From positions 2,790,001-2,854,000 of the forward strand of contig NZ_CP127174.1 in the NCBI RefSeq assembly GCF_030273315.1: a DNA stretch of 64,000 bases, given 5' to 3'. Under the pieces are notes generated by a model. It did no database searches. It worked only from the letters and a program-made list of their open reading frames with translations, and had not been told where the DNA came from. Made by a program: the position numbers and the translations under genes. Positions 1 through 64,000 of this stretch are shown in pieces; positions within the stretch are counted from its first letter, which is position 1; each line of letters begins with the position of its first letter. This stretch comes from Natrialbaceae archaeon AArc-T1-2. GTDB lineage: Archaea; Halobacteriota; Halobacteria; Halobacteriales; Natrialbaceae.

Positions 1-499
1 GCAGCCGATCCGGATCGGGGTCAAATCGGTCGGGATGGAGATACGCAAGCTCCTGGTAGCCGTCGTAGCGGACGTGTTTGTCGCCGTAATCGTCGTTGAA
101 CCGTCGGGGCGTGCAAACGACGTCCGCAACGGGCGTCGTAATTCGGTGAGACGCGGCCCCCTCGTTGTCGATGAAGACGACGCTGCGAGCACCGACCAGC
201 GGCGCGACGTGCGAGACGGCAACGCCACCGATAGCGGTCATCACGTCGGGGTCGAGCGCGCGCGCTCGGCGGAGCAGCTTGGCTTCGAAGGTCAACTGCA
301 CCAGAGCGAGGTCGAATATCGAATCGTGAGACCCGACGAGTACCTCGTGGTCGATGTCGTAGGCGCGAAGCAGGGGAACGGCGAGGTCCTTTTCGCGCGC
401 GAAGACGTGCACCTCGTGACCGTCGGCTTCGAGTTCGTCGATGGCGTGTCGGTAGAAGTGGACGTGGGCAGGGTGCTGGATGGTGATGATGACGTTCAT
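1..499 (-). CDS. DUF354-family glycosyltransferase-like protein (partial, runs off the window)
   Basis: The minus strand reads from an ATG at 499 to the window edge without a stop, about 166 codons. The product begins MNVIITIQHPAHVHFYRH and continues with a Rossmann-like pattern (HEVHVFARE, VMTAIGGVAVSHVAPLVGA, VVFIDNEGA). This is the N-terminal half of the DUF354 family, GT-B-like proteins often found near surface-polysaccharide genes. The C-terminal half lies outside the window, so the substrate cannot be judged. Its upstream region (500-851) contains a palindromic repeat. The family call is from recognised sequence pattern; the sugar-transfer role is inference. Confidence 0.75.
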   Translation of the reverse strand, partial: MNVIITIQHPAHVHFYRHAIDELEADGHEVHVFAREKDLAVPLLRAYDIDHEVLVGSHDSIFDLALVQLTFEAKLLRRARALDPDVMTAIGGVAVSHVAPLVGARSVVFIDNEGAASHRITTPVADVVCTPRRFNDDYGDKHVRYDGYQELAYLHPDRFDPDPDRL

Positions 500-568
500 A
501 CGAGCTGGCTCACCCGATTTCGGCCGACCTACTGCGCCGTATTAGAGCAGCTTCCGGTCCAAGAGTAA

Positions 569-648
569 TACTATCTGCTGCCACTGTGTGACGATCCTTG
601 CCACCCCGTGGCGGCGAGAATCGCACGCGACGTACAGCCGGCAGTGTA
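569..648. repeat. 80-bp imperfect palindromic element, divergent copy A
   Basis: The element starts TACTATCTGC and ends GCCGGCAGTGTA, with inner arms CGATCCTTGCC and GGCGAGAATCG around a CACCCCGTGG loop. It shares GTGTGA, GCCACCCCG, GGCG and the CCGGCAGT end with copies at 19154-19229 and 41342-41419. It lies between the start of the DUF354 gene and the end of the next gene (852). The outer arms are more degraded than in the other copies. Confidence 0.7.
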
Positions 649-851
649 AGAGGGTTCTGTCGGGTCATTGCGGGAGATGAAATCACAGCTAGGTAGTGTG
701 ATTGTTATGTACTGCCCACACCCCGCCGGGACCCAGTACGCACGCGCTAGTAGCCGTCTCAAATACTCTCCAGGGACCAGAGCTCGACACGATGACGCTG
801 TACCGGACCGATTACGGAGCGGGCGAGACAAAACGTCGTCTACAGGCAGAG

Positions 852-2255
852 TCAAGAACGCTCAGCCAGCGACTGTCCGACCGCCTGAGACTCGACATCG
901 TGTCCGTCCGCGTGGAACGATCCCAGACAGTTGAACAGCCCTCGTTCGTAGATGTCGGGTTCTTTGCTGATTCCGAGGTGTGAGCCGATCTTCGCGTCAG
1001 CCCAGTAGGCGCTGTGTGGCCCGTCTAACAGTCGGTTCAAGAGGCGCGGATCGATCTCCATTTTCACGTAACCGTCGTACTCACAGACCGCAGGTTTCGA
1101 CACGACTCGGTAACCGTCGCCGTTCATCGTTAGCTCGAGGTACTCGTCGTCGAGCAACGAGACGAGTACCGTCGTGTCGGTGCTGTAGCCGATGCGCTTG
1201 CGTTTGTCCTCTAAGTTCTCGTACGCGTACGGCACGTACGCCTGCAGTTCTGCGAGCGTCGGCATCGGATCGTGCTCGTACTCGAACGTCCGCGTGGCGA
1301 GTTCTTCCTCGACGTACGCCTTCACTGCAGCGGGATCGGTCGGCTCGAACGGCGCGGATCGCTCGCCGGATTCGAGATCGATGTACTCACCCGAGTTGAG
1401 GAAGACGCACTCGTGGTCGTCGGGGTCGACTCGCGATTCGAAGAACTCGAGTGCGCGCTGGCGTGGCGGGTTCGCCGTGTACTCGTTCAGGTGTGCGAGA
1501 CTTCCGGCCAGGAGGTACTCGCCGGCGAACGGCATGTAGTAATCGGGCTCGAAGATGTCCAGAAACTCGAGTGCGAGTTCGTGCTTCTCGCGAATCACCC
1601 GTTCACGTTCGCGAACCTTCCGCTCGTGATCGTAGTTGGTCACGGCCTGTGGATAGAACTGGGCCGCGCTGTACTGGTGACAGACCAGATCGATGTGGCC
1701 GTAATCGCGTTTGATCTTTCGGCAGCCGGATTCGGCGAGCTGGTACGGACAATCGTTCGTGTTCACGATGGTGTGCTCACCGTCGTCGATGACGGCCATC
1801 GAATCGACCTGCGTCGATCCCGGTTCGTCGGCCTGGTCGTCGTACCACGTACAGCCGAAGTAGTTACCACACAGCTGTGGATCGCAGCCGTCGGCTGCGA
1901 GAACGTTGATGTGCAGATCGCCCGCCAGGTGCGTTCGCTCGTCGTGTGGGAGTTCGATCGCTTCGTACCCGAGATCCTCGACCGCTTCTCGCAGATAATC
2001 CCAGCGGTAGTCGTGAATCAACACGGGAATGTCCGCATCCATGCGTTCCAGCGTGGCCGGATCGAAGTGATCCGGATGGATGTGCGAGAGGTAGATGTAG
2101 TCGACGTCGGTGAACTCCTCGGGCTGGGCGTCGAAGTCGGGATGGTGCGCCCACGATCCGTAGTACGCCCCGTCCACCAGCCAGGGATCACAGAGGAGTT
2201 GCGCTTGTCCGTCGTCGATCAGGAGTGCCGCTGACGAAAGGTACGTTACCTCCAT
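852..2255 (-). CDS. MBL-fold metal-dependent hydrolase, CMP-Neu5Ac hydroxylase/UlaG-like
   Basis: A 467-residue metallo-beta-lactamase-fold protein. The metal motif is at residues about 56-63 (SHIHPDHFD), and the following strands include a conserved DWxxD-like aspartate region and a lone downstream His/Asp set. The N-terminus (MEVTYLSSAALLIDDG) is typical of UlaG-type or CMP-sialate-hydroxylase-like MBL proteins, which bear a long C-terminal extension like the one here (residues about 280-467). No partner genes reveal a substrate. It is transcribed alone, with a TATA-like element about 35 nt upstream. The fold is clear; the reaction is unknown. Confidence 0.75.
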   Translation of the reverse strand: MEVTYLSSAALLIDDGQAQLLCDPWLVDGAYYGSWAHHPDFDAQPEEFTDVDYIYLSHIHPDHFDPATLERMDADIPVLIHDYRWDYLREAVEDLGYEAIELPHDERTHLAGDLHINVLAADGCDPQLCGNYFGCTWYDDQADEPGSTQVDSMAVIDDGEHTIVNTNDCPYQLAESGCRKIKRDYGHIDLVCHQYSAAQFYPQAVTNYDHERKVRERERVIREKHELALEFLDIFEPDYYMPFAGEYLLAGSLAHLNEYTANPPRQRALEFFESRVDPDDHECVFLNSGEYIDLESGERSAPFEPTDPAAVKAYVEEELATRTFEYEHDPMPTLAELQAYVPYAYENLEDKRKRIGYSTDTTVLVSLLDDEYLELTMNGDGYRVVSKPAVCEYDGYVKMEIDPRLLNRLLDGPHSAYWADAKIGSHLGISKEPDIYERGLFNCLGSFHADGHDVESQAVGQSLAERS

Positions 2256-2287
2256 ACGCGTTTTCGGAGAACGGCTGGTTTTGTTAT

Positions 2288-2298
2288 TGAATTTATAC
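2288..2298 (-). promoter_or_regulatory. TATA-like box for the MBL hydrolase gene
   Basis: On the minus strand the sequence CTGTATAAATTC lies about 35-43 nt upstream of the ATG at 2255. The spacing fits a TATA box with a very short leader. Assigned by pattern only. Confidence 0.4.
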
Positions 2299-2726
2299 AG
2301 CGCCTCGCCTCGAATTCGTCTTCGTTAGCCCCTCGTACGGGAGCAAATATGGTCGAAGTAACAGAAACGCAGGCCCGGACGTGACAGACGCCTCGTCCGG
2401 TTCGTCGACCGAACTACCGTTGTCGTCTCCGTCGAACCTGTCAGCCGAGCTGCCGTCACGGGTGTATCCCCTCCGTTCGTGCCGGTGTCCCCGGAGAGGC
2501 GGCCAACGAAAGCCACGATTACAGCGGTTCCCGCGCCTGTGAGGACGTACCGTTAGTTCATCGGGTGCAGTACGAGCCCATACTCTGCTATCACGCGTAG
2601 AGTACCACCGTGTACACTCGGATTATCGGTGCCTGTCAGCGGCGTCTCGGTCGGTACCGATTCAGTCGCTCTCGAGAACGAACCGGACCGCGTCACTTTT
2701 TGTCCACCTCCGAATACGTACGGGAT
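2299..2726. other. Intergenic region between divergent genes, no gene supported
   Basis: This interval separates the MBL hydrolase (minus) from the winged-helix gene (plus). Short open frames here lack recognisable sequence and acidic haloarchaeal composition. Nothing beyond presumed promoters is seen. Confidence 0.5.
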
Positions 2727-3506
2727 ATGGTTGACGTCCTCGACAACAAGCGAGCCGCGACGCGATTTCGAATTCTCGTCGAGATCGCCGAGCGCCAGCC
2801 CGCAGTGAGTCAGGGAGAGATCGCCGACAAGGTCGGGGTGACGAGCCAGGCGGTCAGCGAGTACATTCGCGCGCTCGTCGACGACGGCCTCGTCGAGAAG
2901 GAAGGGCGCTCGCGTTATCGCGTCACGAAAGAGGGCGTCGACTGGCTCTTACAGGCCGCAGACGACGTCCGCCGTTTTGCCGACCACGTCACCGGCGACG
3001 TCCTCGGGGCGATGGGCGAAGACACCGCCATCGCCACCGCCGACTTAACAGAAGGCGAATCGGTCTCGCTGACCGTCGAGGACGGTCTGTTACACGCCAG
3101 CCCGGGGACTGAAGGGTCGGCGACCGGCGTCGCGACGACCGACGCCGAAGCCGGCACCGATGTCGGCGTCACGAGCTTCGAGGGCGTCATCGATCTCGAG
3201 CCGGGTTCGGTCACGGTCTGGCAGGTCCCGGTCGTTCGTGCCGGCGGCAGTCGGGCCGTCGACACGGCCGCGATCGAGGAAGGCTGTGCCGACGCCGACC
3301 TCGTGCTTGCGGCCGGCATCGAGGCGGTCGTCACACTTCGAGACGTCGACCGCGAGCCATCGACCACGTTCGCCGTCGGTGAGGTCGCCACCGACGCCGC
3401 CGAGCACGGCCTCGAGGTGGCCGTCGTCGCGACGACCGACGCCGTTGGCCGGATCACCGACACGCTCCGTGACGCCGACGTGACCTACGAGGTGCTCGAG
3501 GGGTAG
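2727..3506 (+). CDS. Winged-helix transcriptional regulator, MarR/ArsR-like N-terminus with archaeal C-terminal domain
   Basis: The start is set at ATG 2727 (MVDVLDNKRAATRFRILVEI), because the upstream in-frame extension is basic and unlike a haloarchaeal protein. Residues about 10-75 form a winged helix (QGEIADKVGVTSQAVSEYIR, then LVEKEGRSRYRVTKEG for the wing). The rest, about 180 residues, is an acidic alpha/beta domain ending in alternating strands and helices (DLVLAAGIEAVVTLR, LEVAVVATTDAVGRI), possibly a ligand-sensing module. It is conserved in haloarchaea, but the target genes are unknown. It is convergent with the PAC2 gene (stop at 3552). Confidence 0.75.
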   Translation: MVDVLDNKRAATRFRILVEIAERQPAVSQGEIADKVGVTSQAVSEYIRALVDDGLVEKEGRSRYRVTKEGVDWLLQAADDVRRFADHVTGDVLGAMGEDTAIATADLTEGESVSLTVEDGLLHASPGTEGSATGVATTDAEAGTDVGVTSFEGVIDLEPGSVTVWQVPVVRAGGSRAVDTAAIEEGCADADLVLAAGIEAVVTLRDVDREPSTTFAVGEVATDAAEHGLEVAVVATTDAVGRITDTLRDADVTYEVLEG

Positions 3507-3551
3507 TACGAACGCGTCCCACGACCTGCTCCGCCGTCGACGAGCGATTCG

Positions 3552-4322
3552 TCACCCGATGTAGCGCAGATCGTCGTCGCTCGGCAGATCCATCGACTGC
3601 TGTTGTTGTTCCATCTCCTGGATCTTTCCGACGACTTCTTCCATCTCGTCCGCTCGCTCGTCGAGCTGTTCGTAGTCGAGTTCGAGCTCGAGGACGTCCT
3701 CGAGCACTTCGAGCACTGCCCGGGCACTCTTGGGATCGACGAGGTAGCCGCTGGTCTCGCCCATCAGACAGGCCGCCTCGAAGCCGCGGCGCTCGCTCAA
3801 GCCGAGCAGGAGGCCGCTGACGCCGACGATGCCGCCTGCGGGTTCGTCCTCGCGGAACTCGACGCCGGCGTCCTCGAGATCCTCGCGCAGCGACTCGTGG
3901 CTGACAGCTCCGAGAACGGCGTACTCCTCGATGAGCTCGCCGGTCGGGACGCCACCGAGCGCGTAGAGGTCCTGGACGCCGAACTCGTCGGCGACGTCGA
4001 GGAAGGCGTCGGTGAGCAGGTAGTGACCGTCGTTCGACTGCGCCTGGTGGTCGCCGGTGAGAACCAGCAGGTCCCGGCCAGTCTCGGGTGAGACAGCGTG
4101 GATTTCGGCACAGGTCAGGCTCGCGACGCCGTCCTCGATCGAGACCTGTGGCGGGAACTCCCGGGAGTAGATCCGTCGAACGAGCGTGCTCTCGTCTTCG
4201 AACTCCTCTAAGACGTGCTCTGCAGCCAGCGTTCCGACGTGGCCGACGCCCGGCAGCCCCTCGACGAGTACGGGGTCTGTGAGCTCGACCGCCGCGACGT
4301 CGTCGATTTCCAGTTCGTCCAT
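3552..4322 (-). CDS. Proteasome assembly chaperone family protein (PAC2), copy 1
   Basis: A 256-residue COG2047/PAC2-type protein (LVEGLPGVGHVGTLAAEHVLEEF near the start; ALGGVPTGE and GIVGVSGLLLGLSERRG in the middle). Relatives bind 20S proteasome subunits or help their assembly. The C-terminal 40 residues are a charged and Gln-rich helix (EMEQQQQSMDL) ending DLRYIG. It is the last gene of the L44e-S27e-aIF2a-Nop10-PAC2 cluster; the Nop10 stop lies 3 bp upstream of its start. A second PAC2 gene occurs at 25987. The family call is firm; the exact role is not. Confidence 0.88.
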   Translation of the reverse strand: MDELEIDDVAAVELTDPVLVEGLPGVGHVGTLAAEHVLEEFEDESTLVRRIYSREFPPQVSIEDGVASLTCAEIHAVSPETGRDLLVLTGDHQAQSNDGHYLLTDAFLDVADEFGVQDLYALGGVPTGELIEEYAVLGAVSHESLREDLEDAGVEFREDEPAGGIVGVSGLLLGLSERRGFEAACLMGETSGYLVDPKSARAVLEVLEDVLELELDYEQLDERADEMEEVVGKIQEMEQQQQSMDLPSDDDLRYIG

Positions 4323-4325
4323 ACC

Positions 4326-4508
4326 CTATTCGTGATTGCGACGCTTAAGAGCGCGTCGGTACTTGCCGTGTGGATCGGCCGGGTCGAACGGCGCGGGGGC
4401 GCTGTTTTCGGCGTCAGCTCCACAGTCGGGACAGCTGGCAGAAAGGGTGTACACCGGTCTGTCGTGGACCTCACGCCACGCCGAACAGACCTGGATGTCG
4501 GATTTCAC
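4326..4508 (-). CDS. nop10: H/ACA ribonucleoprotein protein Nop10
   Basis: A 60-residue basic zinc-ribbon protein (MKSDIQVCSAWREVHDRPVYTL, CPDCGADAE, ending DPHGKYRRALKRRN). Nop10 is a subunit of the H/ACA guide RNP with Cbf5, Gar1 and L7Ae, which makes pseudouridine in rRNA. Length and the PFDPxDxHGKYRR region match archaeal Nop10. One of the usual zinc cysteine pairs is kept (CPDC), and the first position is reduced, as in other haloarchaea. It lies between aIF2-alpha and PAC2 with 3-bp gaps, a conserved archaeal gene order. Confidence 0.95.
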   Translation of the reverse strand: MKSDIQVCSAWREVHDRPVYTLSASCPDCGADAENSAPAPFDPADPHGKYRRALKRRNHE

Positions 4509-4511
4509 GGC

Positions 4512-5312
4512 TTACTCGTCGTCGGTCCGACGCTCGCGGTGGTACTCGCCGTCGCCGCCCTGGTCCTCGATGGCGGCGACTGCACGGTCGGCGCTCGCCT
4601 CGAGTTCGGACTCGGCGGTCTTGTAGTTCGGTGCCTGCACCTCGATGCGGTACTCCGGCGCGCCGACGTAGCTCACCTCGAGGTCGACCTCATCGGGCAC
4701 GTTCCCGTTGCCCTCTGCTGCCTGCAGGGCCTCGCGGACGCCGTCGACCCCGCTTTCTGCGGGGTTTTCCAGATCGACGTAACCGGTGACGTTGACGTAC
4801 GGTACCGAGACGTTCTCTCGGGCGGTGTCGACGATCGCCTCGATCTCCTCGTCGTCGAGATCTGTTCTCTCGAGCGCGTCCTCGCCGTGGATCGCAGCCT
4901 GTTTGAAGCCGTCGTAGAGACTGCCGTGTTCAGCGAGCAGCTCGTTCGCGATTGCGCCGTACTGCTCGCCGGTGACGTCTTCGCCGAAGGCGAGCTCCAT
5001 CCAGTTGTCCGCTTTCTGCTCGTTTTTCCACTGCTGAATCTTCTCGGATCGCTGGTGGTCGTTGACGTCTTTCAACGAGAGGTCGATCTGCTGTGAGGAT
5101 TCGTCGACGTCTAAGACCTTACAGACGACGATCTGGCCCTCGCTTACGTGATCGCGGACGTTTTTGATCCAGCCGCTTGCGACTTCGGAGATGTGGATCA
5201 GTCCTCGCTTGTCCTCGTACTCCTCTAAGTCGACGAAGACGCCGAAGTCCTCAATCTCGTCGATCTTGCCGACGACGAGCTCGCCGGGATCGGGCCAGCC
5301 GCTGTACTTCAT
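4512..5312 (-). CDS. eif2a: Translation initiation factor aIF2 subunit alpha
   Basis: A 266-residue protein. Residues about 10-85 are an S1/OB domain ([50 protein letters not shown]), followed by a helical domain and the C-terminal alpha/beta domain that binds the gamma subunit ([20 protein letters not shown]). It acts in the aIF2 heterotrimer that brings initiator Met-tRNA to the ribosome. The ATG at 5312 overlaps the S27e stop by the ATGA arrangement, implying translational coupling. Confidence 0.96.
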
Positions 5313-5482
5313 CGTGACTCGACTGTTTCGACGATCTCGTGGTCGATCTCGGCTTTGCCACCGGTCGGAACAGCGAGCGTCGTGCCACAGACGGCACAGG
5401 CGACCTCGGTGGAGGCCTTGCCGAAGACGACCTGTTCGTTCTCACAGTCGCCACAGCGGACGGTGTAGAAGTTTCCTGCCAT
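5309..5482 (-). CDS. rps27e: 30S ribosomal protein S27e
   Basis: 57 residues from ATG 5482 ([20 protein letters not shown]). A longer in-frame start at 5521 would add an unconserved stretch overlapping L44e and is rejected. Zinc-ribbon cysteines are visible as CGDC and CAVC. It is a component of the archaeal small ribosomal subunit. It sits between L44e and aIF2-alpha, overlapping the latter by 4 bp. Confidence 0.95.
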
Positions 5483-5487
5483 CGTGA

Positions 5488-5766
5488 TCACTCCTGGAAC
5501 TCGAGTCGGCCGGCGCGCCATCCCTCACGGAGGTGGGCCTTCCCACACTCGCTGCAGCGGTACTTGAGGTCCGTCTTTTTCGTCGGCTTGTCGCCACTCG
5601 GAACCTTCGAGAACTTGCCGCTGTTCCCGATGCCCGTGTTGCGTTTGCGCTGGCGGTCGATCCACTTCATTCCGGTCTGGCGACCGGTACGGACCTTCTC
5701 GACTTCGTGTTCGTGGTGTTCGTTACAGTGCGGACAGTACGTGTTGAACCGGCGTGGCATCTGCAT
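5488..5766 (-). CDS. rpl44e: 50S ribosomal protein L44e
   Basis: 92 residues, starting [21 protein letters not shown]; basic, with zinc-binding CPHC and CSEC motifs. It is the archaeal homologue of eukaryotic L36a/L44 near the ribosomal E site. It is the first gene of the minus-strand translation cluster, 5 bp from S27e. Full length for the family. Confidence 0.97.
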
Positions 5767-5930
5767 GGTTATCTCACTTGCCGAGGGCTACGAGAGGGGC
5801 GTTTAAAACGCGTTTGGTTCGCCGCAGGCGTCGTCACGAGAGGGGCCCAAGCGTCGCGAACGCTTGCCGGGCCACACGAGTTGCAAGTGTTGGCCCCTTG
5901 CTTATGACTCCCCACTCCCAAACCCGAGCG

Positions 5931-6443
5931 ATGGTTCGATCTGATCGATTCTCTCGGCGATCGATGCTGCGATTCGTCGGCGGCGCAACGGGGATCGCAC
6001 TCGTCGCGGGCTGTACCGAGGGGACGGGAGACGGCAACGACGTTTCCGAGGAACACGACGAAGATTTAGCTGACATCGCAGACGATCCCGACGTGCCTGA
6101 AACAGGCTGGGATGAGGGCTGGGAAGACGTCGACACGATCGAACTCGAGGCCGAGAGCGACGGCTGGCTGGGGAAGCGACCGGCGGCCATCGAGGGTCAG
6201 GAAAACCCCGACCTCGCTCTCTACGAGGGGCGGGAGTACGAGTTCGTCTGGACGAACGGCGATGGCGACGAGCACAACCTCGCGATCTGGGACGACGACG
6301 AGGCGATCGTCTCGTCCGAGTTCGCCGAAGACGAAGATGAAACGACGACGCTCACCGTGGAAGCGACCGACGAGATGGAGTTGTTCCTCTGTGAGACCCA
6401 CGGGAACGAAATGGCCGGCGCTATCGAAATCCGAACCGAATAG
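5931..6443 (+). CDS. Tat-exported cupredoxin-like lipoprotein (blue-copper type)
   Basis: 170 residues from ATG 5931; ATG 5904 is possible. The N-terminus has a twin-arginine motif (SRRSMLRF) and a lipobox (LVAGC), so export by Tat and lipid anchoring outside the membrane are expected. The mature C-terminal domain has a type-1 copper set: His in DEHNLAIW, then Cys, His and Met in FLCETHGNEM. It may carry electrons or copper for the oxidase operon that starts 157 bp downstream. It is not a canonical halocyanin by sequence. The copper role is inferred from the residue set. Confidence 0.8.
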   Translation: MVRSDRFSRRSMLRFVGGATGIALVAGCTEGTGDGNDVSEEHDEDLADIADDPDVPETGWDEGWEDVDTIELEAESDGWLGKRPAAIEGQENPDLALYEGREYEFVWTNGDGDEHNLAIWDDDEAIVSSEFAEDEDETTTLTVEATDEMELFLCETHGNEMAGAIEIRTE

Positions 6444-6499
6444 TCGCCGTCCGCTTTCCTGCGTCGAACCTGGTCGGTCCAACGGTAAGGATAGAATTA

Positions 6500-6514
6500 T
6501 ATTGTTATACAATA
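6500..6514. promoter_or_regulatory. Palindromic AT-rich motif upstream of the oxidase operon
   Basis: Arms TATTGT and ACAATA are perfectly inverted around TAT, in the 157-bp gap before the oxidase genes and about 60 bp upstream of the likely TATA box. A candidate operator; no regulator is identified. Confidence 0.35.
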
Positions 6515-6565
6515 CATGAATGTGTTTTTCAACGTCACCGTCTATCGATACTGTGGTCCTAGCTA

Positions 6566-6577
6566 GGCTATAAGAAT
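6566..6577 (+). promoter_or_regulatory. TATA box of the ba3-type oxidase operon
   Basis: GGCTATAAGAAT is centred about 28 nt upstream of ATG 6601, so transcription would begin at or near the start codon (leaderless mRNA), which is common in haloarchaea. Confidence 0.5.
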
Positions 6578-6600
6578 CTCGGCGTAGTCGAGAGCCTGCC

Positions 6601-6819
6601 ATGAGTCAACCGGATCAAACGTCTCCCTCGGATCGGCCACGTCAAACGTCCACTCCGGATCAACCGGGAGCCAAACGACGGCTCGATCACGAGGAGTTCG
6701 ATCCGATCGGGACGCTCGCGCTGATCGCACTGTATTTCCTGGTGCTGATCGCGATGTGGTTGTTCATGTACTTCGTCGAGTTTCTGGGTAACGAGCTAAC
6801 GGTGGTGGGTCTGGCGTGA
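6601..6819 (+). CDS. Small subunit of ba3-type cytochrome oxidase (CbaD/IIa-like)
   Basis: 72 residues: a polar, proline-rich N-terminus of about 35 residues and one transmembrane helix (IGTLALIALYFLVLIAMW). In Thermus and in haloarchaeal ba3 oxidases a one-helix subunit replaces the missing second helix of subunit II. Position as first gene, overlapping subunit II by 4 bp (GTGA), supports this. Homology is not visible beyond the topology. Confidence 0.7.
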   Translation: MSQPDQTSPSDRPRQTSTPDQPGAKRRLDHEEFDPIGTLALIALYFLVLIAMWLFMYFVEFLGNELTVVGLA

Positions 6820-7367
6820 GGATCCACACCTACGAGAAGTGGTGGCTCGGCGCGTCGCTTGTACTTATCGTCCTGTTCGTCGTAACGGTCACGTTCGGTG
6901 CGGTCGGGCTCGGCATCACGATGGTCGGCGACGAGGAGAATGTCGACCCGGACGAACTCGACGATCCAGACGAACTTCCCAACGAGTTCGAGGAGTTCGC
7001 CGAACCGGGCGTCTACGAGGTCGGTGACGGCGAGTACGAAGTGTACGTGCGGGCCTGGCAGTTCGGCTACACGCCCGGCTCCGAGCAGTTAGGACTGGAC
7101 CCGATCGAGGTGCCAGAAGACAGCACGGTCACCTTCTACGTCACGAGCGAGGACGTCATCCACAGTTTCAGCATCGTCGGGACGAACGCGAACACGATGG
7201 TCATTCCGGGTGAAGTGTCCACGATGACCGTCGAGTTCGACGAACCCGGCGAGTACGGCGTCATCTGCAACGAGTACTGTGGGATCAATCACCACGACAT
7301 GGAAGGGACGGTGATCGTCCTCGAGGAAGACGAGTTCGAGGAAGCGGAGGAGGAGGACGACGAATGA
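6816..7367 (+). CDS. coxB: Cytochrome c oxidase subunit II (ba3-type, CuA protein)
   Basis: 183 residues with a GTG start overlapping the previous stop. One N-terminal membrane helix (LGASLVLIVLFVVTVTFGAV), an acidic linker, then the CuA cupredoxin domain. The ligands are visible: His in VIHSFSIVG, and Cys-Cys-His-Met in CNEYCGINHHDM. A single membrane helix is the mark of the B-family (ba3) oxidases. CuA accepts electrons outside the membrane and passes them to subunit I. The tail is very acidic (EEAEEEDDE). It overlaps subunit I by 4 bp. Confidence 0.95.
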   Translation: MRIHTYEKWWLGASLVLIVLFVVTVTFGAVGLGITMVGDEENVDPDELDDPDELPNEFEEFAEPGVYEVGDGEYEVYVRAWQFGYTPGSEQLGLDPIEVPEDSTVTFYVTSEDVIHSFSIVGTNANTMVIPGEVSTMTVEFDEPGEYGVICNEYCGINHHDMEGTVIVLEEDEFEEAEEEDDE

Positions 7368-9094
7368 CGTTTGCCGACGCGTATCCGGATCAGGCACGCA
7401 TCGTTCGGATGTCGTTCTGGAGTTCGTTCGTCGCGCTCGCACTCGGCGCGTTCTTCGGCATCCTCCAGGCGCTACACCGAACCGACATCCTTCGAGTGAT
7501 CGACTCGAGTACGTACTACACCGTGTTGACTGGCCACGGCGTCTTCCTGGTCATCACGTTCACGATCTTCTTCCTGGTCGGCGTCTACCAGTGGGCGGTC
7601 ACCGATAGTCTGGGACGCGGACCGGTCGACATGCGATTCACGTGGACGTGGCACGGGCTGATGACGATCGGGACGATCATGGCCGGCGTTGCGATCCTCG
7701 CGGGCTTTACCGACGCGACCGACATCGACGCCGACGTCCTCTTTACGTTCTACGCACCGCTTGCGGCTCACCCACTCTTCTATCTCGGACTCGTGGTCTT
7801 CGTGATCGGGACCTGGCTCGCCGGCGTGGACTGGTTCCGGTCGTGGCTCGCCTGGCGTTCCGACAATCCCGGCGAACGAATCCCGCTGCCGACGTTCATG
7901 GTCCTGACGACGATGATCATGTGGTACATCGCATCGATCGGCGTCGCAGTGGCAATCGTCGCGTTCCTGTTGCCCTGGTCGCTGGGAATCGTCGACTCGG
8001 TCAACCCGTTACTGACCCGGACGCTGTTTTGGTACTTCGGCCATCCGGTCGTCTACTTCTGGCTGCTACCAGCGTACCTGCTGTGGTACACTCTCCTGCC
8101 GAAGCTCTCGGGCGGCCGGCTGTTCAGCGACCCGCTCGCGCGCGTCGTGTTCATCCTCTTTATCCTCCTGTCGACGCCGGTCGGGATCCACCACCAGTAC
8201 TTGGATCCCGGTATCGCGGAAGGCTTCAAGTTCATCGTGATGACGAACACGATGTTTCTCTTGCTTCCCAGCTTGTTAACGGCGTTTACCGTCGTCGCGA
8301 GCATGGAACACGGCGCGCGCCAGCGCGGCGGCGAGGGCTACTTCGACTGGCTGACCGCCCTTCCCTGGCGCGATCCCGCCTTTACGGGGATGGCACTCGC
8401 AGGACTCGTATTCGCCTTCGGCGGCTTCACCGGCATCGTCAACGCCGGGATGAACATCAACTACCTCGTCCACAACACGCTGTGGGTCCCGGGTCACATC
8501 CACACCCAGGTCGGCACCGCCGTCGCGCTGACGTTCATGGCCGGTTCCTACTGGCTCATCCCGCAGGTGACCGGGAACCGCCTCGTCGGCAGAGACCTCG
8601 GCCTCGTTCAGGTCGTCCTCTGGTTCCTCGGCATCGTGTTCATGACGAACTCGATGTACCGTGGCGGCCTGATCGGCATCCCGCGCCGAACGGCCGAACC
8701 CCGCTACACCGGCTTCGAGTACGAGATCGCCGTCGGCTCCGTCGCCGAACTCGAGTTCCAGCTCGCACTCGGTGCGGCGTTGCTGTTCGTCTCGACGGTC
8801 CTGTTTCTCGGTATCGTGATTGCGACGGCGCTCAACCACGACTCCGAGCCGCTCGACGACGGGACGATTCCCCCGGCGCTGTCCGGTCCCGAGGACGGTC
8901 CGCTCGTGCTCGACAACCTGAAGCTGTGGACCGCTATCGCCATCGTCCTCATCGTCATCGCGTACACGGTGCCGCTCGCGAGCATCGTCGACGGCGGCGG
9001 CCTGTTCGGTCCCGGAATCGATCCGTTCGATCCCATTCCCACCGCGCTCGAACCGACCGGCCTGCTTGCTGCACTCGAGTCCGTCCTCACGTAA
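7364..9094 (+). CDS. coxA: Cytochrome c oxidase subunit I (b(a)3 type)
   Basis: 576 residues with about 13-14 membrane helices. Haem and CuB ligands are visible: WTWHGLMTIG (low-spin haem His), the His-Tyr pair in FGHPVVYFWLLPAY, the two His of GIHHQYLDPG, and HIHTQVGTAV near helix X. The absence of A-family proton-channel residues and the paired one-helix subunits place it in the B (ba3) family of proton-pumping terminal oxidases. It uses oxygen as terminal acceptor; the likely donor is halocyanin. The start ATG overlaps the subunit II stop. Confidence 0.96.
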   Translation: MTFADAYPDQARIVRMSFWSSFVALALGAFFGILQALHRTDILRVIDSSTYYTVLTGHGVFLVITFTIFFLVGVYQWAVTDSLGRGPVDMRFTWTWHGLMTIGTIMAGVAILAGFTDATDIDADVLFTFYAPLAAHPLFYLGLVVFVIGTWLAGVDWFRSWLAWRSDNPGERIPLPTFMVLTTMIMWYIASIGVAVAIVAFLLPWSLGIVDSVNPLLTRTLFWYFGHPVVYFWLLPAYLLWYTLLPKLSGGRLFSDPLARVVFILFILLSTPVGIHHQYLDPGIAEGFKFIVMTNTMFLLLPSLLTAFTVVASMEHGARQRGGEGYFDWLTALPWRDPAFTGMALAGLVFAFGGFTGIVNAGMNINYLVHNTLWVPGHIHTQVGTAVALTFMAGSYWLIPQVTGNRLVGRDLGLVQVVLWFLGIVFMTNSMYRGGLIGIPRRTAEPRYTGFEYEIAVGSVAELEFQLALGAALLFVSTVLFLGIVIATALNHDSEPLDDGTIPPALSGPEDGPLVLDNLKLWTAIAIVLIVIAYTVPLASIVDGGGLFGPGIDPFDPIPTALEPTGLLAALESVLT

Positions 9095-9106
9095 CGTGAT
9101 CAGTCG

Positions 9107-9292
9107 ATGCGTACCTCTCGAGCGAAACTCCTCATCCTGATCGCGCTCGTCATCGTCGTCGTCGTCGAGCTCCGAACGGTGCTCGCGTTCTTCGGGATTC
9201 GCGTCTCCTACGCCGCGATAGCGGGACTCGGCGTCGCGGCGATCGTCGTCCTCCTGCTCTGGGCGTTGTTCCCGACGTCGGCGTCGAGATAA
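9107..9292 (+). CDS. Small two-helix membrane protein, probable oxidase accessory subunit
   Basis: 61 residues with two membrane segments (LLILIALVIVVVVEL and IAGLGVAAIVVLLLWALF), 12 bp after subunit I and on the same strand. Such a small gene closes ba3 oxidase operons in other haloarchaea. Its role is inferred from position only. Confidence 0.6.
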   Translation: MRTSRAKLLILIALVIVVVVELRTVLAFFGIRVSYAAIAGLGVAAIVVLLLWALFPTSASR

Positions 9293-9375
9293 CGACGGTC
9301 CGAGCTGCTGCGGCACTCGTTCGAGACGGGCGTGCCTCCGAAGACCTTAATTTCCCATCGTGCGAACCGGCACCC

Positions 9376-9642
9376 ATGAAACAGCTGATCGTCTACGGGG
9401 ACCCCGGCATCCGGAAGGGTGCTATCATCGAGTACGACGACGAGGAGGTCGTCTGTTTCGGCATCAACCGCAACGGCGAGTGGCACGGCCCCAGCCAGGT
9501 CCAGCTCTGGTGTACCGTCGGCGACGAGTCAGAGTTCGAGGACTACGAGAAACGAAACTTCGTTCCGCACTTCCTCGACGTAGACCACGTCGACGCCGAC
9601 GAGGTCACCGTCCGCAGAGAGCGCAGCGATCTCGCGATCTGA
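9376..9642 (+). CDS. HAH_0734 family protein (conserved, function unknown)
   Basis: 88 residues beginning MKQLIVYGDPGIRKGAIIEYDD, with the conserved INRNGEWHGPSQVQLWC segment. It is a soluble acidic protein widespread in haloarchaea and known only as a named family. It stands alone with its own short upstream region. No catalytic motif is recognised. Confidence 0.8.
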   Translation: MKQLIVYGDPGIRKGAIIEYDDEEVVCFGINRNGEWHGPSQVQLWCTVGDESEFEDYEKRNFVPHFLDVDHVDADEVTVRRERSDLAI

Positions 9643-9739
9643 CCGACGGCCTTTACTCTCGGGAGCGTTCACCCCGAACCGATGGCCCGGATCGCAAGCG
9701 TCGTGAGCCCAGCGTCTCGGTCGGACACGGCCGTCTTCG

Positions 9740-10192
9740 ATGGCTAACTCGTTCACCGAGGCGGTACGGGTTCGCCTCAAAGCCTTGCTCTCGAGTACGC
9801 GACTCGGCCAGTTCGCCTCCGTGGGCGTCGTCGGTGCGACCGTCGACACCTTCGCGTTGTTCCTGCTAGTCGAGGTTACGATTCTCGGCCCCGTCGGGGG
9901 AAAAGTGCTCGCCTGGGAACTCGGAATCGTGGTCATCTTCGTAATCAACGAACGCTGGACGTTCGCAACCTACGGCGACCCGGGGGCCCGGGCGCTCGGA
10001 CGGCGGTTTCTGCGCTCGAACGCTGTCAGGTTCGCCGGGTTTATCGTCACACTGACCGTTCTTACGATCCTCGTCTACTGGTTCGACGTCTGGTATCTGG
10101 CCGCGAACGTGATCGGGATCGGCGTCGGATTCGTCGTCAACTACACCTGTGAGAGCCTCTACACGTGGAAGGTCCACCGCGACGGGAGATAG
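9740..10192 (+). CDS. GtrA family membrane protein
   Basis: 150 residues with four membrane helices (FASVGVVGATVDTFALFLLV; AWELGIVVIFVINERWTF; VRFAGFIVTLTVLTILVYWF; LAANVIGIGVGFVVNYTCE). GtrA proteins are thought to move lipid-linked sugars across the membrane. The NERWTF and NYTCESLYTWK motifs fit the family. No glycosyltransferase is adjacent; the next feature is the initiator tRNA. Confidence 0.88.
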   Translation: MANSFTEAVRVRLKALLSSTRLGQFASVGVVGATVDTFALFLLVEVTILGPVGGKVLAWELGIVVIFVINERWTFATYGDPGARALGRRFLRSNAVRFAGFIVTLTVLTILVYWFDVWYLAANVIGIGVGFVVNYTCESLYTWKVHRDGR

Positions 10193-10252
10193 AAACCACC
10201 ATAGGGCAACCGAATCACAACCCTTAACTGTGAAAGCGGGTTACGAGTGAGT

Positions 10253-10327
10253 AGCGGGATGGGATAGCCAGGAGATTCCGGCGGGCTCATAACCCGCAGA
10301 TCGGTAGTTCAAATCTACCTCCCGCTA
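10253..10327 (+). tRNA. Initiator tRNA-Met (CAT)
   Basis: A 75-nt cloverleaf: acceptor AGCGGGA paired with TCCCGCT, anticodon arm GCGGGCTCATAACCCGC with CAT, and T arm GGTAGTTCAAATCTACC. The A1-U72 end and the GGG/CCC-rich anticodon stem identify the initiator. A CCCTTAACT box A-like motif lies about 30 nt upstream. CCA is not encoded. The last 24 nt are repeated 124 bp downstream. Confidence 0.96.
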
Positions 10328-10461
10328 CTTTTCGACGCGAACAACAGCGAGGAACGGAGTGACGAGCGTCGTGAGCGTCGAAAGTCCGACGAGTAGATTT
10401 GAGTTAGAGAGCAGCTTGCCTGCGACCGTAGTTCAAATCTACCTCCCGCTACTTTTCGACG
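10304..10461. repeat. tRNA-Met tail: direct repeat of the tRNA 3' end (10304-10337 and 10428-10461)
   Basis: 34 identical bases begin GTAGTTCAAATCTACCTCCC inside the tRNA and recur 124 bp downstream. Each copy covers the tRNA 3' end plus 10 following bases (CTTTTCGACG). Between the copies, TAGATTTGA at 10393-10401 is an inverted version of the T-arm sequence and could pair with the second copy. The second copy forms the last codons of idi. This looks like an att-type duplication or a tRNA-derived hairpin. Confidence 0.85.
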
Positions 10462-11009
10462 TCCCGACGCATCGCGATCTCGAACCACGGACAGAGCCTG
10501 AGCTGTCGGTACCATTCGGGGCGAGTGTGGAGCCGTTCGTACGGTGCCCACAGCAGCCCCGCGACCTCCTCCTCGTTGGGCTCGAGCGAGCGATCCGACA
10601 GCGTGAGCTGTAAGACGGTACAGACCTCGTGTTCGACGCCGTCGGTCTCGAAGTAGCGTTTGTACTCGAACTTGTCCGTCACGCGAAGATCGCCGTACTG
10701 GTCGGGGGTGATCCCGAGTTCCTCACGGAGACGCTGTCTGGTCGCTTCTTTCTGGGGCTGGTCCGGAGCGGGATGGGAGGCGACGGTGCCGTCCCAGTAG
10801 GTCCCCCAGAGACGTTTTTCCGGGGCGCGCTGTGCGAGCAAGACGTTGTCCTCGTGATCGAACACCAGCGCCGTAAACGCCCGGTGGCGAACGCCGTCGC
10901 CGGTGTGGGCCTCGAGGCGATCGACGACCTCGAGTTCGGTGTCGTCTTCGTCGACTGCGACGACGTCCTCACCGGCGTTCTCGTGTGGCAGATCGTCCTG
11001 CAGTGACAT
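10449..11009 (-). CDS. idi: Isopentenyl-diphosphate delta-isomerase, type 1
   Basis: 186 residues from ATG 11009 (MSLQDDLPHENAGEDVVA); 11036 is an alternative upstream start. It interconverts IPP and DMAPP, needed for archaeal isoprenoid lipids. The Nudix-like core is clear: RHRAFTALVFD, then VLLAQRAPEKRLWGTYWDG, and the box region KEATRQRLREELGI; CTVLQL and the Glu-rich EEEVAGLLW follow. The last residues (VEK, stop) fall within the second copy of the tRNA-Met direct repeat, so the present 3' end was shaped by that duplication. Confidence 0.92.
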   Translation of the reverse strand: MSLQDDLPHENAGEDVVAVDEDDTELEVVDRLEAHTGDGVRHRAFTALVFDHEDNVLLAQRAPEKRLWGTYWDGTVASHPAPDQPQKEATRQRLREELGITPDQYGDLRVTDKFEYKRYFETDGVEHEVCTVLQLTLSDRSLEPNEEEVAGLLWAPYERLHTRPEWYRQLRLCPWFEIAMRRDVEK

Positions 11010-11062
11010 ACCACGACGATCGAAGGGGAGCCACAAACCAGTGTCGACTCCGTGTCACTCGA

Positions 11063-11980
11063 TCACCGACCGGCGTCCGGGTTCGGTCGGTAGCCGTCGC
11101 CGACGGCGACCTCGAGGATGTTAGCGCTCGTTTCGAGCTCGAGGCGACCGGCTTCCAGCGGTTCGCCGTCGAGAGTGTACTCGACGGGGTCGTCGTGGCG
11201 CGTCTCGACGGTGAGCCCCGGAACCCGCCGCCTGATGACGTGGCTGGAGTCGGGATCGTCGAACAGCCACGCGAGCGCCGCGTCGCCGACGAGGTTCGTC
11301 GGCGGTGCCTCCTCGACGATGGTGACCTCGAACAGGCCGTCCTCGACGTTCGCCTGCGCCCGGCGCGCGCTCGTAAAGCGCCGACAGTTTCCGACGAGAA
11401 CGAACATCGCCTCGCCGGTCCATCGATCGTCGGAGCCCGCGGTCGTCTCGAGCGTGACCGCGAGCGGGAGCGGGTCGAACGAAGTGACGGTCTCGAGCGT
11501 CTGTAAGGCGTACGCGAGGACGCCGAACGTGCGTTTTCCAGTCGGCGTCGTCGCGGTGCTGGCCTCGGCGGTGATGCCCCCGACACAGGAGTTGACGAAC
11601 GCGCGGTCGGTTGCGATTCCGAGATCGATCCGGCGTCGCTCGCCGTTTTCGATAACCTCGAACGCCGCGTCGACGCTCTCGACGCCGACGTTCGCGGCGA
11701 AGTTGTTTCCCGTTCCGGCGGGAACGACGGCGACTGTCGTCTCCGCCAGCGCGTCGCCCGCGTAGAGCCCGTTGACGACTTCGTTTACCGTCCCGTCGCC
11801 GCCGGCTGCGGCCACGAGGTCAGCACTCGCCGCCGCTCCCTCTCGAGCTAGCCGTCTCGCGTCGCCGGCGCAGTCGGTCGTTCGGACGTCGAATCCGTGT
11901 TCGCGGGCACGCGAGGAGATCCACTCCGTGTGGTTTTCGTTCCCGCTCACCGGATTGAGCACCAGGACGCGATCGGCCAT
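11063..11980 (-). CDS. Diacylglycerol kinase / YegS-like lipid kinase
   Basis: 305 residues from ATG 11980 (MADRVLVLNPVSGN); the in-frame extension further upstream runs antisense through the PHP gene and is rejected. DAGK catalytic motifs are present: AAGGDGTVNEVVNGL near residues 60-75, VVPAGTGNNFAANVG, and the C-terminal LEVAVGDGY strand. Such kinases phosphorylate a membrane lipid hydroxyl (diacylglycerol, or archaeol-type lipid in archaea). It is divergent from the PHP gene, with 51 bp between starts. The exact lipid is unknown. Confidence 0.9.
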   Translation of the reverse strand: MADRVLVLNPVSGNENHTEWISSRAREHGFDVRTTDCAGDARRLAREGAAASADLVAAAGGDGTVNEVVNGLYAGDALAETTVAVVPAGTGNNFAANVGVESVDAAFEVIENGERRRIDLGIATDRAFVNSCVGGITAEASTATTPTGKRTFGVLAYALQTLETVTSFDPLPLAVTLETTAGSDDRWTGEAMFVLVGNCRRFTSARRAQANVEDGLFEVTIVEEAPPTNLVGDAALAWLFDDPDSSHVIRRRVPGLTVETRHDDPVEYTLDGEPLEAGRLELETSANILEVAVGDGYRPNPDAGR

Positions 11981-12031
11981 ACGTCGCCTTCGAGAGCAAG
12001 AGGCAAATTCCCTGGCCCCGTGTACGCCGAC

Positions 12032-12739
12032 ATGTTCGCCGTCGATCTGCACGCGCACACGCGCTTCTTCCATGGCTGTCATAGCCTGGGCGATCGGTTC
12101 GACCCCCTCGGCTTCCGGCTGCTCGCGTGGGCCGTCTCCCGTCGCGGTCTCGACGGCGTCGCGACGACCAACCACGATTACTACACGCCGTTTTCCAGTT
12201 CGTCGGTCGTCACGATCCCCGGGATCGAGGTCTCGACGACCCACGGTCACGTGCTCGTCGTCGGCCCGGATCCCCCGACGGAGACGGTACCGCTCGAGTA
12301 CACGCCCACCGAGACGGTCGAGCTGGCTCACGAGCGCGATTGTGCCGCGATCGTCGCACATCCGTTTCGCAACAGCACGGTGGCCGACCTCGAGGACGTT
12401 CCGTTCGACGCGATCGAAGTAAACGGCAAACATCCCCGGACGCGGCCGCTGGTCGAGCGCGTCGCCGACGCACACGACGTACCGCTGGTCGGTGGAAGCG
12501 ACGCACACGCTCCGTTCGAGGCCGGCCGCGCATACACGGTGATCGACGCCGACCGTCTCACGCCGACGTCGGTCGCCGACGCGATTCAAGACGGCCGCGT
12601 CGAGCCCCGCGTCGCAAAGAGCCATCTCGACGGCGTGCTTAGACGCGCCTACCGGGAGCTTCATCGCCGAAAGCATCCCGACGACGTCCTCGCACGGCCG
12701 ACACCGGGCGTCGGATCGCCGCCAGGAGAGCGCGACTGA
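12032..12739 (+). CDS. PHP-domain metal-dependent phosphoesterase
   Basis: 235 residues from ATG 12032 (MFAVDLHAHTRFFHG). PHP metal motifs are visible: DLHAHT, TTNHDYYTP, the IPGIEVSTTHGHVLVVG stretch, AAIVAHPFR and VGGSDAHAP. It resembles small archaeal PHP proteins of the TrpH/YciV type, which cleave phosphate esters or 3',5'-nucleoside bisphosphate. The substrate is not known. A basic C-terminal tail (RRAYRELHRRKHPDD) is present. Confidence 0.9.
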   Translation: MFAVDLHAHTRFFHGCHSLGDRFDPLGFRLLAWAVSRRGLDGVATTNHDYYTPFSSSSVVTIPGIEVSTTHGHVLVVGPDPPTETVPLEYTPTETVELAHERDCAAIVAHPFRNSTVADLEDVPFDAIEVNGKHPRTRPLVERVADAHDVPLVGGSDAHAPFEAGRAYTVIDADRLTPTSVADAIQDGRVEPRVAKSHLDGVLRRAYRELHRRKHPDDVLARPTPGVGSPPGERD

Positions 12740-13041
12740 CGTCCGCGCACCGATCGATCTGCGATCGGAGAGAAACCGGGTCTCTCGTTGACCGTTTATA
12801 AACTGGGGCGAGGGCGTGTGGACGGTACACACCCGCATCAGGCCCCCTGCCAACGGTTTTCAGTGCTCTGTCGACCGATACATTTAAATTGTCTGGAACA
12901 GTAGTTGCCGGTACCAGAACGCCACCGGCGTGGCGCGTATCGCTCGATGATCGATGACAGGGAATCTTATTCACGAGGTTTCGCAGGTCACGAGCGGACG
13001 CTATCGCCGGTGCGGGTATGGCACAGAGGTTTGACTAACAC
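12740..13041. other. Intergenic region with two AT-rich promoter-like boxes
   Basis: The 302-bp interval holds TTTATAAACTGG at about 12796 and GATACATTTAAATTG at about 12880. The second lies about 150 nt before the coiled-coil start, so that gene may have a long leader or an unseen small RNA may begin here. No gene is supported. Confidence 0.35.
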
Positions 13042-13923
13042 ATGGTAGACGAATCACAGAACATCGAACTCACAGAAGACGACCTCGAGAACAAATCGAA
13101 AGGACAGCTCATCAAGATGGCCGGTCAGCTCCGGGACCGGCGAAACGAGCTGAACCAGATGGCCTCGGAACGGGCCTCCAAACGCGACGAGCTCAACGCG
13201 AAGACCCGCGAGAAAGTCGACGAAGCCCAGGAACACCGCGAGAAACGCGACGAGCTCAACGAGCAGGTCCAAGAGCACAAATCGAAACGTAACGAACTCA
13301 ACGCCGAGGCCAACGAGCTGTTCGACCGCGTCGACGAGCTCAAATCCGACATGGAGCTCGACGAGGGCAAGGACTTAGAAGAACTCGAGGAGGAGATCGA
13401 AGACCTCGAGTTCAAACAACAGACCGAGGTTCTCTCGAGCGAAGAGGAAAAAGAGCTCATCGAGAAGATCGAGGCCAAACGCGAGGAGTACGAGAACCGA
13501 AAGCAGAAACTCAAAGGCAGCGACGAACTCGAAGAGCTCCGCGAGGAGGCAGAGGAAGTCCGCTCGGAAGCCTCGAAACACCACCAGAAAGTGACGGAGC
13601 TCGCGGACAAGGCCCAGGAACATCACAACGAGATGATCGAGGCCTACCGCGAGGCCGACGACATCCGCGACGAGGCCGACGAGATGCACGAGAAGTTCGT
13701 CGAGGCCCAGGAGGCAGCTGACCGCCACCACGAGGACTTCGTCCGCGTCCAGAAGCGCCTGCGCGAGCTGGACAAGAAAGAGGAAGAAGAGCGCAAATCC
13801 GAACGCGATAAGAAGAAAGAAGAGGCCAAAGAAGAGGCCGAGGAGATCTATCAGAAGTTCAAAGAGGGCGAGACGCTGGATACCGAGGATCTGATGAAGC
13901 TTCAGAAGACCGGCCTGCTCTGA
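13042..13923 (+). CDS. Long coiled-coil protein, COG1340-type
   Basis: 293 residues, almost entirely charged heptad coiled coil (repeated RDELN and EHREKRDELNEQV units, then AEEVRSEASKHHQKVTELAD). The C-terminal 30 residues are more ordered (EIYQKFKEGETLDTEDLMKLQKTGLL) and are the best-conserved part of this archaeal family. It is often mislabelled phosphoserine phosphatase; no such motif is present. A structural or nucleic-acid-associated role is possible but unproven. The ATG follows GACTAACAC with no strong ribosome binding site. Confidence 0.85.
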   Translation: MVDESQNIELTEDDLENKSKGQLIKMAGQLRDRRNELNQMASERASKRDELNAKTREKVDEAQEHREKRDELNEQVQEHKSKRNELNAEANELFDRVDELKSDMELDEGKDLEELEEEIEDLEFKQQTEVLSSEEEKELIEKIEAKREEYENRKQKLKGSDELEELREEAEEVRSEASKHHQKVTELADKAQEHHNEMIEAYREADDIRDEADEMHEKFVEAQEAADRHHEDFVRVQKRLRELDKKEEEERKSERDKKKEEAKEEAEEIYQKFKEGETLDTEDLMKLQKTGLL

Positions 13924-14026
13924 TTGTGGATATCTGACCCGATACGACAGGAGACGGGACGACCAGATTCGATTCGACCCGATCCGCTGTGATACGAGCT
14001 GGTTCTGTCACTCTCGAGTGAACTCG

Positions 14027-14737
14027 CTACAGCAACGCAGCGACGCCGATCCAGGAGAAGAACGCGCCGAACCCGGCGAGTACGACCCCGCTTCCGAAGG
14101 CGACCAGCGGTGCAAACGCGTCGATCCGTCGTCCCATTACGACGAGTGCGGCCGGGTAGGCGACGATCCAGAGAAAGATGCCGCCGAAGAAGCCGACGAG
14201 CAGCACCGAGCTGCCCGTCTCGACGACGATTCCATCGAGCAGCGCCGAAAGCGGCTGGGCGACGTGTGCGGATAGCTCGAGCGACCCGGGTCGGACGAGA
14301 CCGACGCCGACGGTCAGCCAGAAGGCGATCTGGTAGGGGTTCGAAAGCGAGAGGAGAAACGCCTTCTGAAAGCCCGTTACACCCGCCGAGACGTCGCCCT
14401 CGACGAAGCCGGTCGCGGCGGTTGCGTTCTCGAGGGCGTCGACGGCGAAGACGAGCATGAGGAGTCCGCCGACGAGAAAGAGGACGTCCTGGATCGTCCC
14501 GTAGTGCTCGAGAACGGCGGCAACGCCCGCGAACGTGAGTACAAAAAAGAGCCCGTCGGCGAGCATCGCGCCGACGCCCGTCCGGAAACCGGAGCGCCAG
14601 CCGCGGAGGACGCTTTCTTCGGCGATGATGGCGTTCATCGGTCCCGGCGGAGCGGCGAGTGCCACGCCGAAGACGACGCCGACGATGGCGGTAGCGAGTG
14701 GCGAACTCACGGGCTGTCGTGGGTGGTGAGCGTACAA
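14027..14737 (-). CDS. LysE/RhtB-type exporter
   Basis: 236 residues, six predicted membrane helices, starting with VGVVFGVALAAPPGPMNAIIA, the LysE signature region, and later FLLSLSNPYQIAFWLTVGVG. The family exports amino acids or similar small solutes. The start may be GTG 14710 (VSSPLATAIVG) rather than ATG 14737, which would remove an odd His/Pro-rich leader. It is divergent from the rhodanese-MBL gene across 162 bp that holds two palindromes. Confidence 0.85.
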   Translation of the reverse strand: MYAHHPRQPVSSPLATAIVGVVFGVALAAPPGPMNAIIAEESVLRGWRSGFRTGVGAMLADGLFFVLTFAGVAAVLEHYGTIQDVLFLVGGLLMLVFAVDALENATAATGFVEGDVSAGVTGFQKAFLLSLSNPYQIAFWLTVGVGLVRPGSLELSAHVAQPLSALLDGIVVETGSSVLLVGFFGGIFLWIVAYPAALVVMGRRIDAFAPLVAFGSGVVLAGFGAFFSWIGVAALL

Positions 14738-14787
14738 AACGACATCGCTCCCGCTGTGTGTCGTTTCGCGGCAGTCTCTAATGACGA

Positions 14788-14825
14788 CTGTGAGTAATTA
14801 TCACAGCACTCGATAATTCACGTGA
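14788..14825. promoter_or_regulatory. Two operator-like palindromes between divergent genes
   Basis: CTGTGA and TCACAG are inverted around GTAATTA at 14788-14806, and TCACGTGA is a perfect 8-bp palindrome at 14818-14825. Both lie between the lysE-like start and the TATA-like TTTATATC at about 14869. They could bind a regulator of either gene. No regulator gene is adjacent. Confidence 0.4.
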
Positions 14826-14899
14826 TACTGCCTATAACAGGCCTCGAATACGGGAATTCGGCTGTCGCTTTATATCGATGGCCAGTGTCAGTAACCACC

Positions 14900-16081
14900 A
14901 TGGTAGAGAAGATCACTGCTACCGACCTTCGAGACAAGATCGACGCCGGCGAGGAGTTCGTCCTGTTCGACAACCGTCCCGAAGCGGATTACGAGAACTG
15001 GCACATCGACGGCGCGAAAAGCGTCGAATACTCCGCAGCCGACGACGAACTGATCGGCGACCTCGAGCGACATCGCGAGGAAGTCGAGGCGGCCGAGGAG
15101 GTCGTCACGATCTGTGCAGTCGGGAAGGCGTCGCAGGCGTTCGCCGAGTATCTCGAAGACGAGGAGGGACTCGAAGACGTCACCGTGGTCGAAGAGGGTA
15201 TGGACGGCTGGGGACAGGTCTACGACGTCGTCCCGATCGCAACCCGTAGCAACGACCTCGAGATCCTGCAGCTCCAGCGTCGCGGCAAGGGCTGTCTAGG
15301 GTACGTCGTGGGCTGTTCCCGAACCGGCGAGGCCGCCGCGATCGACGTCACGCGTCACAACCGGGAGTTTCTCGAGGCGGCTCGCGATCACGGCTTCAGA
15401 ATTACGGCGATCTTCGAGACGCACATCCACGCCGATCACTTGATGGTCGGCGGGCGCGAACTGCGCGACGAGCTCGAGGTCCCCTACTACCTGGGAAGCG
15501 AGATCGAGACCCGGGATCCCGAGTTCGAGTACGATCCGGTCGAGCCGACCGGAACCATCGAGGTCGGCGAGGTCACCCTCAAGGGAATCCACACGCCCGG
15601 ACACACGACCGGCTCGACCTGCTGGCTCGTCGAAGACGAGACGGTCATGACCGGCGATACGCTGTTCGTCGAGTCGGTCGGCCGGACCGAACTTCAGTTC
15701 GAAGGCGCGGACGCGGAAGACGCCTCGGAGATACTGTACGAGAGCCTCCAGTCGCTGATGGAACTGCCCGATACGGTGACCGTCCTGCCGGGTCACTTCA
15801 ACGTCACCAACGACGGCCGCTACGTCGGTGTCACGCCCGGCACGCCGATGTCGACGACGATCGGCTACATCCGACGGCACAACGAGATGGTGCGAATGGA
15901 CAAAGCGGAGTACGTCGAGACGGCGTTCGAGAACATCCCCGAGAAGCCGCCGAACTACGAGACGGTCATCGCGACCAACGAGGGGAAACGCGACCTCGAG
16001 AGCGAAGACGAGGCCGACGAACTCGAGCTCGGTCCGAACCGCTGTGCGGCGACCGAAGAGAGCGTCCTCGCCACTGACTGA
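14900..16081 (+). CDS. Rhodanese-MBL fusion protein, persulfide dioxygenase-like
   Basis: 393 residues from ATG 14900, preceded by TTTATATC about 28 nt upstream (probably leaderless). Residues 1-110 are a rhodanese domain with catalytic-loop Cys (VVTICAVGKAS). Residues about 120-350 are an MBL domain (ETHIHADHLMVGGREL, HTPGHTTGS, GDTLFVESVGRTEL, VLPGHF). Such proteins oxidise glutathione- or other thiol-persulfides, and the N-terminal rhodanese moves sulfane sulfur. Domain order is the reverse of the common dioxygenase-rhodanese layout. In haloarchaea the thiol would be gamma-glutamylcysteine or another substitute (inference). Confidence 0.9.
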   Translation: MVEKITATDLRDKIDAGEEFVLFDNRPEADYENWHIDGAKSVEYSAADDELIGDLERHREEVEAAEEVVTICAVGKASQAFAEYLEDEEGLEDVTVVEEGMDGWGQVYDVVPIATRSNDLEILQLQRRGKGCLGYVVGCSRTGEAAAIDVTRHNREFLEAARDHGFRITAIFETHIHADHLMVGGRELRDELEVPYYLGSEIETRDPEFEYDPVEPTGTIEVGEVTLKGIHTPGHTTGSTCWLVEDETVMTGDTLFVESVGRTELQFEGADAEDASEILYESLQSLMELPDTVTVLPGHFNVTNDGRYVGVTPGTPMSTTIGYIRRHNEMVRMDKAEYVETAFENIPEKPPNYETVIATNEGKRDLESEDEADELELGPNRCAATEESVLATD

Positions 16082-16213
16082 CCGACGCCTGTCGCTGCTG
16101 TCGGCGAGGGTATCAGAGACGTTTTCCCACGGTGTTGATTCTACTCGTTCTTTCGGGACTTGACCGCCAAGTGGGTCTGCAAACTGATTTCTGACAGATA
16201 AATATCCTAATAG

Positions 16214-16564
16214 TTACTCATCTTTCTCACGAATGCCGTACGAGGTGGGGTTAATCGCCGGCCCCAATATGATCATGACCGTGATATCCTCGGTAATCTT
16301 AAAGAAGTCGTGTTCAAGAGAGGGTTCGACGTAGACAAGATCGCCCGCTTCGATATCGTGGGTGTCATCGCCGACCCGAATTTTACCCGACCCCGAAAGT
16401 ACGTAGTACAGTTCCTCTTCGTTGTGGGGGTTCTTCGGGGCAGCACTGTCGGCGGGATACTTGCCAACGTCAACGGTGATCGGCCCAGCCTCGAGGACTT
16501 CCTTGTGTTGGAGTTCGCCCGGTTCAAGATCGTCGAGTGTGTCGGTGATTGAAACACGAGTCAT
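16214..16564 (-). CDS. Cupin-domain protein
   Basis: 116 residues forming one beta-barrel: motif 1 PHNEEELYYVLSGSGKI and motif 2 AGDLVYVEPSLEHDFFKI, with His/Glu metal ligands. It may be a small enzyme or sensor; no substrate is shown. The coding strand is less GC-rich than its neighbours. It is convergent with the rhodanese-MBL gene and separated by 132 bp. Confidence 0.85.
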   Translation of the reverse strand: MTRVSITDTLDDLEPGELQHKEVLEAGPITVDVGKYPADSAAPKNPHNEEELYYVLSGSGKIRVGDDTHDIEAGDLVYVEPSLEHDFFKITEDITVMIILGPAINPTSYGIREKDE

Positions 16565-16668
16565 GCACTGTCACTTCAGGTCCGGATCAGCTTAACGCTT
16601 CTATGCGGTAATCTCGTGAACCTGTACGTACCGTTCGTTGGATAGTCACAGAGAGAGTATCCGAGCCA

Positions 16669-16684
16669 TTCTATGACACGCTAC
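16669..16684. repeat. Solitary copy of a mobile-element terminal motif
   Basis: TTCTATGACACGCTAC matches the outer end of the inverted repeat at 63053-63077. No partner end is seen nearby, so it is a possible remnant or chance match. Confidence 0.35.
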
Positions 16685-16814
16685 CGGCTGTAGCTGGCTC
16701 TCGCCGTGAGCGCTCGAACTCGATATACCCGCAGTGGCGTCGCTTTCGCGGTTGGTGCGTGTGCAGGTACGCCGCTCAAGGTCGTCCGCCGCCGGGGTTG
16801 GATAGACGCGTCTC

Positions 16815-17894
16815 ATGGACCCGTTCGAGCCCGTTCGACAGGTCTCGGATCGTGCGGCCAGGGCCCCGACGAAGCTCGCACAGCTTCCGCTGCGAACCCG
16901 CCAGCTTGCACGCGCCGAGCCAGGACAGACTCCGTACACCGTCGTCCACGAGGAGCCGCTCGTCGACCTCCGGCGGTACGAGCCGGCCGCGGTCGACGCC
17001 ACCGAGAGACGGGCCCCAATCATGATCGTCTACCCGTTTATCAACGATCCGTCGATCCTCGACTTTCGCCCCGAGCGAAGCGTCATCAGGGGATTCCTCG
17101 AGCGTGGCTTTCCGGTGTACGTCCTCGAGTGGACGGACGCCTCGCCGCTCGATCGATCGCGAGGACTCGACGACGTCGTCGGCCGAACGCTCGCCCGCTG
17201 TGTCGCGTTCGCCCGCCGGGACGCAGACGCCGAGGCGGTCCACCTGCTCGGATACTCGACCGGGGCACCGCTTGCCGCCGCGTACGCTGGACTCTATTCC
17301 GACACCGTCCGAACGCTCACGCTCCAGGGGGCACCGCTCGATTTCGACGCCGGCGGCTCCGTCGGTCAGCTTCGATCGATCGCGAGGCGACTCGACCTCG
17401 AGCAGGTCGCCGAGACGTTCGACGTCGTCCCCGCGTCGTTTCTCGAGGCCGGGTTCGTGCTCCGAAAGCCCGTCGAGTACGCGATCACGAACCCCCTTCG
17501 CCTGTGGGACCGGTTCGACGACGACGAGTACGTCGAGGACGTCGCCCGGAAACTGGCGTGGACAGTCGACGGGCCAGCGATTCCGGCCGCGTTCTTCCGG
17601 GAGTTCGTTCGACGGCTACTGGTCGAGAACCGGCTGGTACGCGAGGAGTTGTGCGTGAACGGCCGAACGGTCGCACTCGAGGACGTCTCGATGCCGGTAC
17701 TGCTCGTCGTCGGTCGGGACGACGCGTTCGTCCCGCCTGAGGCGAGCGTCCCGTTTCTCGACGTGATCGGAAGCGAAGATACCGAAGTGCGCGAGTTTCC
17801 GACGGGTCACGTCGGCCTCTCGACCGCCCCCGACGTCCACGACGCCGACGGCGGGTGGCCGAGCGTCCGTGACTGGCTCGTCGCTCGCGAGTGA
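16815..17894 (+). CDS. PhaC-like alpha/beta hydrolase with a serine nucleophile
   Basis: 359 residues with the layout of class III PHA synthases: PIMIVYPFINDPSILDF, RGFPVYVLEWTDASPLDR, nucleophile elbow LLGYSTGA, Asp in VGRDDAFVPPEAS and His in TGHVGL. PHA synthases carry Cys in the elbow (GxCxGG), while this one has Ser in GYSTG, so it is more likely a hydrolase, perhaps a depolymerase or thioesterase. Neither PhaE nor PhaP is adjacent. Start chosen at ATG 16815 (MDPFEPVRQVSD). Confidence 0.75.
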   Translation: MDPFEPVRQVSDRAARAPTKLAQLPLRTRQLARAEPGQTPYTVVHEEPLVDLRRYEPAAVDATERRAPIMIVYPFINDPSILDFRPERSVIRGFLERGFPVYVLEWTDASPLDRSRGLDDVVGRTLARCVAFARRDADAEAVHLLGYSTGAPLAAAYAGLYSDTVRTLTLQGAPLDFDAGGSVGQLRSIARRLDLEQVAETFDVVPASFLEAGFVLRKPVEYAITNPLRLWDRFDDDEYVEDVARKLAWTVDGPAIPAAFFREFVRRLLVENRLVREELCVNGRTVALEDVSMPVLLVVGRDDAFVPPEASVPFLDVIGSEDTEVREFPTGHVGLSTAPDVHDADGGWPSVRDWLVARE

Positions 17895-17977
17895 CTCCAT
17901 ACGGACCGCTGTATGTCATTGCCGGCGAAACCACAGACGAATCGTGGTGTCGCCGGGACGTCGTTACACAGACCGTA

Positions 17978-18924
17978 TCAGCTGGGAGCCGTGAGCGTCG
18001 ACGTCGGTTCGTCGAGAAAGCCCTCCACGCCCTCGAGGTCGAAGACGAACTCGGGACCGAACGCCCCGGCGGGGGTCTGGAACCCGGTGTCGGCGTCGCC
18101 GGCGAGGACGCGTTCGGTCGCGGTGACGGCGGCGTCTACGGTCACGGCGTAGGGATCCGGCGTCTGCAAGCGCGAGACGACCCGCTCGTCTTCGGTTCGT
18201 GCCTCGCCCCAGAGGTACGCGGAGCCGCGTTCGCGCGCTCGCTTCGAGGGGCCTTCCCGAACGAGACCGACGAAATCGGCGAGTCGTTTCAACAGCCACT
18301 GTGACGACCTCGTCGCCAGCAGCGGGGCGAGATACCGGTGAGATTGGAGAGCCAGTCGGGCGGGCTGGGGAATGACCGCGTACACCGCCACGTTCGGAAC
18401 GTCGGTCGTGTGGTGGGCGACCGTGACGTCGCCCATCGGCATCGTGGTGGCCGGAACGAGTCGAGCCCCAGCGAAAGCGCGGTCGCATCGGGACAGTGTT
18501 CGTGGAGGTGTGCGGCCAGACAGTCCATCGGGACCGCGGAGAACCCGGACGCCGGAAGCAGCGTCACGCCGGCGTTGGCTGCCGTCTCCCCTCGGCTTTC
18601 GATCCGTTCGATGACCGGAATCTCACCCGTGATGTCGACGTAGTCGGTTTCGCTCCGGAGACAACCCTCGACGAGGGGCTCGGCGGTGTTCGAGAACGGG
18701 CCGGCACAGTTCAGGACACACTCGACGTCAGCGAGCGCCTCGGCGACGGTCGCAGGCGCCGTCAGATCGAACCCCCGGGCCCGACAGCCGAGGTCGTCGG
18801 AGTGGGCCTCGAGCGCCTCGCGGTCTCGACCCGCAAGAACGACGTCCACACCGCGATCGAGCGCCTCTCGAGCGACCAGGCTCCCGACGAAGCCGTACGA
18901 GCCATACAGAAGGACCGATGTCAC
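17978..18924 (-). pseudogene. Saccharopine dehydrogenase-family oxidoreductase, frameshifted
   Basis: The N-terminal frame from ATG 18924 starts with a Rossmann motif (VLLYGSYGFVGSLVAREAL) and runs through VLNCAGPFSNTAEPLV and YVDITGEIPVI to about LGLDSF near 18455. From there the family-like sequence continues in another frame (ATTMPMGDVTVAHHTTDVP) to the stop at 17978. A single missing base near 18450-18456 would restore one protein of about 315 residues. It belongs to the trans-acting enoyl reductase / saccharopine dehydrogenase-like group. It is either a true pseudogene or a sequencing error. Confidence 0.8.
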
Positions 18925-19043
18925 ACCCAGTTTTCGACCCCCGCGAGATTAAACGGCCGGCCGGCAGTCGCCGCCCGTGGAGCCGAGACGCTAACACCCA
19001 GCGTGGTCGTCAGCGACGCACGATCGGGACGATGGCCTACTCA

Positions 19044-19150
19044 TACTGTCGGTCATACCGACGTGAACACGGCTGGTGACAGCACGGCCAGACACACGTT
19101 CAACGGCCGGATCACCCGGACACCAGTTCACAGGTCCATGACCGACAGTA
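19044..19150. repeat. 107-bp inverted-repeat element (MITE-like), TA-bounded
   Basis: Perfect 13-bp terminal inverted repeats: TACTGTCGGTCAT at 19044-19056 and ATGACCGACAGTA at 19138-19150. Subterminal GTGAAC and GTTCAC are also inverted. TACTGTCGG matches the end of the IS630 element at 59339. It stands in tandem with the 76-bp palindrome that begins 4 bp later. Confidence 0.75.
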
Positions 19151-19153
19151 TCA

Positions 19154-19229
19154 TACTATCGGACGTAACTGTGTGACGGCTCTCGCCACCCCGGGCGGCG
19201 AGGGTTTTCACGACGTACGTCCGGCAGTA
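19154..19229. repeat. 76-bp palindromic element, copy B, abutting the gcvPB stop
   Basis: It starts TACTATCGGACGTAACTG and ends ACGTCCGGCAGTA. Inner arms CTCTCGCC and GGCGAGGG flank ACCCCGGGC. The last base is directly next to the TAA of the glycine dehydrogenase subunit 2 gene, so a role in transcript termination or 3'-end protection is plausible. Confidence 0.8.
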
Positions 19230-20720
19230 TTACTCCTGCCCCTCGTCCGCGAGCGCCTGCCAGGAGAGGCGTGGATTCCGGGCGGCGGTCGTCTGATCGA
19301 TCCGACCGGCGGCGGTACGTCCGGGCGCAGCCTCGAGGGTCTCGTCGTCCTCGCCGATTACGGCGTCGAACGCCGCCGCGAGCTGGTCGAGCGTCTCCTT
19401 GCTCTCGACCTCGGTGGGCTCGGTCATCAACGCCTCCGGGACGATCTCGGGCCACTTCGTCGTCGGCGGGTGGACGCCGTAATCGAGCATCCGTTTCGCG
19501 ACGTCGGCGGCGTCCTGATCGCCCGCGCTCGCGACGAACTCGTGGTGGAACGGGCCGTACGGGACGTCGTAGGCAATCCGGCTGGCGAGGTAGTTCGCGT
19601 TGAGCACGGCTTTCGCGCTGGCGTCGGCAAGCCCTTTGTCGCCCAGCCGAGCGATATAAGCGAAGGCTTTCACGAGCACGAGCCAGTTGCCCTGGAAGCC
19701 GTGGACCGTGCCGATGGTGTGGTCGGGCTCGAACAGCTCGTACTCGAGGTCGCGTTCCTCGTCGGCTTTCCTGACGCGAGGGGTCGGCAAGAATGGTGCG
19801 AGCTCCTCGACCACGCCCACCGGACCGGCGCCGGGCCCGCCGCCGCCGTGTGGCGTCGCGAACGTCTTGTGGACGTTGTAGTGCATCACGTCGAATCCCA
19901 TATCACCCGGCCGAGCGCGCCCGAGCAGGGCGTTTAAGTTCGCCCCGTCGTAGTAGAGCAAGCCGCCGACGTCGTGGACCATCTCGGCGATCTCTTCGAT
20001 GTCGCGCTCGAACAGCCCCAGGGTGTTGGGGTTCGTGAGCATCAGTGCCGCCGTATTCGCAGAGAGAGCCGCCTCGAGTGCCTCGAGGTCGACGCGACCG
20101 TCGTCGTCGCTTGGCAGCGTGACGACGTCGTAGCCGGCAAGCGCGGCGGTTGCGAAGTTCGTTCCGTGAGCACTCTCGGGAACGATGACCTCGTCGCGGT
20201 GGCTCTCGCCGTTGTGTTCGTGATAGGCCGTGGCGATGCGGATCCCGACGAACTCGCCGGCTGCGCCGGCGGGCGGCTGGAGCGTCACCGCGTCCATCCC
20301 GCCGATACGACCGAGGTAGTCCTGTAGCCGGTACATGAGCTCGAGGGTCCCTTGGACCGATCCCTCCGAGCGGTCGGGATGGACGAGTGCCGACGGCAGC
20401 GTCGCGACGTCCTCGGTAAACGGCGGGTTGTACTTCATGGTACACGATCCGAGCGGGTACGGACCGCTGTCGATCCCGTAGGTCATCTGAGAGAGCCGGG
20501 TGTAGTGGCGGGCGAGTTCGGGCTCTGAGAGCTCCGGTAGCTCGAGCGAATCGCGCGTGAGTTCGTCGGGCAGTGGCGACTCCTCGCCGACGTCGACGCG
20601 CGTCCGATTTTTCTCGATCAGCAACGGCTCGTAGCTCCCGTCGGTCCTCCACCGGGCCTGATCGTAGCGAACGCCTGCTCGGGCGTCGTCTCCGCCGCTC
20701 GGGTCGTTCTCGCCCGTCAT
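19230..20720 (-). CDS. gcvPB: Glycine dehydrogenase (decarboxylating) subunit 2
   Basis: 496 residues. This PLP-dependent half of the glycine-cleavage P-protein carries the cofactor lysine in [20 protein letters not shown]. Other family blocks: [63 protein letters not shown]. With subunit 1 it decarboxylates glycine onto the lipoyl arm of H-protein. Its start overlaps the subunit 1 stop by 4 bp (20717-20720). GcvT and GcvH are not adjacent, so they must lie elsewhere. Confidence 0.97.
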
Positions 20721-22060
20721 CCCATCACCTCCGACAGCGCCGCGACGAACCCGTCGAGTTCGTCGTCGCCCGCGCCCGCGACGCAGACCTGGATCTCGTG
20801 ATCATCGACGACGTGGATCGCGTAGCCGCGGTCCTCGAGGTCGTCGGCAACCGCCCGTGCCGACCGGTCGACGCGGGCGACGAACTCTCGGAGATGGTGT
20901 CTGTCGTGGATCGGTGCCGTAACGCCGTCGATCGCGTCGATCCGGTCTGTGAGGGTCTCGGCTCGTTGGACGCCACGGTTCGCCAGCTCGACGAGTCCCG
21001 AGGGACCGAGGACGGCCGCGTGCATCGCCGTCCGCAGGGCGACCCAGGCCTGGTTCGTACAGATGTTGCTCGTCGCTCGCTCGCGACGGATGTGCTGTTC
21101 GCGGGTCTGCAGGGTGAGGGTGTAGGCCCGCCGGCCGTCGGCGTCCTCGCTCGCGCCGACGAGTCGCCCCGGCACCTGCCGGAGGTACGCCTCGCGGGTC
21201 GCGAACAGCCCGAGCCCCATCCCGTAGCTCGTCGGCAAGCCGAGAACGCTCGCGTCGCCGACGACGACGTCGGCACCGACCGCAGCCGGCTCCTCGAGCA
21301 CGGCGAGTGCGACGGGATCGGAGCCCAGCACGAACAGTGCGTTCACCTCGTCGGCGACGTCGCCGATCTCGTCGAGCCGTTTCTCGATCGCACCGCGAAC
21401 GGTCGGGTTCTCCGCGTAGACCATCACGACGTCGTCGTCGACCGTCTCGGCGAGCCGATCGACGTCCGCCGTCGCGTCGTCGGTCGGGTACGTAGCGACC
21501 GCGAGGTCGGTCCCGGCGACGTAGTTCGCGAGCGTGCTTCGCTGTCTCTCTCGCAGCGAGTCGGGCACGAGTACGCGGTCGCCGTCAACGTCCCGGACTC
21601 GATCGGCGAGCGTCGCCGCCTCGCCCAGTGCCGTCGCCGCGTCGTACATCGAGCAGTTCGCGACCCCGAGGCCGGTCAGTTCCACCAGCAGCGACTGATA
21701 CTCGAACAACGCCTGGAGAAAGCCCTGGGAGGTCTCGGGCTGGTACTGCGTGTAGGAGGTCAGAAACTCCGAGCGGTCGGCGAGGTGGTCGACGACCGAG
21801 GGAACGTAGTAGCCGTAGTGTCCACGACCGAGCAGCTCGGTCAGCTCGTCGTTTTCCGAGAGGACGTCCGCGACCAGCTCGCGCGTCTCCCGCTCGGTCC
21901 GTGCGTCGATCCCGAACTCGTCGTCGAACTGTACTGCCGCCGGGATGTCGAAGAGGTCCTCGACCGAGTCGACCCCGATCGCCTCGAGCATCGCCGTCGT
22001 CTCCGCATCCGTGTGAGGAGCGTATGGGCTCCCCGTCGTGTCTGATCCGTGCATGGGCAT
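20717..22060 (-). CDS. gcvPA: Glycine dehydrogenase (decarboxylating) subunit 1
   Basis: 447 residues, starting at ATG 22060 or 22054 ([16 protein letters not shown]). Blocks typical of the split P-protein alpha subunit: [56 protein letters not shown], and [21 protein letters not shown]. It has the aminotransferase fold but not the PLP lysine; it forms the active site with subunit 2, to which it is translationally coupled. Promoter-proximal gene of the pair. Confidence 0.96.
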
Positions 22061-22193
22061 GGGTTCGTCATACCGTTTTGGTGTCCACGTGTCGTCTCGA
22101 GCGTATCACGCGGGCATCCGAAACACTACGTAGTCGTTAGAAACAGACGGTAATGAACGCACGCCTTTGGGTTCGGGACCGCGTACGTCTCGG

Positions 22194-23531
22194 TCACTCG
22201 ACGTAGCGATACTCGCGTTCGCCCATTCGACCCCAGCCGTCGAAGACGAACTCGCCGTCGGGTGTCGTACAGGCCTCGATGTCGACGTCCATCTCGTGGT
22301 TGTGGACGTCGTGGATCTCCTCGTACTCCTCGAAGGTGATATCGTATCGGGACTCGAGCTGTTCGTCGACGTTCAGCGCCTCGATCTCCTCGGCCCAGCC
22401 CTCCTGGACGGTCTCGGCGTGGAGTTCAGCCTGTGCGCCCGAGCCGTACGAGCCGACGAGCAGCTGCTGGCCCGCGAGCTCCTCGTCGTTCTCGAGGGCG
22501 TGTTTCAGGGCGCTAAGCCGGGCGACGTGGACCGAACCCGTGTACCAGTTGCCGACCTCCCGGGCGATCGACAGCGTCGGATCGATCGTCTCGGCGTACC
22601 ACTCGCGGTACTGGTCCGTGTCTTTCAACGCGTCCATGTACTCCCGCAGTGCGTCGTGGTAGGCCTCGTCGTCGTCGAACCCTTCCGGCCGGGGCTGGCG
22701 ACCGATCTCCGCGGCGAGTTCGTCCTCGATCGCCGTATCCCGGGTGATGTGACGGTACGCGAGCATCGCCGCCTTGCGTACCATGCCGGGGAATGGGGTG
22801 TGGAACGGGGCGTAGGCGACGTCGTCGGGGTGGACGTCGCCGGCGACGCTCTCGTAGTCCTCGAGGGCTTCGCGCATCCGTGCGAGGTAGACCTGCACCG
22901 ATCGCTTCCCGTCGACGCTTGGGAACTGCTGGTTGGGTTTGAGGAAGTCGGTCTCGTCGGCCGAGCCGTAGCCCTGTTCGACCGACAGCTCCACGAGGTC
23001 GGGGTCCTCGTCGATATACATCGCGACGGCACCCGCACCTTGAGTCGCCTCGCCGGCGTCGCCGCGGGCGTACAGCGCCGTGTCGGTCGCGATCACGAGC
23101 GCGCCGCGGCCGCGGTTCCGGCCCGCGCGGATCCAGTTACAGGCGTCGTCCAAACTCTGGGTGCCAGCGATACACGCGAACTTCCGTTCGCCCTTGTTCG
23201 CGTGATGGAAGTCGCCGTCGAAGACCTCCTCGAGACAGCCTGCGACGTACGTCGAAACCGGCTTCGAGTTGTCGAAGGCGCTCTCGGTCGCGACGTCGAT
23301 CCGGCCGACATCGTCGGGCTCGAGCCCCTTGCGATCCATCAGCCGGTGGGCGGCGTTTGCCCCCATCGTGACGATGTCCTCGTAACTGTCGGGGAACGAA
23401 CTCGCCTGTAGCCCCAGTCCCTTCGTATACTTCTCGGGATCTTCGTCCATCTGCGGGGCGAACGTCTCCGGGAGGTCGAGTTTGAGGTTTCCGGTCCAGA
23501 CTTCGACGGCGTCGATGCCGACAGCTGTCAT
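22194..23531 (-). CDS. hmgB: Hydroxymethylglutaryl-CoA synthase
   Basis: 445 residues. It condenses acetyl-CoA and acetoacetyl-CoA in the mevalonate pathway to isoprenoid lipids. The nucleophilic Cys lies in KFACIAGTQSLDDACNW; His in PFHTPFPGMVRKAA and the GNWYTGSVHVARLSALKHAL block also match. It is full length for archaeal enzymes. A TATA-like ACTTATACC lies about 26 nt upstream of ATG 23531, so the mRNA is probably leaderless. Another isoprenoid gene, idi, is at 10449 but not linked. Confidence 0.96.
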   Translation of the reverse strand: MTAVGIDAVEVWTGNLKLDLPETFAPQMDEDPEKYTKGLGLQASSFPDSYEDIVTMGANAAHRLMDRKGLEPDDVGRIDVATESAFDNSKPVSTYVAGCLEEVFDGDFHHANKGERKFACIAGTQSLDDACNWIRAGRNRGRGALVIATDTALYARGDAGEATQGAGAVAMYIDEDPDLVELSVEQGYGSADETDFLKPNQQFPSVDGKRSVQVYLARMREALEDYESVAGDVHPDDVAYAPFHTPFPGMVRKAAMLAYRHITRDTAIEDELAAEIGRQPRPEGFDDDEAYHDALREYMDALKDTDQYREWYAETIDPTLSIAREVGNWYTGSVHVARLSALKHALENDEELAGQQLLVGSYGSGAQAELHAETVQEGWAEEIEALNVDEQLESRYDITFEEYEEIHDVHNHEMDVDIEACTTPDGEFVFDGWGRMGEREYRYVE

Positions 23532-23712
23532 ATGGTCGTACGTGCAACCGAGGGTATAAGTTATTGTCGTTCATGAATTCGACGTCTGTCGATACTCGGT
23601 GCGGAGTCGGCCGACGACCAAGACGCAGGATGGGCCATCGAGCAATGAGAATAGACTCTCGGTTGGAACTGTTACTCGAGGGATAGCAATCCACGAGCAA
23701 TCCGGTCTGAAC

Positions 23713-23853
23713 GCGGGCCGGGCGCGATTTGAACACACAGTCGGACGTGCTCGCTTCGCTGCGCGCGACCTCCCTGCGATTCAAATCGCGCTGGCCGCTT
23801 TACTCCTCGCGTAATCGCTCGGAGCAAAAGCGGGCCGGGCGCGATTTGAACAC
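23713..23853. repeat. tRNA-Lys tail: direct repeat of the tRNA 3' end (23713-23736 and 23830-23853) with an inverted copy between
   Basis: 24 identical bases starting GCGGGCCGGGCGCGATTTGA occur inside the tRNA-Lys gene and again 117 bp beyond its 3' end. TTCAAATCGCGCTGGCC at 23778-23794 is an inverted version that can pair with the distal copy to form a hairpin. The layout mirrors that behind tRNA-Met at 10304-10461. The rest of the gap 23532-23830 shows no gene. Confidence 0.8.
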
Positions 23854-23904
23854 GCGACCGTCTGATTAAGAGTCAGACGCTCTGCCGGACTGAGCTACCG
23901 GCCC
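23831..23904 (-). tRNA. tRNA-Lys (CTT)
   Basis: 74 nt on the minus strand: acceptor GGGCCGG paired with CCGGCCC, D arm TAGCTCAGTCCGGCAGAGC, anticodon arm GTCTGACTCTTAATCAGAC with CTT, T arm GCGTGTTCAAATCGCGC. No CCA or intron. It is divergent from the RCK-DHH gene at 24065. Confidence 0.96.
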
Positions 23905-24064
23905 TGTATCAGGACGTTTCCGATGGGCGTTGATATAGGTTTCCCTTGGACAGCAGTCTGTCCTGCCGACACAAACACCTCGAGTGTCGTGGTCTTCCGG
24001 GAAACCACGCAAAAACGTAACAATCTTCGGGAGCGTTAAGTAGGCAGGATCCAAGAGGCCGTCT

Positions 24065-25516
24065 ATGAGTACGGGGGTTACGATCTCGTCGATCTCCGAC
24101 TACGCCATTCTCGGGTGTGGCAGCGTCGGCTACGCCGTCGCGGAGGAACTCGTCGAGCAGGGAAAGGACGTGCTGATCGTCGACCGCGACGAGAGTCGCG
24201 TCGAATCGCTCCGCGATCAGGATCTCGACGCCCGTACTGCTGATATCGGCGAGGAGAAAGCCGCCGAACTCGTCGCCGATCGCAGCGTCGTGCTCATTCT
24301 CGCCTCCGACGTCGAGGCCAACAAACGAGCCATCGAACACATCCGAGAAGACGACAACGACCAGTTCGTCGTGGCGCGCGCGAGCGACCCCGTCTCCGGC
24401 GACGAACTCGAGAAAGCTGGCGCCGACATCGTCATCAACCCCTCGACGGTGATCGCCGAATCCGCCCTGCGTGCCCTCGAGTCCGGCGAACTCGAGTACA
24501 ACGCCGGCAAGCTCGCCGAGATCATCGAGAACACCGCGAACGAGCTGGCGATCGTCACCCAGGACAACCCCGATCCGGACTCGATCGCGAGTGCGGCAGC
24601 GTTGCAGGCGATCGCGGGCCACCTCGAGATCGAGTCGGACATCGTCTATTTAGGCGACGTCGGCCACCAAGAGAATCGGGCGTTCGTCAACCTGCTTGGG
24701 ATCGACCTCCATCGGTGGGACGACATCGAGGCCGAGGATCGCTCCCGGTACGATACGGTCGCACTCGTCGACCACACCACCTCGGCGGAGATGGACTTAG
24801 AGATCGACATCATCGTCGACCACAACGAGGCAAGCGAGGAGTACGAGCCGGAGTTCGTCGACATTCGCCCGAACATGTCCTCGACGTCGACGATCATGAC
24901 GAAGTACATTCAGGAGTTCGATCTCAACGTCTCCGAGGAGGTTGCGACGGCGCTTCTGTACGGTATCCGCGCGGAGACGCTCGATTTCAAACGCGATACG
25001 ACCCCCGCCGACCTCACCGCCGCGGCCTATCTCTACCCGTTCGCGAACCACGACACCTTAGAGCAGGTCGAGTCGCCATCGATGTCGCCCGAGACGCTCG
25101 ACGTCCTCGCAGAAGCGATTGCCAACCGGGACGTCCAGGGGAGCCATCTCGTCTCGAACGCCGGCTTCGTCCGGGATCGGGAGGCGTTGACCCAGGCGGC
25201 GAATCACCTACTCAACCTGGAGGGCGTAACGACGACGGCCGTCTTCGGCATCGCCGACGAGACGATCTTCCTCGCGGCACGCTCGAAGGACATCCGGATG
25301 AACATCGGAAACGTCTTAGCGGACGCCTACGCCGAGATCGGCGAAACCGCCGGCCACTCCACCCAGGCGAGCGCGGAGATTCCACTCGGCATCTTCACCG
25401 GGATCGAAATCTCCGAGGACACGCGCGATACGTTGCTCGAGCTCACCGAGGAAGCGGTAAAGCGGACGCTGTTCGACGCGATGGGTGTCGAAAGCGAAGG
25501 ATCGAACGGGAGCTAA
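24065..25516 (+). CDS. RCK/TrkA-N plus DHH-DHHA1 phosphoesterase-like protein
   Basis: 483 residues. Residues about 10-130 form an NAD-binding RCK domain (YAILGCGSVGYAVAEELVEQ). Residues about 155-330 are a DHH domain (VTQDNPDPDSIASAAALQAI, VALVDHTTSAEMD, IIVDHNEAS), and about 380-470 a DHHA1 domain ending in a GHSTQASAEIPLGIF motif. Such fusions may couple cyclic-dinucleotide or nanoRNA hydrolysis to nucleotide or ion sensing. The DHH metal residues appear intact. GTTAAG about 30 nt upstream suggests a leaderless start. Confidence 0.9.
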   Translation: MSTGVTISSISDYAILGCGSVGYAVAEELVEQGKDVLIVDRDESRVESLRDQDLDARTADIGEEKAAELVADRSVVLILASDVEANKRAIEHIREDDNDQFVVARASDPVSGDELEKAGADIVINPSTVIAESALRALESGELEYNAGKLAEIIENTANELAIVTQDNPDPDSIASAAALQAIAGHLEIESDIVYLGDVGHQENRAFVNLLGIDLHRWDDIEAEDRSRYDTVALVDHTTSAEMDLEIDIIVDHNEASEEYEPEFVDIRPNMSSTSTIMTKYIQEFDLNVSEEVATALLYGIRAETLDFKRDTTPADLTAAAYLYPFANHDTLEQVESPSMSPETLDVLAEAIANRDVQGSHLVSNAGFVRDREALTQAANHLLNLEGVTTTAVFGIADETIFLAARSKDIRMNIGNVLADAYAEIGETAGHSTQASAEIPLGIFTGIEISEDTRDTLLELTEEAVKRTLFDAMGVESEGSNGS

Positions 25517-25529
25517 CGCGCCGGAACCG

Positions 25530-25823
25530 TCACGCGACGATCTCGGTTTCCTCTTCGTCCGGATCGCGAACGCGTTCGACCACGTCGTTGATCAGAATAA
25601 TGTCGCCGGCAGCACGAACCCACCGGTACGGAACGATGATGCCACGTGCCTGGTCGACGTTCGATCCGAACAGTTCGGGGTTCAACTCGCCGAGTGCGAG
25701 TCCGGTGACCGCTTCGCCGTCTAAGTCGAGTCGCAGGTCTTCGATCTCGCCGACGAAGACCCCGTTGTTCGAGTAGACTTCTCGACCGACGAGCGACGTA
25801 ATCTCCTGGGGTGTGTCGTCCAT
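25530..25823 (-). CDS. PRC-barrel domain protein
   Basis: 97 residues from ATG 25823 (MDDTPQEITSLVGREVYSNNG); ATG 25835 is also possible. It is a single PRC beta-barrel with LNPELFGSNVDQARGIIVPYRWVRAAGDIILI. Similar short archaeal proteins have been linked to RNA-binding or cell-division roles (CdpB-type), but this one cannot be assigned. Convergent with the RCK-DHH gene, 13 bp apart. Confidence 0.88.
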   Translation of the reverse strand: MDDTPQEITSLVGREVYSNNGVFVGEIEDLRLDLDGEAVTGLALGELNPELFGSNVDQARGIIVPYRWVRAAGDIILINDVVERVRDPDEEETEIVA

Positions 25824-25986
25824 GTCCGGATACATGTGCGACTCACTATTAACTCTTGGTCAGCGGACGGTCCCGGCATCCGACGGTTCGGTCGGACCGA
25901 AACGCCGATCGAAAACCGGGAGCCAGTGCCGGGACACGGAGCGTCAGCACGAACTACTATTTCGGTAGAGCGTATCCTGGTCACAC

Positions 25987-26748
25987 ATGAGCGATCAGTC
26001 AACCGCGGCATCGTTCGAACAGGTCTGTGAGATCGAATCGGCGAAACCGACGCTCGTCGAGGGGCTGCCGGGACACGGTCTGGTCGCGTCGATCGCCGTC
26101 GATCAGATCACGGACCAGCTCGAGCTCGATCACTGCGGGAACATCGCTTCCGAGGATTTCCCGCCGGTAGTGACGTTCGAGGACGGCCTCGTTCAAGATC
26201 TCGTTCGCGTCTACGCCGGATCGGACCCGGACGTGATGACCCTCGAGAGCGACCTCGCGCTCCCGCCGACGGCGTTCGAACCGCTCACGGAGTGTGTCCT
26301 CGAGGATCTCGCAGAGGACTTCGGTCGCGCCATCTTCCTCGCGGGCGCGCCAGCCGAGACCGAAGCGGAGATCGGCGAGGTCACCGGCGTCGCGACGACC
26401 GAGCCGATCAAGGACGATCTCGTCGAGGCTGGCGTCTCGGTGCCGGACGATCCGGGACTGGTCGGCGGGATCACCGGCGCGCTCGTCCGAAAGTGCTATC
26501 AGGCCGACGTTCCGGCCGCGTTGCTGATCGTCCGATCGCACCCGTTCCTTCCCGATCCGCGGGCGGCCAAGTCCGTGATCGAGAACGCCCTCGAGCCGCT
26601 CGTCGAGTTCGATATCGACACGACACAGCTCGAAGAACAGGCCGAAGAGATCCAGCAACGCATGCAACAGGTGGCACAGCAGTACCAGCAGATGGCCGAA
26701 GAACAGGGCGCCCAGCAACAACAGTCTCCGACGGGAATGTTCCAGTAA
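25987..26748 (+). CDS. Proteasome assembly chaperone family protein (PAC2), copy 2
   Basis: 253 residues; N-terminal PAC2 block LVEGLPGHGLVASIAVDQITDQL and internal GITGALVRKCYQADVPAALLIV. The last 50 residues are a Gln-rich helix (QQRMQQVAQQYQQMAEEQGA) ending GMFQ. The ending hydrophobic-aromatic-any resembles the HbYX tails by which PAC2-type archaeal factors dock on the 20S alpha ring. It shares only the fold pattern with the copy at 3552. It is followed by glycerol dehydrogenase, 94 bp away. Confidence 0.88.
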   Translation: MSDQSTAASFEQVCEIESAKPTLVEGLPGHGLVASIAVDQITDQLELDHCGNIASEDFPPVVTFEDGLVQDLVRVYAGSDPDVMTLESDLALPPTAFEPLTECVLEDLAEDFGRAIFLAGAPAETEAEIGEVTGVATTEPIKDDLVEAGVSVPDDPGLVGGITGALVRKCYQADVPAALLIVRSHPFLPDPRAAKSVIENALEPLVEFDIDTTQLEEQAEEIQQRMQQVAQQYQQMAEEQGAQQQQSPTGMFQ

Positions 26749-26842
26749 TACGGGACGGGGTCGTCGGCTCCGACCGCCAAGCTCTATTTCGACCGCCGGT
26801 GTATCCATCGTGCTCGACGGCTCGGTCCGTCGGCAGATTCCG

Positions 26843-27937
26843 ATGACACGACTGTTCAAATCGCCGACCGCGTACGTACAGGGACGGGGAGCGCTCGACG
26901 AACTCGGCGACCACGCCGAGCCACTCGGCGAATCGGTACTGTTACTCGGGGACGATCTGGTTCTCGATCTCGTCGGTGACCGCGTCCGGTCGAGTCTCGA
27001 GGACGCGGGGCTTGAAGTGACGCTCGAGGAGTTTCGCGGCGAGGCCTCAGAGGCGGAAATCAGCCGCGTCGCCGACGTCTACGCCGACTCCGACGCGGAC
27101 GTGATCGTCGGTGCCGGCGGCGGGAAGGCGATCGACACGGCGCGGGCGGTTCGCGAACGAACCGGCGGCGCATTAGTGTCGCTGCCGACGATCGCCTCGA
27201 CCGACGCCCCGACGAGTTCGGTCGCGGTCATCTACACCGAAGACGGGGAGTTCGTCGAGTTCCACGTCTACGACGACCACCCCGACCTCGTGATGATCGA
27301 CACCGAGATCGTCGCCGAGGCACCGACCCGGCTGTTCCGTGCGGGAATCGGCGACGCACTGGCGACCTGGTTCGAGGCGAACGCCGCCCACCGGGCCGGT
27401 GCGGCGACGATCTTCGGTACGCGCTCGACTCGGGCTGCACAGGAGATCGCGAACCTCGCGTACACGACGCTTCGCGAACACGGCGTCTCGGCCGTCGAGG
27501 CCGTCGAGGAAGACGCCGTCACCGAGAGCGTCGAGGCCGTCGTCGAAACGAACACGCTTCTGTCGGGTCTCGGCTTCGAAAGCGGTGGTCTCGCAGCAGC
27601 CCACGCCGTTCACAACGGACTGACGCAGCTCGAAGCGACCCACGACGCCCTCCACGGGGAGAAAGTCGCCGTCGGCACGCTGGCCCAGCTCGTCCTCGAG
27701 GGGCGAGACGACGCCGTTATCGAGGACGTCGCCTCGTTCACGGCTGCAGTCGGGCTTCCGGTTACACTCGCCGAGATCGGTCTTGCGGAGCCCTCGCGGG
27801 AAGACCTCGAGGCCGTCGCCGAAGCGGCGTGTGCCGAGGAAGAAACGATCCACAACCTACCACGGGAGGTGACCCCGGACGACGTTCGCGACGCGCTCGT
27901 GAGCGTGGACGCGATCGGTCGCCGGGTGCGCGACTGA
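26843..27937 (+). CDS. gldA: Glycerol dehydrogenase, iron-containing ADH superfamily
   Basis: 364 residues from ATG 26843 (MTRLFKSPTAYVQGRGALDEL); ATG 26810 would add a basic leader. NAD-binding GAGGGKAIDTARAV, the loop LPTIASTDAPTSSVAVIY, and the metal residues Asp in RAGIGDALATWFEA and His in AAAHAVHNGLTQ and ATHDALHGEKVAVG are visible. It oxidises glycerol to dihydroxyacetone with NAD+. Glycerol-1-phosphate dehydrogenase is related but less similar in these blocks. Single transcription unit. Confidence 0.88.
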   Translation: MTRLFKSPTAYVQGRGALDELGDHAEPLGESVLLLGDDLVLDLVGDRVRSSLEDAGLEVTLEEFRGEASEAEISRVADVYADSDADVIVGAGGGKAIDTARAVRERTGGALVSLPTIASTDAPTSSVAVIYTEDGEFVEFHVYDDHPDLVMIDTEIVAEAPTRLFRAGIGDALATWFEANAAHRAGAATIFGTRSTRAAQEIANLAYTTLREHGVSAVEAVEEDAVTESVEAVVETNTLLSGLGFESGGLAAAHAVHNGLTQLEATHDALHGEKVAVGTLAQLVLEGRDDAVIEDVASFTAAVGLPVTLAEIGLAEPSREDLEAVAEAACAEEETIHNLPREVTPDDVRDALVSVDAIGRRVRD

Positions 27938-27984
27938 TCAGCGGAGAGTCGAGTGTCGAACGGCTTCGAGGCTGTCGTCAGCGG

Positions 27985-28716
27985 CTAGTCCCACTCGATC
28001 CAGTCTTGCTCCCAGCCTCGACGTGACTCGGCGCGTCGTCTGGCGAACTCGAGGTCCTCGCGAGCCGTGCGATCGCGTTCGATCGCACCGGACTGTTCGC
28101 CCTCGACCAGCAGTGGGTCGAACGCGACGACGCCGTGTTCCTCGCGGGAGCCGTCGTCCTCGATGGCGAGAAGTCGCTGGCGGCGGCTCCCGCACGGGAA
28201 GACGAGTCGGCCGCCCGGAGCCAGTTGCTCACGGAGTGTGCGTGGCGGCTCGACGGCGGCAGCTTCGAGCAGGATCCGATCGAACGGTGCGTACTCCGGG
28301 AGTCCGCGTGCGCCGTCCCGGCAGTCGACGAGGACGCCCTCGTAACCCGCTCGAGCGAGGTTCTCTCGGGCCTCGTAGACGATCGGTCGCGCGATGTCGA
28401 CCGCGTGGACGTTCGTCTCGCCGACCAGTTCGGCGAGCACCGCGGCGGTGTAGCCGACGCCGGCCCCGACGACGAGAACGGCGTCGCCCGGACGGGGCGT
28501 AAGCGCCTGCAAGAGGCGGGCAACGACGCTCGGTGAGAGCACGCGGGTGCCGAGACGTTCGTGCTCGCGGTCTGCGTATGCCTGCCGGTCGTCCGCGAGG
28601 AACTCGTGGCGAGGCGTCTCGCGCATGGCGACGCCGACGGCGTCGTCCTCGAGTACGGCTTTCGACTCGTGCTCGAGGCTGTCGACCATGTCCTCTCGCA
28701 GTGCCGCACGGTCCAT
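27985..28716 (-). CDS. Protein-L-isoaspartate O-methyltransferase family protein
   Basis: 243 residues with the PCMT-type SAM fold: VLVVGAGVGYTAAVLAELV (motif I), VHAVDIARPIVYEARENL, and PPRTLREQLAPGGRLVFPCG. The N-terminal segment RETPRHEFLADDRQAYADREHERLG matches the PCMT substrate-binding region. The true enzyme repairs isoaspartate; the family has paralogues, and this sequence is divergent enough that the repair activity is not certain. C-terminus carries an Arg/Glu-rich tail. Confidence 0.85.
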   Translation of the reverse strand: MDRAALREDMVDSLEHESKAVLEDDAVGVAMRETPRHEFLADDRQAYADREHERLGTRVLSPSVVARLLQALTPRPGDAVLVVGAGVGYTAAVLAELVGETNVHAVDIARPIVYEARENLARAGYEGVLVDCRDGARGLPEYAPFDRILLEAAAVEPPRTLREQLAPGGRLVFPCGSRRQRLLAIEDDGSREEHGVVAFDPLLVEGEQSGAIERDRTAREDLEFARRRAESRRGWEQDWIEWD

Positions 28717-28782
28717 ACGACCGGTACTGCGCCGAGGCTAATGAATGACGCGCGATTCGCCGAGACGTGGCTCGTACGGATA

Positions 28783-29376
28783 TCAAACCCGGGATCGGTC
28801 CCGGTCGAGCCGTTCGGGAGCCTCGAAGTCGGTCGTCAGCTCGAGCAACTGCACGAGGATGCGACCCGTCGCGCCCCAGACGGTGTAGCCGTCGACGTGA
28901 AAGTAGTGGATGACGATGTCGCCGTAGTAGGGGTGATCTCGCCGTTCGGACTCGTAGTTCCTCCGGTCGAGCAGTCCCGACAGCGGGAGAACGGCGACCT
29001 CGGCGACCTCGCTCTCGTCGGGGACGTACTCCCGATCGGGGACGCGCGCGACGAAGGGCGTGACGGCGTACTCGGTCACGGTCCGGATGTCGTCGAGCTG
29101 ACCGACGACCTCGACCTCGTGGGCTTCGAGGCCGATCTCCTCGTTTGCCTCCCTGAGAGCGGTCTCGAGCAGCGTGTCGTCGTCGGGTTCGGTACCGCCG
29201 CCCGGAAAACTCATCTGGCCGGGATGTTCCCCGAGGTGGTCGGCACGTTTCGTAAACAACAGGTAGTGTTCGCCGTCCCGGTCGAGAACCGGCGCGAGGA
29301 CGGCTGCGTCGTAGGGTTGGTCGTCTATCTCGGTGGGATCGTACGCCGCGACCGGCTCTACGTTCATCCGTACCAT
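28783..29376 (-). CDS. Nudix hydrolase, CoA diphosphatase-like
   Basis: 197 residues. The CoA-pyrophosphatase signature region (LLFTKRADHLGEHPGQMSFPGG) precedes the Nudix box (ETALREANEEIGL). Such enzymes split CoA or related dinucleotides into phosphopantetheine and ADP. It lies 4 bp after a conserved haloarchaeal gene and is probably co-transcribed with it. Start at ATG 29376 or 29367. Confidence 0.88.
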   Translation of the reverse strand: MVRMNVEPVAAYDPTEIDDQPYDAAVLAPVLDRDGEHYLLFTKRADHLGEHPGQMSFPGGGTEPDDDTLLETALREANEEIGLEAHEVEVVGQLDDIRTVTEYAVTPFVARVPDREYVPDESEVAEVAVLPLSGLLDRRNYESERRDHPYYGDIVIHYFHVDGYTVWGATGRILVQLLELTTDFEAPERLDRDRSRV

Positions 29377-29380
29377 CGGT

Positions 29381-29908
29381 TCACTCGAGTGCGTCGTCGA
29401 GACGGGCTCGTTCGCTCGTACAGTCGATCGGGGCCCACGCCTCGAGGTCGTAGCTCACGTCGAGCAGGTGCCGGATACGGTCGTTCGAGCCGGATTCGAG
29501 CGCCTCGTCGGCGGCGCGTGCGAAGCGATCGCGGGTTCGCTCTCCGAGGCGTTCCCGATCGATCGTTCGGGGCTCGACGTCTAAGATGTGTGGCAGGTCC
29601 TCGGCGTGATCGGGTGGTGACGGAAACGCCGTCGGACCCGCGACCAAAAGCGGCTCGGTCGAGACGCCGTCCCCGTTGTCGTCCGGGGCCGTCCCCTCGT
29701 CGCCGGCCGCCGGTGGGACCGCCCGCTCGTATCGGACCAGGGCAAACGACGAACGTGCCGACTCGATCGCCGCCTCGAGCGTCGGCGTCTCGACCGAGCT
29801 GCCGTCGGTGCGGTAGGCGACCTCGGAGCAGGCACGCTCGAGTTCCGTTCGCGTCAACCCGCCAAAGAGGTCGACCAGGCCGGCGAGTTCGTCGGCGGTC
29901 GCGTCCAT
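29381..29908 (-). CDS. Conserved haloarchaeal protein of unknown function
   Basis: 175 residues from ATG 29908 (MDATADELAGLVDLFGGLTR). N-terminal helices resemble a small helical bundle, and a conserved AGPTAFPSPPDHAEDLPHIL segment lies at about residue 105. It may correspond to DUF7109 (not certain). No catalytic motif is seen. Same strand as the Nudix gene, with a 4-bp gap. Confidence 0.7.
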   Translation of the reverse strand: MDATADELAGLVDLFGGLTRTELERACSEVAYRTDGSSVETPTLEAAIESARSSFALVRYERAVPPAAGDEGTAPDDNGDGVSTEPLLVAGPTAFPSPPDHAEDLPHILDVEPRTIDRERLGERTRDRFARAADEALESGSNDRIRHLLDVSYDLEAWAPIDCTSERARLDDALE

Positions 29909-29978
29909 GCACGCCACATCGGCGGCGGGAAAGATTAGCATTGCGGTGACAATCAGGCGCGCTTTCGACAGCGGCCGA

Positions 29979-30335
29979 TCAGTTCGACCGCTCGAGCGAG
30001 AGCTCTTCGGTCTCTACTCCTGCCCGTTCGGCCCGTTCGTTGGCGTCGATCAACCGCTCGAGCTTGGCCTCGAACTCCGACTCCGAGAGCTCGCCGGCGG
30101 CGTATCGGTTCTGAAGTCTCGTCACGGGATCGGATGCGTCCGGGGCGTCGTCCCTGTCCGAACGCGTTCCGACGCGCTGGGTGAGATACCACGCGAGAAA
30201 GACGCTGGCCAGGAGCAAGGCGGTGATGGCGACGGCATACAGCGGTCCAGCAAAGAGCAACGCCATGATGATCACGACGTCCGCGAGCACGAACTTGATC
30301 GCGAAGATCTCCGTGAGGCTGTACTCCCTCCCCAT
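29979..30335 (-). CDS. SHOCT-domain membrane protein
   Basis: 118 residues from ATG 30335 (MGREYSLTEIFAIKFVL). Two membrane helices (VLADVVIIMALLFAGPLYA and ITALLLASVFLAWYLT) are followed by a short helical SHOCT domain (DPVTRLQNRYAAGELSESEF). SHOCT modules are oligomerisation elements found in many archaeal membrane proteins. No function is known. Confidence 0.8.
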   Translation of the reverse strand: MGREYSLTEIFAIKFVLADVVIIMALLFAGPLYAVAITALLLASVFLAWYLTQRVGTRSDRDDAPDASDPVTRLQNRYAAGELSESEFEAKLERLIDANERAERAGVETEELSLERSN

Positions 30336-30401
30336 ACGGTAACGTACGGCCACGACGGGGATAACTGTGCAGGCCCCGTGGTGCTCACACCGGACCGTAG
30401 G

Positions 30402-31496
30402 CTACTCGTCCGGAGCCGGCCGCGCCGCCGCCACGACCACCTCGGGTGCAAACGGCGCGTCCGTCCACGGCGGGAGTCGTCGGTCGGGACCCGGCGGTTC
30501 GATCGCCTCGGCGTAGCGGGCGAGTTGGTCCCGTTCGGCCGCTGGGTCGTATTCGAGGCCGTTGAACGCCGCGTCGGCCCGGTAGCGCTCGATCAGTCGC
30601 CGGCCCGTCTCGCGGTAGCGCCCGGGCAACGTCTCGTAGTCGGGCTCGAGTCCGCCCTCCTCGAGTACGCGAAAGAGCGCGGCGGCGACCTCGCGGCTCA
30701 TCCCCTCGAGGCCGGTGTCGCCGGCGACCGACCGGTGGTCGTGTTCGTGACGGCCGAGATCGACCTGGGCCGTCCCCTCGAACCCGGCGTGAGCGTAGGC
30801 GTCCCCGAGCGTGGCGATCTCGAGTCCCCAGGCCCGCGGCGGGCGAAGCCGTCGGACGAGGTCGGCCGTGGCGGCGAACTCCCCGGCGAGTGCGTACCGG
30901 AACGACTCGAGGTAGTCGACGATCGGCTCGTCGTGAGCGTCTGTGAGTGCCCGCACGAGCGGTTCGTAGAACAGCCGACAGAGCCGGCCGTAGAGCCGGT
31001 CGTTCTCGACGCGGGCGTAGTAGCCCTTCGCGAACGTAAACCCTTGCTCGAGGGGGGCGACGAGCCGGGCGACGTGGTCGGCCTCGTAGCTTCTCGCGTC
31101 CGCGTCGTGGACGACGACCCGATCACAGGCAGTAGCCGCCGGCCCGAGTGCGAGCCAGACGTCTCGCCCCTTGCCGAACCCGTTCGCGAGTCCGGCCTCG
31201 ACGAGCAGGTCCCCGACGGCCGGCGCGTTACACCAGAGCACCCGCAGGGAGAGCTCGAACGACTCGAGCCACTCGCGAAACGGCTCGATGCGATCGGGGG
31301 CGGCACGGACGGGGACGTAGACGGCGGCGGGATCGAACCGCTCGAGTTCCGAGAGCACGCGTTCGGCGGCGAGACTGGCGTGCTCGCGGTCGGTCATCGG
31401 GACGACGACGGCGACGTCGTCGGCCGGTCCCGTGACCGAGGACGGCCTCGTCCCGAAGTCATGAAGCGTCGCGATTCGCTCCTGGATGTACTCCAT
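30402..31496 (-). CDS. GT2/GT81-like glycosyltransferase (glucosyl-3-phosphoglycerate synthase-like)
   Basis: 364 residues from ATG 31496 (MEYIQERIATLHDFG). N-terminal Rossmann half with VAVVVPMTDREHASLAAERVL, then the metal-binding VVVHDADARSYEADHVARLV and the acceptor region FAKGYYARVENDRLYGRLCRL. These blocks resemble GpgS-type retaining GT81 enzymes, which make glucosylglycerate precursors, compatible solutes in some archaea. No phosphatase partner is adjacent. Call at family level; the product is inferred. Confidence 0.78.
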   Translation of the reverse strand: MEYIQERIATLHDFGTRPSSVTGPADDVAVVVPMTDREHASLAAERVLSELERFDPAAVYVPVRAAPDRIEPFREWLESFELSLRVLWCNAPAVGDLLVEAGLANGFGKGRDVWLALGPAATACDRVVVHDADARSYEADHVARLVAPLEQGFTFAKGYYARVENDRLYGRLCRLFYEPLVRALTDAHDEPIVDYLESFRYALAGEFAATADLVRRLRPPRAWGLEIATLGDAYAHAGFEGTAQVDLGRHEHDHRSVAGDTGLEGMSREVAAALFRVLEEGGLEPDYETLPGRYRETGRRLIERYRADAAFNGLEYDPAAERDQLARYAEAIEPPGPDRRLPPWTDAPFAPEVVVAAARPAPDE

Positions 31497-31607
31497 CGGT
31501 CGATGGTTCGGGCGAACGGTGAAAACGGCCACGACTTCGACGACCCGTCACGACCTGTTCTCCGCCTCGAAAATCTGTGAGCGCGTTGTGGCTCCCCACC
31601 GCTTCGA

Positions 31608-31874
31608 TCAGCTCGGCCGCTCCGCTCCGAGCTCTTCCGTTTCGGTCTCGGTGTCCGCAGCTTCGTGATACGTGTCGACGCCGAGACGGGCACTGATGGG
31701 ACACGTCCGGGTCAGGGCAGTGCCGAGCAGTACCAGTCCGACGACGACCGCGAGAGCGGCCAGCGCGGTTCCGAGTGCGATCGCACCGCCGACGGCGGCG
31801 AGGCCGACGACGAGCAAGACGAGGCCGACGACGATTCGAAGACCGCGGTCGTATCCACCGACGTTTTTCTCCAT
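31608..31874 (-). CDS. DUF2892/YgaP-like membrane protein
   Basis: 88 residues from ATG 31874 (MEKNVGGYDRGLRIVVG). Two membrane helices are followed by the CPISARLG segment typical of the YgaP C-terminal membrane domain, which in other proteins is joined to a rhodanese. The acidic tail (DTETETEELGAE) is unremarkable. A link to sulfur or thiol handling is only suggestive. Confidence 0.82.
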   Translation of the reverse strand: MEKNVGGYDRGLRIVVGLVLLVVGLAAVGGAIALGTALAALAVVVGLVLLGTALTRTCPISARLGVDTYHEAADTETETEELGAERPS

Positions 31875-31980
31875 GGTTTTGACACCGACTACCGATAGGA
31901 CCGACAACGATATAACGTGTGTGTGATATTCTGTGTCACAGTCTCGGCGGGAGATAGATCGCGATTACGACACCGGACAG

Positions 31981-32463
31981 TTACGATTCCCGAACGTCGG
32001 TCTCGCCGGTACCGGCGCTCGAGTGTACCCGCTCGAGCGTTTCCCGGACCCGGTCCCAGTGGCTCCCCTTCCAGAAGTGCTGGCCGCAGTCCCGACACCG
32101 CCAGACGGCTGTTTCGGCGAGGTCGGGTGCGTACTCCGGCGTCGAGCCGCTCTCGACGCGCTCGAGGTCGCCGTTGCACGCCCCACAGTAGGTCGGTTCG
32201 GACTCGAGTTCGAGGTCGATCCCCGCCGCGGCGAGTTCCGCGAGCTGGCCCTCGACCGGGCGGGACTCGAGTAGGATCGAGCGTTCGGCCCGTGTCGCGA
32301 GGTCGACGTCTCGGGTGACGATCGTCCGACCCTCCTCGCGGGCGACGTCGCGGATCGCGTCGTCTGCCTCGAGGGCGCGGTCGCCGGTGTAGACGGTGTC
32401 GTGACCACACATCCGGAGGTAGGAGACGACCCCGCCGCACATGAGGTCGACCAGCAGTCGCAT
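31981..32463 (-). CDS. Mut7-C RNase-domain protein with zinc ribbon
   Basis: 160 residues from ATG 32463 (MRLLVDLMCGGVVSYLRM); longer in-frame reading is antisense to polX and rejected. The N-terminal PIN-like fold has acidic residues in LLVDLM, DADDAI and TIVTRDVDLA. The C-terminal zinc ribbon is YCGACNGDLERV plus CRDCGQHFWKGSHW. Mut7-C domains are predicted ribonucleases. It starts 2 bp from the polX stop and is likely in the same operon. Confidence 0.85.
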   Translation of the reverse strand: MRLLVDLMCGGVVSYLRMCGHDTVYTGDRALEADDAIRDVAREEGRTIVTRDVDLATRAERSILLESRPVEGQLAELAAAGIDLELESEPTYCGACNGDLERVESGSTPEYAPDLAETAVWRCRDCGQHFWKGSHWDRVRETLERVHSSAGTGETDVRES

Positions 32464-32465
32464 TC

Positions 32466-34217
32466 TCAGTGGAGAAACGCCTGCAACTTCTCGATCGGCC
32501 ACGTGTTCATCACGTCGTCGGCCTCGGCCCACCCCCGGCGGGCGGTGTGAACGCCCCAGCGCATGTACTCGAGCGTCGCTGGCCGGTGAGCGTCGGTGTT
32601 GATCGCGATCGTCGCCCCCTCGTCTACGGCCGCCTGGACGGCACTGCCCCAGAGGTCGAGCCGGCGCGGATTGCCGTTGACCTCGAGGGCCGTCTCGTGG
32701 TCGGCGGCGACCTCGGCGAGGACGCCCGCGTCGAAGGAGAGTCCCTCCCGGCGGTTGAGCAGCCGCCCGCTGGGATGGCCGAGCACGTCGACGGCGCGGT
32801 TCTCGATCGCCCGGACGAGCCGTTCCGTGGCCGTCGAGGCGTCCTGACCGAGGCCGCTGTGTGGCGAGGCGACGACCAGGTCGAGCGCGTCGATCACGTC
32901 CGCCGAGAGGCCGATCTCGCCGTCGGCGTCGACGTTCGCCTCGATACCGGCGAACACCTCGAGGTCGGAGTTCTCGTCGACGGTCCGGATCTCCTCGACC
33001 TGCTCGAGAATCTCGTCCTCCGAGAGCCCCACGCCGCCGACGACGCCCGGCCCCTCGGCGTGGTCGGCGATACAGAAGTAGTCGTAGCCCCGTTTCTCGG
33101 CGGCAGCGACCATCTCCGCGATCGTGTTGTTGCCGTCGGACCACTCGGTGTGGGTGTGGAGGTCGCCACGGACGTCCGCCCGCTCGAGCAGGTCCGGCAA
33201 CGCGTCGCGTTCGGCCGCGTCGATCTCGCCGCGGTCCTCGCGTAACTCGGGTGGAATCCACGGCAGGCCGAGTGCCTCGTACATGCCTGCCTCGGTCTCG
33301 CCGGCGACGCGGTCGCCGACGCGCTGGCCCGCCTCGTGATCCGCGACGTCCGAGACGTCGAAGGCGCCGTACTCGTTGAGCTTCATTCCCCGTTCGATCG
33401 CGTAGTTCCGCAGCCGGACGTTGTGGTCTTTGCTCCCCGTGAAGTACTGCAGCGCCGAGCCGAACTCCTCGGGGGAGACGACCCGGAGATCGACCCGCAT
33501 CTCGCCGACCCTGACACTCGCTTTCGCCGGCCCGGACTCGATCTCGCTGTCGACGGCGTCCCACTCGAGGAGTGCCTCGACGACCGCCTCCCCGCGGTCG
33601 GTCGCTGCCAGGGCGTCGACGTCCCCGATCGTCGCCCGCCAGCGACGGATCGAGCCCGCCACCGCACAGCGCTCGACGGCCTCGAGGCCCTCGAGGTACG
33701 CGAGCACGTCGTCGGCCAGCGGCCGGGCCTCTCCGAGTAGCTGGCGAGTGCCGACCTCGCGGGCGAACTCGAGGTTCTCCAGAATGTTTTGCTCGGTCTT
33801 CGGGCCGAACCCCTTGACCTCCTGGATCTCGCCGGCCTCGGCGGCCTCCTCGAGGTCGTCGAGCGTCTCGATCCCGAGTTCGCGATAGAGTGTCCCGACG
33901 GTCTTTGGGCCGACGCCCTCGATTCGGGTGAGATCGGCCATCTCGACCGGTAGCTCCGCGCGCAGCTCCTCGAGTTCCTCGATCTCGCCCGTCTCGACGT
34001 ACTCGATCAGCTTTGCGGCGATGGCCTCGCCGACGCCGTCGATGTTCTCGATCGCCTCGCGATCGTCCGACGCGACGTGATCGGCGATCGGCACCGGGTA
34101 GGCGGCCACGTTCTCGGCCGCCCGGCGATAGGCCCGGGGTTTGTACTCGACGTCGTCGGCCTCGAGCAAGTCCGCGAACGCCTCGAGCCGGGCGGCGAGT
34201 TCGGCGTTGGTCGTCAT
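32466..34217 (-). CDS. polX: Family X DNA polymerase with PHP domain
   Basis: 583 residues from ATG 34217 (MTTNAELAARLEAFADLL). Helix-hairpin-helix repeats (ENIDGVGEAIAAKLIEYV, RIEGVGPKTVGTLYRELG, VKGFGPKTEQNILENL), then the polymerase metal motif GSIRRWRATIGDVDALA, and the C-terminal PHP nuclease (GDLHTHTEWSDGNNTI, VVASPHSGLGQ, INTDAHRP). It fills short gaps and trims 3' ends in base-excision-type repair. Its start overlaps the DUF5788 stop by ATGA, and the Mut7-C gene follows. Confidence 0.95.
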   Translation of the reverse strand: MTTNAELAARLEAFADLLEADDVEYKPRAYRRAAENVAAYPVPIADHVASDDREAIENIDGVGEAIAAKLIEYVETGEIEELEELRAELPVEMADLTRIEGVGPKTVGTLYRELGIETLDDLEEAAEAGEIQEVKGFGPKTEQNILENLEFAREVGTRQLLGEARPLADDVLAYLEGLEAVERCAVAGSIRRWRATIGDVDALAATDRGEAVVEALLEWDAVDSEIESGPAKASVRVGEMRVDLRVVSPEEFGSALQYFTGSKDHNVRLRNYAIERGMKLNEYGAFDVSDVADHEAGQRVGDRVAGETEAGMYEALGLPWIPPELREDRGEIDAAERDALPDLLERADVRGDLHTHTEWSDGNNTIAEMVAAAEKRGYDYFCIADHAEGPGVVGGVGLSEDEILEQVEEIRTVDENSDLEVFAGIEANVDADGEIGLSADVIDALDLVVASPHSGLGQDASTATERLVRAIENRAVDVLGHPSGRLLNRREGLSFDAGVLAEVAADHETALEVNGNPRRLDLWGSAVQAAVDEGATIAINTDAHRPATLEYMRWGVHTARRGWAEADDVMNTWPIEKLQAFLH

Positions 34218-34654
34218 CGCCCCCTCCGTGCGGACGCGTCGTCGTCCTGGCCGAGCGCCTTCTTGAGGAAGGACATCCACCGTTTCCTGTCGGCGGCCTC
34301 CGTGGCCTGCTGTTCGCGCTCGAGGTCGGTCGGGCCGAGACTCTCTAAGGCGTTCAGCGCCCGATCGATCCCGATGACGCTTCTGGCGAGTTCCTCGCCC
34401 TCCTCGCGGTCGATGTCGCCCTCTTCGATACGCTCGACGCGCTCGAGGCGCTCGCGTCGCAGGTTCCGCTTGGCCTGCTCGACGCGGTCGCGCTCGCCCG
34501 CGGGCACCGTCTCACGGCGCTTGATCTCGAAGACGAACGTCCGGAGGTCGATCTCCTCGCCCTGGACCTCGATCGTCTCCGGAATCTCCGCGCCGACGGT
34601 CGCGCCCTCCCGCTCGACGCGCTCGAGCAACTGCTTTCGCTCGTACGGTTGCAC
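34214..34654 (-). CDS. DUF5788-type haloarchaeal protein
   Basis: 146 residues, helical and highly charged (MQPYERKQLLERVEREGATVGAE; LRTFVFEIKRRETVPAGERD). It overlaps polX by 4 bp and heads that operon, which hints at a DNA-repair or RNA-processing context. The family name is from memory and moderately sure; no motif suggests a reaction. Confidence 0.72.
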   Translation of the reverse strand: MQPYERKQLLERVEREGATVGAEIPETIEVQGEEIDLRTFVFEIKRRETVPAGERDRVEQAKRNLRRERLERVERIEEGDIDREEGEELARSVIGIDRALNALESLGPTDLEREQQATEAADRKRWMSFLKKALGQDDDASARRGR

Positions 34655-34717
34655 GCCAGAAACTGGGTGGTGCGGGGCAAAAAATATACCGCGGCCGGCC
34701 CCGTCCGGAGCGTCGGG

Positions 34718-35878
34718 CTAGAAGGTCGACTTCAGCCGATCGAAGAAGCCCTCGCTGACCTCGATCTCCTCCCCGCCGGCCTCGGCGAAGGCCTCGAGCG
34801 CCTCGCGCTGTTCGGCGTTTAGGCTCTCGGGGGTGACGACCTGGACCGTCACGTAGAGGTCGCCATGACTGCGCCGCTGGAGCCGGGGCATCCCCTTGCC
34901 CTCGAGGCGGAACCGCTCGCCGCTTTGGGTGCCATCGGGGATCTCGAACTCGACTGCGCTGTCCAGCGTGGGCACCTCGACGGTGTCGCCGAAGACGGCC
35001 TGCGGGAACGAGATCGGCAGCCGGTAGTAGAGGTCGGCCCCCTCGCGGTCGAACTCGTCGTGGTCTGCGATCGAGACGTCGATCAGCAAGTCGCCGTGGG
35101 GGCCGCCGTCGGGACTTGGTGCGCCCTCGCCTTCCATCCGTAACGTCTGGCCGTCGTCGATTCCCGCGGGTACCTCGATCGACAGCGTCGCCTCCTCGCG
35201 GACGTAGCCCTCGCCGCGACAGTCGCTGCAGGTCTCGGAATACAGCGTCCCCTCGCCCTCACAGCGCGGACAGGTCGTCGTCTGCTGGACGCGGCCAAGC
35301 GGCGTCTGCTGGACCTGGGTGACCTGGCCCCGACCCTGACACTCGGGACAGGTCCGGGAGTCGGCCTCGGGCGGATGACCCATGCCGTTGCACGTCGCAC
35401 ACTCCTCCGGTCGTTCGACGGTGAACTGCTTCTCTGCGCCGTCGTAGGCCTCCTCGAGATCGATGTGGAGTTCGGTCCGGAGGTCACGACCCTTCCGTGG
35501 TCGCGATCGGCCACGCCCGCGGCCACCGCCGCCGAAGACCTGCTCGAAGATGTCCCCGAGGCCGCCGCCACCGCCGCCCATGCCGCCACCACCCATGCCG
35601 CCGAACGGGCCGCCGCCCTGGCCGGCGTCGCCGGCGTCGAAGCCGTGCTTTTCGGCCTGTTCGTACCGGTCGTGGCCCATCCGGTCGTAGGCTTCCCGTT
35701 TCTCCTCGTCGGTCAGAACCTGCTTTGCCTTCTGGATCTTCTTGAACTTCTCTTCGGCGTCGGGGTCGTCGCTGACGTCCGGATGGTACTCGGTAGCCTT
35801 CTCTCGGTAGGCCTGTTTGATCTCCTCGGCCGACGCGTCCGGACTCACGCCGAGCACGTCGTAGAAGTCCTCGCTCAT
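34718..35878 (-). CDS. dnaJ: Chaperone DnaJ
   Basis: 386 residues: J domain with HPD (TEYHPDVSDD), a Gly-rich region (GGPFGGMGGGGMGGGGGGLG), four zinc motifs (CATCNGMG, CPECQGRG, CPRCEGEG, CSDCRGEG), and the two substrate-binding beta domains. It stimulates the DnaK ATPase and delivers unfolded clients. It lies downstream of dnaK on the same strand, 127 bp away. Complete. Confidence 0.97.
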   Translation of the reverse strand: MSEDFYDVLGVSPDASAEEIKQAYREKATEYHPDVSDDPDAEEKFKKIQKAKQVLTDEEKREAYDRMGHDRYEQAEKHGFDAGDAGQGGGPFGGMGGGGMGGGGGGLGDIFEQVFGGGGRGRGRSRPRKGRDLRTELHIDLEEAYDGAEKQFTVERPEECATCNGMGHPPEADSRTCPECQGRGQVTQVQQTPLGRVQQTTTCPRCEGEGTLYSETCSDCRGEGYVREEATLSIEVPAGIDDGQTLRMEGEGAPSPDGGPHGDLLIDVSIADHDEFDREGADLYYRLPISFPQAVFGDTVEVPTLDSAVEFEIPDGTQSGERFRLEGKGMPRLQRRSHGDLYVTVQVVTPESLNAEQREALEAFAEAGGEEIEVSEGFFDRLKSTF

Positions 35879-36005
35879 TCGTTGTCACCCGATAATCCGT
35901 TGACCCACTTGAAACGACCGTTCCCGAGACGCTCGAGTTGCGTCGGACTGCGATCGGCGACCTCTCAGAAGAGACGCCACGCGCCGAGTGGCTAACGGTG
36001 GTCGA

Positions 36006-37958
36006 TCAGTTCTCGTCGTCTTCGTCGTCTACGTCCTCGAAGTCGGCGTCGACGAACTCCTCGTCACCAGCGCCGGCATCGGGGCCCATATCGCCCATGC
36101 CGCCAGGGCCAGCGCCTGCGCCGGGACCGGCACCAGCACCCGCAGCACCGGCACCAGCACCCGCAGCACCGGCACCAGCACCCGGGCCAGCACCGCCGGC
36201 ACCCGCTCCGGCGGCGTCAGCGTCGTACATCTGCTTGCCGATCTCCTGGAGTTCTTTGCTCAGCTCCTCGGTCGCCGCCTCGATCTCCTCGGCGTCGGCC
36301 TCGTCGTCGTCGATCGTCTCCTCTACGTCTTCGATCGCCGCTTCGATCCCCTCTCGCAGGTCGTCGTCGACGTTCTCGTCGTTTTCCTCGAGTAAGGTCT
36401 CGGCGCGTTGAATCGTCGCCTCGGCGGTGTTGCGCGCCTCGATGCGCTCGCGGCGTTTCTGGTCTTCCTCGGCGTGTTCTTCGGCCTCCTGTTGCAGCTG
36501 TTCGATCTCCTCGTCGGAGAGGCCGGCACCGCCTTCGATCGTGATCTCCTCGGCGTTACCCGAGCCCTTGTCTTCGGCGGAGACGTTGACGATACCGTTC
36601 TCGTCGATGCTAAAGGAGACCTCGATCTGTGGGGTTCCGGCCGGGGCTGGCGGGATGCCGGTCAGGTGGAACTCCCCGAGCAGTTCGTTCTTCTCGGCCA
36701 GTTCGCGCTCGCCCTGGAAGACGCGCACCTGCACGGAGGTCTGGTTGTCCGCGGCGGTGGTGAAGATCTTCGACTCCTCGGTGGGAATCGTCGTGTTCTT
36801 CTCGATGAGCCGTTCGAAGAGGCCACCTTTGACCTCGATACCCAGCGACAGCGGCGTGACGTCGAGCAGGACGATGTCGTCGACGTCGCCGCTCAAGACG
36901 CCACCCTGGATCGCCGCACCCAGTGCGACGGCCTCGTCGGGGTTGACGTTCTTCTGGGGCTCCTTGCCGGTGAGTTCTTCGACCTTCTCGGCGACCTGGG
37001 GCATCCGGGTCGAGCCACCGACGAGGATGACCTCGTCGATGTCGTCTTTCTCGTAGCCGGCGTCCGCTAAGGCCTGCTCGGTCGGTTCGACGGTTCGGCC
37101 GATGAGGTCGCTGGTCAGGGACTCGAACTTCGCGCGGGTGAGCGATTTCTCGAGGTGGATCGGGCCGTCGTCGGTCGCGGTGATAAAGGGCAGGTTGATC
37201 TCCGTCTCCTTGCGGCTCGAGAGCTCGATCTTTGCCTCCTCGGCGGCGTCTTTCAGTCGCTGGAGGGCCTGGCGGTCCTCACGGAGATCGATGCCGTGGT
37301 CGTCCTCGAACTCCGCGGCGAGCCAGTCGATGATCGCCTGGTCCCAGTCGTCGCCGCCGAGGTCGTTGTCCCCGTTCGTGGCGACGACCTCGTAGACGCC
37401 GCCACCGAGGTCGAGGATGGAGACGTCGAAGGTGCCGCCACCGAGGTCGTAGACGAGCACCGTCTGGTCGGACTCGTCGTCGAGTCCGTAGGCCATCGAC
37501 GCGGCGGTCGGCTCGTTGATGATCCGTTCGACCTCGAAGCCAGCGATCTCGCCGGCGTCTTTGGTCGCCTGGCGCTGGCGGTCGGAGAAGTAGGCCGGCA
37601 CCGTGATGACGGCTTTCTCGACTTCCTCACCGAGGTACTCCTCGGCGTCGCGTTTGATCTTCTGGAGGATCATCGCCGAGATCTCTTCGGGCGTGTACTC
37701 CTCGTCGTCTATCCCGACGGTGTACTCCTCCTCGCCGATGTGGCGTTTGATCGAGGCGATCGTCTTTTCGGGATTCTGGATCGCCTGATTTTTCGCGGGT
37801 TTTCCGACGAGGCGCTCGTCGTCGGTGAAGGCGACGACTGAGGGCGTCGTCCGATCGCCCTCGGCGTTGGCGATAATCTCCGGATCGTCGCCTTCCATGA
37901 CGGCGAAGGCGCTGTTCGTCGTTCCGAGGTCGATTCCGAGAATCTTGTTGCTCGCCAT
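36006..37958 (-). CDS. dnaK: Chaperone DnaK (Hsp70)
   Basis: 650 residues from ATG 37958 ([20 protein letters not shown]). ATPase motifs ([30 protein letters not shown]) and the substrate-binding beta domain ([20 protein letters not shown]) are intact. The tail is an unusual Gly/Ala-rich stretch (GAGAGAAGAGAG repeated) encoded by three 21-bp tandem units, ending in an acidic EDDEN. With GrpE and DnaJ it forms the folding machine. An SDR gene lies between it and grpE. Confidence 0.97.
36129..36191. repeat. Three 21-bp tandem repeats in the dnaK 3' region
   Basis: The unit GGCACCAGCACCCGCAGCAC plus one base occurs at 36129-36149 and 36150-36170 exactly, and at 36171-36191 with changes. Each unit adds seven residues of the Gly/Ala linker near the DnaK C-terminus. 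Copy number is likely to vary between strains. Confidence 0.85.
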
Positions 37959-38139
37959 CTTGGCGGTAGTTACGCGCACTTTGTTTTAAAGCTTGCTACA
38001 CGCACCTCTGGTGCGAATTAAATCCACGCCGGCCGTCGGCGAGGCGACCAGGGTGGGCGAGAAACGATCGGCTACGCGGTGAGTGAACCGGGAGACGAGT
38101 CGGTGTGGGGGCGACGGTACATCGTTACAGCAATCCGTC

Positions 38140-38898
38140 TCAGTCGACGAGCCAGCCGCCGTCGACGTCGACGGCAGCCCCGTGCATGAACGAGGCCTCG
38201 TCGCTCGCGAGAAAGCGGACGACACTGGCGACTTCCGCCGGGTCGGCGTACCGTCTGGCGGGCGTCGCCTGGACGAGTTCGTCGACCTCGTCGGGCGTCT
38301 CCTCGATCAGATCCTCGGTCATCCTGGTCTCGATGAAGCCAGGGCAGATGGCGTTGGCACGGATCTCGGGACCGTAATCGTACGAGAGCTGTCTGGTGAA
38401 CCCGATCAGGCCGTGTTTCGAGGACGTGTAGGCGACGCCACCACCGCCAGCGACCTTGCCAGCGACCGAGGAGACGTTCACCACGACGCCTTCGGACTCG
38501 CCATCGGTGAGCGCCGGGAGAGCTTCCTTCGTGAGCAGGAACACGCTCTTCAGGTTGACGTCTACGATCGTATCCCACAGCGCTTCGTCAGCCTCCTCGA
38601 GCGACGCGAAGTCGTCGAAGACTCCCGCGTTGTTACAGAGGACGTCGATCGTTCCGTACGCCTCGGTCGCTCGATCGACGATCACCTCGACGCTGTCGGG
38701 ATCGGCGACGTCGCCGACGACACTGATCGCCTCGCCGCCGTCCGCGTCGATCTCGTCGACGACCTCCTCGAGCCCGTCCTCGTCGACGTCGGTGACGACG
38801 ACGGACGCCCCCTCGTCGGCGAATTCGAGAGCGACGGAGCGACCGATACCCGATGCACCACCGGTGACGACGAGAACGCTGTCGGCTATCGAGACCAT
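38140..38898 (-). CDS. SDR-family oxidoreductase
   Basis: 252 residues: nucleotide-binding TGGASGIG, NNAG motif, Ser in VNVSSVAGKVAGGG, and YTSSKHG active site. It resembles FabG-type or glucose/3-oxoacyl reductases using NAD(P)H. The acidic C-terminus ends MHGAAVDVDGGWLVD. It sits between dnaK and grpE on the same strand, without any clear functional link to chaperones. Confidence 0.9.
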   Translation of the reverse strand: MVSIADSVLVVTGGASGIGRSVALEFADEGASVVVTDVDEDGLEEVVDEIDADGGEAISVVGDVADPDSVEVIVDRATEAYGTIDVLCNNAGVFDDFASLEEADEALWDTIVDVNLKSVFLLTKEALPALTDGESEGVVVNVSSVAGKVAGGGGVAYTSSKHGLIGFTRQLSYDYGPEIRANAICPGFIETRMTEDLIEETPDEVDELVQATPARRYADPAEVASVVRFLASDEASFMHGAAVDVDGGWLVD

Positions 38899-38967
38899 GC
38901 CGTACGCTCACCATGCATCATGATAAGGCTGTCACACTGCCAACACGGGCGACGTCTCGACGATCGA

Positions 38968-39795
38968 CTACGTCTCCGCGTCGTCGCTTTCTGCCGCCGA
39001 TTCGTCGTCGCTCGAGTCGTCCTCCTCGGCGAGCGCGCCGTTGCTCACCGTCACCTGTGCGTCCTGGATGACCTTGCCGGCCATCTCGTAGCCCGACGTG
39101 TACACCTCGTCGATGGTCCCTTCCGGCAGGGCGCTGTCGACTCTAACCATCACCTCGTGGCGCTGTGGATCGACCTCGGTTCCGGGATCGGGGTCGATCT
39201 CTTCGACGTTTTCTTCCTCGAGTACGCGGTCGAACTCCCGCATCGTCATCTCGACGCCGTCGCGAAGCGCCTCGGCGTCGCCGCTTTCCTCTTCGAGAGC
39301 GCGTTTCAGGTCGTCCCGGACGTCGACCAGTCGGGTGACGAGGTCTTCTGTCGCCCGCTCTTCGAGCTGTTGCTGGCGCTTTTTCGCGCGTTTCTTGTAG
39401 TTCTGGAAGTCGGCCTTGGTGCGTTTCAACGCGCTCTCGAGGTCGTCGATCCGTTCGTCTTTCTCCTCGATCGTCTCGGCCTGGTCGTCGATGCGTTCGC
39501 GCAAGTCCGCCAGTTCCGCACGCTGGGTCTCGACCGCCTCCTCGAGGTCGCGGGCAGTTTCGACGATCGCGGAGACGTCGGCCGCGAGTTCGTCGTCGTA
39601 CTCGGTGATCCGGTCGAGAACGCCTCCGGCTTCGACCGCCGACTCGTGATCGGCGTCGTCCGGGGCGTCCGCCGTCGGCTCGCCGTCGCTCGAGGAGTCA
39701 GACGCCGACGGCTCGTCGACGTCCGTCTCGTCGTCGGGTTCCGCCTCGGACGAGACACCCGAAACGGCCGAGTCCGTCCGCTCGTCTTCGCTCAT
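38968..39795 (-). CDS. grpE: Nucleotide exchange factor GrpE
   Basis: 275 residues. The N-terminal 55 residues are a disordered acidic stretch, followed by a long coiled coil (QRAELADLRERIDDQAETIE) and the GrpE block TKADFQNYKKRAKKRQQQ, then the beta domain (EVMVRVDSALPEGTIDEVYT and GYEMAGKVIQDAQVTVS). It speeds ADP release from DnaK. It is divergent from the XPB helicase gene. Confidence 0.95.
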   Translation of the reverse strand: MSEDERTDSAVSGVSSEAEPDDETDVDEPSASDSSSDGEPTADAPDDADHESAVEAGGVLDRITEYDDELAADVSAIVETARDLEEAVETQRAELADLRERIDDQAETIEEKDERIDDLESALKRTKADFQNYKKRAKKRQQQLEERATEDLVTRLVDVRDDLKRALEEESGDAEALRDGVEMTMREFDRVLEEENVEEIDPDPGTEVDPQRHEVMVRVDSALPEGTIDEVYTSGYEMAGKVIQDAQVTVSNGALAEEDDSSDDESAAESDDAET

Positions 39796-39907
39796 GTCTC
39801 AGTCAAGGCACAGCGGTAATAAAAGGGTTGAGGTACGCCGTCGAACGACCGTCGTCGGTGCACCCACAGGCAGTTTCGGGATCCATCGACACCCGTATCG
39901 GGTAGTG

Positions 39908-39917
39908 GCATATATGT
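39908..39917 (+). promoter_or_regulatory. TATA box of the XPB helicase gene
   Basis: GGCATATATG is centred about 30 nt upstream of GTG 39944. Transcription from it would begin near that GTG and would exclude the ATG at 39914, which favours the GTG start on a leaderless mRNA. Confidence 0.45.
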
Positions 39918-39943
39918 ACTGTCCGCCCGGAACAGGTGATGTC

Positions 39944-41335
39944 GTGGACACGATCACGCTCGCCTACGAGGACGGGACGGTTCGCGTCGACGGCGACCTC
40001 GCCCGCCTCGAGTCGCCACCGTCGGTCCTCGAGCGCGACGAGCGAACGGGGACGTATCGCACCCCTGCGTACCGCTACGTCGACCTCCGCGTCGCGCTCG
40101 AACGAGCCGGCCTCGCGGTCGACGATCGCGTTCTCTCGTCTCCACCGCTTTCGGCTCTCGAGTCGGCGTACGAACTCCGATCCTACCAGCACGACGCCCT
40201 CGCCGACTGGTTCGACACCGACCGCTGGGGCGGGCTCGCGGACGTCCCCGTCGATGCGGCTCCCGCCGGCGTCCTCGAGCTTCCGACCGGCAGCGGCAAG
40301 ACCGTCGTCGGGCTGAAAGCGATCGAACGCCTCGGGGTGTCGACGCTCGTGGTCGTCCCGACGATCGACTTACTCGAGCAGTGGATTCGAGAACTCGAGC
40401 AAGAGTTTTCGGTTCCGGTCGGACGTTTTGGCGGCGGCGAGCAACGCCGCGAGCCGATCACCGTCTCGACGTACGACTCGGCGTACCTCAAAGCCGACGC
40501 GGTCGGCGACCGGTTCGGGCTGGTCGTCTTCGACGAGGTACACCACCTCGGCGGCGAGGGGTATCGAGAGATCGCCCGTCTGCTTTCCGCACCGGCCCGG
40601 TTGGGGCTGACCGCCACCTTCGAGCGACCCGACGGCGCACACGAGGTGATCGAAGACGTCGTCGGTCCGCTCGTCTGTCGCGTCGACGTCGACGACCTCG
40701 CCGGCGACCATCTCGCCGCCTACGACGTCAAACGCCTCGAGGTGTCGCTCACCCCCGAGGAACGCGAGGCCTACGACCGCAACCAGGAGACGTTCACCGA
40801 CTACCTCGCACGATCGACCCTCGAGCTTCGAAGCGGCTCGGACTACCAGGAACTCGTCAAACGCTCCGGGTCGGACCCAAGGGCTCGCGAGGCCCTGCTG
40901 GCCAAACAGCGCGCTCGCGAGATCGTCTACGGCAGCGAAGCGAAACTCGATGCGCTCGAGGGGATCCTCGCCGATCACGCCGACGATCGGATCATCGTCT
41001 TCACGGCGTACAACGACCTCGCATACGACGTCTCGGAACGCTTTCTGATCCCGGCGATCACCCATCGGACGGGCGCGAGCGAACGCCGGGAGATTCTGGA
41101 GCAATTCCGCGAGGGGACGTACTCGCGGGTCGTGACCTCGAACGTCCTGGACGAGGGCGTCGACGTCCCCGACGCGAACGTCGCGGTCGTTCTCTCCGGC
41201 AGCGGCAGCGAACGCGAGTTCACCCAACGACTCGGTCGGATCCTCCGGCCGACCGAGGACGGCCGTCGTGCGCTGCTTTATGAGGTCGTAAGCGGCGACA
41301 CCGCCGAGGAACGGATCGCCGACCGCCGTCGGTGA
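39944..41335 (+). CDS. xpb: XPB-like superfamily 2 DNA helicase
   Basis: 463 residues from GTG 39944 (VDTITLAYEDGTVRVDG); ATG 39914 would add ten residues. The N-terminal damage-recognition-like domain is followed by LELPTGSGKTVV (Walker A), VVFDEVHHLGGEGY (DEVH), LGLTATFERPDG, and the second RecA domain ending FTQRLGRILRPTEDG. Archaeal XPB works with the nuclease Bax1 in DNA repair. The Bax1 gene is 580 bp downstream, separated by one antiparallel gene. The stop is followed at once by palindromic copy C. Confidence 0.93.
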   Translation: MDTITLAYEDGTVRVDGDLARLESPPSVLERDERTGTYRTPAYRYVDLRVALERAGLAVDDRVLSSPPLSALESAYELRSYQHDALADWFDTDRWGGLADVPVDAAPAGVLELPTGSGKTVVGLKAIERLGVSTLVVVPTIDLLEQWIRELEQEFSVPVGRFGGGEQRREPITVSTYDSAYLKADAVGDRFGLVVFDEVHHLGGEGYREIARLLSAPARLGLTATFERPDGAHEVIEDVVGPLVCRVDVDDLAGDHLAAYDVKRLEVSLTPEEREAYDRNQETFTDYLARSTLELRSGSDYQELVKRSGSDPRAREALLAKQRAREIVYGSEAKLDALEGILADHADDRIIVFTAYNDLAYDVSERFLIPAITHRTGASERREILEQFREGTYSRVVTSNVLDEGVDVPDANVAVVLSGSGSEREFTQRLGRILRPTEDGRRALLYEVVSGDTAEERIADRRR

Positions 41336-41341
41336 CCGCTA

Positions 41342-41419
41342 TACTATCGGACGTAACTGTGTGAAGATTCGCGCCACCCCGGGGCGGCGCGAATCTTTCA
41401 CGACTTACGTCCGGCAGTA
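41342..41419. repeat. 78-bp palindromic element, copy C, between convergent genes
   Basis: Outer arms TACTATCGGACGTAA and TTACGTCCGGCAGTA and inner arms AGATTCGCGCC and GGCGCGAATCT flank ACCCCGGGGC. It is nearly palindromic over its full length. It begins 7 bp after the XPB stop and overlaps the last codons of the convergent DCC gene. It can act as a bidirectional terminator. Confidence 0.85.
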
Positions 41420-41817
41420 TACTCCCCCGCTGCGTCGGCCGTCCGTCGTTCTCTCGCCGGTGGTGTCTTCGACAGCAACTTCCCCCACAGCATGCGGTTG
41501 TTCGCGACCCGGCCGTACGCCCACTCCCTGACGGCGGTGTAGTCGTCGAACCGCCGCAAGAACTCGATCGCAGGCCGGAGCGGTCGGCCGACGGTCGATC
41601 GGACGAACGCTTCTTCCATCGCGGCTCCACAGGAGTATCGCATCTCGGGCGTCACCAGGTGGGCACACCGATCGTAGTCGTCGGGAAGCTCGTCCCGGAG
41701 TTCCGACTCGAGGTCGGAGAAGCCGACGATCGGCACGTCGGAACGCGCCTCGAAGAACTCGGCCCACCAGGTGCAAAAGCCGCAGTCGTCGTCGTACACG
41801 AGAAGCGCGTCGCTCAT
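41398..41817 (-). CDS. DCC-family thiol-disulfide oxidoreductase (DUF393)
   Basis: 139 residues from ATG 41817 (MSDALLVYDDDCGFCTWW). The DDDCGFC motif is the DCC-family hallmark, with thioredoxin-like fold and a later conserved block (LRRFDDYTAVREWAYGRVANN). These proteins are predicted disulfide handlers; the reaction is unknown. The last residues (EYTAGRKS) are encoded by the palindromic element, so the C-terminus was altered when it arrived. It lies antiparallel between xpb and bax1. Confidence 0.86.
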   Translation of the reverse strand: MSDALLVYDDDCGFCTWWAEFFEARSDVPIVGFSDLESELRDELPDDYDRCAHLVTPEMRYSCGAAMEEAFVRSTVGRPLRPAIEFLRRFDDYTAVREWAYGRVANNRMLWGKLLSKTPPARERRTADAAGEYTAGRKS

Positions 41818-41915
41818 GGACCGGTGTACCACGGCCGACGACTAATAGGTGACACTCGACCTCTGTGGTCCACGTTCGGGTGACTTTTGCCCTCGAGTCC
41901 CCCACCGACGGGTAG

Positions 41916-43484
41916 ATGCTGACGAAGGACCTGCTTCGCGTCTCCCGGGCCGGCGGCGGCTTTCACCCACAGTTCGCCGGACGCGAGCACCGGCCGCTCG
42001 CTGCGCGGGTCATCGGCACCTTCCAGGGCCACGTCGAGAAACCGCGGGCGACCCTCGAGTCGGCCCTCGAAGACTGCGAGCGCGAGGCCGACGACTACAA
42101 GCTCGTCCGGGGGTTCAAGTCCTTGCTCGAGCGCGAGGCGACGTTCGAGACGCGGGCGGCCGTCGCTCCCGAACGTGCCAGGGAGGCGGCCTTCGAGGCG
42201 GCGGAAGCCGTCGGCGTCGTCACGGCCGACGACCGGGCGATGGCGTTGATTCGTGCCGGTGAATCGCTCGAGGTCTCAGCTGATGACATCGAGGGCGCGC
42301 TGTACGCCGACCTCGAGGAGCGACAGATTCTGGCGAGCGTCGACTCGCGGTGGGGTCCCAACGACCTGCTCGCCCAGTACAACCTCTCGCTTGCCCAGAC
42401 CGCGCTGTTCGACGCCACCGAGATTCGGGTACGCTCGAGCGATCCGAAGGCGCTGGTCTCGGCGATCAAGCGCCTTCGGTTGATGTACGAGATCCACGAG
42501 ACCGAACGCGGACGCGAGTTCGTCGTCACCGGACCGACGCGACTGTTCCGGGCGACCCGCCGGTACGGCACCCGCTTTGCCCGTTTGCTGCGGACGGTCG
42601 CGAAAGCCGACGAGTGGTATCTCGAAGCGACGATAGACGACCGTGGCACCGAACGGACGCTCTCGCTTTCGGACTCCGATCCCGTCCGCGTTCCAGATGC
42701 CGAGCCCGTCGCCGACGTCGAGTTCGACAGCACGGTCGAGGCCGACTTCGCCGGCCGGATCGAGCGTCTCGACCTCGAGTGGGAACTGCTGCGTGAACCC
42801 GAGCCGCTGGCGACGGGGACGCGGGTGATGATCCCCGACTTCGCGTTCGAGTACGCCCACGACGTGTCCTCCGATCCTGAGACGGGGAGTGGCCCGTGCG
42901 ACCACGACCACGACACCGACCGCCGTTTCCGGATCTACCTCGAGATCGTCGGCTTCTGGACCCCCGAGTACGTCGAAAAGAAACTCGCCCAACTCGAGGA
43001 CGTAGAAGACGTCGACCTGCTGGTGGCGGTCGACGAGAGCCTCGGCGTCGGCGAGGAGATCGAGGCCCGCGACCACCGGGTGATCACCTACGCGGATCGA
43101 GTCCGGGTCAAAGACGTCGTCGACGTCCTCACAGAGTACGAACGGGAGCTGACTGCGGCGAACGCCGCCGCCTTGCCCGACGAGCTCGTCCCCGACGACG
43201 ACGACGTCGTCACGCTCGCCGAACTCGCCGCCTGTCACGGCGTCAGCGAGGCCGCCCTCGAGGGGAAGCGATTCCCGGAGCACGACCGCGTGGGTCGGAC
43301 GCTGATTCGGCCGTCGGTCCTCGAGACCGTAGACGACGAACTCGAGCCCGGCATGCGCCTCGCCGAGGCCGAATCGGTCCTCGAGGCGGTCGGGATCACC
43401 GACGCGAGCGCCGCCCTCTCGTCGCTCGGGTATCGCGTCGAGTGGGAAGGGCTCGGTGGCGGCATCGTCCGGAAGCAAGAGTGA
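41916..43484 (+). CDS. bax1: Bax1-like XPB-binding nuclease (DUF790)
   Basis: 522 residues. The central and C-terminal domain contains a PD-(D/E)xK-type set (VMIPDFAFEYAHD and YLEIVGFWTPEYVEKKLAQL). The N-terminal helical region (LTKDLLRVSRAGGGFHPQFA, ESALEDCEREADDYKLVRGF) is the XPB-interacting part. In other archaea this family cuts DNA next to the XPB helicase bubble. A helix-turn-helix-like region (VVTLAELAACHGVSEAALEGK) closes the protein. It ends 92 bp before the next gene. Confidence 0.92.
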   Translation: MLTKDLLRVSRAGGGFHPQFAGREHRPLAARVIGTFQGHVEKPRATLESALEDCEREADDYKLVRGFKSLLEREATFETRAAVAPERAREAAFEAAEAVGVVTADDRAMALIRAGESLEVSADDIEGALYADLEERQILASVDSRWGPNDLLAQYNLSLAQTALFDATEIRVRSSDPKALVSAIKRLRLMYEIHETERGREFVVTGPTRLFRATRRYGTRFARLLRTVAKADEWYLEATIDDRGTERTLSLSDSDPVRVPDAEPVADVEFDSTVEADFAGRIERLDLEWELLREPEPLATGTRVMIPDFAFEYAHDVSSDPETGSGPCDHDHDTDRRFRIYLEIVGFWTPEYVEKKLAQLEDVEDVDLLVAVDESLGVGEEIEARDHRVITYADRVRVKDVVDVLTEYERELTAANAAALPDELVPDDDDVVTLAELAACHGVSEAALEGKRFPEHDRVGRTLIRPSVLETVDDELEPGMRLAEAESVLEAVGITDASAALSSLGYRVEWEGLGGGIVRKQE

Positions 43485-43575
43485 CAGTCCGATCGAGATG
43501 CCTCAGCCGGACGTCGGCCGCAGCCGACCAAGCGTTTTTGTCGTCGGTGTAGTGGAATACCCAGAGAGGATCCCA

Positions 43576-44412
43576 ATGCGCGTACCACGTCCGGAGACCG
43601 GTCAGCTCGCGGGACAGTTCCCCTACGTCCGGGTCGGCGACGGCCCGAAGACGGTACTCGTCATCCCCGGTATCGGCGACGCGATGTTCGACGGCGAGTA
43701 CGGCCGCCCCGGAGCCATGGGCGTCGCAGTCCAGTTTCGGCGGTTTCTCGAGGAGTACACGGTGTACGTCGTGAGCCGTCCCCGGGGGCTCCCCGAAGGA
43801 ACGTCGATCCGCGAGCTGGCCCAGAACTACGCACACGTTCTCGAACGACACGTCGAACCCGCCTCGGTACTCGGCATCTCGATGGGCGGGCTGATCGGCC
43901 AGGAACTCGCGTACGAACGACCGGACCTGGTCGACCGGCTCGTCGTCGCCGTCGCCGGCTGTCGGCTCGCAGCCGAGAGCGTCCGGGTGCTCCGGCGACT
44001 TCGCCGATACGGCGTCGAAGGCAGGTGGACCGAGATCCGATCGGCGTTTCTCGAGGCGATGTACACCGGCTGGCGACGACAGCTCTACCCGCGACTCTCT
44101 CGGACGGTCGGTCGGATCAGACCGCCGGCGCCGGCAGATCCCGACGACTTCCTCCACTCGGTCGACGCCGTCCTCGAGTACGACGCCACGGACCGTCTGG
44201 CGCGGATCGAGCCGCGAACGCTCGTCATCGGCGGCGACGACGACCCGTTCTTTCCCGAACGAATCCTGCGCGAAACACACGACGAGCTGCCCGACGCCCA
44301 GCTCGCGATGTTCCGCGGGGCTCGTCACGGGGCCTTCCTCGAGCGAAAGGAGGCGTTCGACGACTGGGTGAGGCAGTTTCTCGCCGGCGAGCCGGCGCGG
44401 GCTCGATCGTAG
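43576..44412 (+). CDS. Alpha/beta hydrolase
   Basis: 278 residues from ATG 43576 (MRVPRPETGQLAGQFPYV). Nucleophile elbow GISMGGLIGQ, oxyanion-like VIPGIGDAMF, acid in VIGGDDDPFFPE and His in ARHGAFLE. A typical soluble esterase/lipase-like fold; no substrate is indicated. The iron-type dehydrogenase follows 93 bp downstream on the same strand. Confidence 0.88.
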   Translation: MRVPRPETGQLAGQFPYVRVGDGPKTVLVIPGIGDAMFDGEYGRPGAMGVAVQFRRFLEEYTVYVVSRPRGLPEGTSIRELAQNYAHVLERHVEPASVLGISMGGLIGQELAYERPDLVDRLVVAVAGCRLAAESVRVLRRLRRYGVEGRWTEIRSAFLEAMYTGWRRQLYPRLSRTVGRIRPPAPADPDDFLHSVDAVLEYDATDRLARIEPRTLVIGGDDDPFFPERILRETHDELPDAQLAMFRGARHGAFLERKEAFDDWVRQFLAGEPARARS

Positions 44413-44505
44413 ATGCCGATCGAGGGAGCGCCCTCGGTGACGGCGGTCCGCGGCGACGGGAGAAACAGCACGCTAATGACTGCGTGTTACCACTCCCCGA
44501 CATCG

Positions 44506-45714
44506 ATGGTCGAGACACCCACTGCATTCGACTTCGAGTACGTTCCGACCGAAATCGTATATGGGCGTGGCTGCGTCGCGAAACTCGGCGAGGTCCTCGA
44601 GGAGATCGGCTCGGAACGCGCGCTGGTCGTCTGCGGCTCGAACGTCGGCGCGAACCGGGACGTGATAGACCCCGTCACGACCGGGATCGGCGATCGGCTG
44701 GTCGGCGTCTTCGACGAAACGACGCCGGAGAAATCGCTCGAGACCGTCCTCGACGGCGTCGACGCGATCCACGACACCGACGCCGACGCCGTCGTCGGGC
44801 TCGGCGGCGGAAGCTCCCTGAACGTCGCTCGAGCGATGTGCTCGATCGCGCCACTGGACCGTCCTCGTGAGGACGTCGTCGAGGAGGTTCTCGAGACGCA
44901 GACGGTGCCGTCGCCCGCCGCGTCGACCGAACCGATCCCGAACGTCGCCGTCCCGACGACGATGCCGGGCGCTGACGTCTCCGCGGGCGGGAGCGTCTTC
45001 GTCGCCACGGAAGCGCACGCCCCCGATGCGGATCGAATCGCTGCCAATATCTCTGACTCGCGGCTCATGGCCGACGCGAACGTCTCCGATCCGGAGCTGT
45101 ACGCGACGACGCCGACTGACGTGCTCGCGTCCTCGGCGATGAACGGATTCGACAAGGGGATCGAAACGATCTACTCGCGGGAGACGACGCCGATCGCCAC
45201 CGCCCACGCAATCGAGGGACTTCGACACTACCGCGCCGGGCTGTCAAACCTCGTCGACGCCGCTGTCGACGATCCGGCGTACGACCACGCCGTGCTCGGA
45301 ACCCTGCTCGTACAGTACGGACGGAAGACGAACATCATCCACACGTTCGGGAACGGTATCTCTGGCCAGTACGACGTTCAACAGGGGGTCGTTCACGGTA
45401 TCGTGGCCCCGCACGTGCTTCGGTACGTATTCGACAACGCCGACGGCTCCCGACGCCGGATCGCAGACGGACTCGAGATCGACACCGCGGGCAAACGCGA
45501 CGACGCTGTTGCGGACGCGATCGTCGAGGACGTAATCGAAATTCGCGACGCGCTCGGACTCCCGACCCGTCTGAGAGACGTCGAGGGACTGACGCGCGAT
45601 CACGTCCGCGACGTCGCCGAGGCGATCCACGGCAACTACAAACACGCACGTAACCCGCCCGGTGTCGATCCCACCGTCGAGGAGATCGGTTCCGTGCTGC
45701 AGGCGGCCTGGTGA
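44506..45714 (+). CDS. Iron-containing alcohol dehydrogenase
   Basis: 402 residues from ATG 44506 (MVETPTAFDFEYVPTEIVYG); ATG 44476 is also in frame. NAD-binding GLGGGSSLNVARAM differs from the usual GGGSxxD by Asn for Asp. Metal-site residues lie in HAIEGLRHYR and HTFGNGISGQYDVQQGVVHG. It probably reduces or oxidises a small aldehyde or ketone; the Asp-to-Asn change may shift NADP preference. Convergent with the Usp gene. Confidence 0.88.
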   Translation: MVETPTAFDFEYVPTEIVYGRGCVAKLGEVLEEIGSERALVVCGSNVGANRDVIDPVTTGIGDRLVGVFDETTPEKSLETVLDGVDAIHDTDADAVVGLGGGSSLNVARAMCSIAPLDRPREDVVEEVLETQTVPSPAASTEPIPNVAVPTTMPGADVSAGGSVFVATEAHAPDADRIAANISDSRLMADANVSDPELYATTPTDVLASSAMNGFDKGIETIYSRETTPIATAHAIEGLRHYRAGLSNLVDAAVDDPAYDHAVLGTLLVQYGRKTNIIHTFGNGISGQYDVQQGVVHGIVAPHVLRYVFDNADGSRRRIADGLEIDTAGKRDDAVADAIVEDVIEIRDALGLPTRLRDVEGLTRDHVRDVAEAIHGNYKHARNPPGVDPTVEEIGSVLQAAW

Positions 45715-45753
45715 TTCGATACCCGGCGACGCTTCTGGCGAGTTCGCTCGTCG

Positions 45754-46650
45754 TCACTCGTCTCCGCCTGCTGGGACGCAAAACACGGGCACGTCGGCGT
45801 TTCGAACGACGTTCTCGGTGACGCTTCCCAGCAGGCGCCGTCTGATCCCTGACCGTCCGTGGGTACCCATCACGACGAAATCGATGTCGTTGTCGTCGAC
45901 GTACTCGAGGATCACCCGCGCCGGCGGACCGCTCGCGAGAGTCCCTCTGACGCTGACGCCCGCTTCGGTCGCCCGTTCTCGCACCGTCGCGAGCGCGTCC
46001 TCGCCGCGTTGCTCGAGCGCGGCGAAGAGTTCGTCGACCCCGTCGCCGGTCAGAAGCCGGCTCGTATCGGCCGAGTAGATCGCATGCCCTGTCGCGTCGT
46101 ACGTCTCGGCCAGGGCGATTCCCCACTCGACGGCGACGGTCGCCGGTTCGCTCCCGTCGGTCGGCAACAGGACGCTCCCGTAGCCACCGTCGCCCGTCGG
46201 CTCGGGCGACGCCGGCGGCACGGCGAGCACCGGCACGCTCACGGTCCGGAGGACGTTCTCGGTGACGCTGCCGAGCAGGGCTCGCTCGAGGCCGGTCCTC
46301 CCTTCCGTCCCCATCGCGACGACGTCGATTCCCTGCTCGTCGGCGTACGACTCGATGACCCTGGACGGAGCGCCGCGTTCGACGACCGTTTCGACCTCGA
46401 GGTCGGCGTCGACGTCGGCGGCGAGTGCCGCGACCGTCTCGACGGCCTCTTCGGCACTGCGTTCGAACGGCGAGTCCTCCTCGGCTGCGAGCATGCGCTC
46501 GGGGGCGTCGGCCTCGGTCGTGTCGACGACGGAGATGGTAGAGACATCGGCTCCGACCGTGCTGGCGAGTGCGAGGCCGTGTTTCGCGCCGGCGAGTGCA
46601 CCGTCGCTGCCGTCGGTGGGAATCAGTACTGACTCGATCGATCGGTTCAT
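45754..46650 (-). CDS. Universal stress protein with two Usp domains
   Basis: 298 residues from ATG 46650 (MNRSIESVLIPTDGSDGALAG); upstream in-frame codons do not look protein-like. Each half carries an ATP-binding motif of the type GTxGRxxxxxxLLGSVTENV (GTEGRTGLERALLGSVTENV and the second near residue 275). Dual-domain Usp proteins bind ATP and act in stress responses; the target is unknown. Another single-domain Usp is at 53312. Confidence 0.92.
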   Translation of the reverse strand: MNRSIESVLIPTDGSDGALAGAKHGLALASTVGADVSTISVVDTTEADAPERMLAAEEDSPFERSAEEAVETVAALAADVDADLEVETVVERGAPSRVIESYADEQGIDVVAMGTEGRTGLERALLGSVTENVLRTVSVPVLAVPPASPEPTGDGGYGSVLLPTDGSEPATVAVEWGIALAETYDATGHAIYSADTSRLLTGDGVDELFAALEQRGEDALATVRERATEAGVSVRGTLASGPPARVILEYVDDNDIDFVVMGTHGRSGIRRRLLGSVTENVVRNADVPVFCVPAGGDE

Positions 46651-46820
46651 GATGCGTGATATGACCTCCGTCGTAAAATAACGGTGGGAACCGACGAGGC
46701 GGCGGTCGGAGACTGACCCGCCAGCACGGTTTTCGGGCTCGCCACCCATGTGCCTCCATGACACGCACCGATATCATCTGACGCACACGTTCCGTCCGAG
46801 CAGGTGATCAGTAGCGTTCG

Positions 46821-47351
46821 TTACAAATCTCGCTGTCTCCCTTTCGGCACCATCGAGCGCAACTCGCCGTGGACGTAGAGTCCGACGCCGAGCGGTTCGC
46901 GGTCGCCACCGAGTTCGTGGGCGGCGATCAGGTAGCCCCAGTCGCCGTCCCAGGCGAGCTCCTGGTCTTCGCCGGCGACGAACCGACGGGCCTGCTCGCG
47001 GGAGAGTTCGATGACACACGTCCTGGCGTGGGCACCGAATCGCTGAACGAAGTCGGTGGTCGGCTTCCAGTGTTCCTGGCGCGTCCGCAGACAGGTCATT
47101 CCGAGCGCCTCGAGTTCGGCAGGCGAGGGTGACTCGCCGGCGTAGATCCAGATCTTGCCCGCGCCCTTCTCCCAGAACGTGTGCTCGTCGAACGTCTCGG
47201 GCGGAATGCCAAAGCGGTCCGCGAAGTACGCGAGGACGTCGCCACGGCTCACCCGCCCCTCGACGGTCCGTTCGGCGTCGGTCGCCGGGAGACGGTCGAA
47301 CTGCTGGCCGACGTTTTGCTCGAGTGCGTCGCTGTCGCCGTCCTCGCTCAT
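46821..47351 (-). CDS. DUF7122-like protein, PUA-like partner of an RNA methyltransferase
   Basis: 176 residues from ATG 47351 (MSEDGDSDALEQNVGQQFDRL). The body (DVLAYFADRFGIPPETFDEH, WIYAGES, PLGVGLYVHGELRSMVPKG) resembles the pre-PUA/PUA-like C-terminal domain joined to NOL1/NOP2-type methyltransferases elsewhere. The start overlaps the RsmB/NOP gene by 4 bp (ATGA). It is probably the RNA-positioning subunit of the same enzyme (inference from position and fold). Confidence 0.78.
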   Translation of the reverse strand: MSEDGDSDALEQNVGQQFDRLPATDAERTVEGRVSRGDVLAYFADRFGIPPETFDEHTFWEKGAGKIWIYAGESPSPAELEALGMTCLRTRQEHWKPTTDFVQRFGAHARTCVIELSREQARRFVAGEDQELAWDGDWGYLIAAHELGGDREPLGVGLYVHGELRSMVPKGRQRDL

Positions 47352-48259
47352 TCGGCGGTCACCTCCAGTTTCGCGACGAAGAACCCACCCGTGTCGTTCT
47401 GGTGGGGGTAGATCCGGGCCGCGTGCTCGAGACTCGGGTCGTACGTCTCGTTCTCCCACTCGGTGACCCCCGGCGAATGCTCGAGGTCGAGTTCGAAGGG
47501 AACGACCCGACAGTCCTCCCGGTCGAGGACGTGGTCGACGACGGCCTCGTTCTCCTCGGGGGCGAACGTACACGTCGAGTAGACGACGGTCCCGCCCTCG
47601 CGGGTGGCCTGGATCGCCCGTCGGAGAATGCCCTTCTGGATGCCCGCGACCGAGTGGACGTGATCCAGCGACCAGTCCTCGAGTGCGTCGGGGTTCTTCC
47701 GGATCGTCCCCTCACACGAGCAGGGGGCGTCGACGAGCGCGCGATCGAACTCGTCGAACGCGAGCGGTTTCAGCGAGTAGTTGCGAGCGTCCTGGTTCGT
47801 GACGGCCATCGCGGTCACGCCGAGGCGTTCGGCGTTGAACCGAAGCGCGGAGAGTCGACCGAGGTTGTTGTCGTTCGCCACGACGGTGCCGCGGTCGTCC
47901 ATCAGGGCGGCAAGTTGAGTCGCCTTCCCGCCGGGTGCGGCACAGGCGTCCCAGACCCGCTCGCCGGGCTCGGGATCGAGCACGACCGGCGGCACCGCCG
48001 AGACCTCCTCCTGGCCGTGGGTGAAGCCGTGGTAGGAGGTCCACGTCGACCCCGGTGAGTCCGTCTCGAGGCCCAGTACGCGGGGGTTCCAGTCGGCCTG
48101 CTCGTAGCCGACGCCTTCCTCCTCGAGGGTCGTCGTTGCCCGCTCGACGCTCGCTTTGATCGTGTTCACGCGCACGGCGATTCCCAGATCTCGCCGGCAG
48201 GCGGACAGAAACGCCTCGAAGTCGTCGATGACCGGCCGGTACCGCTCGAGTGACTCCAT
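47348..48259 (-). CDS. RsmB/NOP family class I SAM-dependent RNA m5C methyltransferase
   Basis: 303 residues from ATG 48259 (MESLERYRPVIDDFEAFLSA). SAM-binding VWDACAAPGGKATQLAAL, ALVDAPCSCEGTIRKNP with the catalytic PCS Cys, and YSTCTFAPEENEAVV with the second TC Cys. It makes 5-methylcytosine in tRNA or rRNA. No C-terminal PUA-like domain is present; that part is encoded by the next gene. Divergent from the zinc-ribbon gene at 48412. Confidence 0.92.
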   Translation of the reverse strand: MESLERYRPVIDDFEAFLSACRRDLGIAVRVNTIKASVERATTTLEEEGVGYEQADWNPRVLGLETDSPGSTWTSYHGFTHGQEEVSAVPPVVLDPEPGERVWDACAAPGGKATQLAALMDDRGTVVANDNNLGRLSALRFNAERLGVTAMAVTNQDARNYSLKPLAFDEFDRALVDAPCSCEGTIRKNPDALEDWSLDHVHSVAGIQKGILRRAIQATREGGTVVYSTCTFAPEENEAVVDHVLDREDCRVVPFELDLEHSPGVTEWENETYDPSLEHAARIYPHQNDTGGFFVAKLEVTAE

Positions 48260-48411
48260 CGCCCGCGGCTTCGCTCCCCCGGCGTTTGTGGGTTTCGAAG
48301 CGGCGACGATCGCCGGCAGTCGGCCGGATCTCGTTCCGACATACTGTAACAATCCTGTCAGAAACGCTTATTGGAGGGATCGTTGAACGAACGGATAGCT
48401 GGTTGATAACT

Positions 48412-49044
48412 ATGTCGAGAACGTCAGCGGAAACAACGGTAGTCTGTCACGTACGTGCCCCCCTGCTTCTCGAGCCGGTAGACCAGCAGGTAGAGACGCT
48501 CAACGAGTGCGAAAACGAGGGAACGATCGACACGGTATTGCTCCGAAGCTGGCCCAAGGAGGTGACGATCTCGTCGGAGAGTCCGTACCCGGAGGTGCTT
48601 GACGCGGTCGATCGGTTCGAACGGTGGGCAGACCGGCAGGGGGTGAGCATCTATCCCCCGTTTAGAGAGCGAACGCGTTCGACCCTGACCGAAGGGACGA
48701 AAGACGTGCTCGTGACCCCGATGCTGTGTCTCGCCGTCTACCGCGGTGACGAGCTGTACGGCGTGTTCCCACACTCCGACGGCGAGGAGACCTACACGGC
48801 CACCGATACGATCGCGACGCTTCGGACCGGCGAACTGCCCACGCCGATGGGATCGCCGGCGCTCGAGTCGCCGGAGCCGGACACCTGTCCGGAGTGTGAC
48901 GGTCGCCTCGTGAACGGTCAGGGCGTCTACGTCTGTCGCGACTGCGAGTGGATCGGCGAGACGATGTCCGACGGCCAGTACGTCCCGGTCTCGCTGTCAC
49001 CGGTGACGAGGCCGACGCGATCGCCGACCCTGCCCGAGACGTAA
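48412..49044 (+). CDS. Haloarchaeal protein with C-terminal zinc ribbon
   Basis: 210 residues from ATG 48412 (MSRTSAETTVVCHVRAPLLL). The N-terminal domain has alternating strand-helix pattern, a conserved PFRERTRSTLTEGTKDVLVTP block and CLAVYRGDELYGVFPHSDG. The C-terminus has a four-Cys ribbon (CPECDGRLV and VCRDCEWIG). A regulatory or adaptor role is conceivable. The function is unknown and no partner is adjacent. Confidence 0.72.
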   Translation: MSRTSAETTVVCHVRAPLLLEPVDQQVETLNECENEGTIDTVLLRSWPKEVTISSESPYPEVLDAVDRFERWADRQGVSIYPPFRERTRSTLTEGTKDVLVTPMLCLAVYRGDELYGVFPHSDGEETYTATDTIATLRTGELPTPMGSPALESPEPDTCPECDGRLVNGQGVYVCRDCEWIGETMSDGQYVPVSLSPVTRPTRSPTLPET

Positions 49045-49128
49045 GCGTCTGTTTTCGTTCCCGAATCGATCCGAGTCCGTCCCGGCGATATCACAACCTC
49101 TTTTCAGCTGCTCGGTTATCTCTCGTCC

Positions 49129-49959
49129 ATGGAGCCCGACATCGGTCCCGAAGACTGTCCGACGGTCGACGGCATACCGCGGCTCGGACTCGGCACCTAC
49201 CGGAACACCGATCCGGATCAGTGTACAGAGAGCGTCCGGACCGCCCTCGAGCTCGGCTATCGGCACGTCGACACGGCGGCGATGTACGACAACGAGGTCG
49301 CCGTCGGCGAGGGGATCCGACAGGCCGCCGTCGACCGCGAGGAGGTCTTTCTCGCGACCAAGCTCTGGTATACGGACCTCGGTCGTGGCGACGTTCGCGA
49401 GGCCGCTCGAGCGAGTCTCGACCGGCTGGGTGTCGACGCGGTCGACCTCTTGTACGTCCACTGGCCGACCGAGACGTACGTCCCCGACGAGACCCTGCCG
49501 GCGTTCGCCGAGCTGTACGACGATGGACTGATCGACCGAATCGGCGTGAGTAACTTCTCGCCGGAACTGCTCGAGGAGGCGATCGACGTCTGTGACGCCC
49601 CCATCGCCGCGAACCAGGTCGAGATGCACCCGCTATTGCCACAGCGAGAGCTACGCGAGGCCTGCGACCGCCACGACGTCGAGCTCGTCGCGTACACGCC
49701 GATCGCTCGCGGCGCCGTCTTTGACGTTCCTGCGATCCAGGACGTCGCGTCGAAACACGGCGTCAGCGAAGCGCAGGTCAGCCTCACCTGGCTGCGCGAG
49801 AAAGGCGTCACGGCGATCCCCAAAGCGACCGGACGAGACCACATCGCTGACAACTGGGCGTCGCTCGCCCTCGAGCTCGACGACGAGGACGTCGCGGCGA
49901 TCGACGGCGTCGACCGGCGACGTCGCGAGGTCGACCCGAGCTTTGGCCCCTGGAACTGA
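49129..49959 (+). CDS. Aldo/keto reductase
   Basis: 276 residues. AKR catalytic tetrad visible: Asp and Tyr in VDTAAMYDNE, Lys in LATKLWYTD, His in LLYVHWPTET. Also GVSNFSPELLEEAI and IPKATGRDHIADNW, the NAD(P)H phosphate-binding region. AKR3/AKR5-like soluble enzyme reducing aldehydes or ketones with NAD(P)H. Monocistronic, with a short leader. Substrate not evident. Confidence 0.93.
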   Translation: MEPDIGPEDCPTVDGIPRLGLGTYRNTDPDQCTESVRTALELGYRHVDTAAMYDNEVAVGEGIRQAAVDREEVFLATKLWYTDLGRGDVREAARASLDRLGVDAVDLLYVHWPTETYVPDETLPAFAELYDDGLIDRIGVSNFSPELLEEAIDVCDAPIAANQVEMHPLLPQRELREACDRHDVELVAYTPIARGAVFDVPAIQDVASKHGVSEAQVSLTWLREKGVTAIPKATGRDHIADNWASLALELDDEDVAAIDGVDRRRREVDPSFGPWN

Positions 49960-50046
49960 TCGACTCCCGACCCGTCGTTGTACCCAACTGTCTTCGTGCC
50001 GTGAAAAACCCGAAAGTTAACGGTACCCCGCAAGTTGTGATCCGGT

Positions 50047-50796
50047 ATGGCTACCCGCGCACGAAGCGGCGGTGGTGGTGGTATCGTCGGCGCGGTGAGG
50101 GTCGACCTCGAGCGTCTGTACGGGGCGTGGATGGAACTGGCCTTCCCGCGCCAGCGCGGCCGCGGCCACTCCGTGATGGGCAAGTGGAAACCGGAGACTC
50201 TCCCCCAGACGGTCGCGTACCGGTTCTGGAGCACCCTGGGCGTGCTCGGGCTCGTCGTCCTCTATCCGCTGACGGTGTTTGGCTTTGCGACTCGCTACTA
50301 CGCGAGAAAACTCGACTCGACGACGACGCGACTGGGGATCGCCGGCGTAACCGGTCTCGCGATCCTGATCTGGGGAGCGTTGACCGTCCTCGCTCACATC
50401 CAGCTTCCGTTCGATGCGTTTCTCGCCGTCGCCGCGGCGAGCGTCGCCGCGGTCGTCTCGGCAGCGCTCGCGGCGACGTTCTCGAAAGTCGGCGGCCGCG
50501 GGACGTCGGTCGCGCTCGCGTATCCGTTCGCGATGACCGCGATCTTTCTCCCGCCGGTCGTCGCCGCACTCGTCACGCCGTCGCTCGAGCCGTACGTCCT
50601 CGAGCCGAGCTACGACTTCGCCGCCTGGTTGCTCGATACCGTCCTGTTCGTCGGCGGACTCAACGACTACCTCCGGACCAACTACGAACTCGAGGGCGTC
50701 GCCTACGCGGCGATGTGGGTCGGATTCTCGTTTCCGCTCGGCTGGTTCCTCGGCGGACTCGTCGCGCTGGCGAATCTCGTCCGACCCTCGGAGTGA
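50047..50796 (+). CDS. Polytopic membrane protein of unknown function
   Basis: 249 residues: a basic N-terminus of about 50 residues, then five to six membrane helices (LGVLGLVVLYPLTVFGFATR; LAILIWGALTVLAHI; FLAVAAASVAAVVSAALAA; FAMTAIFLPPVVAALV; a final pair near the C-terminus). Conserved among haloarchaea but with no named family that I recognise. The stop codon abuts a mobile-element-like repeat. Confidence 0.72.
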   Translation: MATRARSGGGGGIVGAVRVDLERLYGAWMELAFPRQRGRGHSVMGKWKPETLPQTVAYRFWSTLGVLGLVVLYPLTVFGFATRYYARKLDSTTTRLGIAGVTGLAILIWGALTVLAHIQLPFDAFLAVAAASVAAVVSAALAATFSKVGGRGTSVALAYPFAMTAIFLPPVVAALVTPSLEPYVLEPSYDFAAWLLDTVLFVGGLNDYLRTNYELEGVAYAAMWVGFSFPLGWFLGGLVALANLVRPSE

Positions 50797-50963
50797 TACT
50801 GTCGGACAGAAGTACGTAAACGAAAGAAGACGACAATCGGGACAGCCGACGAAACAGCGGGCGCGAAGAACGGGACTGCTGTCCCGTGATGAGCGCCCGG
50901 ACACTGAAACACCGTGTTCGATACTGGCGGGCGAAAATCCGCCAGGATTTTCGTCCGACAGTA
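50797..50963. repeat. 167-bp MITE-like element with IS630-type ends
   Basis: TACTGTCGGAC at 50797-50807 and GTCCGACAGTA at 50953-50963 are perfect inverted ends bounded by TA. The left 30 bases align well with the left end of the IS630 element at 59339 (TACTGTCGG...AAGTA...AAACGA). The interior has hairpins ACGGGACTGCTGTCCCGT and GAAAATCCGCCAGGATTTTC, the second near the right end. No coding content; a deletion derivative of an IS630 element is likely. Confidence 0.7.
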
Positions 50964-51071
50964 TGAGTCGGAACGTCCAATTGTTGCCCTCGAGTCGTCC
51001 TCGATCTGCCGAATCCGAACGTACTGCCGGTTCCCGATACCATTAGGAGAACTGACTGCTAACGCTTGCGT

Positions 51072-51266
51072 ATGGAACTCGACCTGCCGAAGACCGTCGT
51101 CGCGTTCGTCTTGGTCGTCGCGATCGGAACAGGTGCACTGTTGACGATGCCGATGGGTATGACGACCGACACCGTGTTGATGATGGTGACGCCGTCGATG
51201 GTGATCTTCGGGCTGATCACCCTCGCGATCGGCGTCGCACACGGACAGTACCGGGCGACGAACTGA
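51072..51266 (+). CDS. Small haloarchaeal membrane protein (DUF7333-like)
   Basis: 64 residues from ATG 51072 (MELDLPKTVVAFVLVVAIG). Two membrane helices (VVAFVLVVAIGTGALLTMP and MVIFGLITLAIGVAHG). Single-unit gene convergent with the PAPS reductase-like gene, 3 bp apart. Function unknown; family name tentative. Confidence 0.7.
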   Translation: MELDLPKTVVAFVLVVAIGTGALLTMPMGMTTDTVLMMVTPSMVIFGLITLAIGVAHGQYRATN

Positions 51267-51269
51267 CCG

Positions 51270-52241
51270 TTACATGTACCCGAGGTCGCGCAGACGCTGC
51301 ATCAGGTCCTCTTTGTCCTGGGCGCGGCCGGCGCGTTCGGTCGTCTCTGCGAGATCCTGGAGCCAGGCTGGTTCCTCGTCGCTTTTCTCGGTGGAGACCT
51401 CGCTGCCAAGCGACCGGAAGCCGGCGAAGTACTTCGGCGAGACGGGGATGTCCTCCTGTGTGAGGTCGTTCGGAAGGTCGTCGGCGCTTTCTGGCACGTA
51501 GCCGTCGTCGGGGAACTCGGGGACGGTGTCGGGAACGACGTAGTTCCAGAACGCCTCCCAGACGGCGGTCTCGTCGAACTGGAGGATGGGCTGGATACGG
51601 TCGTGAGGCGGGTAGATCTCGGGGTCGTGTCGCGGCGAGAAGAACGTCTCGTCGGCGCGGGCCTCCTGTTCGTCCCAGCGCACGCCCGAGATGACGCCAT
51701 CGACGTCGTACTCCTCTAAGGCGTTGTTCAGGGCGACGGTCTTCAGCAGATGGTTACCGACGTACGTATCGAGCAAGAACGGGAACGTCTCCTCCTCGTA
51801 CTCGAGGATCTCGCGGACGTGATGGTGGTTGTGCTCTGAGAGGGCGTCGACCGGGATGTCGTCGCCGGGCGTAAGGTCGTGTTCGTCGACGTACTCGCCG
51901 ACGTCCTCGTTGCGGGCGTAGACGACCTCGAGGTCCCACTCCTCGGCCCAGCGGGAAACGAAGCTGTGAATGTCCTCGAAGTGCTGGAAGTGGTCGATGA
52001 AGATCGCCGTCGGCAGGTCGTAGCCGTACTCCTCGGCGACTTCTTTCATGAAATAAAGCGTCAGCGTCGAGTCCTTGCCGCCGGTCCACATCACCGCCGG
52101 GTTCTCGTACTCCTCGAGTCCCGTGTGGGTGACCTCGATCGCTTTCTCGATTTTGTCCTCGAGACGCAGGTAGTCTTCGGGATCTTCGCCAGCACCGTCT
52201 TGGTAGTCGACGTCGACGTAGTCGGGAAAGTTCTCGGGCAT
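51270..52241 (-). CDS. Phosphoadenosine phosphosulfate reductase family (PP-loop) protein
   Basis: 323 residues. The ATP-binding PP-loop is in AVMWTGGKDSTLTLYFM, followed by FIDHFQHFEDIHSFV and GVRWDEQEARADETFF with the family R-x-E region. It resembles haloarchaeal CysH/CysD-like proteins. The classic C-terminal Cys pair of PAPS reductase is absent in the tail (ERAGRAQDKEDLMQRL), so sulfate reduction is not assured; an adenylating role is possible. No other sulfur genes adjoin. Confidence 0.85.
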   Translation of the reverse strand: MPENFPDYVDVDYQDGAGEDPEDYLRLEDKIEKAIEVTHTGLEEYENPAVMWTGGKDSTLTLYFMKEVAEEYGYDLPTAIFIDHFQHFEDIHSFVSRWAEEWDLEVVYARNEDVGEYVDEHDLTPGDDIPVDALSEHNHHHVREILEYEEETFPFLLDTYVGNHLLKTVALNNALEEYDVDGVISGVRWDEQEARADETFFSPRHDPEIYPPHDRIQPILQFDETAVWEAFWNYVVPDTVPEFPDDGYVPESADDLPNDLTQEDIPVSPKYFAGFRSLGSEVSTEKSDEEPAWLQDLAETTERAGRAQDKEDLMQRLRDLGYM

Positions 52242-52345
52242 GAGCTGTAATTAGATATAATTAGGAGCGTAAAACGCTTTGGGACGCCGGAAACCTCTGT
52301 CGGTACTGTGAACTCGCCGGCCGGCGACTCCCGGAGTCGCGCCGG

Positions 52346-52876
52346 TCAGCCGTCGGAGCCGGTCAGCTTGTACCGCGCTTCCGCGACGACCGCGTCGCCC
52401 ATCTCGAAGACGTTCTCGATCCTGTCTTCGCCGTCGGGATCGAGCGCGTCGGGATCGCCATTGGCGTCTTCGACCCACTCGTAGCCGACCTCGACGTCGT
52501 TGAGAACGAGCCACAGCCCCGTGAGCGTATCGGAGAGCTGTCGGCCGTCGACGTCCCACTCCTCGTCGTCGGCAGTCGCGGTAAACCCCCACTCGTCGAT
52601 CTCGGCCTCGAGTGGCGCAACCTCCGCGTCGTACTCCCCGAGCAACGCGTCGGCCTCGGCGGCGACCTCGACCAGCTCGTCGGTCCCCGCCTCTGCGGGC
52701 TCTTCGAGCCACGCGTCGAACGCGATCTGGGCCGTCTCGACGGTCGAGACAGCATCGTCCATCCAGGCCCGGACGGTCTGCCAGTCGTCGGGTGGGCCGT
52801 TTCCGAAGCCAGTACACCCTGCAAGCGAGAGCGAGAGTCCGCCACCGATCGCGGCCACGAGTTGCCGTCGGTGCAT
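52346..52876 (-). CDS. Haloarchaeal Tat lipoprotein of unknown function
   Basis: 176 residues from ATG 52876 (MHRRQLVAAIGGGLSLSLAGC). RR with lipobox LAGC gives Tat export and lipid anchoring. The mature part is an acidic helical domain (AWMDDAVSTVETAQIAFDAW, EVAAEADALLGEYDAEVAPL). No cofactor motif. Function unknown. Confidence 0.78.
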   Translation of the reverse strand: MHRRQLVAAIGGGLSLSLAGCTGFGNGPPDDWQTVRAWMDDAVSTVETAQIAFDAWLEEPAEAGTDELVEVAAEADALLGEYDAEVAPLEAEIDEWGFTATADDEEWDVDGRQLSDTLTGLWLVLNDVEVGYEWVEDANGDPDALDPDGEDRIENVFEMGDAVVAEARYKLTGSDG

Positions 52877-52988
52877 GCGCTGCACCGGTCGCTACGGCGT
52901 AATGAGTGTTTGGAAAATAGAGTCACTATCAGCCGTCGTCGCATTCGGGGACTCACGGAGAACGTGTCGACCATCGGACGTCCATCGG

Positions 52989-53195
52989 TCAACGACTTCG
53001 GATAGCGATGATAAATCCGCCGACCCTGATTACGATAATCGCAAAGACAGCAATAGCGAACGCTGCCATGATCACGTCCACGACGGTAAACTCTCCGCCG
53101 GTGAGAGCCCAGGCCCCACCCAGAATTACCACTGCGACGACGAGTACGGCCACGAAACGGAACAGGTCTTTCATGTCCATCGTGCCATCGGCCAT
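52989..53195 (-). CDS. Small membrane protein
   Basis: 68 residues with two membrane helices (LFRFVAVLVVAVVILGGAW and VIMAAFAIAVFAIIVIRVGG). Lies between the lipoprotein and Usp genes; unknown function. A start at ATG 53177 (MDMKDLFRF) is also possible. Confidence 0.6.
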   Translation of the reverse strand: MADGTMDMKDLFRFVAVLVVAVVILGGAWALTGGEFTVVDVIMAAFAIAVFAIIVIRVGGFIIAIRSR

Positions 53196-53311
53196 CCTGA
53201 ATCCGATGTGACGCTGTGTACCGTGATAAAACGTACGTATAGCTAAAGTTAAGATTCGTTTGGATGGTTCAGTGTTTTTCCGGATATCTTCACGATAGCC
53301 CTACGAAGGAC

Positions 53312-53743
53312 TCACGCCTCTCGGACGACGAACACCGGGGTCGCCGCGTCGTCGACGACCCGTTCGGAGACGCTACCCATCGAGAACTGCTTCTCCCGTG
53401 CGCTTTTCCCGTGGGTACCGATGGTGATCAGGTCGATGTCTTCCTCGTCGGCGTACTCGAGAATCGTCTTCGACGGCGTCCCGCGTCGAACCGATTCGGT
53501 GGTCTCGAGGCTGGCCTCGGCGGCCCGGTCGGCGACGGCGGCGACGGCGTCTTCGCCCTCGTCCTCGAGTTTCGTTTCGATCTCCGTACGCGTCTCGTCG
53601 GTCGCCGCCTGCAGGATTCGGGTATCGATCACGTACAGCGCGTGGATCGTCGCGTCGTTGTCCGCGGCGATCGGGATCGCGTGCTCGAGGGTCTGTGCGA
53701 CGGTGGCGCTGCCGTCCGTCGGCACGAGGACGTCGTCGTACAT
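53312..53743 (-). CDS. Universal stress protein (single domain)
   Basis: 143 residues from ATG 53743 (MYDDVLVPTDGSATVAQTLE); ATG 53755 would add four residues. ATP-binding GTHGKSAREKQFSMGSVSERV and the terminal strand TPVFVVREA. Binds ATP in stress adaptation. Divergent from the cupin gene (87 bp between starts). Confidence 0.94.
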   Translation of the reverse strand: MYDDVLVPTDGSATVAQTLEHAIPIAADNDATIHALYVIDTRILQAATDETRTEIETKLEDEGEDAVAAVADRAAEASLETTESVRRGTPSKTILEYADEEDIDLITIGTHGKSAREKQFSMGSVSERVVDDAATPVFVVREA

Positions 53744-53830
53744 AGTCGGCTGCACTCATTCCGAGGTGAGAAGTGTTTTGGTCGGGGCTGTAGCCGCGGT
53801 CGTTTTGAGGGTCGCGATCGAACGACCGGT

Positions 53831-54160
53831 ATGTCCCTCGAGAGATACGACGACGCGATCGCCGACCTCGAACCGGACGCCGACCAGATCGAGACCGCGG
53901 AGGTGGTCGTCACGGACGACGTGCTCGTGAAGGCGTTCGCGCTGGGTCCGGGTGCGACGCTCGAGCCACACGAACACCCCGACAGCACGAACGTCTTTCA
54001 CGTTCTCTCCGGGACGGTGACGGTTCTGCAAGATGACGAGCACGAACGGGTCTCGGCTCCGGGAGTCGTCCTCCACGAACGAGGCGTCGACCACGGCGCG
54101 CGAAACGACACCGACGAGACGGTCGTGTTCACCGCGAGTCTCTGTCCGCTTCCGTCCTGA
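53831..54160 (+). CDS. Cupin-domain protein
   Basis: 109 residues from ATG 53831 (MSLERYDDAIADLEPDADQI). One cupin barrel: PHEHPDSTNVFHVLSGTVTV gives His ligands of motif 1, and APGVVLHERGVDHGARN motif 2. Soluble, small; may be a metal sensor or isomerase. Unknown substrate. Confidence 0.88.
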   Translation: MSLERYDDAIADLEPDADQIETAEVVVTDDVLVKAFALGPGATLEPHEHPDSTNVFHVLSGTVTVLQDDEHERVSAPGVVLHERGVDHGARNDTDETVVFTASLCPLPS

Positions 54161-54313
54161 ATCGGGGCTCGGCTTCGACGCGCTCGTACTCGTTCGTCGC
54201 CACCACATCAGTGACACGCGGCCACGAGCGGGTGCGTCGAACGCTCGAGACGGATTCTCCTCGGTGACGGTCAGACATAAAGTACTTTGCCCTGTGCTCG
54301 AACGTATCGGCGT

Positions 54314-54967
54314 ATGATAGATCCCGTCTCCGTGGGGCTGGTTCTCGCCGGACTGGTTCTGTTGTTCGCAGGTGCGACGCTGTCGAGTTACGGCGTCGGC
54401 GCGCTGGGACTGGGGCTGGGCGGAAGCGGCGGGTACCTCTTCGGACCGGCAGTCGGTGCCGCGGTCGGGCTAGACGGGCTGGTCGCGACCGCCGTCGGCG
54501 TCGTCGTCGGTGCCGTCGCTGGCGTCGTCGTCACGTATCTGTTGTTGTCAGTCGCTGTCGCGACCGTGAGCTTCGTCGTCGGTACCTTCCTCGGTCTCGC
54601 GGTGTTTTCTCCCGTCCTCGCCGGCGGCGCGTGGTACCTCGAGTGGCCGGTCGCGATCGGGACCGGCCTCGCCGCGGCGTTGCTCGGGCTGGTGATGACC
54701 AAGACGGCGACGATTCTCGTCACCGCACTCGTCGGCAGCGCGTTAGCGACCCGTTCCGTGACGCTTTCGGCACTCGAGTCCGCGCAGGCGACGGGGAGTC
54801 TCGATCCGCTGTTGTTCGATGTCACCGCAGTGCCGTTTCTCGCCCTGTTCATCCTCGGGGTGCTCTCCCAGCTGGGGCTGTTCAAGTTCGGTTACGTGAC
54901 CAGCGTGGCGAAGCTGTTGCCCGGCGCGAGCGTGCTCCGGGATCGGCGGCGGGGCGAAGCCGGATAA
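54314..54967 (+). CDS. Polytopic membrane protein, DUF4203-like
   Basis: 217 residues from ATG 54314 (MIDPVSVGLVLAGLVLLFAG). About six membrane helices rich in Gly/Val/Leu, with repeated GxxxG spacing (VGVVVGAVAGVVVTYLLLSV). The C-terminus is basic (LPGASVLRDRRRGEAG). Likely a small-molecule or structural membrane protein; nothing specific is seen. Convergent with purB, 9 bp apart. Confidence 0.72.
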   Translation: MIDPVSVGLVLAGLVLLFAGATLSSYGVGALGLGLGGSGGYLFGPAVGAAVGLDGLVATAVGVVVGAVAGVVVTYLLLSVAVATVSFVVGTFLGLAVFSPVLAGGAWYLEWPVAIGTGLAAALLGLVMTKTATILVTALVGSALATRSVTLSALESAQATGSLDPLLFDVTAVPFLALFILGVLSQLGLFKFGYVTSVAKLLPGASVLRDRRRGEAG

Positions 54968-54976
54968 GACGCGTCC

Positions 54977-56371
54977 TCACCCACTCTTCTCGAGTTCGTC
55001 GACCAGCTCCGGTCCGACGCCGACGTAATCCGACGGCGTCAACGCGAGCAACTGCTCGCGGGTGCGGTCGTCGACTTCGAGGTCGTCGAACAGCTCCCGG
55101 AAATCCTCGAGAGTGACCTCCTGGCCGCGGGTGAGTTCCTTCACGCGCTCGTAGGCATCGTCCTGGCCTTCCCGGCGGAGGATCGTCTGGACTGCCTCGC
55201 CGATGATCTCGGGGGTCGACTCGAGCTCTTCGCACACGACGTGTTCGTTGGGGACGACCTTTGCGAGACCGTCGGCGGCTTTCGAGTAGCCGATGAGACA
55301 GTGAGCGAAGGCCGCACCGATGTTTCGCTTGACCGTCGAGTCCGAGAGGTCCCGCTGGAGTCGGGAGGTGGTGACGTAGTCGGCGAGGAACTCGAGGTCG
55401 GAGTTCGCCTTCGAGAGGTTGCCCTCGCTGTTCTCGAAGTCGATCGGGTTGACCTTGTGGGGCATCGTCGAGGAGCCGGTTTCACCCTCGACTGCCTCCT
55501 GGCCGAGGTAGCGATCGGAGACGTACAGCCAGACGTCGAGGTCGAGGTCGAGGAGGACCTGGTTCGCACTCCGGAACGCGTCGAACAGGGCGGCGAGGTC
55601 ATCACACGGGTTGACCTGGGTCGTGAGTGGCTCGAACTCGAGACCCAACTCCGTGACGAACTCCCGGGCGAAGGCGGGCCAGTCGACGTCGGGGTAGGCG
55701 GCGACGTGGGCAGCGTAGGTGCCAGAGGCACCGCCGAGTTTCCCTCGGAGGCCGTCGGTCGCCTCGCGAATCTGCCCCGTCGCTCGACCGAGGCGGGCGG
55801 CGTAGACGGCCATCTCCTTGCCGAAGGTCGTCGGCGTCGCGGGCTGGCCGTGGGTCCGGGCGAGCATCGGCAGGTCGCGATACTCCCGGGCCATCTCCGC
55901 CAGCGCGTCACGGACCTCGTACAGCGCGGGCAACAGGACCTCGTCGACGGCGTCGCGGACGAGCAGCCGGTAGGCGAGATTGTTGACGTCCTCGCTGGTC
56001 AGCCCGAAGTGGATCCACGCGGAGGCGTCGCTGTCGTCGGGCAGTTCGTGGCGAATGAAGTACTCGACGGCTTTCACGTCGTGGTTCGTCGCCTCGAACT
56101 CGCCGTGGCCGGAGACCTCGAGGGTCTTGATCAGCCGGGCGTCCTCCTCGGCGAAGTGGCGGTACAGTCCCCGCAGATCGTCGCGGGCGGCGTCGTCGAG
56201 TTCCAGTGGCGTCGCCTCGAGGTCGGCGAGTGCGATCAGGTACTCGACTTCGACGCGAACGCGGGCACGCATCAGCGCCGCCTCGCTGGCGTACGGCGAC
56301 AGCGGCGCGGTTCGGCTGCCGTACCGGCCGTCGAGCGGCGAGACGGCGTACAGCGCGTCGGTATCGGTCAT
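54977..56371 (-). CDS. purB: Adenylosuccinate lyase
   Basis: 464 residues from ATG 56371 (MTDTDALYAVSPLDGRYGSR). Fumarase-superfamily signature GSSTMPHKVNPIDFE at about residue 285, and the conserved HGQPATPTTFGKEM region. It cleaves SAICAR and adenylosuccinate in purine synthesis. The neighbouring, divergent purNH gene acts in the same pathway, so the two may share control across the 167-bp interval. Confidence 0.97.
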   Translation of the reverse strand: MTDTDALYAVSPLDGRYGSRTAPLSPYASEAALMRARVRVEVEYLIALADLEATPLELDDAARDDLRGLYRHFAEEDARLIKTLEVSGHGEFEATNHDVKAVEYFIRHELPDDSDASAWIHFGLTSEDVNNLAYRLLVRDAVDEVLLPALYEVRDALAEMAREYRDLPMLARTHGQPATPTTFGKEMAVYAARLGRATGQIREATDGLRGKLGGASGTYAAHVAAYPDVDWPAFAREFVTELGLEFEPLTTQVNPCDDLAALFDAFRSANQVLLDLDLDVWLYVSDRYLGQEAVEGETGSSTMPHKVNPIDFENSEGNLSKANSDLEFLADYVTTSRLQRDLSDSTVKRNIGAAFAHCLIGYSKAADGLAKVVPNEHVVCEELESTPEIIGEAVQTILRREGQDDAYERVKELTRGQEVTLEDFRELFDDLEVDDRTREQLLALTPSDYVGVGPELVDELEKSG

Positions 56372-56538
56372 GCTCGTCCCTGCCCGGCCACGGCCAAAAA
56401 GCATGTCGAAATGCCCCGCGAGAACGTGCACACTCGAGGGGATGTACAGGGTCTTCTCGGGCGGATATATCCACGTTCGTGGATACTCCTGCGGGAGAGA
56501 CCGCAACCGCTTTCCCGCTCGCGGGCGGGCGTTCGACC

Positions 56539-58164
56539 ATGACGCGAATCGCCGGGATGGCCGGCAACCGAGGGCGTAACCTGCTGAACATCGCCGACCG
56601 CGCGCCGGGCGGCGCGGAACTGTCCGTCGTCCTCACGAACACCGAGGACGCACCCGTACTCGAGGCCGCCGACGAGCGCGGGATTCCGACCGAGGTCGTC
56701 CCGCTCGAGGAGGACATGAGCCGACGGGAACACGAAGAGGCCGTCCTCGAGGCGCTTGCCGGCTACGAGTTCGACCTGGTCTGTCTCGACGGCTACATGC
56801 GCATTCTCTCGGATACGTTCCTCGAGGCCGCGCCGACGACGCTCAACGTCCACCCCTCGTTGCTGCCTGCGTTCCCTGGGATGGACGCCTGGGGTGACGC
56901 GCTCGAGGCGGGCGTCTCCGTGACGGGCTGTACGGTCCACGTCGTCACGGACGCGACCGACGGGGCGGGCAACGTCATCGAGGACGAGGTCGACGGCGGG
57001 CCGATCGTCACCCAGGAGCCGATCCCCGTCTACGAGGGCGACGATACGGAGACGCTGAAAGAGCGCGTCCTCTACGAGGGCGAGTTCCGCGCGTACCCGC
57101 GGGCTGTGAAGTGGTTCGCCGACGGTGCAATCGAGGTCGACGAGGAGACCGGCGAGGTCACCATCGAGGCCGACGTCGCCGACGAGGAGGGCGGGCTACC
57201 GGCTCGACGGGTGGTCTCGAGCGATCGTCTCGACACGCTCCGCTACGGCGAGAACCCCCACCAGGACGCCGCGGTCTACGCCGACTACACCTGCGACGAG
57301 GCCTCGGTGGTCCACGCCGACCAGTTAAACGAGGGCGCGAAGGACCTCTCGTACAACAACTACAACGACGCCGACGGGGCCTTGGACCTCATCACGGAGT
57401 TCGACGAGCCGGCCGCGGCGGTGATCAAACACACCAACCCCGCCGGCTGTGCGACGGCCGACTCGATCGCCGAGGCCTACGAGAAGGCCCTCTCGACGGA
57501 CCCGATGAGCGCCTTCGGCGGCATCGTCGTCCTGAATCGGGAGTGCAACGCCGAGACGGCCGACCTGATCACCGACTCGTTCAAGGAGGTCGTCGTCGCA
57601 CCCGGCTACACGGACGACGCCCTCGAGGTCCTCCGTGAAAAGGACAACCTGCGCGTCCTCGACGTGGGTGAACTGGGCGAGCGAACCGAACGCTTCACCG
57701 AGAAACCGCTCGTCGGCGGCCGGCTCGTCCAGGAACGCGACGACCAGTCGGTTTCCGTCGACGACCTCGAGGTCGTCACCGACCGCGAGCCGACCGCGGA
57801 CGAACTCGAGTCGATGGTCTTCGCCTGGCAGACCCTGAAACACGTCAAGTCGAACGGCATCCTCTTCGCCGACGGCACCGAGACGGTCGGCATCGGGATG
57901 GGGCAGGTCTCCCGCGTCGACGCCGTCCGGCTCGCGGCGATGAAAGCCGACGAACACGCCGAGGGCAAAGACGCCGAGGGTGCGGTGATGGCCTCGGACG
58001 CCTTCTTCCCGTTCCCGGACGGGATCGAGGAGGCCGCGAAGGCGGGCATCGAGGCGGTCATCCAGCCCGGCGGGTCGGTCAACGACGAGGACGTGATCGA
58101 GGCGGCGAACGACCACGAGATGGCCATGGCGTTTACGGGGCAACGGTCGTTCCGTCACGATTGA
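56539..58164 (+). CDS. purNH: PurN-PurH fusion: GAR and AICAR formyltransferase
   Basis: 541 residues from ATG 56539 (MTRIAGMAGNRGRNLLNIAD). Residues about 1-205 are a GAR transformylase-like PurN domain (VCLDGYMRILSDTFL, LNVHPSLLPAFPGMDAWGDA). Residues about 215-541 are the AICAR transformylase part of PurH (LRYGENPHQDAAVY, IKHTNPAGCATADSI, MSAFGGIVVLNRE, FPFPDGIEEAAKAGIEAVIQ). The IMP cyclohydrolase part of PurH is absent; archaea use PurO for that step. This fusion is known in haloarchaea. Confidence 0.95.
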   Translation: MTRIAGMAGNRGRNLLNIADRAPGGAELSVVLTNTEDAPVLEAADERGIPTEVVPLEEDMSRREHEEAVLEALAGYEFDLVCLDGYMRILSDTFLEAAPTTLNVHPSLLPAFPGMDAWGDALEAGVSVTGCTVHVVTDATDGAGNVIEDEVDGGPIVTQEPIPVYEGDDTETLKERVLYEGEFRAYPRAVKWFADGAIEVDEETGEVTIEADVADEEGGLPARRVVSSDRLDTLRYGENPHQDAAVYADYTCDEASVVHADQLNEGAKDLSYNNYNDADGALDLITEFDEPAAAVIKHTNPAGCATADSIAEAYEKALSTDPMSAFGGIVVLNRECNAETADLITDSFKEVVVAPGYTDDALEVLREKDNLRVLDVGELGERTERFTEKPLVGGRLVQERDDQSVSVDDLEVVTDREPTADELESMVFAWQTLKHVKSNGILFADGTETVGIGMGQVSRVDAVRLAAMKADEHAEGKDAEGAVMASDAFFPFPDGIEEAAKAGIEAVIQPGGSVNDEDVIEAANDHEMAMAFTGQRSFRHD

Positions 58165-58229
58165 GCGTCGCGTATCCTGCTCGAACTCGCGAGCTCTCGA
58201 GTTCTCGAGTTCTCGCCGGTTTGGACACG

Positions 58230-58375
58230 GAGCGTATCATAGAGGGCTTAGTACACGCCGACTGTCGGAGCCTTGTCAATAACCGCGTGCAAGATACAGA
58301 GCGCGAATGTGTCACGAAGGTTCCGCCAGGCGTGAGGTGTTTCGATCGGTCGGTGTAGGAACTCTGTGACACCCT
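58230..58375. mobile_element. MITE-like remnant with GAGCGTRTCATAGAG ends
   Basis: The left end GAGCGTATCATAGAG is mirrored by CTCTGTGACACCCT at 58362-58375. The interior (CAATAACCGCGTGCAAG, GAGCGCGAATGTG) shows faint similarity to 61940-62080, suggesting both are scraps of transposase 3' ends. It begins 66 bp after the purNH stop and marks the left border of the mobile island. Confidence 0.55.
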
Positions 58376-58408
58376 AATCGATTTTAATGATTGGGTCTTA
58401 CTGAAATT

Positions 58409-58771
58409 ATGGCCCTATTTTCAGATATGGACGTGGAAAAGAGGCTTGGAGCTGGCCTGTTATTCCTCATCATAGCGCTTGTCGTCCTGGTAACCCGGCC
58501 ATGGGAACCTCTGCTAATTGCAGCCATTGCAGGTCTTAACCTCCTGATAAGCGCTATCTTCCTCCTCACCGTTGGAAGGGACACAGTCGAGGACACAGGG
58601 TACGATATGGGGTTCTGGCTTCTCGCTCTTGCAACCGCCACAGCCGCCTACATTGGTGCTGGATTCGGAATCAGAGGAGAGATCGTTACAACGGAGTTCC
58701 TCGTATTCATAATAGGGTTCGGGATTCTCCTGGGCCTCCTTGCAGAGATCAGAGGTAGAATATCAGAATAA
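58409..58771 (+). CDS. Small membrane protein in the AT-richer island border
   Basis: 120 residues from ATG 58409 (MALFSDMDVEKRLGAGLLFL). Four membrane helices (LLFLIIALVVLVTRPW; LLIAAIAGLNLLISAIFLL; FWLLALATATAAYIGAGFG; LVFIIGFGILLGLLAEI). Codon use is less GC-biased than the rest of the window, fitting horizontal acquisition. Unknown function, no recognised family. Confidence 0.65.
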   Translation: MALFSDMDVEKRLGAGLLFLIIALVVLVTRPWEPLLIAAIAGLNLLISAIFLLTVGRDTVEDTGYDMGFWLLALATATAAYIGAGFGIRGEIVTTEFLVFIIGFGILLGLLAEIRGRISE

Positions 58772-58831
58772 GCCCTAAGTACCAGATCTCGTTCAAATCG
58801 CAAGCACGTCCTTGTAGCCGATTCAGCACAC

Positions 58832-58840
58832 CTACGATAG
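58832..58840. repeat. 9-bp direct repeat, left target-site duplication
   Basis: CTACGATAG directly left of the terminal repeat starting GAGCGTGTCATAGAA. The identical 9 bases follow the opposite end at 61916-61924. A transposition target-site duplication is the simplest reading. Confidence 0.75.
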
Positions 58841-58841
58841 G

Positions 58842-58940
58842 AGCGTGTCATAGAAACATTCACAGCCGATTTATCCCAGTGCAACATTGGGTGGTGAAAT
58901 ATTGGAACAGAGATGGTTACCGAAGGCAGCGCAAGACTTA
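58842..58940. repeat. Left copy of an inverted insertion-element end
   Basis: 25 bases starting AGCGTGTCATAGAAACATTC are identical (inverted) to 63053-63077. Homology continues to about GAAGGCAGCGCAAGA, matching GAAGGCAGTGCAAGA on the opposite strand near 62983-63000. Each is probably the 5' end of the same IS type. Confidence 0.75.
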
Positions 58941-59383
58941 GAAAGTGGATTCAAAACCGGAACGCGAGAGGTAAAACGAATCGGTAGCGATCTGTGATCC
59001 ATTAATAAGCGTTTCCGAAGTTCACCCATCGTTTCGATTGAGATCCATCAGTCTGAAATAGCCCTTGACTACTCCCCAAGAGCTTTCAGTGTTTGATAAT
59101 TAGTACCCATAGCCTCCGATTTCGATTTGGTTCCGTCCCGTGGCGTCAAAAACACCCGTTGTGGCAATTTAAACGGGCGAGATATCGGACTAACCGTTGA
59201 ATATGATAGATGTAATCACAGAACGTACAGTTTGCGGGAAGAACGTGGGCTTGTATCGGATTCCTCTCGTTATTGCGTACCGACCGTCCGAAAACCAGTA
59301 GCAGCGTATGAGCACGAAGAATTTCACCCCGTTTCATACTGTCGGCTAAAAGTATTTTAAACGAGGCGAGACATTGATCGATT

Positions 59384-59929
59384 ATGAACTCTCTCGACAA
59401 CGTCTCTACCGAAGACTTCCGCCAGGTCTTGGCGGAGGTCGAGGGAAAGAAGCCGGCACAACGGCTGATGGCGGCGATCAATTACCTCGAAGAAGACGAT
59501 GCGACGTTAGAAGAAGTCGCTGAGCGGTATGGATATACTGGTGCCTGGCTCTCGCAGTGGCTTGATCGACTCGAACGGCTCTCTGATGAGCCGTTCGAGG
59601 AGGTTGTCTACGACGATCATCGTTCAGGAAGGCCCTCAAAACTCTCCGATCAAGAGTACGAGCGGTTCGTTGAAGCACTCCATAGCTCACCAGAGGACGT
59701 TGGACTTGACGCGCCTGCTTGGTCTGTTCCACTCGCTCGTCACTATCTCGCTGAGGAGTTCGACGTTGAGTACTGCGAACGACACGTCCGACGACTGATG
59801 TCCGAGGCCGGGCTGTCCTGGAAGACAGCCCGGCCGGAGTTCCACAAGTCCGACGAACGGGCCCAAAAAGCGTGGAAAAACGGGTTCAAAAAAAGCTCGA
59901 CAACCTGGACGACGAATACACGATCCTGA
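59384..59929 (+). CDS. IS630 transposase, OrfA
   Basis: 181 residues (MNSLDNVSTEDFRQVLAEVE). N-terminal helix-turn-helix domains for end binding (TLEEVAERYGYTGAWLSQWL; HYLAEEFDVEYCERHVRRLM with SEAGLSWKTARPEFHK). It ends in a different frame from OrfB. A run of seven A at about 59889 (TTCAAAAAAAGCTC) allows a -1 shift that joins it to OrfB. Confidence 0.88.
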   Translation: MNSLDNVSTEDFRQVLAEVEGKKPAQRLMAAINYLEEDDATLEEVAERYGYTGAWLSQWLDRLERLSDEPFEEVVYDDHRSGRPSKLSDQEYERFVEALHSSPEDVGLDAPAWSVPLARHYLAEEFDVEYCERHVRRLMSEAGLSWKTARPEFHKSDERAQKAWKNGFKKSSTTWTTNTRS

Positions 59930-60405
59930 CCATTGATCAGACGCGTCAAGTGCTCTCGACGCTGATCTACGCGTGGTTTCCGGAGGGAGAGCGCCCGTCA
60001 CTCCCGGTGACGGGCGCGTGGGACAGTGTTAAACTCCTCGGGGCAGTCAGCGATAGCGGCGAGACGTTCTTTCTCCCGTGTGAAGAAAATTTCAACAGCG
60101 ACACCACAATCCGGTTGCTCGACGCTCTCCAAACCGAGTTCGGCGAAAAGATCTGCGTCGTCTTGGACAATGCGTCTTATTTTACAGCGAATAGGGTGCA
60201 GGAATTCGCCGAAGGAACGCCGATCGAACTGTGTTACCTTCCACGGGGTTCACCGGAGCTGAACCCCGTGGAAGAGTGTTGGCGACGACTCAACCAGACA
60301 CTGGGCAACCGTCTGTTCGACACACTGGATGAACTTCAAGAGGCTGCACTGACTGCGCTTGACGCCATTGAATCGCCGAACGTCTTTACGTACTTATGTC
60401 CTTGA
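59872..60405 (+). CDS. IS630 transposase, OrfB (DDE catalytic domain)
   Basis: 177 residues with the DDE triad region: Asp in YTILTIDQTR, Asp in ICVVLDNASYFTAN, Glu in YLPRGSPELNPVEECWRRL. It is probably made as a fusion with OrfA by -1 frameshifting at the A7 run. Its stop TGA (60403-60405) lies in the right end of the element. It would cut and join at TA targets. Confidence 0.88.
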   Translation: MEKRVQKKLDNLDDEYTILTIDQTRQVLSTLIYAWFPEGERPSLPVTGAWDSVKLLGAVSDSGETFFLPCEENFNSDTTIRLLDALQTEFGEKICVVLDNASYFTANRVQEFAEGTPIELCYLPRGSPELNPVEECWRRLNQTLGNRLFDTLDELQEAALTALDAIESPNVFTYLCP

Positions 60406-61645
60406 GTATCAGGACGCGACTGAATTCACACAGAAGTACGGGCTGGCGTTCGTAATGGTTGCCAGTTACTTCGGCTCTGGCTCGGTGTTCATTGCCAGTC
60501 AAGCTGGCGTCATGCACGGATACACACTGCTTTGGGCCGCCGTCGGAGCGGCATTACTCGGATTCATGGCCCAGGACATGAGTGCTCGGCTAGGTATCCA
60601 CGGAACATCGCTGATGGCGTTCACCCGCGAAAAACTGGGCCGGCCACTGGCGATAACGATTGCACTCTTCCTGTCGATTGGCTGCATCGCCTGGACGCTC
60701 GGGTTGGTCGCCGCAGTCGGCGCTGGTCTCTCCTTCCTGCTCGGGGGTGTTGTCGGCTGGCAACCCATTGCTGTTCTCACGACCTTCGCTGCGATCGGTA
60801 TCGGACTATTGCGCTACGACACTGTCGAAAACATGATGATCGCAATGATGTTTTCGCTGATGGTCATCTTCGTGATCGTTGCCCTGCCGAGCGGTGCTGA
60901 TCCAAGCAGTGTTACGACCGGGTTCGTCCCGGGCACTGACTCGTTGGGTGCGCTGGCGATGGTAGCAGGGCTGCTCGGTACGACCGCATTGTGGCCGAAT
61001 TTCTTCCTGGAATCGATCCTAGTGGATACCAAAGGTTGGACTGACGAGAGCGACCTCCCGGAGGTTCGGAGAGACTTGGCAATCGGCTATGCAGTCGGCG
61101 GGATCACGATGGTTGCAATCCTGATCGGCGCAGCAGCATTACTGCGCCCGATGGGTTACACTGAGCTTGAGTCGTTCATTACACCGGGTCAGGCGCTCGT
61201 TGATGTACTTGGAACATGGGCCATGGTGCTGTTCGTCGGCGGCGTGATTGTCGCAGCGTTCAACAGTATCATCCCGATCATGTGGACGCCAGCCTACATC
61301 ATTCCGCAAGCGGCGGGATACCCAGTTCAAAAAGGGGATCGGTTGTTCAACACCATATTCGCAGGACTGACCGGGATCGGCGTGTTCTCGCCACTTGTGA
61401 GCTGGTGGCTGAATTTGTCGGTCGTTGACATGGTAATCCTGTTTCCGATGTACAACGGAATCTTCGCGCTGCCGGTCGTAGCCATCCTGTTGTTCTGGGC
61501 GGTTAACGACCGCGAGACGATGGGCGAGTACACGAATTCGAAAGCGGTAAACGCTGTCAATTCACTACTTGTACTACTCGCGGTTATCCTAGCGATTCTG
61601 TCTATCCAAGACTTCGCTAAACTCATCACTGGCGGTGGGTTCTGA
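60359..61645 (+). CDS. Nramp-family divalent metal transporter, 5' end split by IS630
   Basis: The body begins about YQDATEFTQKYGLAFVMVAS at 60407 and has about 11 membrane helices. Conserved Nramp features: ASYFGSGSVFIASQAG (helix 1), GFMAQDMSARLGIHG, and a PNFFLESI segment. It would import Mn2+, Fe2+ or similar. The longest frame starts with TTG in the IS end at 60359, and the first ATG is 60455, inside helix 1. The original 5' codons lie left of the IS (to 59338). The protein may be non-functional, or expressed from an IS-derived start. Confidence 0.8.
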   Translation: MTPLNRRTSLRTYVLEYQDATEFTQKYGLAFVMVASYFGSGSVFIASQAGVMHGYTLLWAAVGAALLGFMAQDMSARLGIHGTSLMAFTREKLGRPLAITIALFLSIGCIAWTLGLVAAVGAGLSFLLGGVVGWQPIAVLTTFAAIGIGLLRYDTVENMMIAMMFSLMVIFVIVALPSGADPSSVTTGFVPGTDSLGALAMVAGLLGTTALWPNFFLESILVDTKGWTDESDLPEVRRDLAIGYAVGGITMVAILIGAAALLRPMGYTELESFITPGQALVDVLGTWAMVLFVGGVIVAAFNSIIPIMWTPAYIIPQAAGYPVQKGDRLFNTIFAGLTGIGVFSPLVSWWLNLSVVDMVILFPMYNGIFALPVVAILLFWAVNDRETMGEYTNSKAVNAVNSLLVLLAVILAILSIQDFAKLITGGGF

Positions 61646-61676
61646 CGGTGGGGCCACTCATCTCTCTTGAGACTCT

Positions 61677-61915
61677 GAGCGTGTCATAGAATTGATCACA
61701 GGGTTTTGAGCTTCGTTCGTCCGGGATTGTGTCCTCTTTCGTAGTTGGCAACTGCAACGATCACGCGGAGACACAGTGCAAGGAACACCTGTGTTCGCGT
61801 ACAGGTGTTCCTGTCCTTGTGTCTGCGCCTCGTCATTGCGATCACCAACTACGAACGAGGAGACAATCCGGGAAGCACGATCATCACGGTGTGACAAGAG
61901 TTCTATGACACCCTC
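61677..61915. repeat. 239-bp foldback element (long inverted repeat)
   Basis: Outer ends GAGCGTGTCATAGAA and TTCTATGACACCCTC enclose two long arms that are largely complementary (GTCCGGGATTGTGTCC...GGAACACCTGT and ACAGGTGTTCC...GACAATCCGGG). No coding content. Its right end is also the right end of the 3,075-bp unit. Confidence 0.78.
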
Positions 61916-62197
61916 CTACGATAGAATAAACGCAATCGCCGTGCTGCATCCATGCTCTGGATGTTGCACGCGATCTCTGCCAGCCACTTGATAGATAGAA
62001 CGAGACGTGCTGAATTGAGAGTGCGAATGTTCCATGAGGCGAGTGACGATCTGCGAGGGTCGTGGTCGGTCAGTACAGGCGAACTATCTAACGCGGCGAA
62101 CTGTGACTTGTCCCTCAACAGATAGGAACCCTGCGCAAGACTCAGAGTATCAGTATTCTGGAACAATTTTAAGAACAAGAAGGTATAATTATGTCTT
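61916..62197. other. Degraded IS fragment beside the 9-bp repeat
   Basis: It opens with the second CTACGATAG (61916-61924). The rest has faint similarity to the element at 58230-58375 (GAGAGTGCGAATGT against GAGCGCGAATGT), consistent with a transposase 3'-end scrap. A TATA-like AGGTATAATTATG precedes the gene at 62198. Confidence 0.5.
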
Positions 62198-62698
62198 ATG
62201 GAATGGGAGGACTTCATTAGCGACTTTGAAAATCTCCCGTTAGCTTTCCCGAACAATTGGGTCCATGAGTCTACAGAAGGGTTTTTACTTGAGACCAAAA
62301 GCGAAGGTTATGTGGGACGATGGCTTAAGGGAAATGATCGAGGAGAATCCGTTGGAATACTACCTCGACGGGAGCAACCAATCGATGGAGAACAAATATA
62401 TTTTATCATATCTGAGGATGCATTCATTGTGTTTGAACCATGGTATAGTTTAATATCAAACGTTGTTGAAAGGTTAGTATCAACCCTGGGTATTATTTCG
62501 GCAGTGCCTTATATAAACGACTGGCACCCTTCCGACATTTTTGGATATATCACCACAAAGTTTGATTTGATAGGAATCAAGCTCAGCTACCCAATTTTTC
62601 TCTTGATCTTCTTTACAATCCTTAAATTGAAGGGCTGGCTATCAAAAGGGTATCTGTATGATACCGCATGTAATATGTCCAACGACAACATAGAATGA
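62198..62698 (+). CDS. AT-rich orphan membrane-anchored protein
   Basis: 166 residues (MEWEDFISDFENLPLAFPNN). The N-terminal 100 residues are a soluble acidic domain (WVHESTEGFLLETKSEGYVG; IYFIISEDAFIVFEPWYSLI), followed by a hydrophobic stretch and a membrane helix (LSYPIFLLIFFTILKLKGWL). Base composition is far more AT-rich than the rest of the window, which suggests recent foreign origin. No family is recognised. It lies among mobile-element remnants. Confidence 0.6.
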   Translation: MEWEDFISDFENLPLAFPNNWVHESTEGFLLETKSEGYVGRWLKGNDRGESVGILPRREQPIDGEQIYFIISEDAFIVFEPWYSLISNVVERLVSTLGIISAVPYINDWHPSDIFGYITTKFDLIGIKLSYPIFLLIFFTILKLKGWLSKGYLYDTACNMSNDNIE

Positions 62699-63110
62699 CA
62701 TTTAATATGAGCCATAGGGTACCCAAAATTCGTTCTATTATTCTGGTTATCACATTATGGTTAGAGAAACGGTCAATACTAACCACTTCCCGTGTTATCA
62801 ATCGAATAGAATAAATTAGACCGCCATCCACGCTACGTTCGCGTCCCACATCCTGCACGGCGCTCAGAACATCATCTTGAACTGGTAGGATTCTCACCGT
62901 TCAATAAGCACGTGTAGTGATCGGATGGTTCACCGCTTTCGGAGTGAAACAAACGGTGTCGTCCTGCTGAACTTATGCTCTATATCTTGCACTGCCTTCC
63001 GTTACTATATCTATCTCAACATTCACCATCCGGATTGAACCGCAGTAAATCAGCTGTGAATGTTTCTATGACACGCTACACCGAGTAAAACACGAGAGCG
63101 AGAAGCGGGA
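62699..63110. other. Gap with inverted insertion-element end (to 63077)
   Basis: Holds the right, inverted copy of the IS end (62983-63077; its minus strand starts AGCGTGTCATAGAAACATTC). Further left the sequence is AT-rich without a supported gene. The island ends 34 bp before the thiL stop. Confidence 0.6.
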
Positions 63111-63983
63111 TCAGCCGTGGGTATAGCCCCGATCGGGTAACGGCTCCCCGTCGATCGTCACGCCGTCCTCGCGGACCCCACCGACGACCGACAGCGGGAC
63201 CGACGTGGCCGATCGAGCGGCCTCGAGCTCGCCCTCCGGAACCGTCACGACGAGTTCGAAGTCTTCGCCGAAGGTCGTCGCGAGCTCGAGAGCCGCGTCC
63301 TCGCCGTCGGTGAGCTCGGAGACGGCGTCGTCGACCGGAACCCGGTCCGAGTCGACGGCAAAGCCACAGCCGGAGGCTTCGGCGAGCTGGTGGAGCGACC
63401 GGGCGAGCCCGTCGCTCGAGTCCATCATCGCCGTCGCGTGCGGGGCGAGTGCCAGCCCGGCCGCGACGCGGGGTTCGAACCGGAACAGGTCGTTCGCGCG
63501 CTCGAGGTCGCCGCGCTCGAAGAGTTCGATGGCGGCGGCGCTGCGTCCGAGAGTGCCGGTGACGCAGACGACGTCACCCGGCTGTGCGCCGGAGCGGAAG
63601 ACGGGGTCGTCGGTCCGTCCCAGCGCCGTCGAGACGACCGTAAACTCCTGGTGGTCGTCGAGATCACCGCCGACGTAGGCGGCGTCGACGCGCTCGCAGA
63701 CGTCGCGTGCGCCCCGGACGAACGCGAGTAGTTCGTCCTCGTCGAACGTGGGTGCAGCGTAGACGGCGACGGCCGCCGTCGCCTCGGCACCCATTGCCGC
63801 GACGTCGGACAGTGATGCGCCGACGGTCCGCCAGCCGGCCGTGTATCGGCTCGTCCCCGCGGGAAAGTCCGTCCGCTCGTGGAGCATGTCCGTCGTCAAC
63901 ACCTGTCCGTCGACGACGGCGGCGTCGTCGCCGACCGGATCGAGTTCCGCATCCAGCAGTGCCAGCGCCTCGCGTTCGTCCAT
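63111..63983 (-). CDS. thiL: Thiamine-monophosphate kinase
   Basis: 290 residues: N-terminal DAAVVDGQVLTTDMLHERTD, VGASLSDVAAMGAEATAAVA, YVGGDLDDHQEFTVVSTALG and MMDSSDGLARSLHQLA, all ThiL metal/nucleotide blocks. It phosphorylates thiamine monophosphate to thiamine diphosphate with ATP. Start ATG 63983 (MDEREALALLDAELDPVGDD) is near the window edge. Complete in this window. Confidence 0.94.
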   Translation of the reverse strand: MDEREALALLDAELDPVGDDAAVVDGQVLTTDMLHERTDFPAGTSRYTAGWRTVGASLSDVAAMGAEATAAVAVYAAPTFDEDELLAFVRGARDVCERVDAAYVGGDLDDHQEFTVVSTALGRTDDPVFRSGAQPGDVVCVTGTLGRSAAAIELFERGDLERANDLFRFEPRVAAGLALAPHATAMMDSSDGLARSLHQLAEASGCGFAVDSDRVPVDDAVSELTDGEDAALELATTFGEDFELVVTVPEGELEAARSATSVPLSVVGGVREDGVTIDGEPLPDRGYTHG

Positions 63984-64000
63984 ACCCGCCGTTTCGAGTC

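Follow-up and report, generated by a model that had tools for sequence, protein, structure and literature searches.

Casposons encode cas1, possess terminal inverted repeats, generate a duplication of about 14-15 bp, and also choose tRNA 3′ ends. MITEs are recognized by terminal inverted repeats that match those of a transposon, together with a target-site duplication, whilst the attC sites of integrons are imperfect palindromes with conserved ends, a variable tip, a GTTRRRY core and a shared segment of ~7 bp, and are linked to IntI. The SMR-A small mobile repeats of the haloarchaeon Haloquadratum walsbyi are ~110 bp in length and have terminal inverted repeats, and they do not duplicate their target (PMC3119063). 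The targets of SMR-A are palindromic and include PATEs and IS605-type transposons; the way in which SMR-A moves is unknown (PMC3119063). PATEs also lack a target duplication, and have not been described at tRNA genes (PMC3119063). Integrative elements with tyrosine integrases, such as those of the SNJ2 type, carry kilobases of cargo, target the 3′ end of tRNA genes, leave a direct repeat of it on both sides, and accumulate in tandem beside the tRNA (PMC8371274).

We have analyzed a stretch of 64,000 nucleotides from Natrialbaceae archaeon AArc-T1-2 (the whole of which is hereafter called the window), in which two tRNA genes are each followed by a short non-coding "tail". In form, the tails are closest to SMR-A and PATEs (PMC3119063) and to the tRNA-targeting integrative elements (PMC8371274), but each of these systems fails at least one of the features that we tested.

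Anatomy and folding of the tRNA tails

The intact tRNA-Lys (CTT) gene occupies positions 23831-23904 of the window (ARAGORN; Rfam RF00005, 67.7 bits) and, like every part of its tail, lies on the reverse strand. The preliminary description had reported that 24 bases from the 3′ end of this gene recur at 23713-23736, and this is exactly so: the end of the tRNA plus one trailer base is repeated with 24/24 identity, whilst the best match among 20,000 random 200-bp pieces of the window was 18/24. The reported spacing of 117 bp is correct when measured from start to start, but the gap between the end of the gene and the copy is about 93-96 bp.

The first direct copy, T1, is the target segment itself and comprises G53-73 of the tRNA (23831-23851), its length of 21 bp being the modal duplication across many tails. 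It is followed by hairpin A (CTTTT...GCGAGGAGTAAAG; 23798-23830), which was delimited by sequence and fold and has a T-rich left end and a stem with a tandem G-A mismatch motif. T2′ (23776-23797) is an imperfect inverted copy of the T-loop and 3′ T-stem that tracks the local tRNA across tails; the inverted stretch previously noted between the copies, TTCAAATCGCGCTGGCC, is indeed present, although it is located at 23780-23796 rather than 23778-23794. Sequence comparison identifies hairpin B (AGGGAGG...CCGACTGTGT; 23735-23775) as a module common to other tRNA tails. The second direct copy, T3 (23714-23734), is exact over G53-73, and is included in the match at 23714-23795 to a covariance model, R1, which describes the inverted T-arm, hairpin B and the second copy. 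The likeness to a tail behind the intact tRNA-Met (CAT) gene (10253-10327, forward strand; ARAGORN and RF00005) was also recovered. This tail (10328-10451) belongs to the same family and has the same layout, with hairpin A at 10328-10387 (sequence and fold), T2′ and hairpin B at 10388-10430, and T3 at 10431-10451, where identity extends ~10 bp into CTTTTCGACG; the last two assignments rest on sequence and on the covariance-model match at 10388-10451.

The order T1, hairpin A, T2′, hairpin B and T3 is that of the unit in general. Hairpin A has a T-rich left end and GCGARC motifs in its stem, and hairpin B commonly reads TCAGGGAG...CGACCGTG. The distance between the direct copies is mostly about 75-120 bp, with extremes of 45 and 209, and nearly all units are shorter than about 180 bp; none contains a gene. 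On the left, the direct repeat begins sharply at G53, whilst its commonest right extent is 21 nt, ending at the discriminator base, in a sample that was restricted to perfect copies and is biased towards ≥21 nt. Next to hairpin B types starting with TAGACC or TAGACGAG (e.g., loci L108, L064, and L013), T3 often has one extra T-loop base, and the resulting motif, GTTCA[CT]AATC, is a possible mark of a sub-family.

How closely T2′ follows its own tRNA was evident at positions 62-65, where the match was 0.80, 0.82, 0.53 and 0.49, compared with 0.56, 0.55, 0.25 and 0.29 for tRNAs other than its own. Across positions 61-73 the own tRNA scored 5.34 versus 4.70 ± 0.08 when permuted. The conserved T-loop alone accounts for much of the inverted match. 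A full inverted copy of the acceptor end was considered and rejected, as positions 67-73 are weakly tRNA-specific (3.73 versus 3.59 ± 0.06 permuted), even though the signal over 61-73 as a whole is clear. In an alignment that was fitted to the covariance model, a procedure that favors the structure, T2′ and T3 are paired in 95% of cells, and 176 cells are doubly changed, versus 49 ± 5 in shuffles.

The tail in the window folds strongly (z of -6.7 as RNA and -5.5 as DNA), and tails in general fold preferentially on one strand. With RNA parameters, the tRNA-sense strand was the more stable one in 102 of 112 tails (versus 48 of 111 flanks), and with DNA parameters in 95 of 112 (versus 54 of 111 flanks); GCGARC was counted 144 times on the tRNA-sense strand, as against four times on the opposite one. 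This strand specificity suggests that the element has an ssDNA or RNA form. One candidate role, that of a tRNA-derived RNA mimic for processing enzymes, was rejected because T2′ pairs with the T-loop itself, such that no T-loop forms. Above the gathering score, Rfam 15 matched only tRNA and no other known structured RNA family.

Placed beside the known systems, the tails share with attC sites an imperfect palindrome whose ends are conserved and whose tip varies, a strand-specific fold and arrays that grow at one end, but their core in alignments is GTTCRAA, the shared segment is 21 bp, there are no gene cassettes, and no IntI is found among them. In common with MITEs and casposons, they are non-autonomous and have a direct target repeat, but they have no terminal inverted repeats, no cas1 in the unit, a repeat of 21 bp, and an inverted copy of the target inside; by inspection, the left ends of units (CTTTT/TATTTC/TGCAG...) and their right ends (...CGACCGTG) are not mutual inverted repeats. 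SMR-A resembles the tails in being ~110 bp, non-coding, haloarchaeal and directed to palindromic targets, whereas the tails lack its terminal inverted repeat, carry a 21-bp direct target repeat, and have T-arm targets; the two may be distantly related. Similarities to PATEs and to IS605-type (IS200/IS605) elements consist in near-terminal palindromes without terminal inverted repeats, non-coding versions and strand-specific hairpins (PMC3119063), but the tails differ from PATEs in their 21-bp direct repeat, and neither TnpA nor TnpB was found in any tail. The tRNA-targeting integrative elements share the target, the flanking repeats and the tandem accretion (PMC8371274), yet the tails are ~100 bp, free of genes, contain the internal inverted copy, and are themselves displaced by such elements. 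We found no published description of a tRNA-tail element in a literature search that missed most subscription journals, and novelty is accordingly provisional.

Tails in this genome and across the Halobacteria

The preliminary description had proposed scanning every tRNA gene of this genome and of other haloarchaea, and the arrangement was revealed in both; the refuting condition named there, its absence from all other tRNA genes of this and related genomes, does not hold. A search with RF00005 gave 46 tRNAs in the genome, on which the tail scan was run, and a second tail copy lies 3′ of 21 of them; the copy listed for L024 belongs to the next tRNA-Asp, but R1 still finds the L024 tail. With R1, about half of the tRNA loci were matched (22 of 47), including a tRNA-Pro overlooked by RF00005 and a tail displaced 10.4 kb from its tRNA. 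At another locus (L037, tRNA at C1:1241984), the tail copy lies 42 bp downstream and lacks the inverted part, which would fit an atypical or partly deleted unit. A tandem tRNA-Asp pair (C1:1479650-1480240, also L180) has a tail behind each gene, which looks like a joint duplication of gene and tail.

Beyond this genome, R1 matched 114 of the 116 Halobacteria genomes sampled, representing all 46 sampled genera. A phylum-wide draw gave matches in 41 of 43 Halobacteria versus 7 of 204 other genomes. The latter, which occur once per genome and belong to one family, were rejected as relatives; the three that we opened were false, each being an intron-bearing tRNA followed by tRNA-Asp. With the seven false matches (three of them checked) excluded, the tail family is absent from the about 200 non-Halobacteria genomes sampled in the phylum. 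When all R1 matches in three genomes were placed, 80 of 90 were located on the strand of a tRNA and no more than 900 bp beyond its 3′ end (chance, <1%). The other ten comprise an intron-bearing tRNA-Trp, two tRNA-Pro genes that RF00005 had overlooked, tails that insertions had moved away, and a protein-gene site with three units.

Presence of a tail at a given tRNA is labile. Among 80 named relatives, tails at the tRNA-Lys locus are present, decayed or absent even inside single genera. Tandem arrays are frequent; that at a tRNA-Lys(TTT) gene (L172) consists of four identical 111-bp units followed by older, differing ones. Natronococcus amylolyticus (L108) has one unit beyond those of L064 and L070, with the same flank further out, and its older unit has a different type of hairpin B. 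The gene adjoining the tRNA-Lys tail in the window, encoding HMG-CoA synthase (22194-23531), is at that place in none of the 80 relatives that carry a DHH/TrkA gene, in nearly all of which tRNA-Lys lies beside the latter, and it could therefore not serve as a landmark for empty Lys sites. Rearrangement is frequent on the 3′ side of tRNA-Lys. At locus L088 (Haloterrigena sp. H1), there is a 1.3-kb insertion within the first 1.3 kb 3′ of tRNA-Lys; T-segment repeats with two mismatches lie on both of its sides, and it contains no integrase but a single ORF of 382 aa, for which Pfam gave no match.

Parts of the unit are shared between tRNAs. An identical 27-nt hairpin B occurs in the tails of tRNA-Glu, tRNA-Met, tRNA-Leu and tRNA-Thr across four genomes, and a whole unit could be aligned between tRNA-Gly and tRNA-Phe tails (score of 0.69, the highest), the targets of which differ at 7 of 20 positions. 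The nearest neighbor was on the same tRNA for 12 of 82 hairpins B, 19.5 of 82 hairpins A, and 24.5 of 82 linkers, compared with 1.8 by chance. Units are therefore partly bound to their tRNA and partly shared, and they are not freely interchangeable, given the partial tRNA specificity of hairpin A and of the linker. No near-identical units were caught on two different targets in one genome, and recent jumping between tRNAs is presumed. The layout, its conservation throughout the family, the T2′ and T3 that follow the target, and the hairpins common to different tRNAs are established.

Units also occur away from tRNA genes. In one genome (G063), three tandem 102-bp units lie at the stop codon of a gene for an OB-fold protein (the Pfam match being marginally under the curated cut-off) that ends ...GGTTCGAGCCGGTCTGA. 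The end of this gene is T-arm-like (GGTTCGA[AG]CC), and the repeated segment is the end of the gene itself. In G115, which belongs to another genus, both gene copies carry units at the corresponding place, with an outermost repeat that is shorter (13-15 bp), as decay would give. In six relatives, namely this genome, G031, G061, G104, G100, and G070, the gene end is empty. What the element requires is therefore a T-arm-like sequence rather than a tRNA gene, and this site is the decisive evidence for the mobile-element reading. Units at this protein gene were seen in two genera only, the insertions in which may share one founding event. The tandem arrays, the patchy presence, and the insertion at a protein gene whose end is empty in relatives are likewise established.

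Two proposals of the preliminary description gain strong support from these results (tails genome-wide and across the Halobacteria, their position 3′ of tRNAs, shared hairpins and covariation): that a recurring mechanism, and not chance, lies behind the arrangement, and that the tail is a small tRNA-tail element.

Alternative explanations

The chief alternative invokes a recombinase for which circles bearing the 21-bp segment are the substrate. A small circle would have an attP containing this segment, a tyrosine recombinase would cross over in the T-loop, the repeats would be attL and attR, and hairpins A and B would be the arms of attP. Such site-specific recombination would explain why identity begins at the T-loop, which is a known position of integrase crossover, and why the newest units adjoin the tRNA, as in tandem integration; it also fits with the partial tRNA specificity of hairpin A and the linker, and with the 12 integrase-domain matches in the genome. 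However, a matching attP would be needed for each of some 47 distinct tails and for the protein gene, yet hairpin B moves freely between tRNAs. Nor is there a recombinase in any unit, or a match to the Lys unit in phage and plasmid records (the plasmid collection being perhaps poor in archaeal plasmids), and we regard this explanation as unlikely.

Searches for a source of mobility were negative within their scope. Pattern scans of IMG/VR for a viral or plasmid source gave either no match or four unrelated ones, without a tail or an adjacent tRNA. No gene-bearing relative with a split hairpin B emerged from a half-site search of six genomes, in which unpaired half-sites proved to be tails of which one half is a variant, a displaced tail, or matches by chance. 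Together with the domain search of this genome, the half-site search yielded no mobilizing enzyme and no autonomous, gene-bearing relative.

It is still less probable that the tail is a structural RNA that arose in place, with tRNA transcripts entering the tail and the hairpins serving in termination, 3′ processing, or as a switch in which T2′ pairs with the T-arm or T3. The T-rich left end is located where a terminator belongs, the fold is strong in the tail of the window and prefers the transcribed strand, and T2′ and T3 covary, all of which would be expected of such an RNA. It leaves unexplained why the tail is missing from about half of the tRNAs and flips between presence and absence in sister species, why arrays consist of identical units, and why units lie behind a protein gene; moreover, no Rfam family other than tRNA was matched. 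The earlier suggestion of a terminator or processing structure thus survives as a possible side function, given the T-rich end at the position where a terminator is needed, but does not account for the arrays, the patchy presence or the protein-gene site. A role of tail RNA in termination or processing could exist alongside mobility.

Proviruses and tails meet at several tRNA genes. Behind tRNA-Pro of this genome (C1:1351516) come, in this order, a ~10.3-kb insertion, 12 bases that repeat the acceptor, and a complete tail (L141). The insertion (L141:1200-11520, corresponding to C1:1341.2-1351.5 kb) encodes a 340-aa integrase with a Phage_int_SAM_1 (SAM-like N-terminal) domain, and is probably a provirus or an integrative plasmid. 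The displaced R1 match adjoins this integrase, and we considered the tail as the attR of the provirus; the order of provirus, 12-base acceptor copy and tail rejects it. The same order, with an insertion between tRNA and tail, was found at L069 (1.16 kb), L241 and L242. Each insertion has its own att copies and separates the tRNA from the tail; the tails are therefore older than these insertions and do not represent att scars left by them. That tails are scars, i.e., two att copies remaining after loss of a provirus or integrative plasmid between them, is consequently very improbable, even though the 3′ ends of tRNA genes often serve as att sites (PMC8371274) and some tRNAs of Halobacteria do harbor proviruses (as at tRNA-Pro here; PMC3119063), for remnants in 114 of 116 genomes would not have conserved hairpins and a standard length in common, and no larger element with tail ends was found by half-sites in six genomes. 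The preliminary idea of a satellite of integrases finds no support here, as neither an integrase nor any other gene lies inside any tail, and in the cases examined (L141, L069, L241 and L242) integrase-bearing or integrase-type insertions split the tRNA from a tail that was already there.

Proposed mechanism and implications

We consider it likely that the tail belongs to a family of miniature mobile elements in the Halobacteria, which are non-coding, target T-arm-like sequence and have 21 bp of the target on both sides. Such an element would recognize the T-arm-like core GGTTCRA, usually with a flanking inverted repeat (target context, GGTTCGAACC), and would insert on the 3′ side of the T-arm. 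The 21-bp stretch that begins at G53 and ends with the discriminator would then be present on either side of the element, and the tRNA would remain intact. The T-rich left end of the element would take the place of the former terminator of the tRNA. Target-derived direct repeats flank the units, at tRNAs (21 bp) and also at the protein gene, and the 21-bp repeat was presumably made at insertion, by staggered joining or target copying, rather than carried in. The enzyme would act in trans, and the tRNA-sense strand, folded as ssDNA or RNA, may be the active form.

An inverted copy that tracks the target is not the product of plain target-site duplication or simple staggered insertion. T2′ may be a guide, may be rewritten by hairpin-templated repair, or may be copied at insertion. 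Arrays would grow by repeated insertion or by unequal recombination between the 21-bp repeats, with the newest unit nearest to the tRNA, and tandem growth after one founding event could be due to unequal recombination. More tentatively, and with rather less than even confidence, we suggest a new class of mobile element, consisting of a folded single strand (ssDNA or RNA) that copies its target into itself. In such a class, T2′ would be the guide or foldback, the 21-bp copy would be added at the 3′ side, and the element would settle at any T-arm-like sequence whilst leaving the tRNA unharmed, and would have spread through the whole class Halobacteria without genes.

The annotation of proviruses is affected in practice, as tail copies can be mistaken for att sites or tRNA fragments when borders are called. 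The tail system can be tested in genetically tractable haloarchaea. If the mobile-element reading is true, Halobacteria would host a common, undescribed genetic parasite or passenger at the most conserved genomic integration sites. It would also bear on why integration clusters at tRNA 3′ ends, on how gene-free elements of such size move, and on how the small mobile repeats of haloarchaea spread.

Follow-up and report, generated by a model that had tools for sequence, protein, structure and literature searches.

An insertion sequence (IS) interrupts an Nramp-like gene in the 64,000-nt stretch of haloarchaeal DNA analysed here (the window, to which all coordinates below refer unless a genome or species is named), and the locus raises two questions: which bases were duplicated when the element arrived, and what became of the gene. 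The first-pass annotation described an IS630-type insertion splitting a gene of the Nramp family, a recent arrival and a gene otherwise intact. With these points we agree, as a profile-matched transposase lies between the 5′ end and the body of the gene, and the body is open to 61645 with no stop, frameshift or other lesion elsewhere in it. The target and the reading frame proposed there are, by our analysis, mistaken. We are highly confident in the following explanation taken as a whole. A 1072-bp IS630-like element with a T(N)A target would have inserted itself, not long ago, at codon 10 of an Nramp-like transporter gene on the chromosome of this salt-loving archaeon, duplicating TCA and leaving the upstream region and the ATG on one side and the body on the other. 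The gene would most likely be a null allele, its native translation stopping after 13 codons, and its role may be filled by a paralogue of 79% identity located at another chromosomal position. The features concerned are collected in Table 1.

Table 1. Features of the interrupted Nramp-like locus (window coordinates)
Feature	Position	Strand	Basis
Nramp-like gene upstream region, now severed from the body	59140..59307	+	Aligns upstream of the Haloterrigena salina orthologue
Nramp-like 5′ end: ATG, MSTKNFTPF codons and two bases of codon 10	59308..59336	+	Start shared by L070, L071 and L002
Left TCA, 3-bp target repeat	59334..59336	+	Single copy at the site in uninterrupted orthologues
IS630-like element, 1072 bp, ends TACTG...GAGTA	59337..60408	+	Ends common to 55 related copies; three empty sites
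Transposase ORF A, helix-turn-helix part	59384..59929	+	Pfam HTH_33, HTH_32
Slippery site CAAAAAAAG in the ORF A/B overlap	59887..59895	+	CA7G in most related copies
Transposase ORF B, DDE part, -1 frame relative to ORF A	59872..60405	+	Pfam DDE_3, 1.2e-32
Right TCA, 3-bp target repeat	60409..60411	+	Matches the left copy
Nramp-like gene remainder, codon 10 (QDATEFTQKYG...) to stop	60410..61645	+	Pfam Nramp; 92% to Haloterrigena salina

The two reading frames of the element tile the NCBIfam IS630 profile NF033545 nearly end to end: ORF A matches positions 3–134 of its 299 with 93.8 bits, just below the cut-off of 100, while ORF B matches positions 134–298 with 149.1 bits, above that cut-off. 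In ORF B, 34 residues lead from LDN to NPVE by a hand count on the translation, giving a DDE triad of the DD34E type. The terminal inverted repeats are imperfect, and their alignment score of 5.0 was equalled by one of 500 random segment pairs from the same element. A pattern search found CA7G in 48 of 55 related copies, A8 in three and A6 in two, with no pattern match in two. The presence of CA7G in the overlap of the frames, together with the tiling profile matches, points to -1 slippage, and the full transposase is probably produced by a -1 frameshift or by transcript slippage on the A7 run; frameshifting is reported for the IS630 family in a published account (PMC5009743). In its IS630-profile transposase, DD34E triad, length of about 1.1 kb, short imperfect inverted repeats and split frames with a slippery site, the element resembles IS630 and ISY100. 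We name it an IS630-like variant with an altered target, and not a typical IS630, since its profile match, DDE triad and terminal repeats are those of the family but its target duplication is not TA.

The same genome carries a second full-length copy (L032), 99.813% identical over 1069 bases and flanked by its own TTA/TTA repeat, and contig 2 holds a 720-base piece of the IS at 90% identity as well as two smaller pieces. Another IS630-type element, present in this genome in three copies (L036–L038), is about 66% identical at the DNA level over query bases 100–384; it forms a repeated unit of 1062–1064 bp that starts with TCTATAG and ends with CTATAG. IS630 has been described as specific for CTAG, and these termini would fit the classic CTAG target with duplication of TA.

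The host gene is recognisably a member of the Nramp family. The 428-residue frame at 60359–61645 matches Pfam Nramp (PF01566, E = 1.9e-48) through residues 47–394, covering profile positions 5–356 of 357, and the protein aligns with MntH structures such as 5m94 (E = 1.9e-15). Searched with the gene body, 23 of 61 genomes gave matches at an E-value of 1e-20 or better, the closest outside its own genome being L002 in genome G014 (86% identity), while a further genome scan returned 51 loci (L070–L120), the best of which belong to Haloterrigena salina (L070, 92%) and Natronolimnohabitans (L071, 87%). The intact paralogue, with no internal stops, lies on the same chromosome (L024, G000:C1:981686–982918). 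The protein differs from Nramp/MntH in the regions of the metal-binding motifs: in the alignment with 5m94, YMDPGN is replaced by YFGSGS and IMPHN by ALWPN, positions which we take to be the metal-binding motifs of these transporters. YFGSGS is found at the DPGN position in all 51 related loci, from haloarchaea and several bacteria; LWPNFFLES occurs in 49 of them and LWPNFFLEA in one, one locus not being aligned there, such that LWPN occupies the MPH position in 50 of 51. We call the protein Nramp-like because the canonical DPGN and MPH motifs are missing, and its substrate may be other than that of MntH. At two of these loci, L115 (Haloterrigena sp. H1, contig 9) and L120 (Halobiforma nitratireducens), the gene frame ends early within the contig, and loss of the Nramp-like gene seems to recur among haloarchaea.

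Where the two halves of the gene were once joined can be read from its three closest orthologues, which start MSTK[NH]F[TS]P[FL]QD and are uninterrupted at codon 10. Their N-termini are MSTKNFTPFQDVTEFTQKYG (L070), MSTKHFTPFQDLAALSQKYG (L071) and MSTKHFSPLQDLTAFSQKYG (L002), and the MSTKNFTPF of the window is identical to the start of L070 and similar to those of L071 and L002, placing the IS at codon 10 (MSTKNFTPF/QDATEFTQKYG). The nucleotide alignment extends to the severed side of the locus: blastn matched 59140–59336 with Haloterrigena salina 4802–5005 at 76% (a row assigned to L070 by its coordinate fit with the L070 gene), and 59222–59336 with L071 at 74% and L002 at 76%. In the window the native ATG at 59308 is preceded, three codons earlier, by an in-frame TAG (59299), and in L070 a stop likewise lies three codons upstream of the MSTK ATG. 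The open frame of L071 and L002 reaches further upstream, with another in-frame ATG before MSTK; the true starts of these two may thus be earlier than MSTK, the frame being unaffected. The stretch that starts with the ATG and closes with KYG spans 20 codons (60 nt) in all three orthologues. In the window it measures 60 nt if TCA is treated as the repeat; with TA in that role the length is 65 nt and the frame is lost. The target is therefore TCA, and the element itself includes the TA at either end. Each uninterrupted orthologue holds the target a single time: L071 and L002 read TCA there, and L070 reads CCA. The empty site for this insertion consists of relatives at 86–92% protein identity and not of the same strain's pre-insertion sequence, and distant homologues, having other N-termini, have no bearing on the exact joint. 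The earlier claim that removal of the element restores the frame stands insofar as the gene halves share a frame when the insert is taken out together with one target repeat, but the repeat in question is TCA, and a joint at TA produces a frameshift.

The near-identity of the second copy (99.8%), the perfect 3-bp repeat and the intact, constrained body of the gene suggest that the insertion is recent. Translation from the ATG at 59308 now meets a TAA at 59347 after 13 codons, and the gene is for this reason most likely null and inactive. A start in the IS end could nevertheless yield a chimeric product, or a shortened product could be made, as TTG 60359 in the IS end is in frame with the body, as are TTG 60368 and ATG 60455. 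We consider it unlikely that such a start prevents a knock-out, IS transcription and TTG 60359 (or 60368) giving a working transporter in which 17 (or 14) IS-encoded residues replace nine native ones. An open frame does run from 60353 across the IS end into the gene, and the residues lost precede the conserved YFGSGS stretch, in a part of the protein whose sequence and length vary among relatives. Yet TTG starts are uncommon in haloarchaea, an ATG is found ahead of the YFGSGS stretch in all 18 loci listed, and use of the next in-frame ATG, at 60455, would cost 24 native residues; the start in the IS end, suggested in the first-pass annotation, is itself putative.

We consider it very unlikely that the gene was already broken and that the IS landed in a pseudogene. 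Losses do occur in the family, as the early-ending frames at two of the 51 related loci illustrate, but the window's gene body carries no stop or frameshift elsewhere and its divergence is that of a constrained gene. Between the window and L070, dN is 0.040 and dS 0.351 over 403 codons (dN/dS about 0.11); the corresponding values are 0.046 and 0.785 between L070 and L071, and 0.067 and 1.151 between the window and L071. Three-way subtraction assigns to the window branch a dN near 0.030, a dS near 0.36 and a ratio near 0.08, figures which are rough, as the dS of the L070 branch comes out slightly below zero in this calculation. For most of the window branch the gene was apparently constrained. 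Considered as a gene disruption, the insertion would be an ordinary IS-made null allele with an intact, and perhaps functionally redundant, paralogue in the same chromosome.

Of more interest than the disruption, to transposon specialists at least, is the TNA target repeat. Related copies were collected in two sets. Firstly, 48 loci provided 38 copies with both ends, the other ten having been set aside for truncation, gaps or incompleteness (L139, among these, has TA on both sides). Secondly, 17 further copies were added, giving 55, all selected by a TACT/AGTA pattern at both ends. Within the 38, the three outside bases were identical on both sides in 24 copies, where shuffled pairings gave an expectation of 10.3, and TA stood on both sides in four (1.8 expected). 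Within the 55, matching TNA repeats flank 37 copies – 18 with TCA, ten with TTA, seven with TGA and two with TAA – against 14.2 expected and a maximum of 27 in 20,000 shuffles of the flanks. Four copies lack a TNA match but are flanked by TA left and right, a number expected at 2.8 and reached in 28% of shuffles. The other 14, including L045, L122, L151, L155 and L211, show neither a TNA match nor TA; in 13 of them both flanks are of the TNA form but differ in the middle base (TGA left of the element and TCA right of it in six), and the remaining one, L130, has TAA/TAC flanks. Recombination between copies, or repair, may have produced these mismatched flanks. A longer target repeat was ruled out, as none of the 55 copies matches at 4 or 5 bp. 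The excess of matches is also found among near-identical copies: in a set of 20 TNA-flanked copies, probably from Natribaculum, from which L146 (TA-flanked) and L041 (more distant) were excluded, 17 match, with 5.6 expected and a maximum of 14 in 50,000 shuffles.

Empty sites give a more direct view of what was duplicated. In two genomes that are probably both Natribaculum, TCA stands on both sides of L148 (G064) and once in L185 (G016), the flank being 92% identical. TA stands on both sides of L146 (G016) and once in L173 (G064, 99%), where the two flank matches overlap by exactly 2 bases. Overall, the empty sites confirm TNA duplication twice and TA duplication once. These sites are without extra TA pairs, and an IS core of CTG...GAG with TA as its target repeat is thereby ruled out. 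The copies L146 to L149 represent one element, matching the L148 copy at a rounded 100% identity, and a single element therefore gives both TNA and TA repeats. As the four TA matches do not exceed what chance would provide, the TA mode depends on the single empty site L146/L173. Empty sites were also sought for L032, whose flank is matched by relatives only in short, mostly distant parts, and for L149, where the flank match is partial. We consider it likely that these copies represent a widespread haloarchaeal IS630-like clade with a relaxed T(N)A target, duplicating mostly 3-bp TNA and sometimes 2-bp TA, and that the spacing of strand transfer is accordingly not fixed at two bases. The duplications observed point to a staggered cut of three bases in most cases and of two bases at least once.

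To the first-pass reading, in which TA was duplicated and the protein had the N-terminus ...YEHEEFHPVS-YQDATEF, we attach almost no credence: the CTG...GAG core is indeed bordered by TA left and right, TA is the usual IS630 target, and the YEHEEFHPVS frame is open across the TA joint, but this joint leaves an interval of 65 nt instead of 60, relies on terminal TA pairs that are absent at the two other empty sites (L148/L185 and L146/L173), and employs a frame other than the MSTK frame of the three closest orthologues. The continuation YQDATEFTQKYGLAF is, as had been stated, spelled to the right of the IS in the frame reached by the TA joint. YEHEEFHPVS itself is an open stretch in an ORF at 59127–59360, where the DNA of the MSTK start is read out of frame. 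The off-frame counterpart in L070 runs on as YEHEELHSVPGRDRIHAEV within a 254-aa ORF overlapping the gene, and does not enter QD. The earlier note had itself named orthologous N-termini as the arbiter, and in the coding frame none of these three orthologues carries YEHEEF ahead of QD. On the strength of the orthologue starts and the L070 stretch, the YEHEEFHPVS frame and its TA joint were ruled out.

Duplication of TCA, and of TNA more generally, sets the element apart from its better-known relatives. Zator elements make 3-bp duplications. In the assays described for ISY100, insertion occurred almost only at TA, with TA duplicated (34 of 39 products in one assay; PMC2170065), whereas here TNA is duplicated in 37 of 55 copies and TA in four of 55. 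One account gives TA as the sequence that the IS630-Tc1-mariner group as a whole recognises and duplicates, TATA being the repeat of Sailor (PMC8533490), and another describes TAA for Fot, and TAA or TAAA for some Fot-like elements (PMC7386202). The pogo/Fot elements and Sailor, as described there, thus also depart from TA, but do so by fixed A/T extensions, whereas any of the four bases may stand between T and A here. In the literature searched we found no TNA duplication by IS630 elements and no repeat with a free middle base; such repeats may be recorded in ISfinder, and we claim no priority. If the clade does duplicate TNA and, at least once, TA, its stagger would be adjustable, and the clade would offer a natural set for finding the transposase contacts that set it. 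For annotation, taking TA as the repeat misplaces the ends of elements of this clade by 2 bp on each side, and misplaced ends lead to wrong joined frames, as in the first reading of this locus.

Some minor observations concern mobile DNA in genome G016 and around the gene. Genome G016, probably Natribaculum breve, holds at least 17 nearly identical related IS copies (98–100%; L146, L147, L196–L209 and L212), a recent burst of related IS. In the window, 61677–61915 is occupied by a 239-bp inverted-repeat unit, MITE-like, with 15-bp ends GAGCGTGTCATAGAA / TTCTATGACACCCTC and inner arms of 80 nt that are 78% complementary; partial matches to it occur at C1:202583, C2:133925 and C2:113950. Another GAGCGTGTCATAGAA string (ggagcgtgtcatagaaa) is found upstream of the gene at 58840–58856, and is perhaps the remnant of a similar MITE-like unit.
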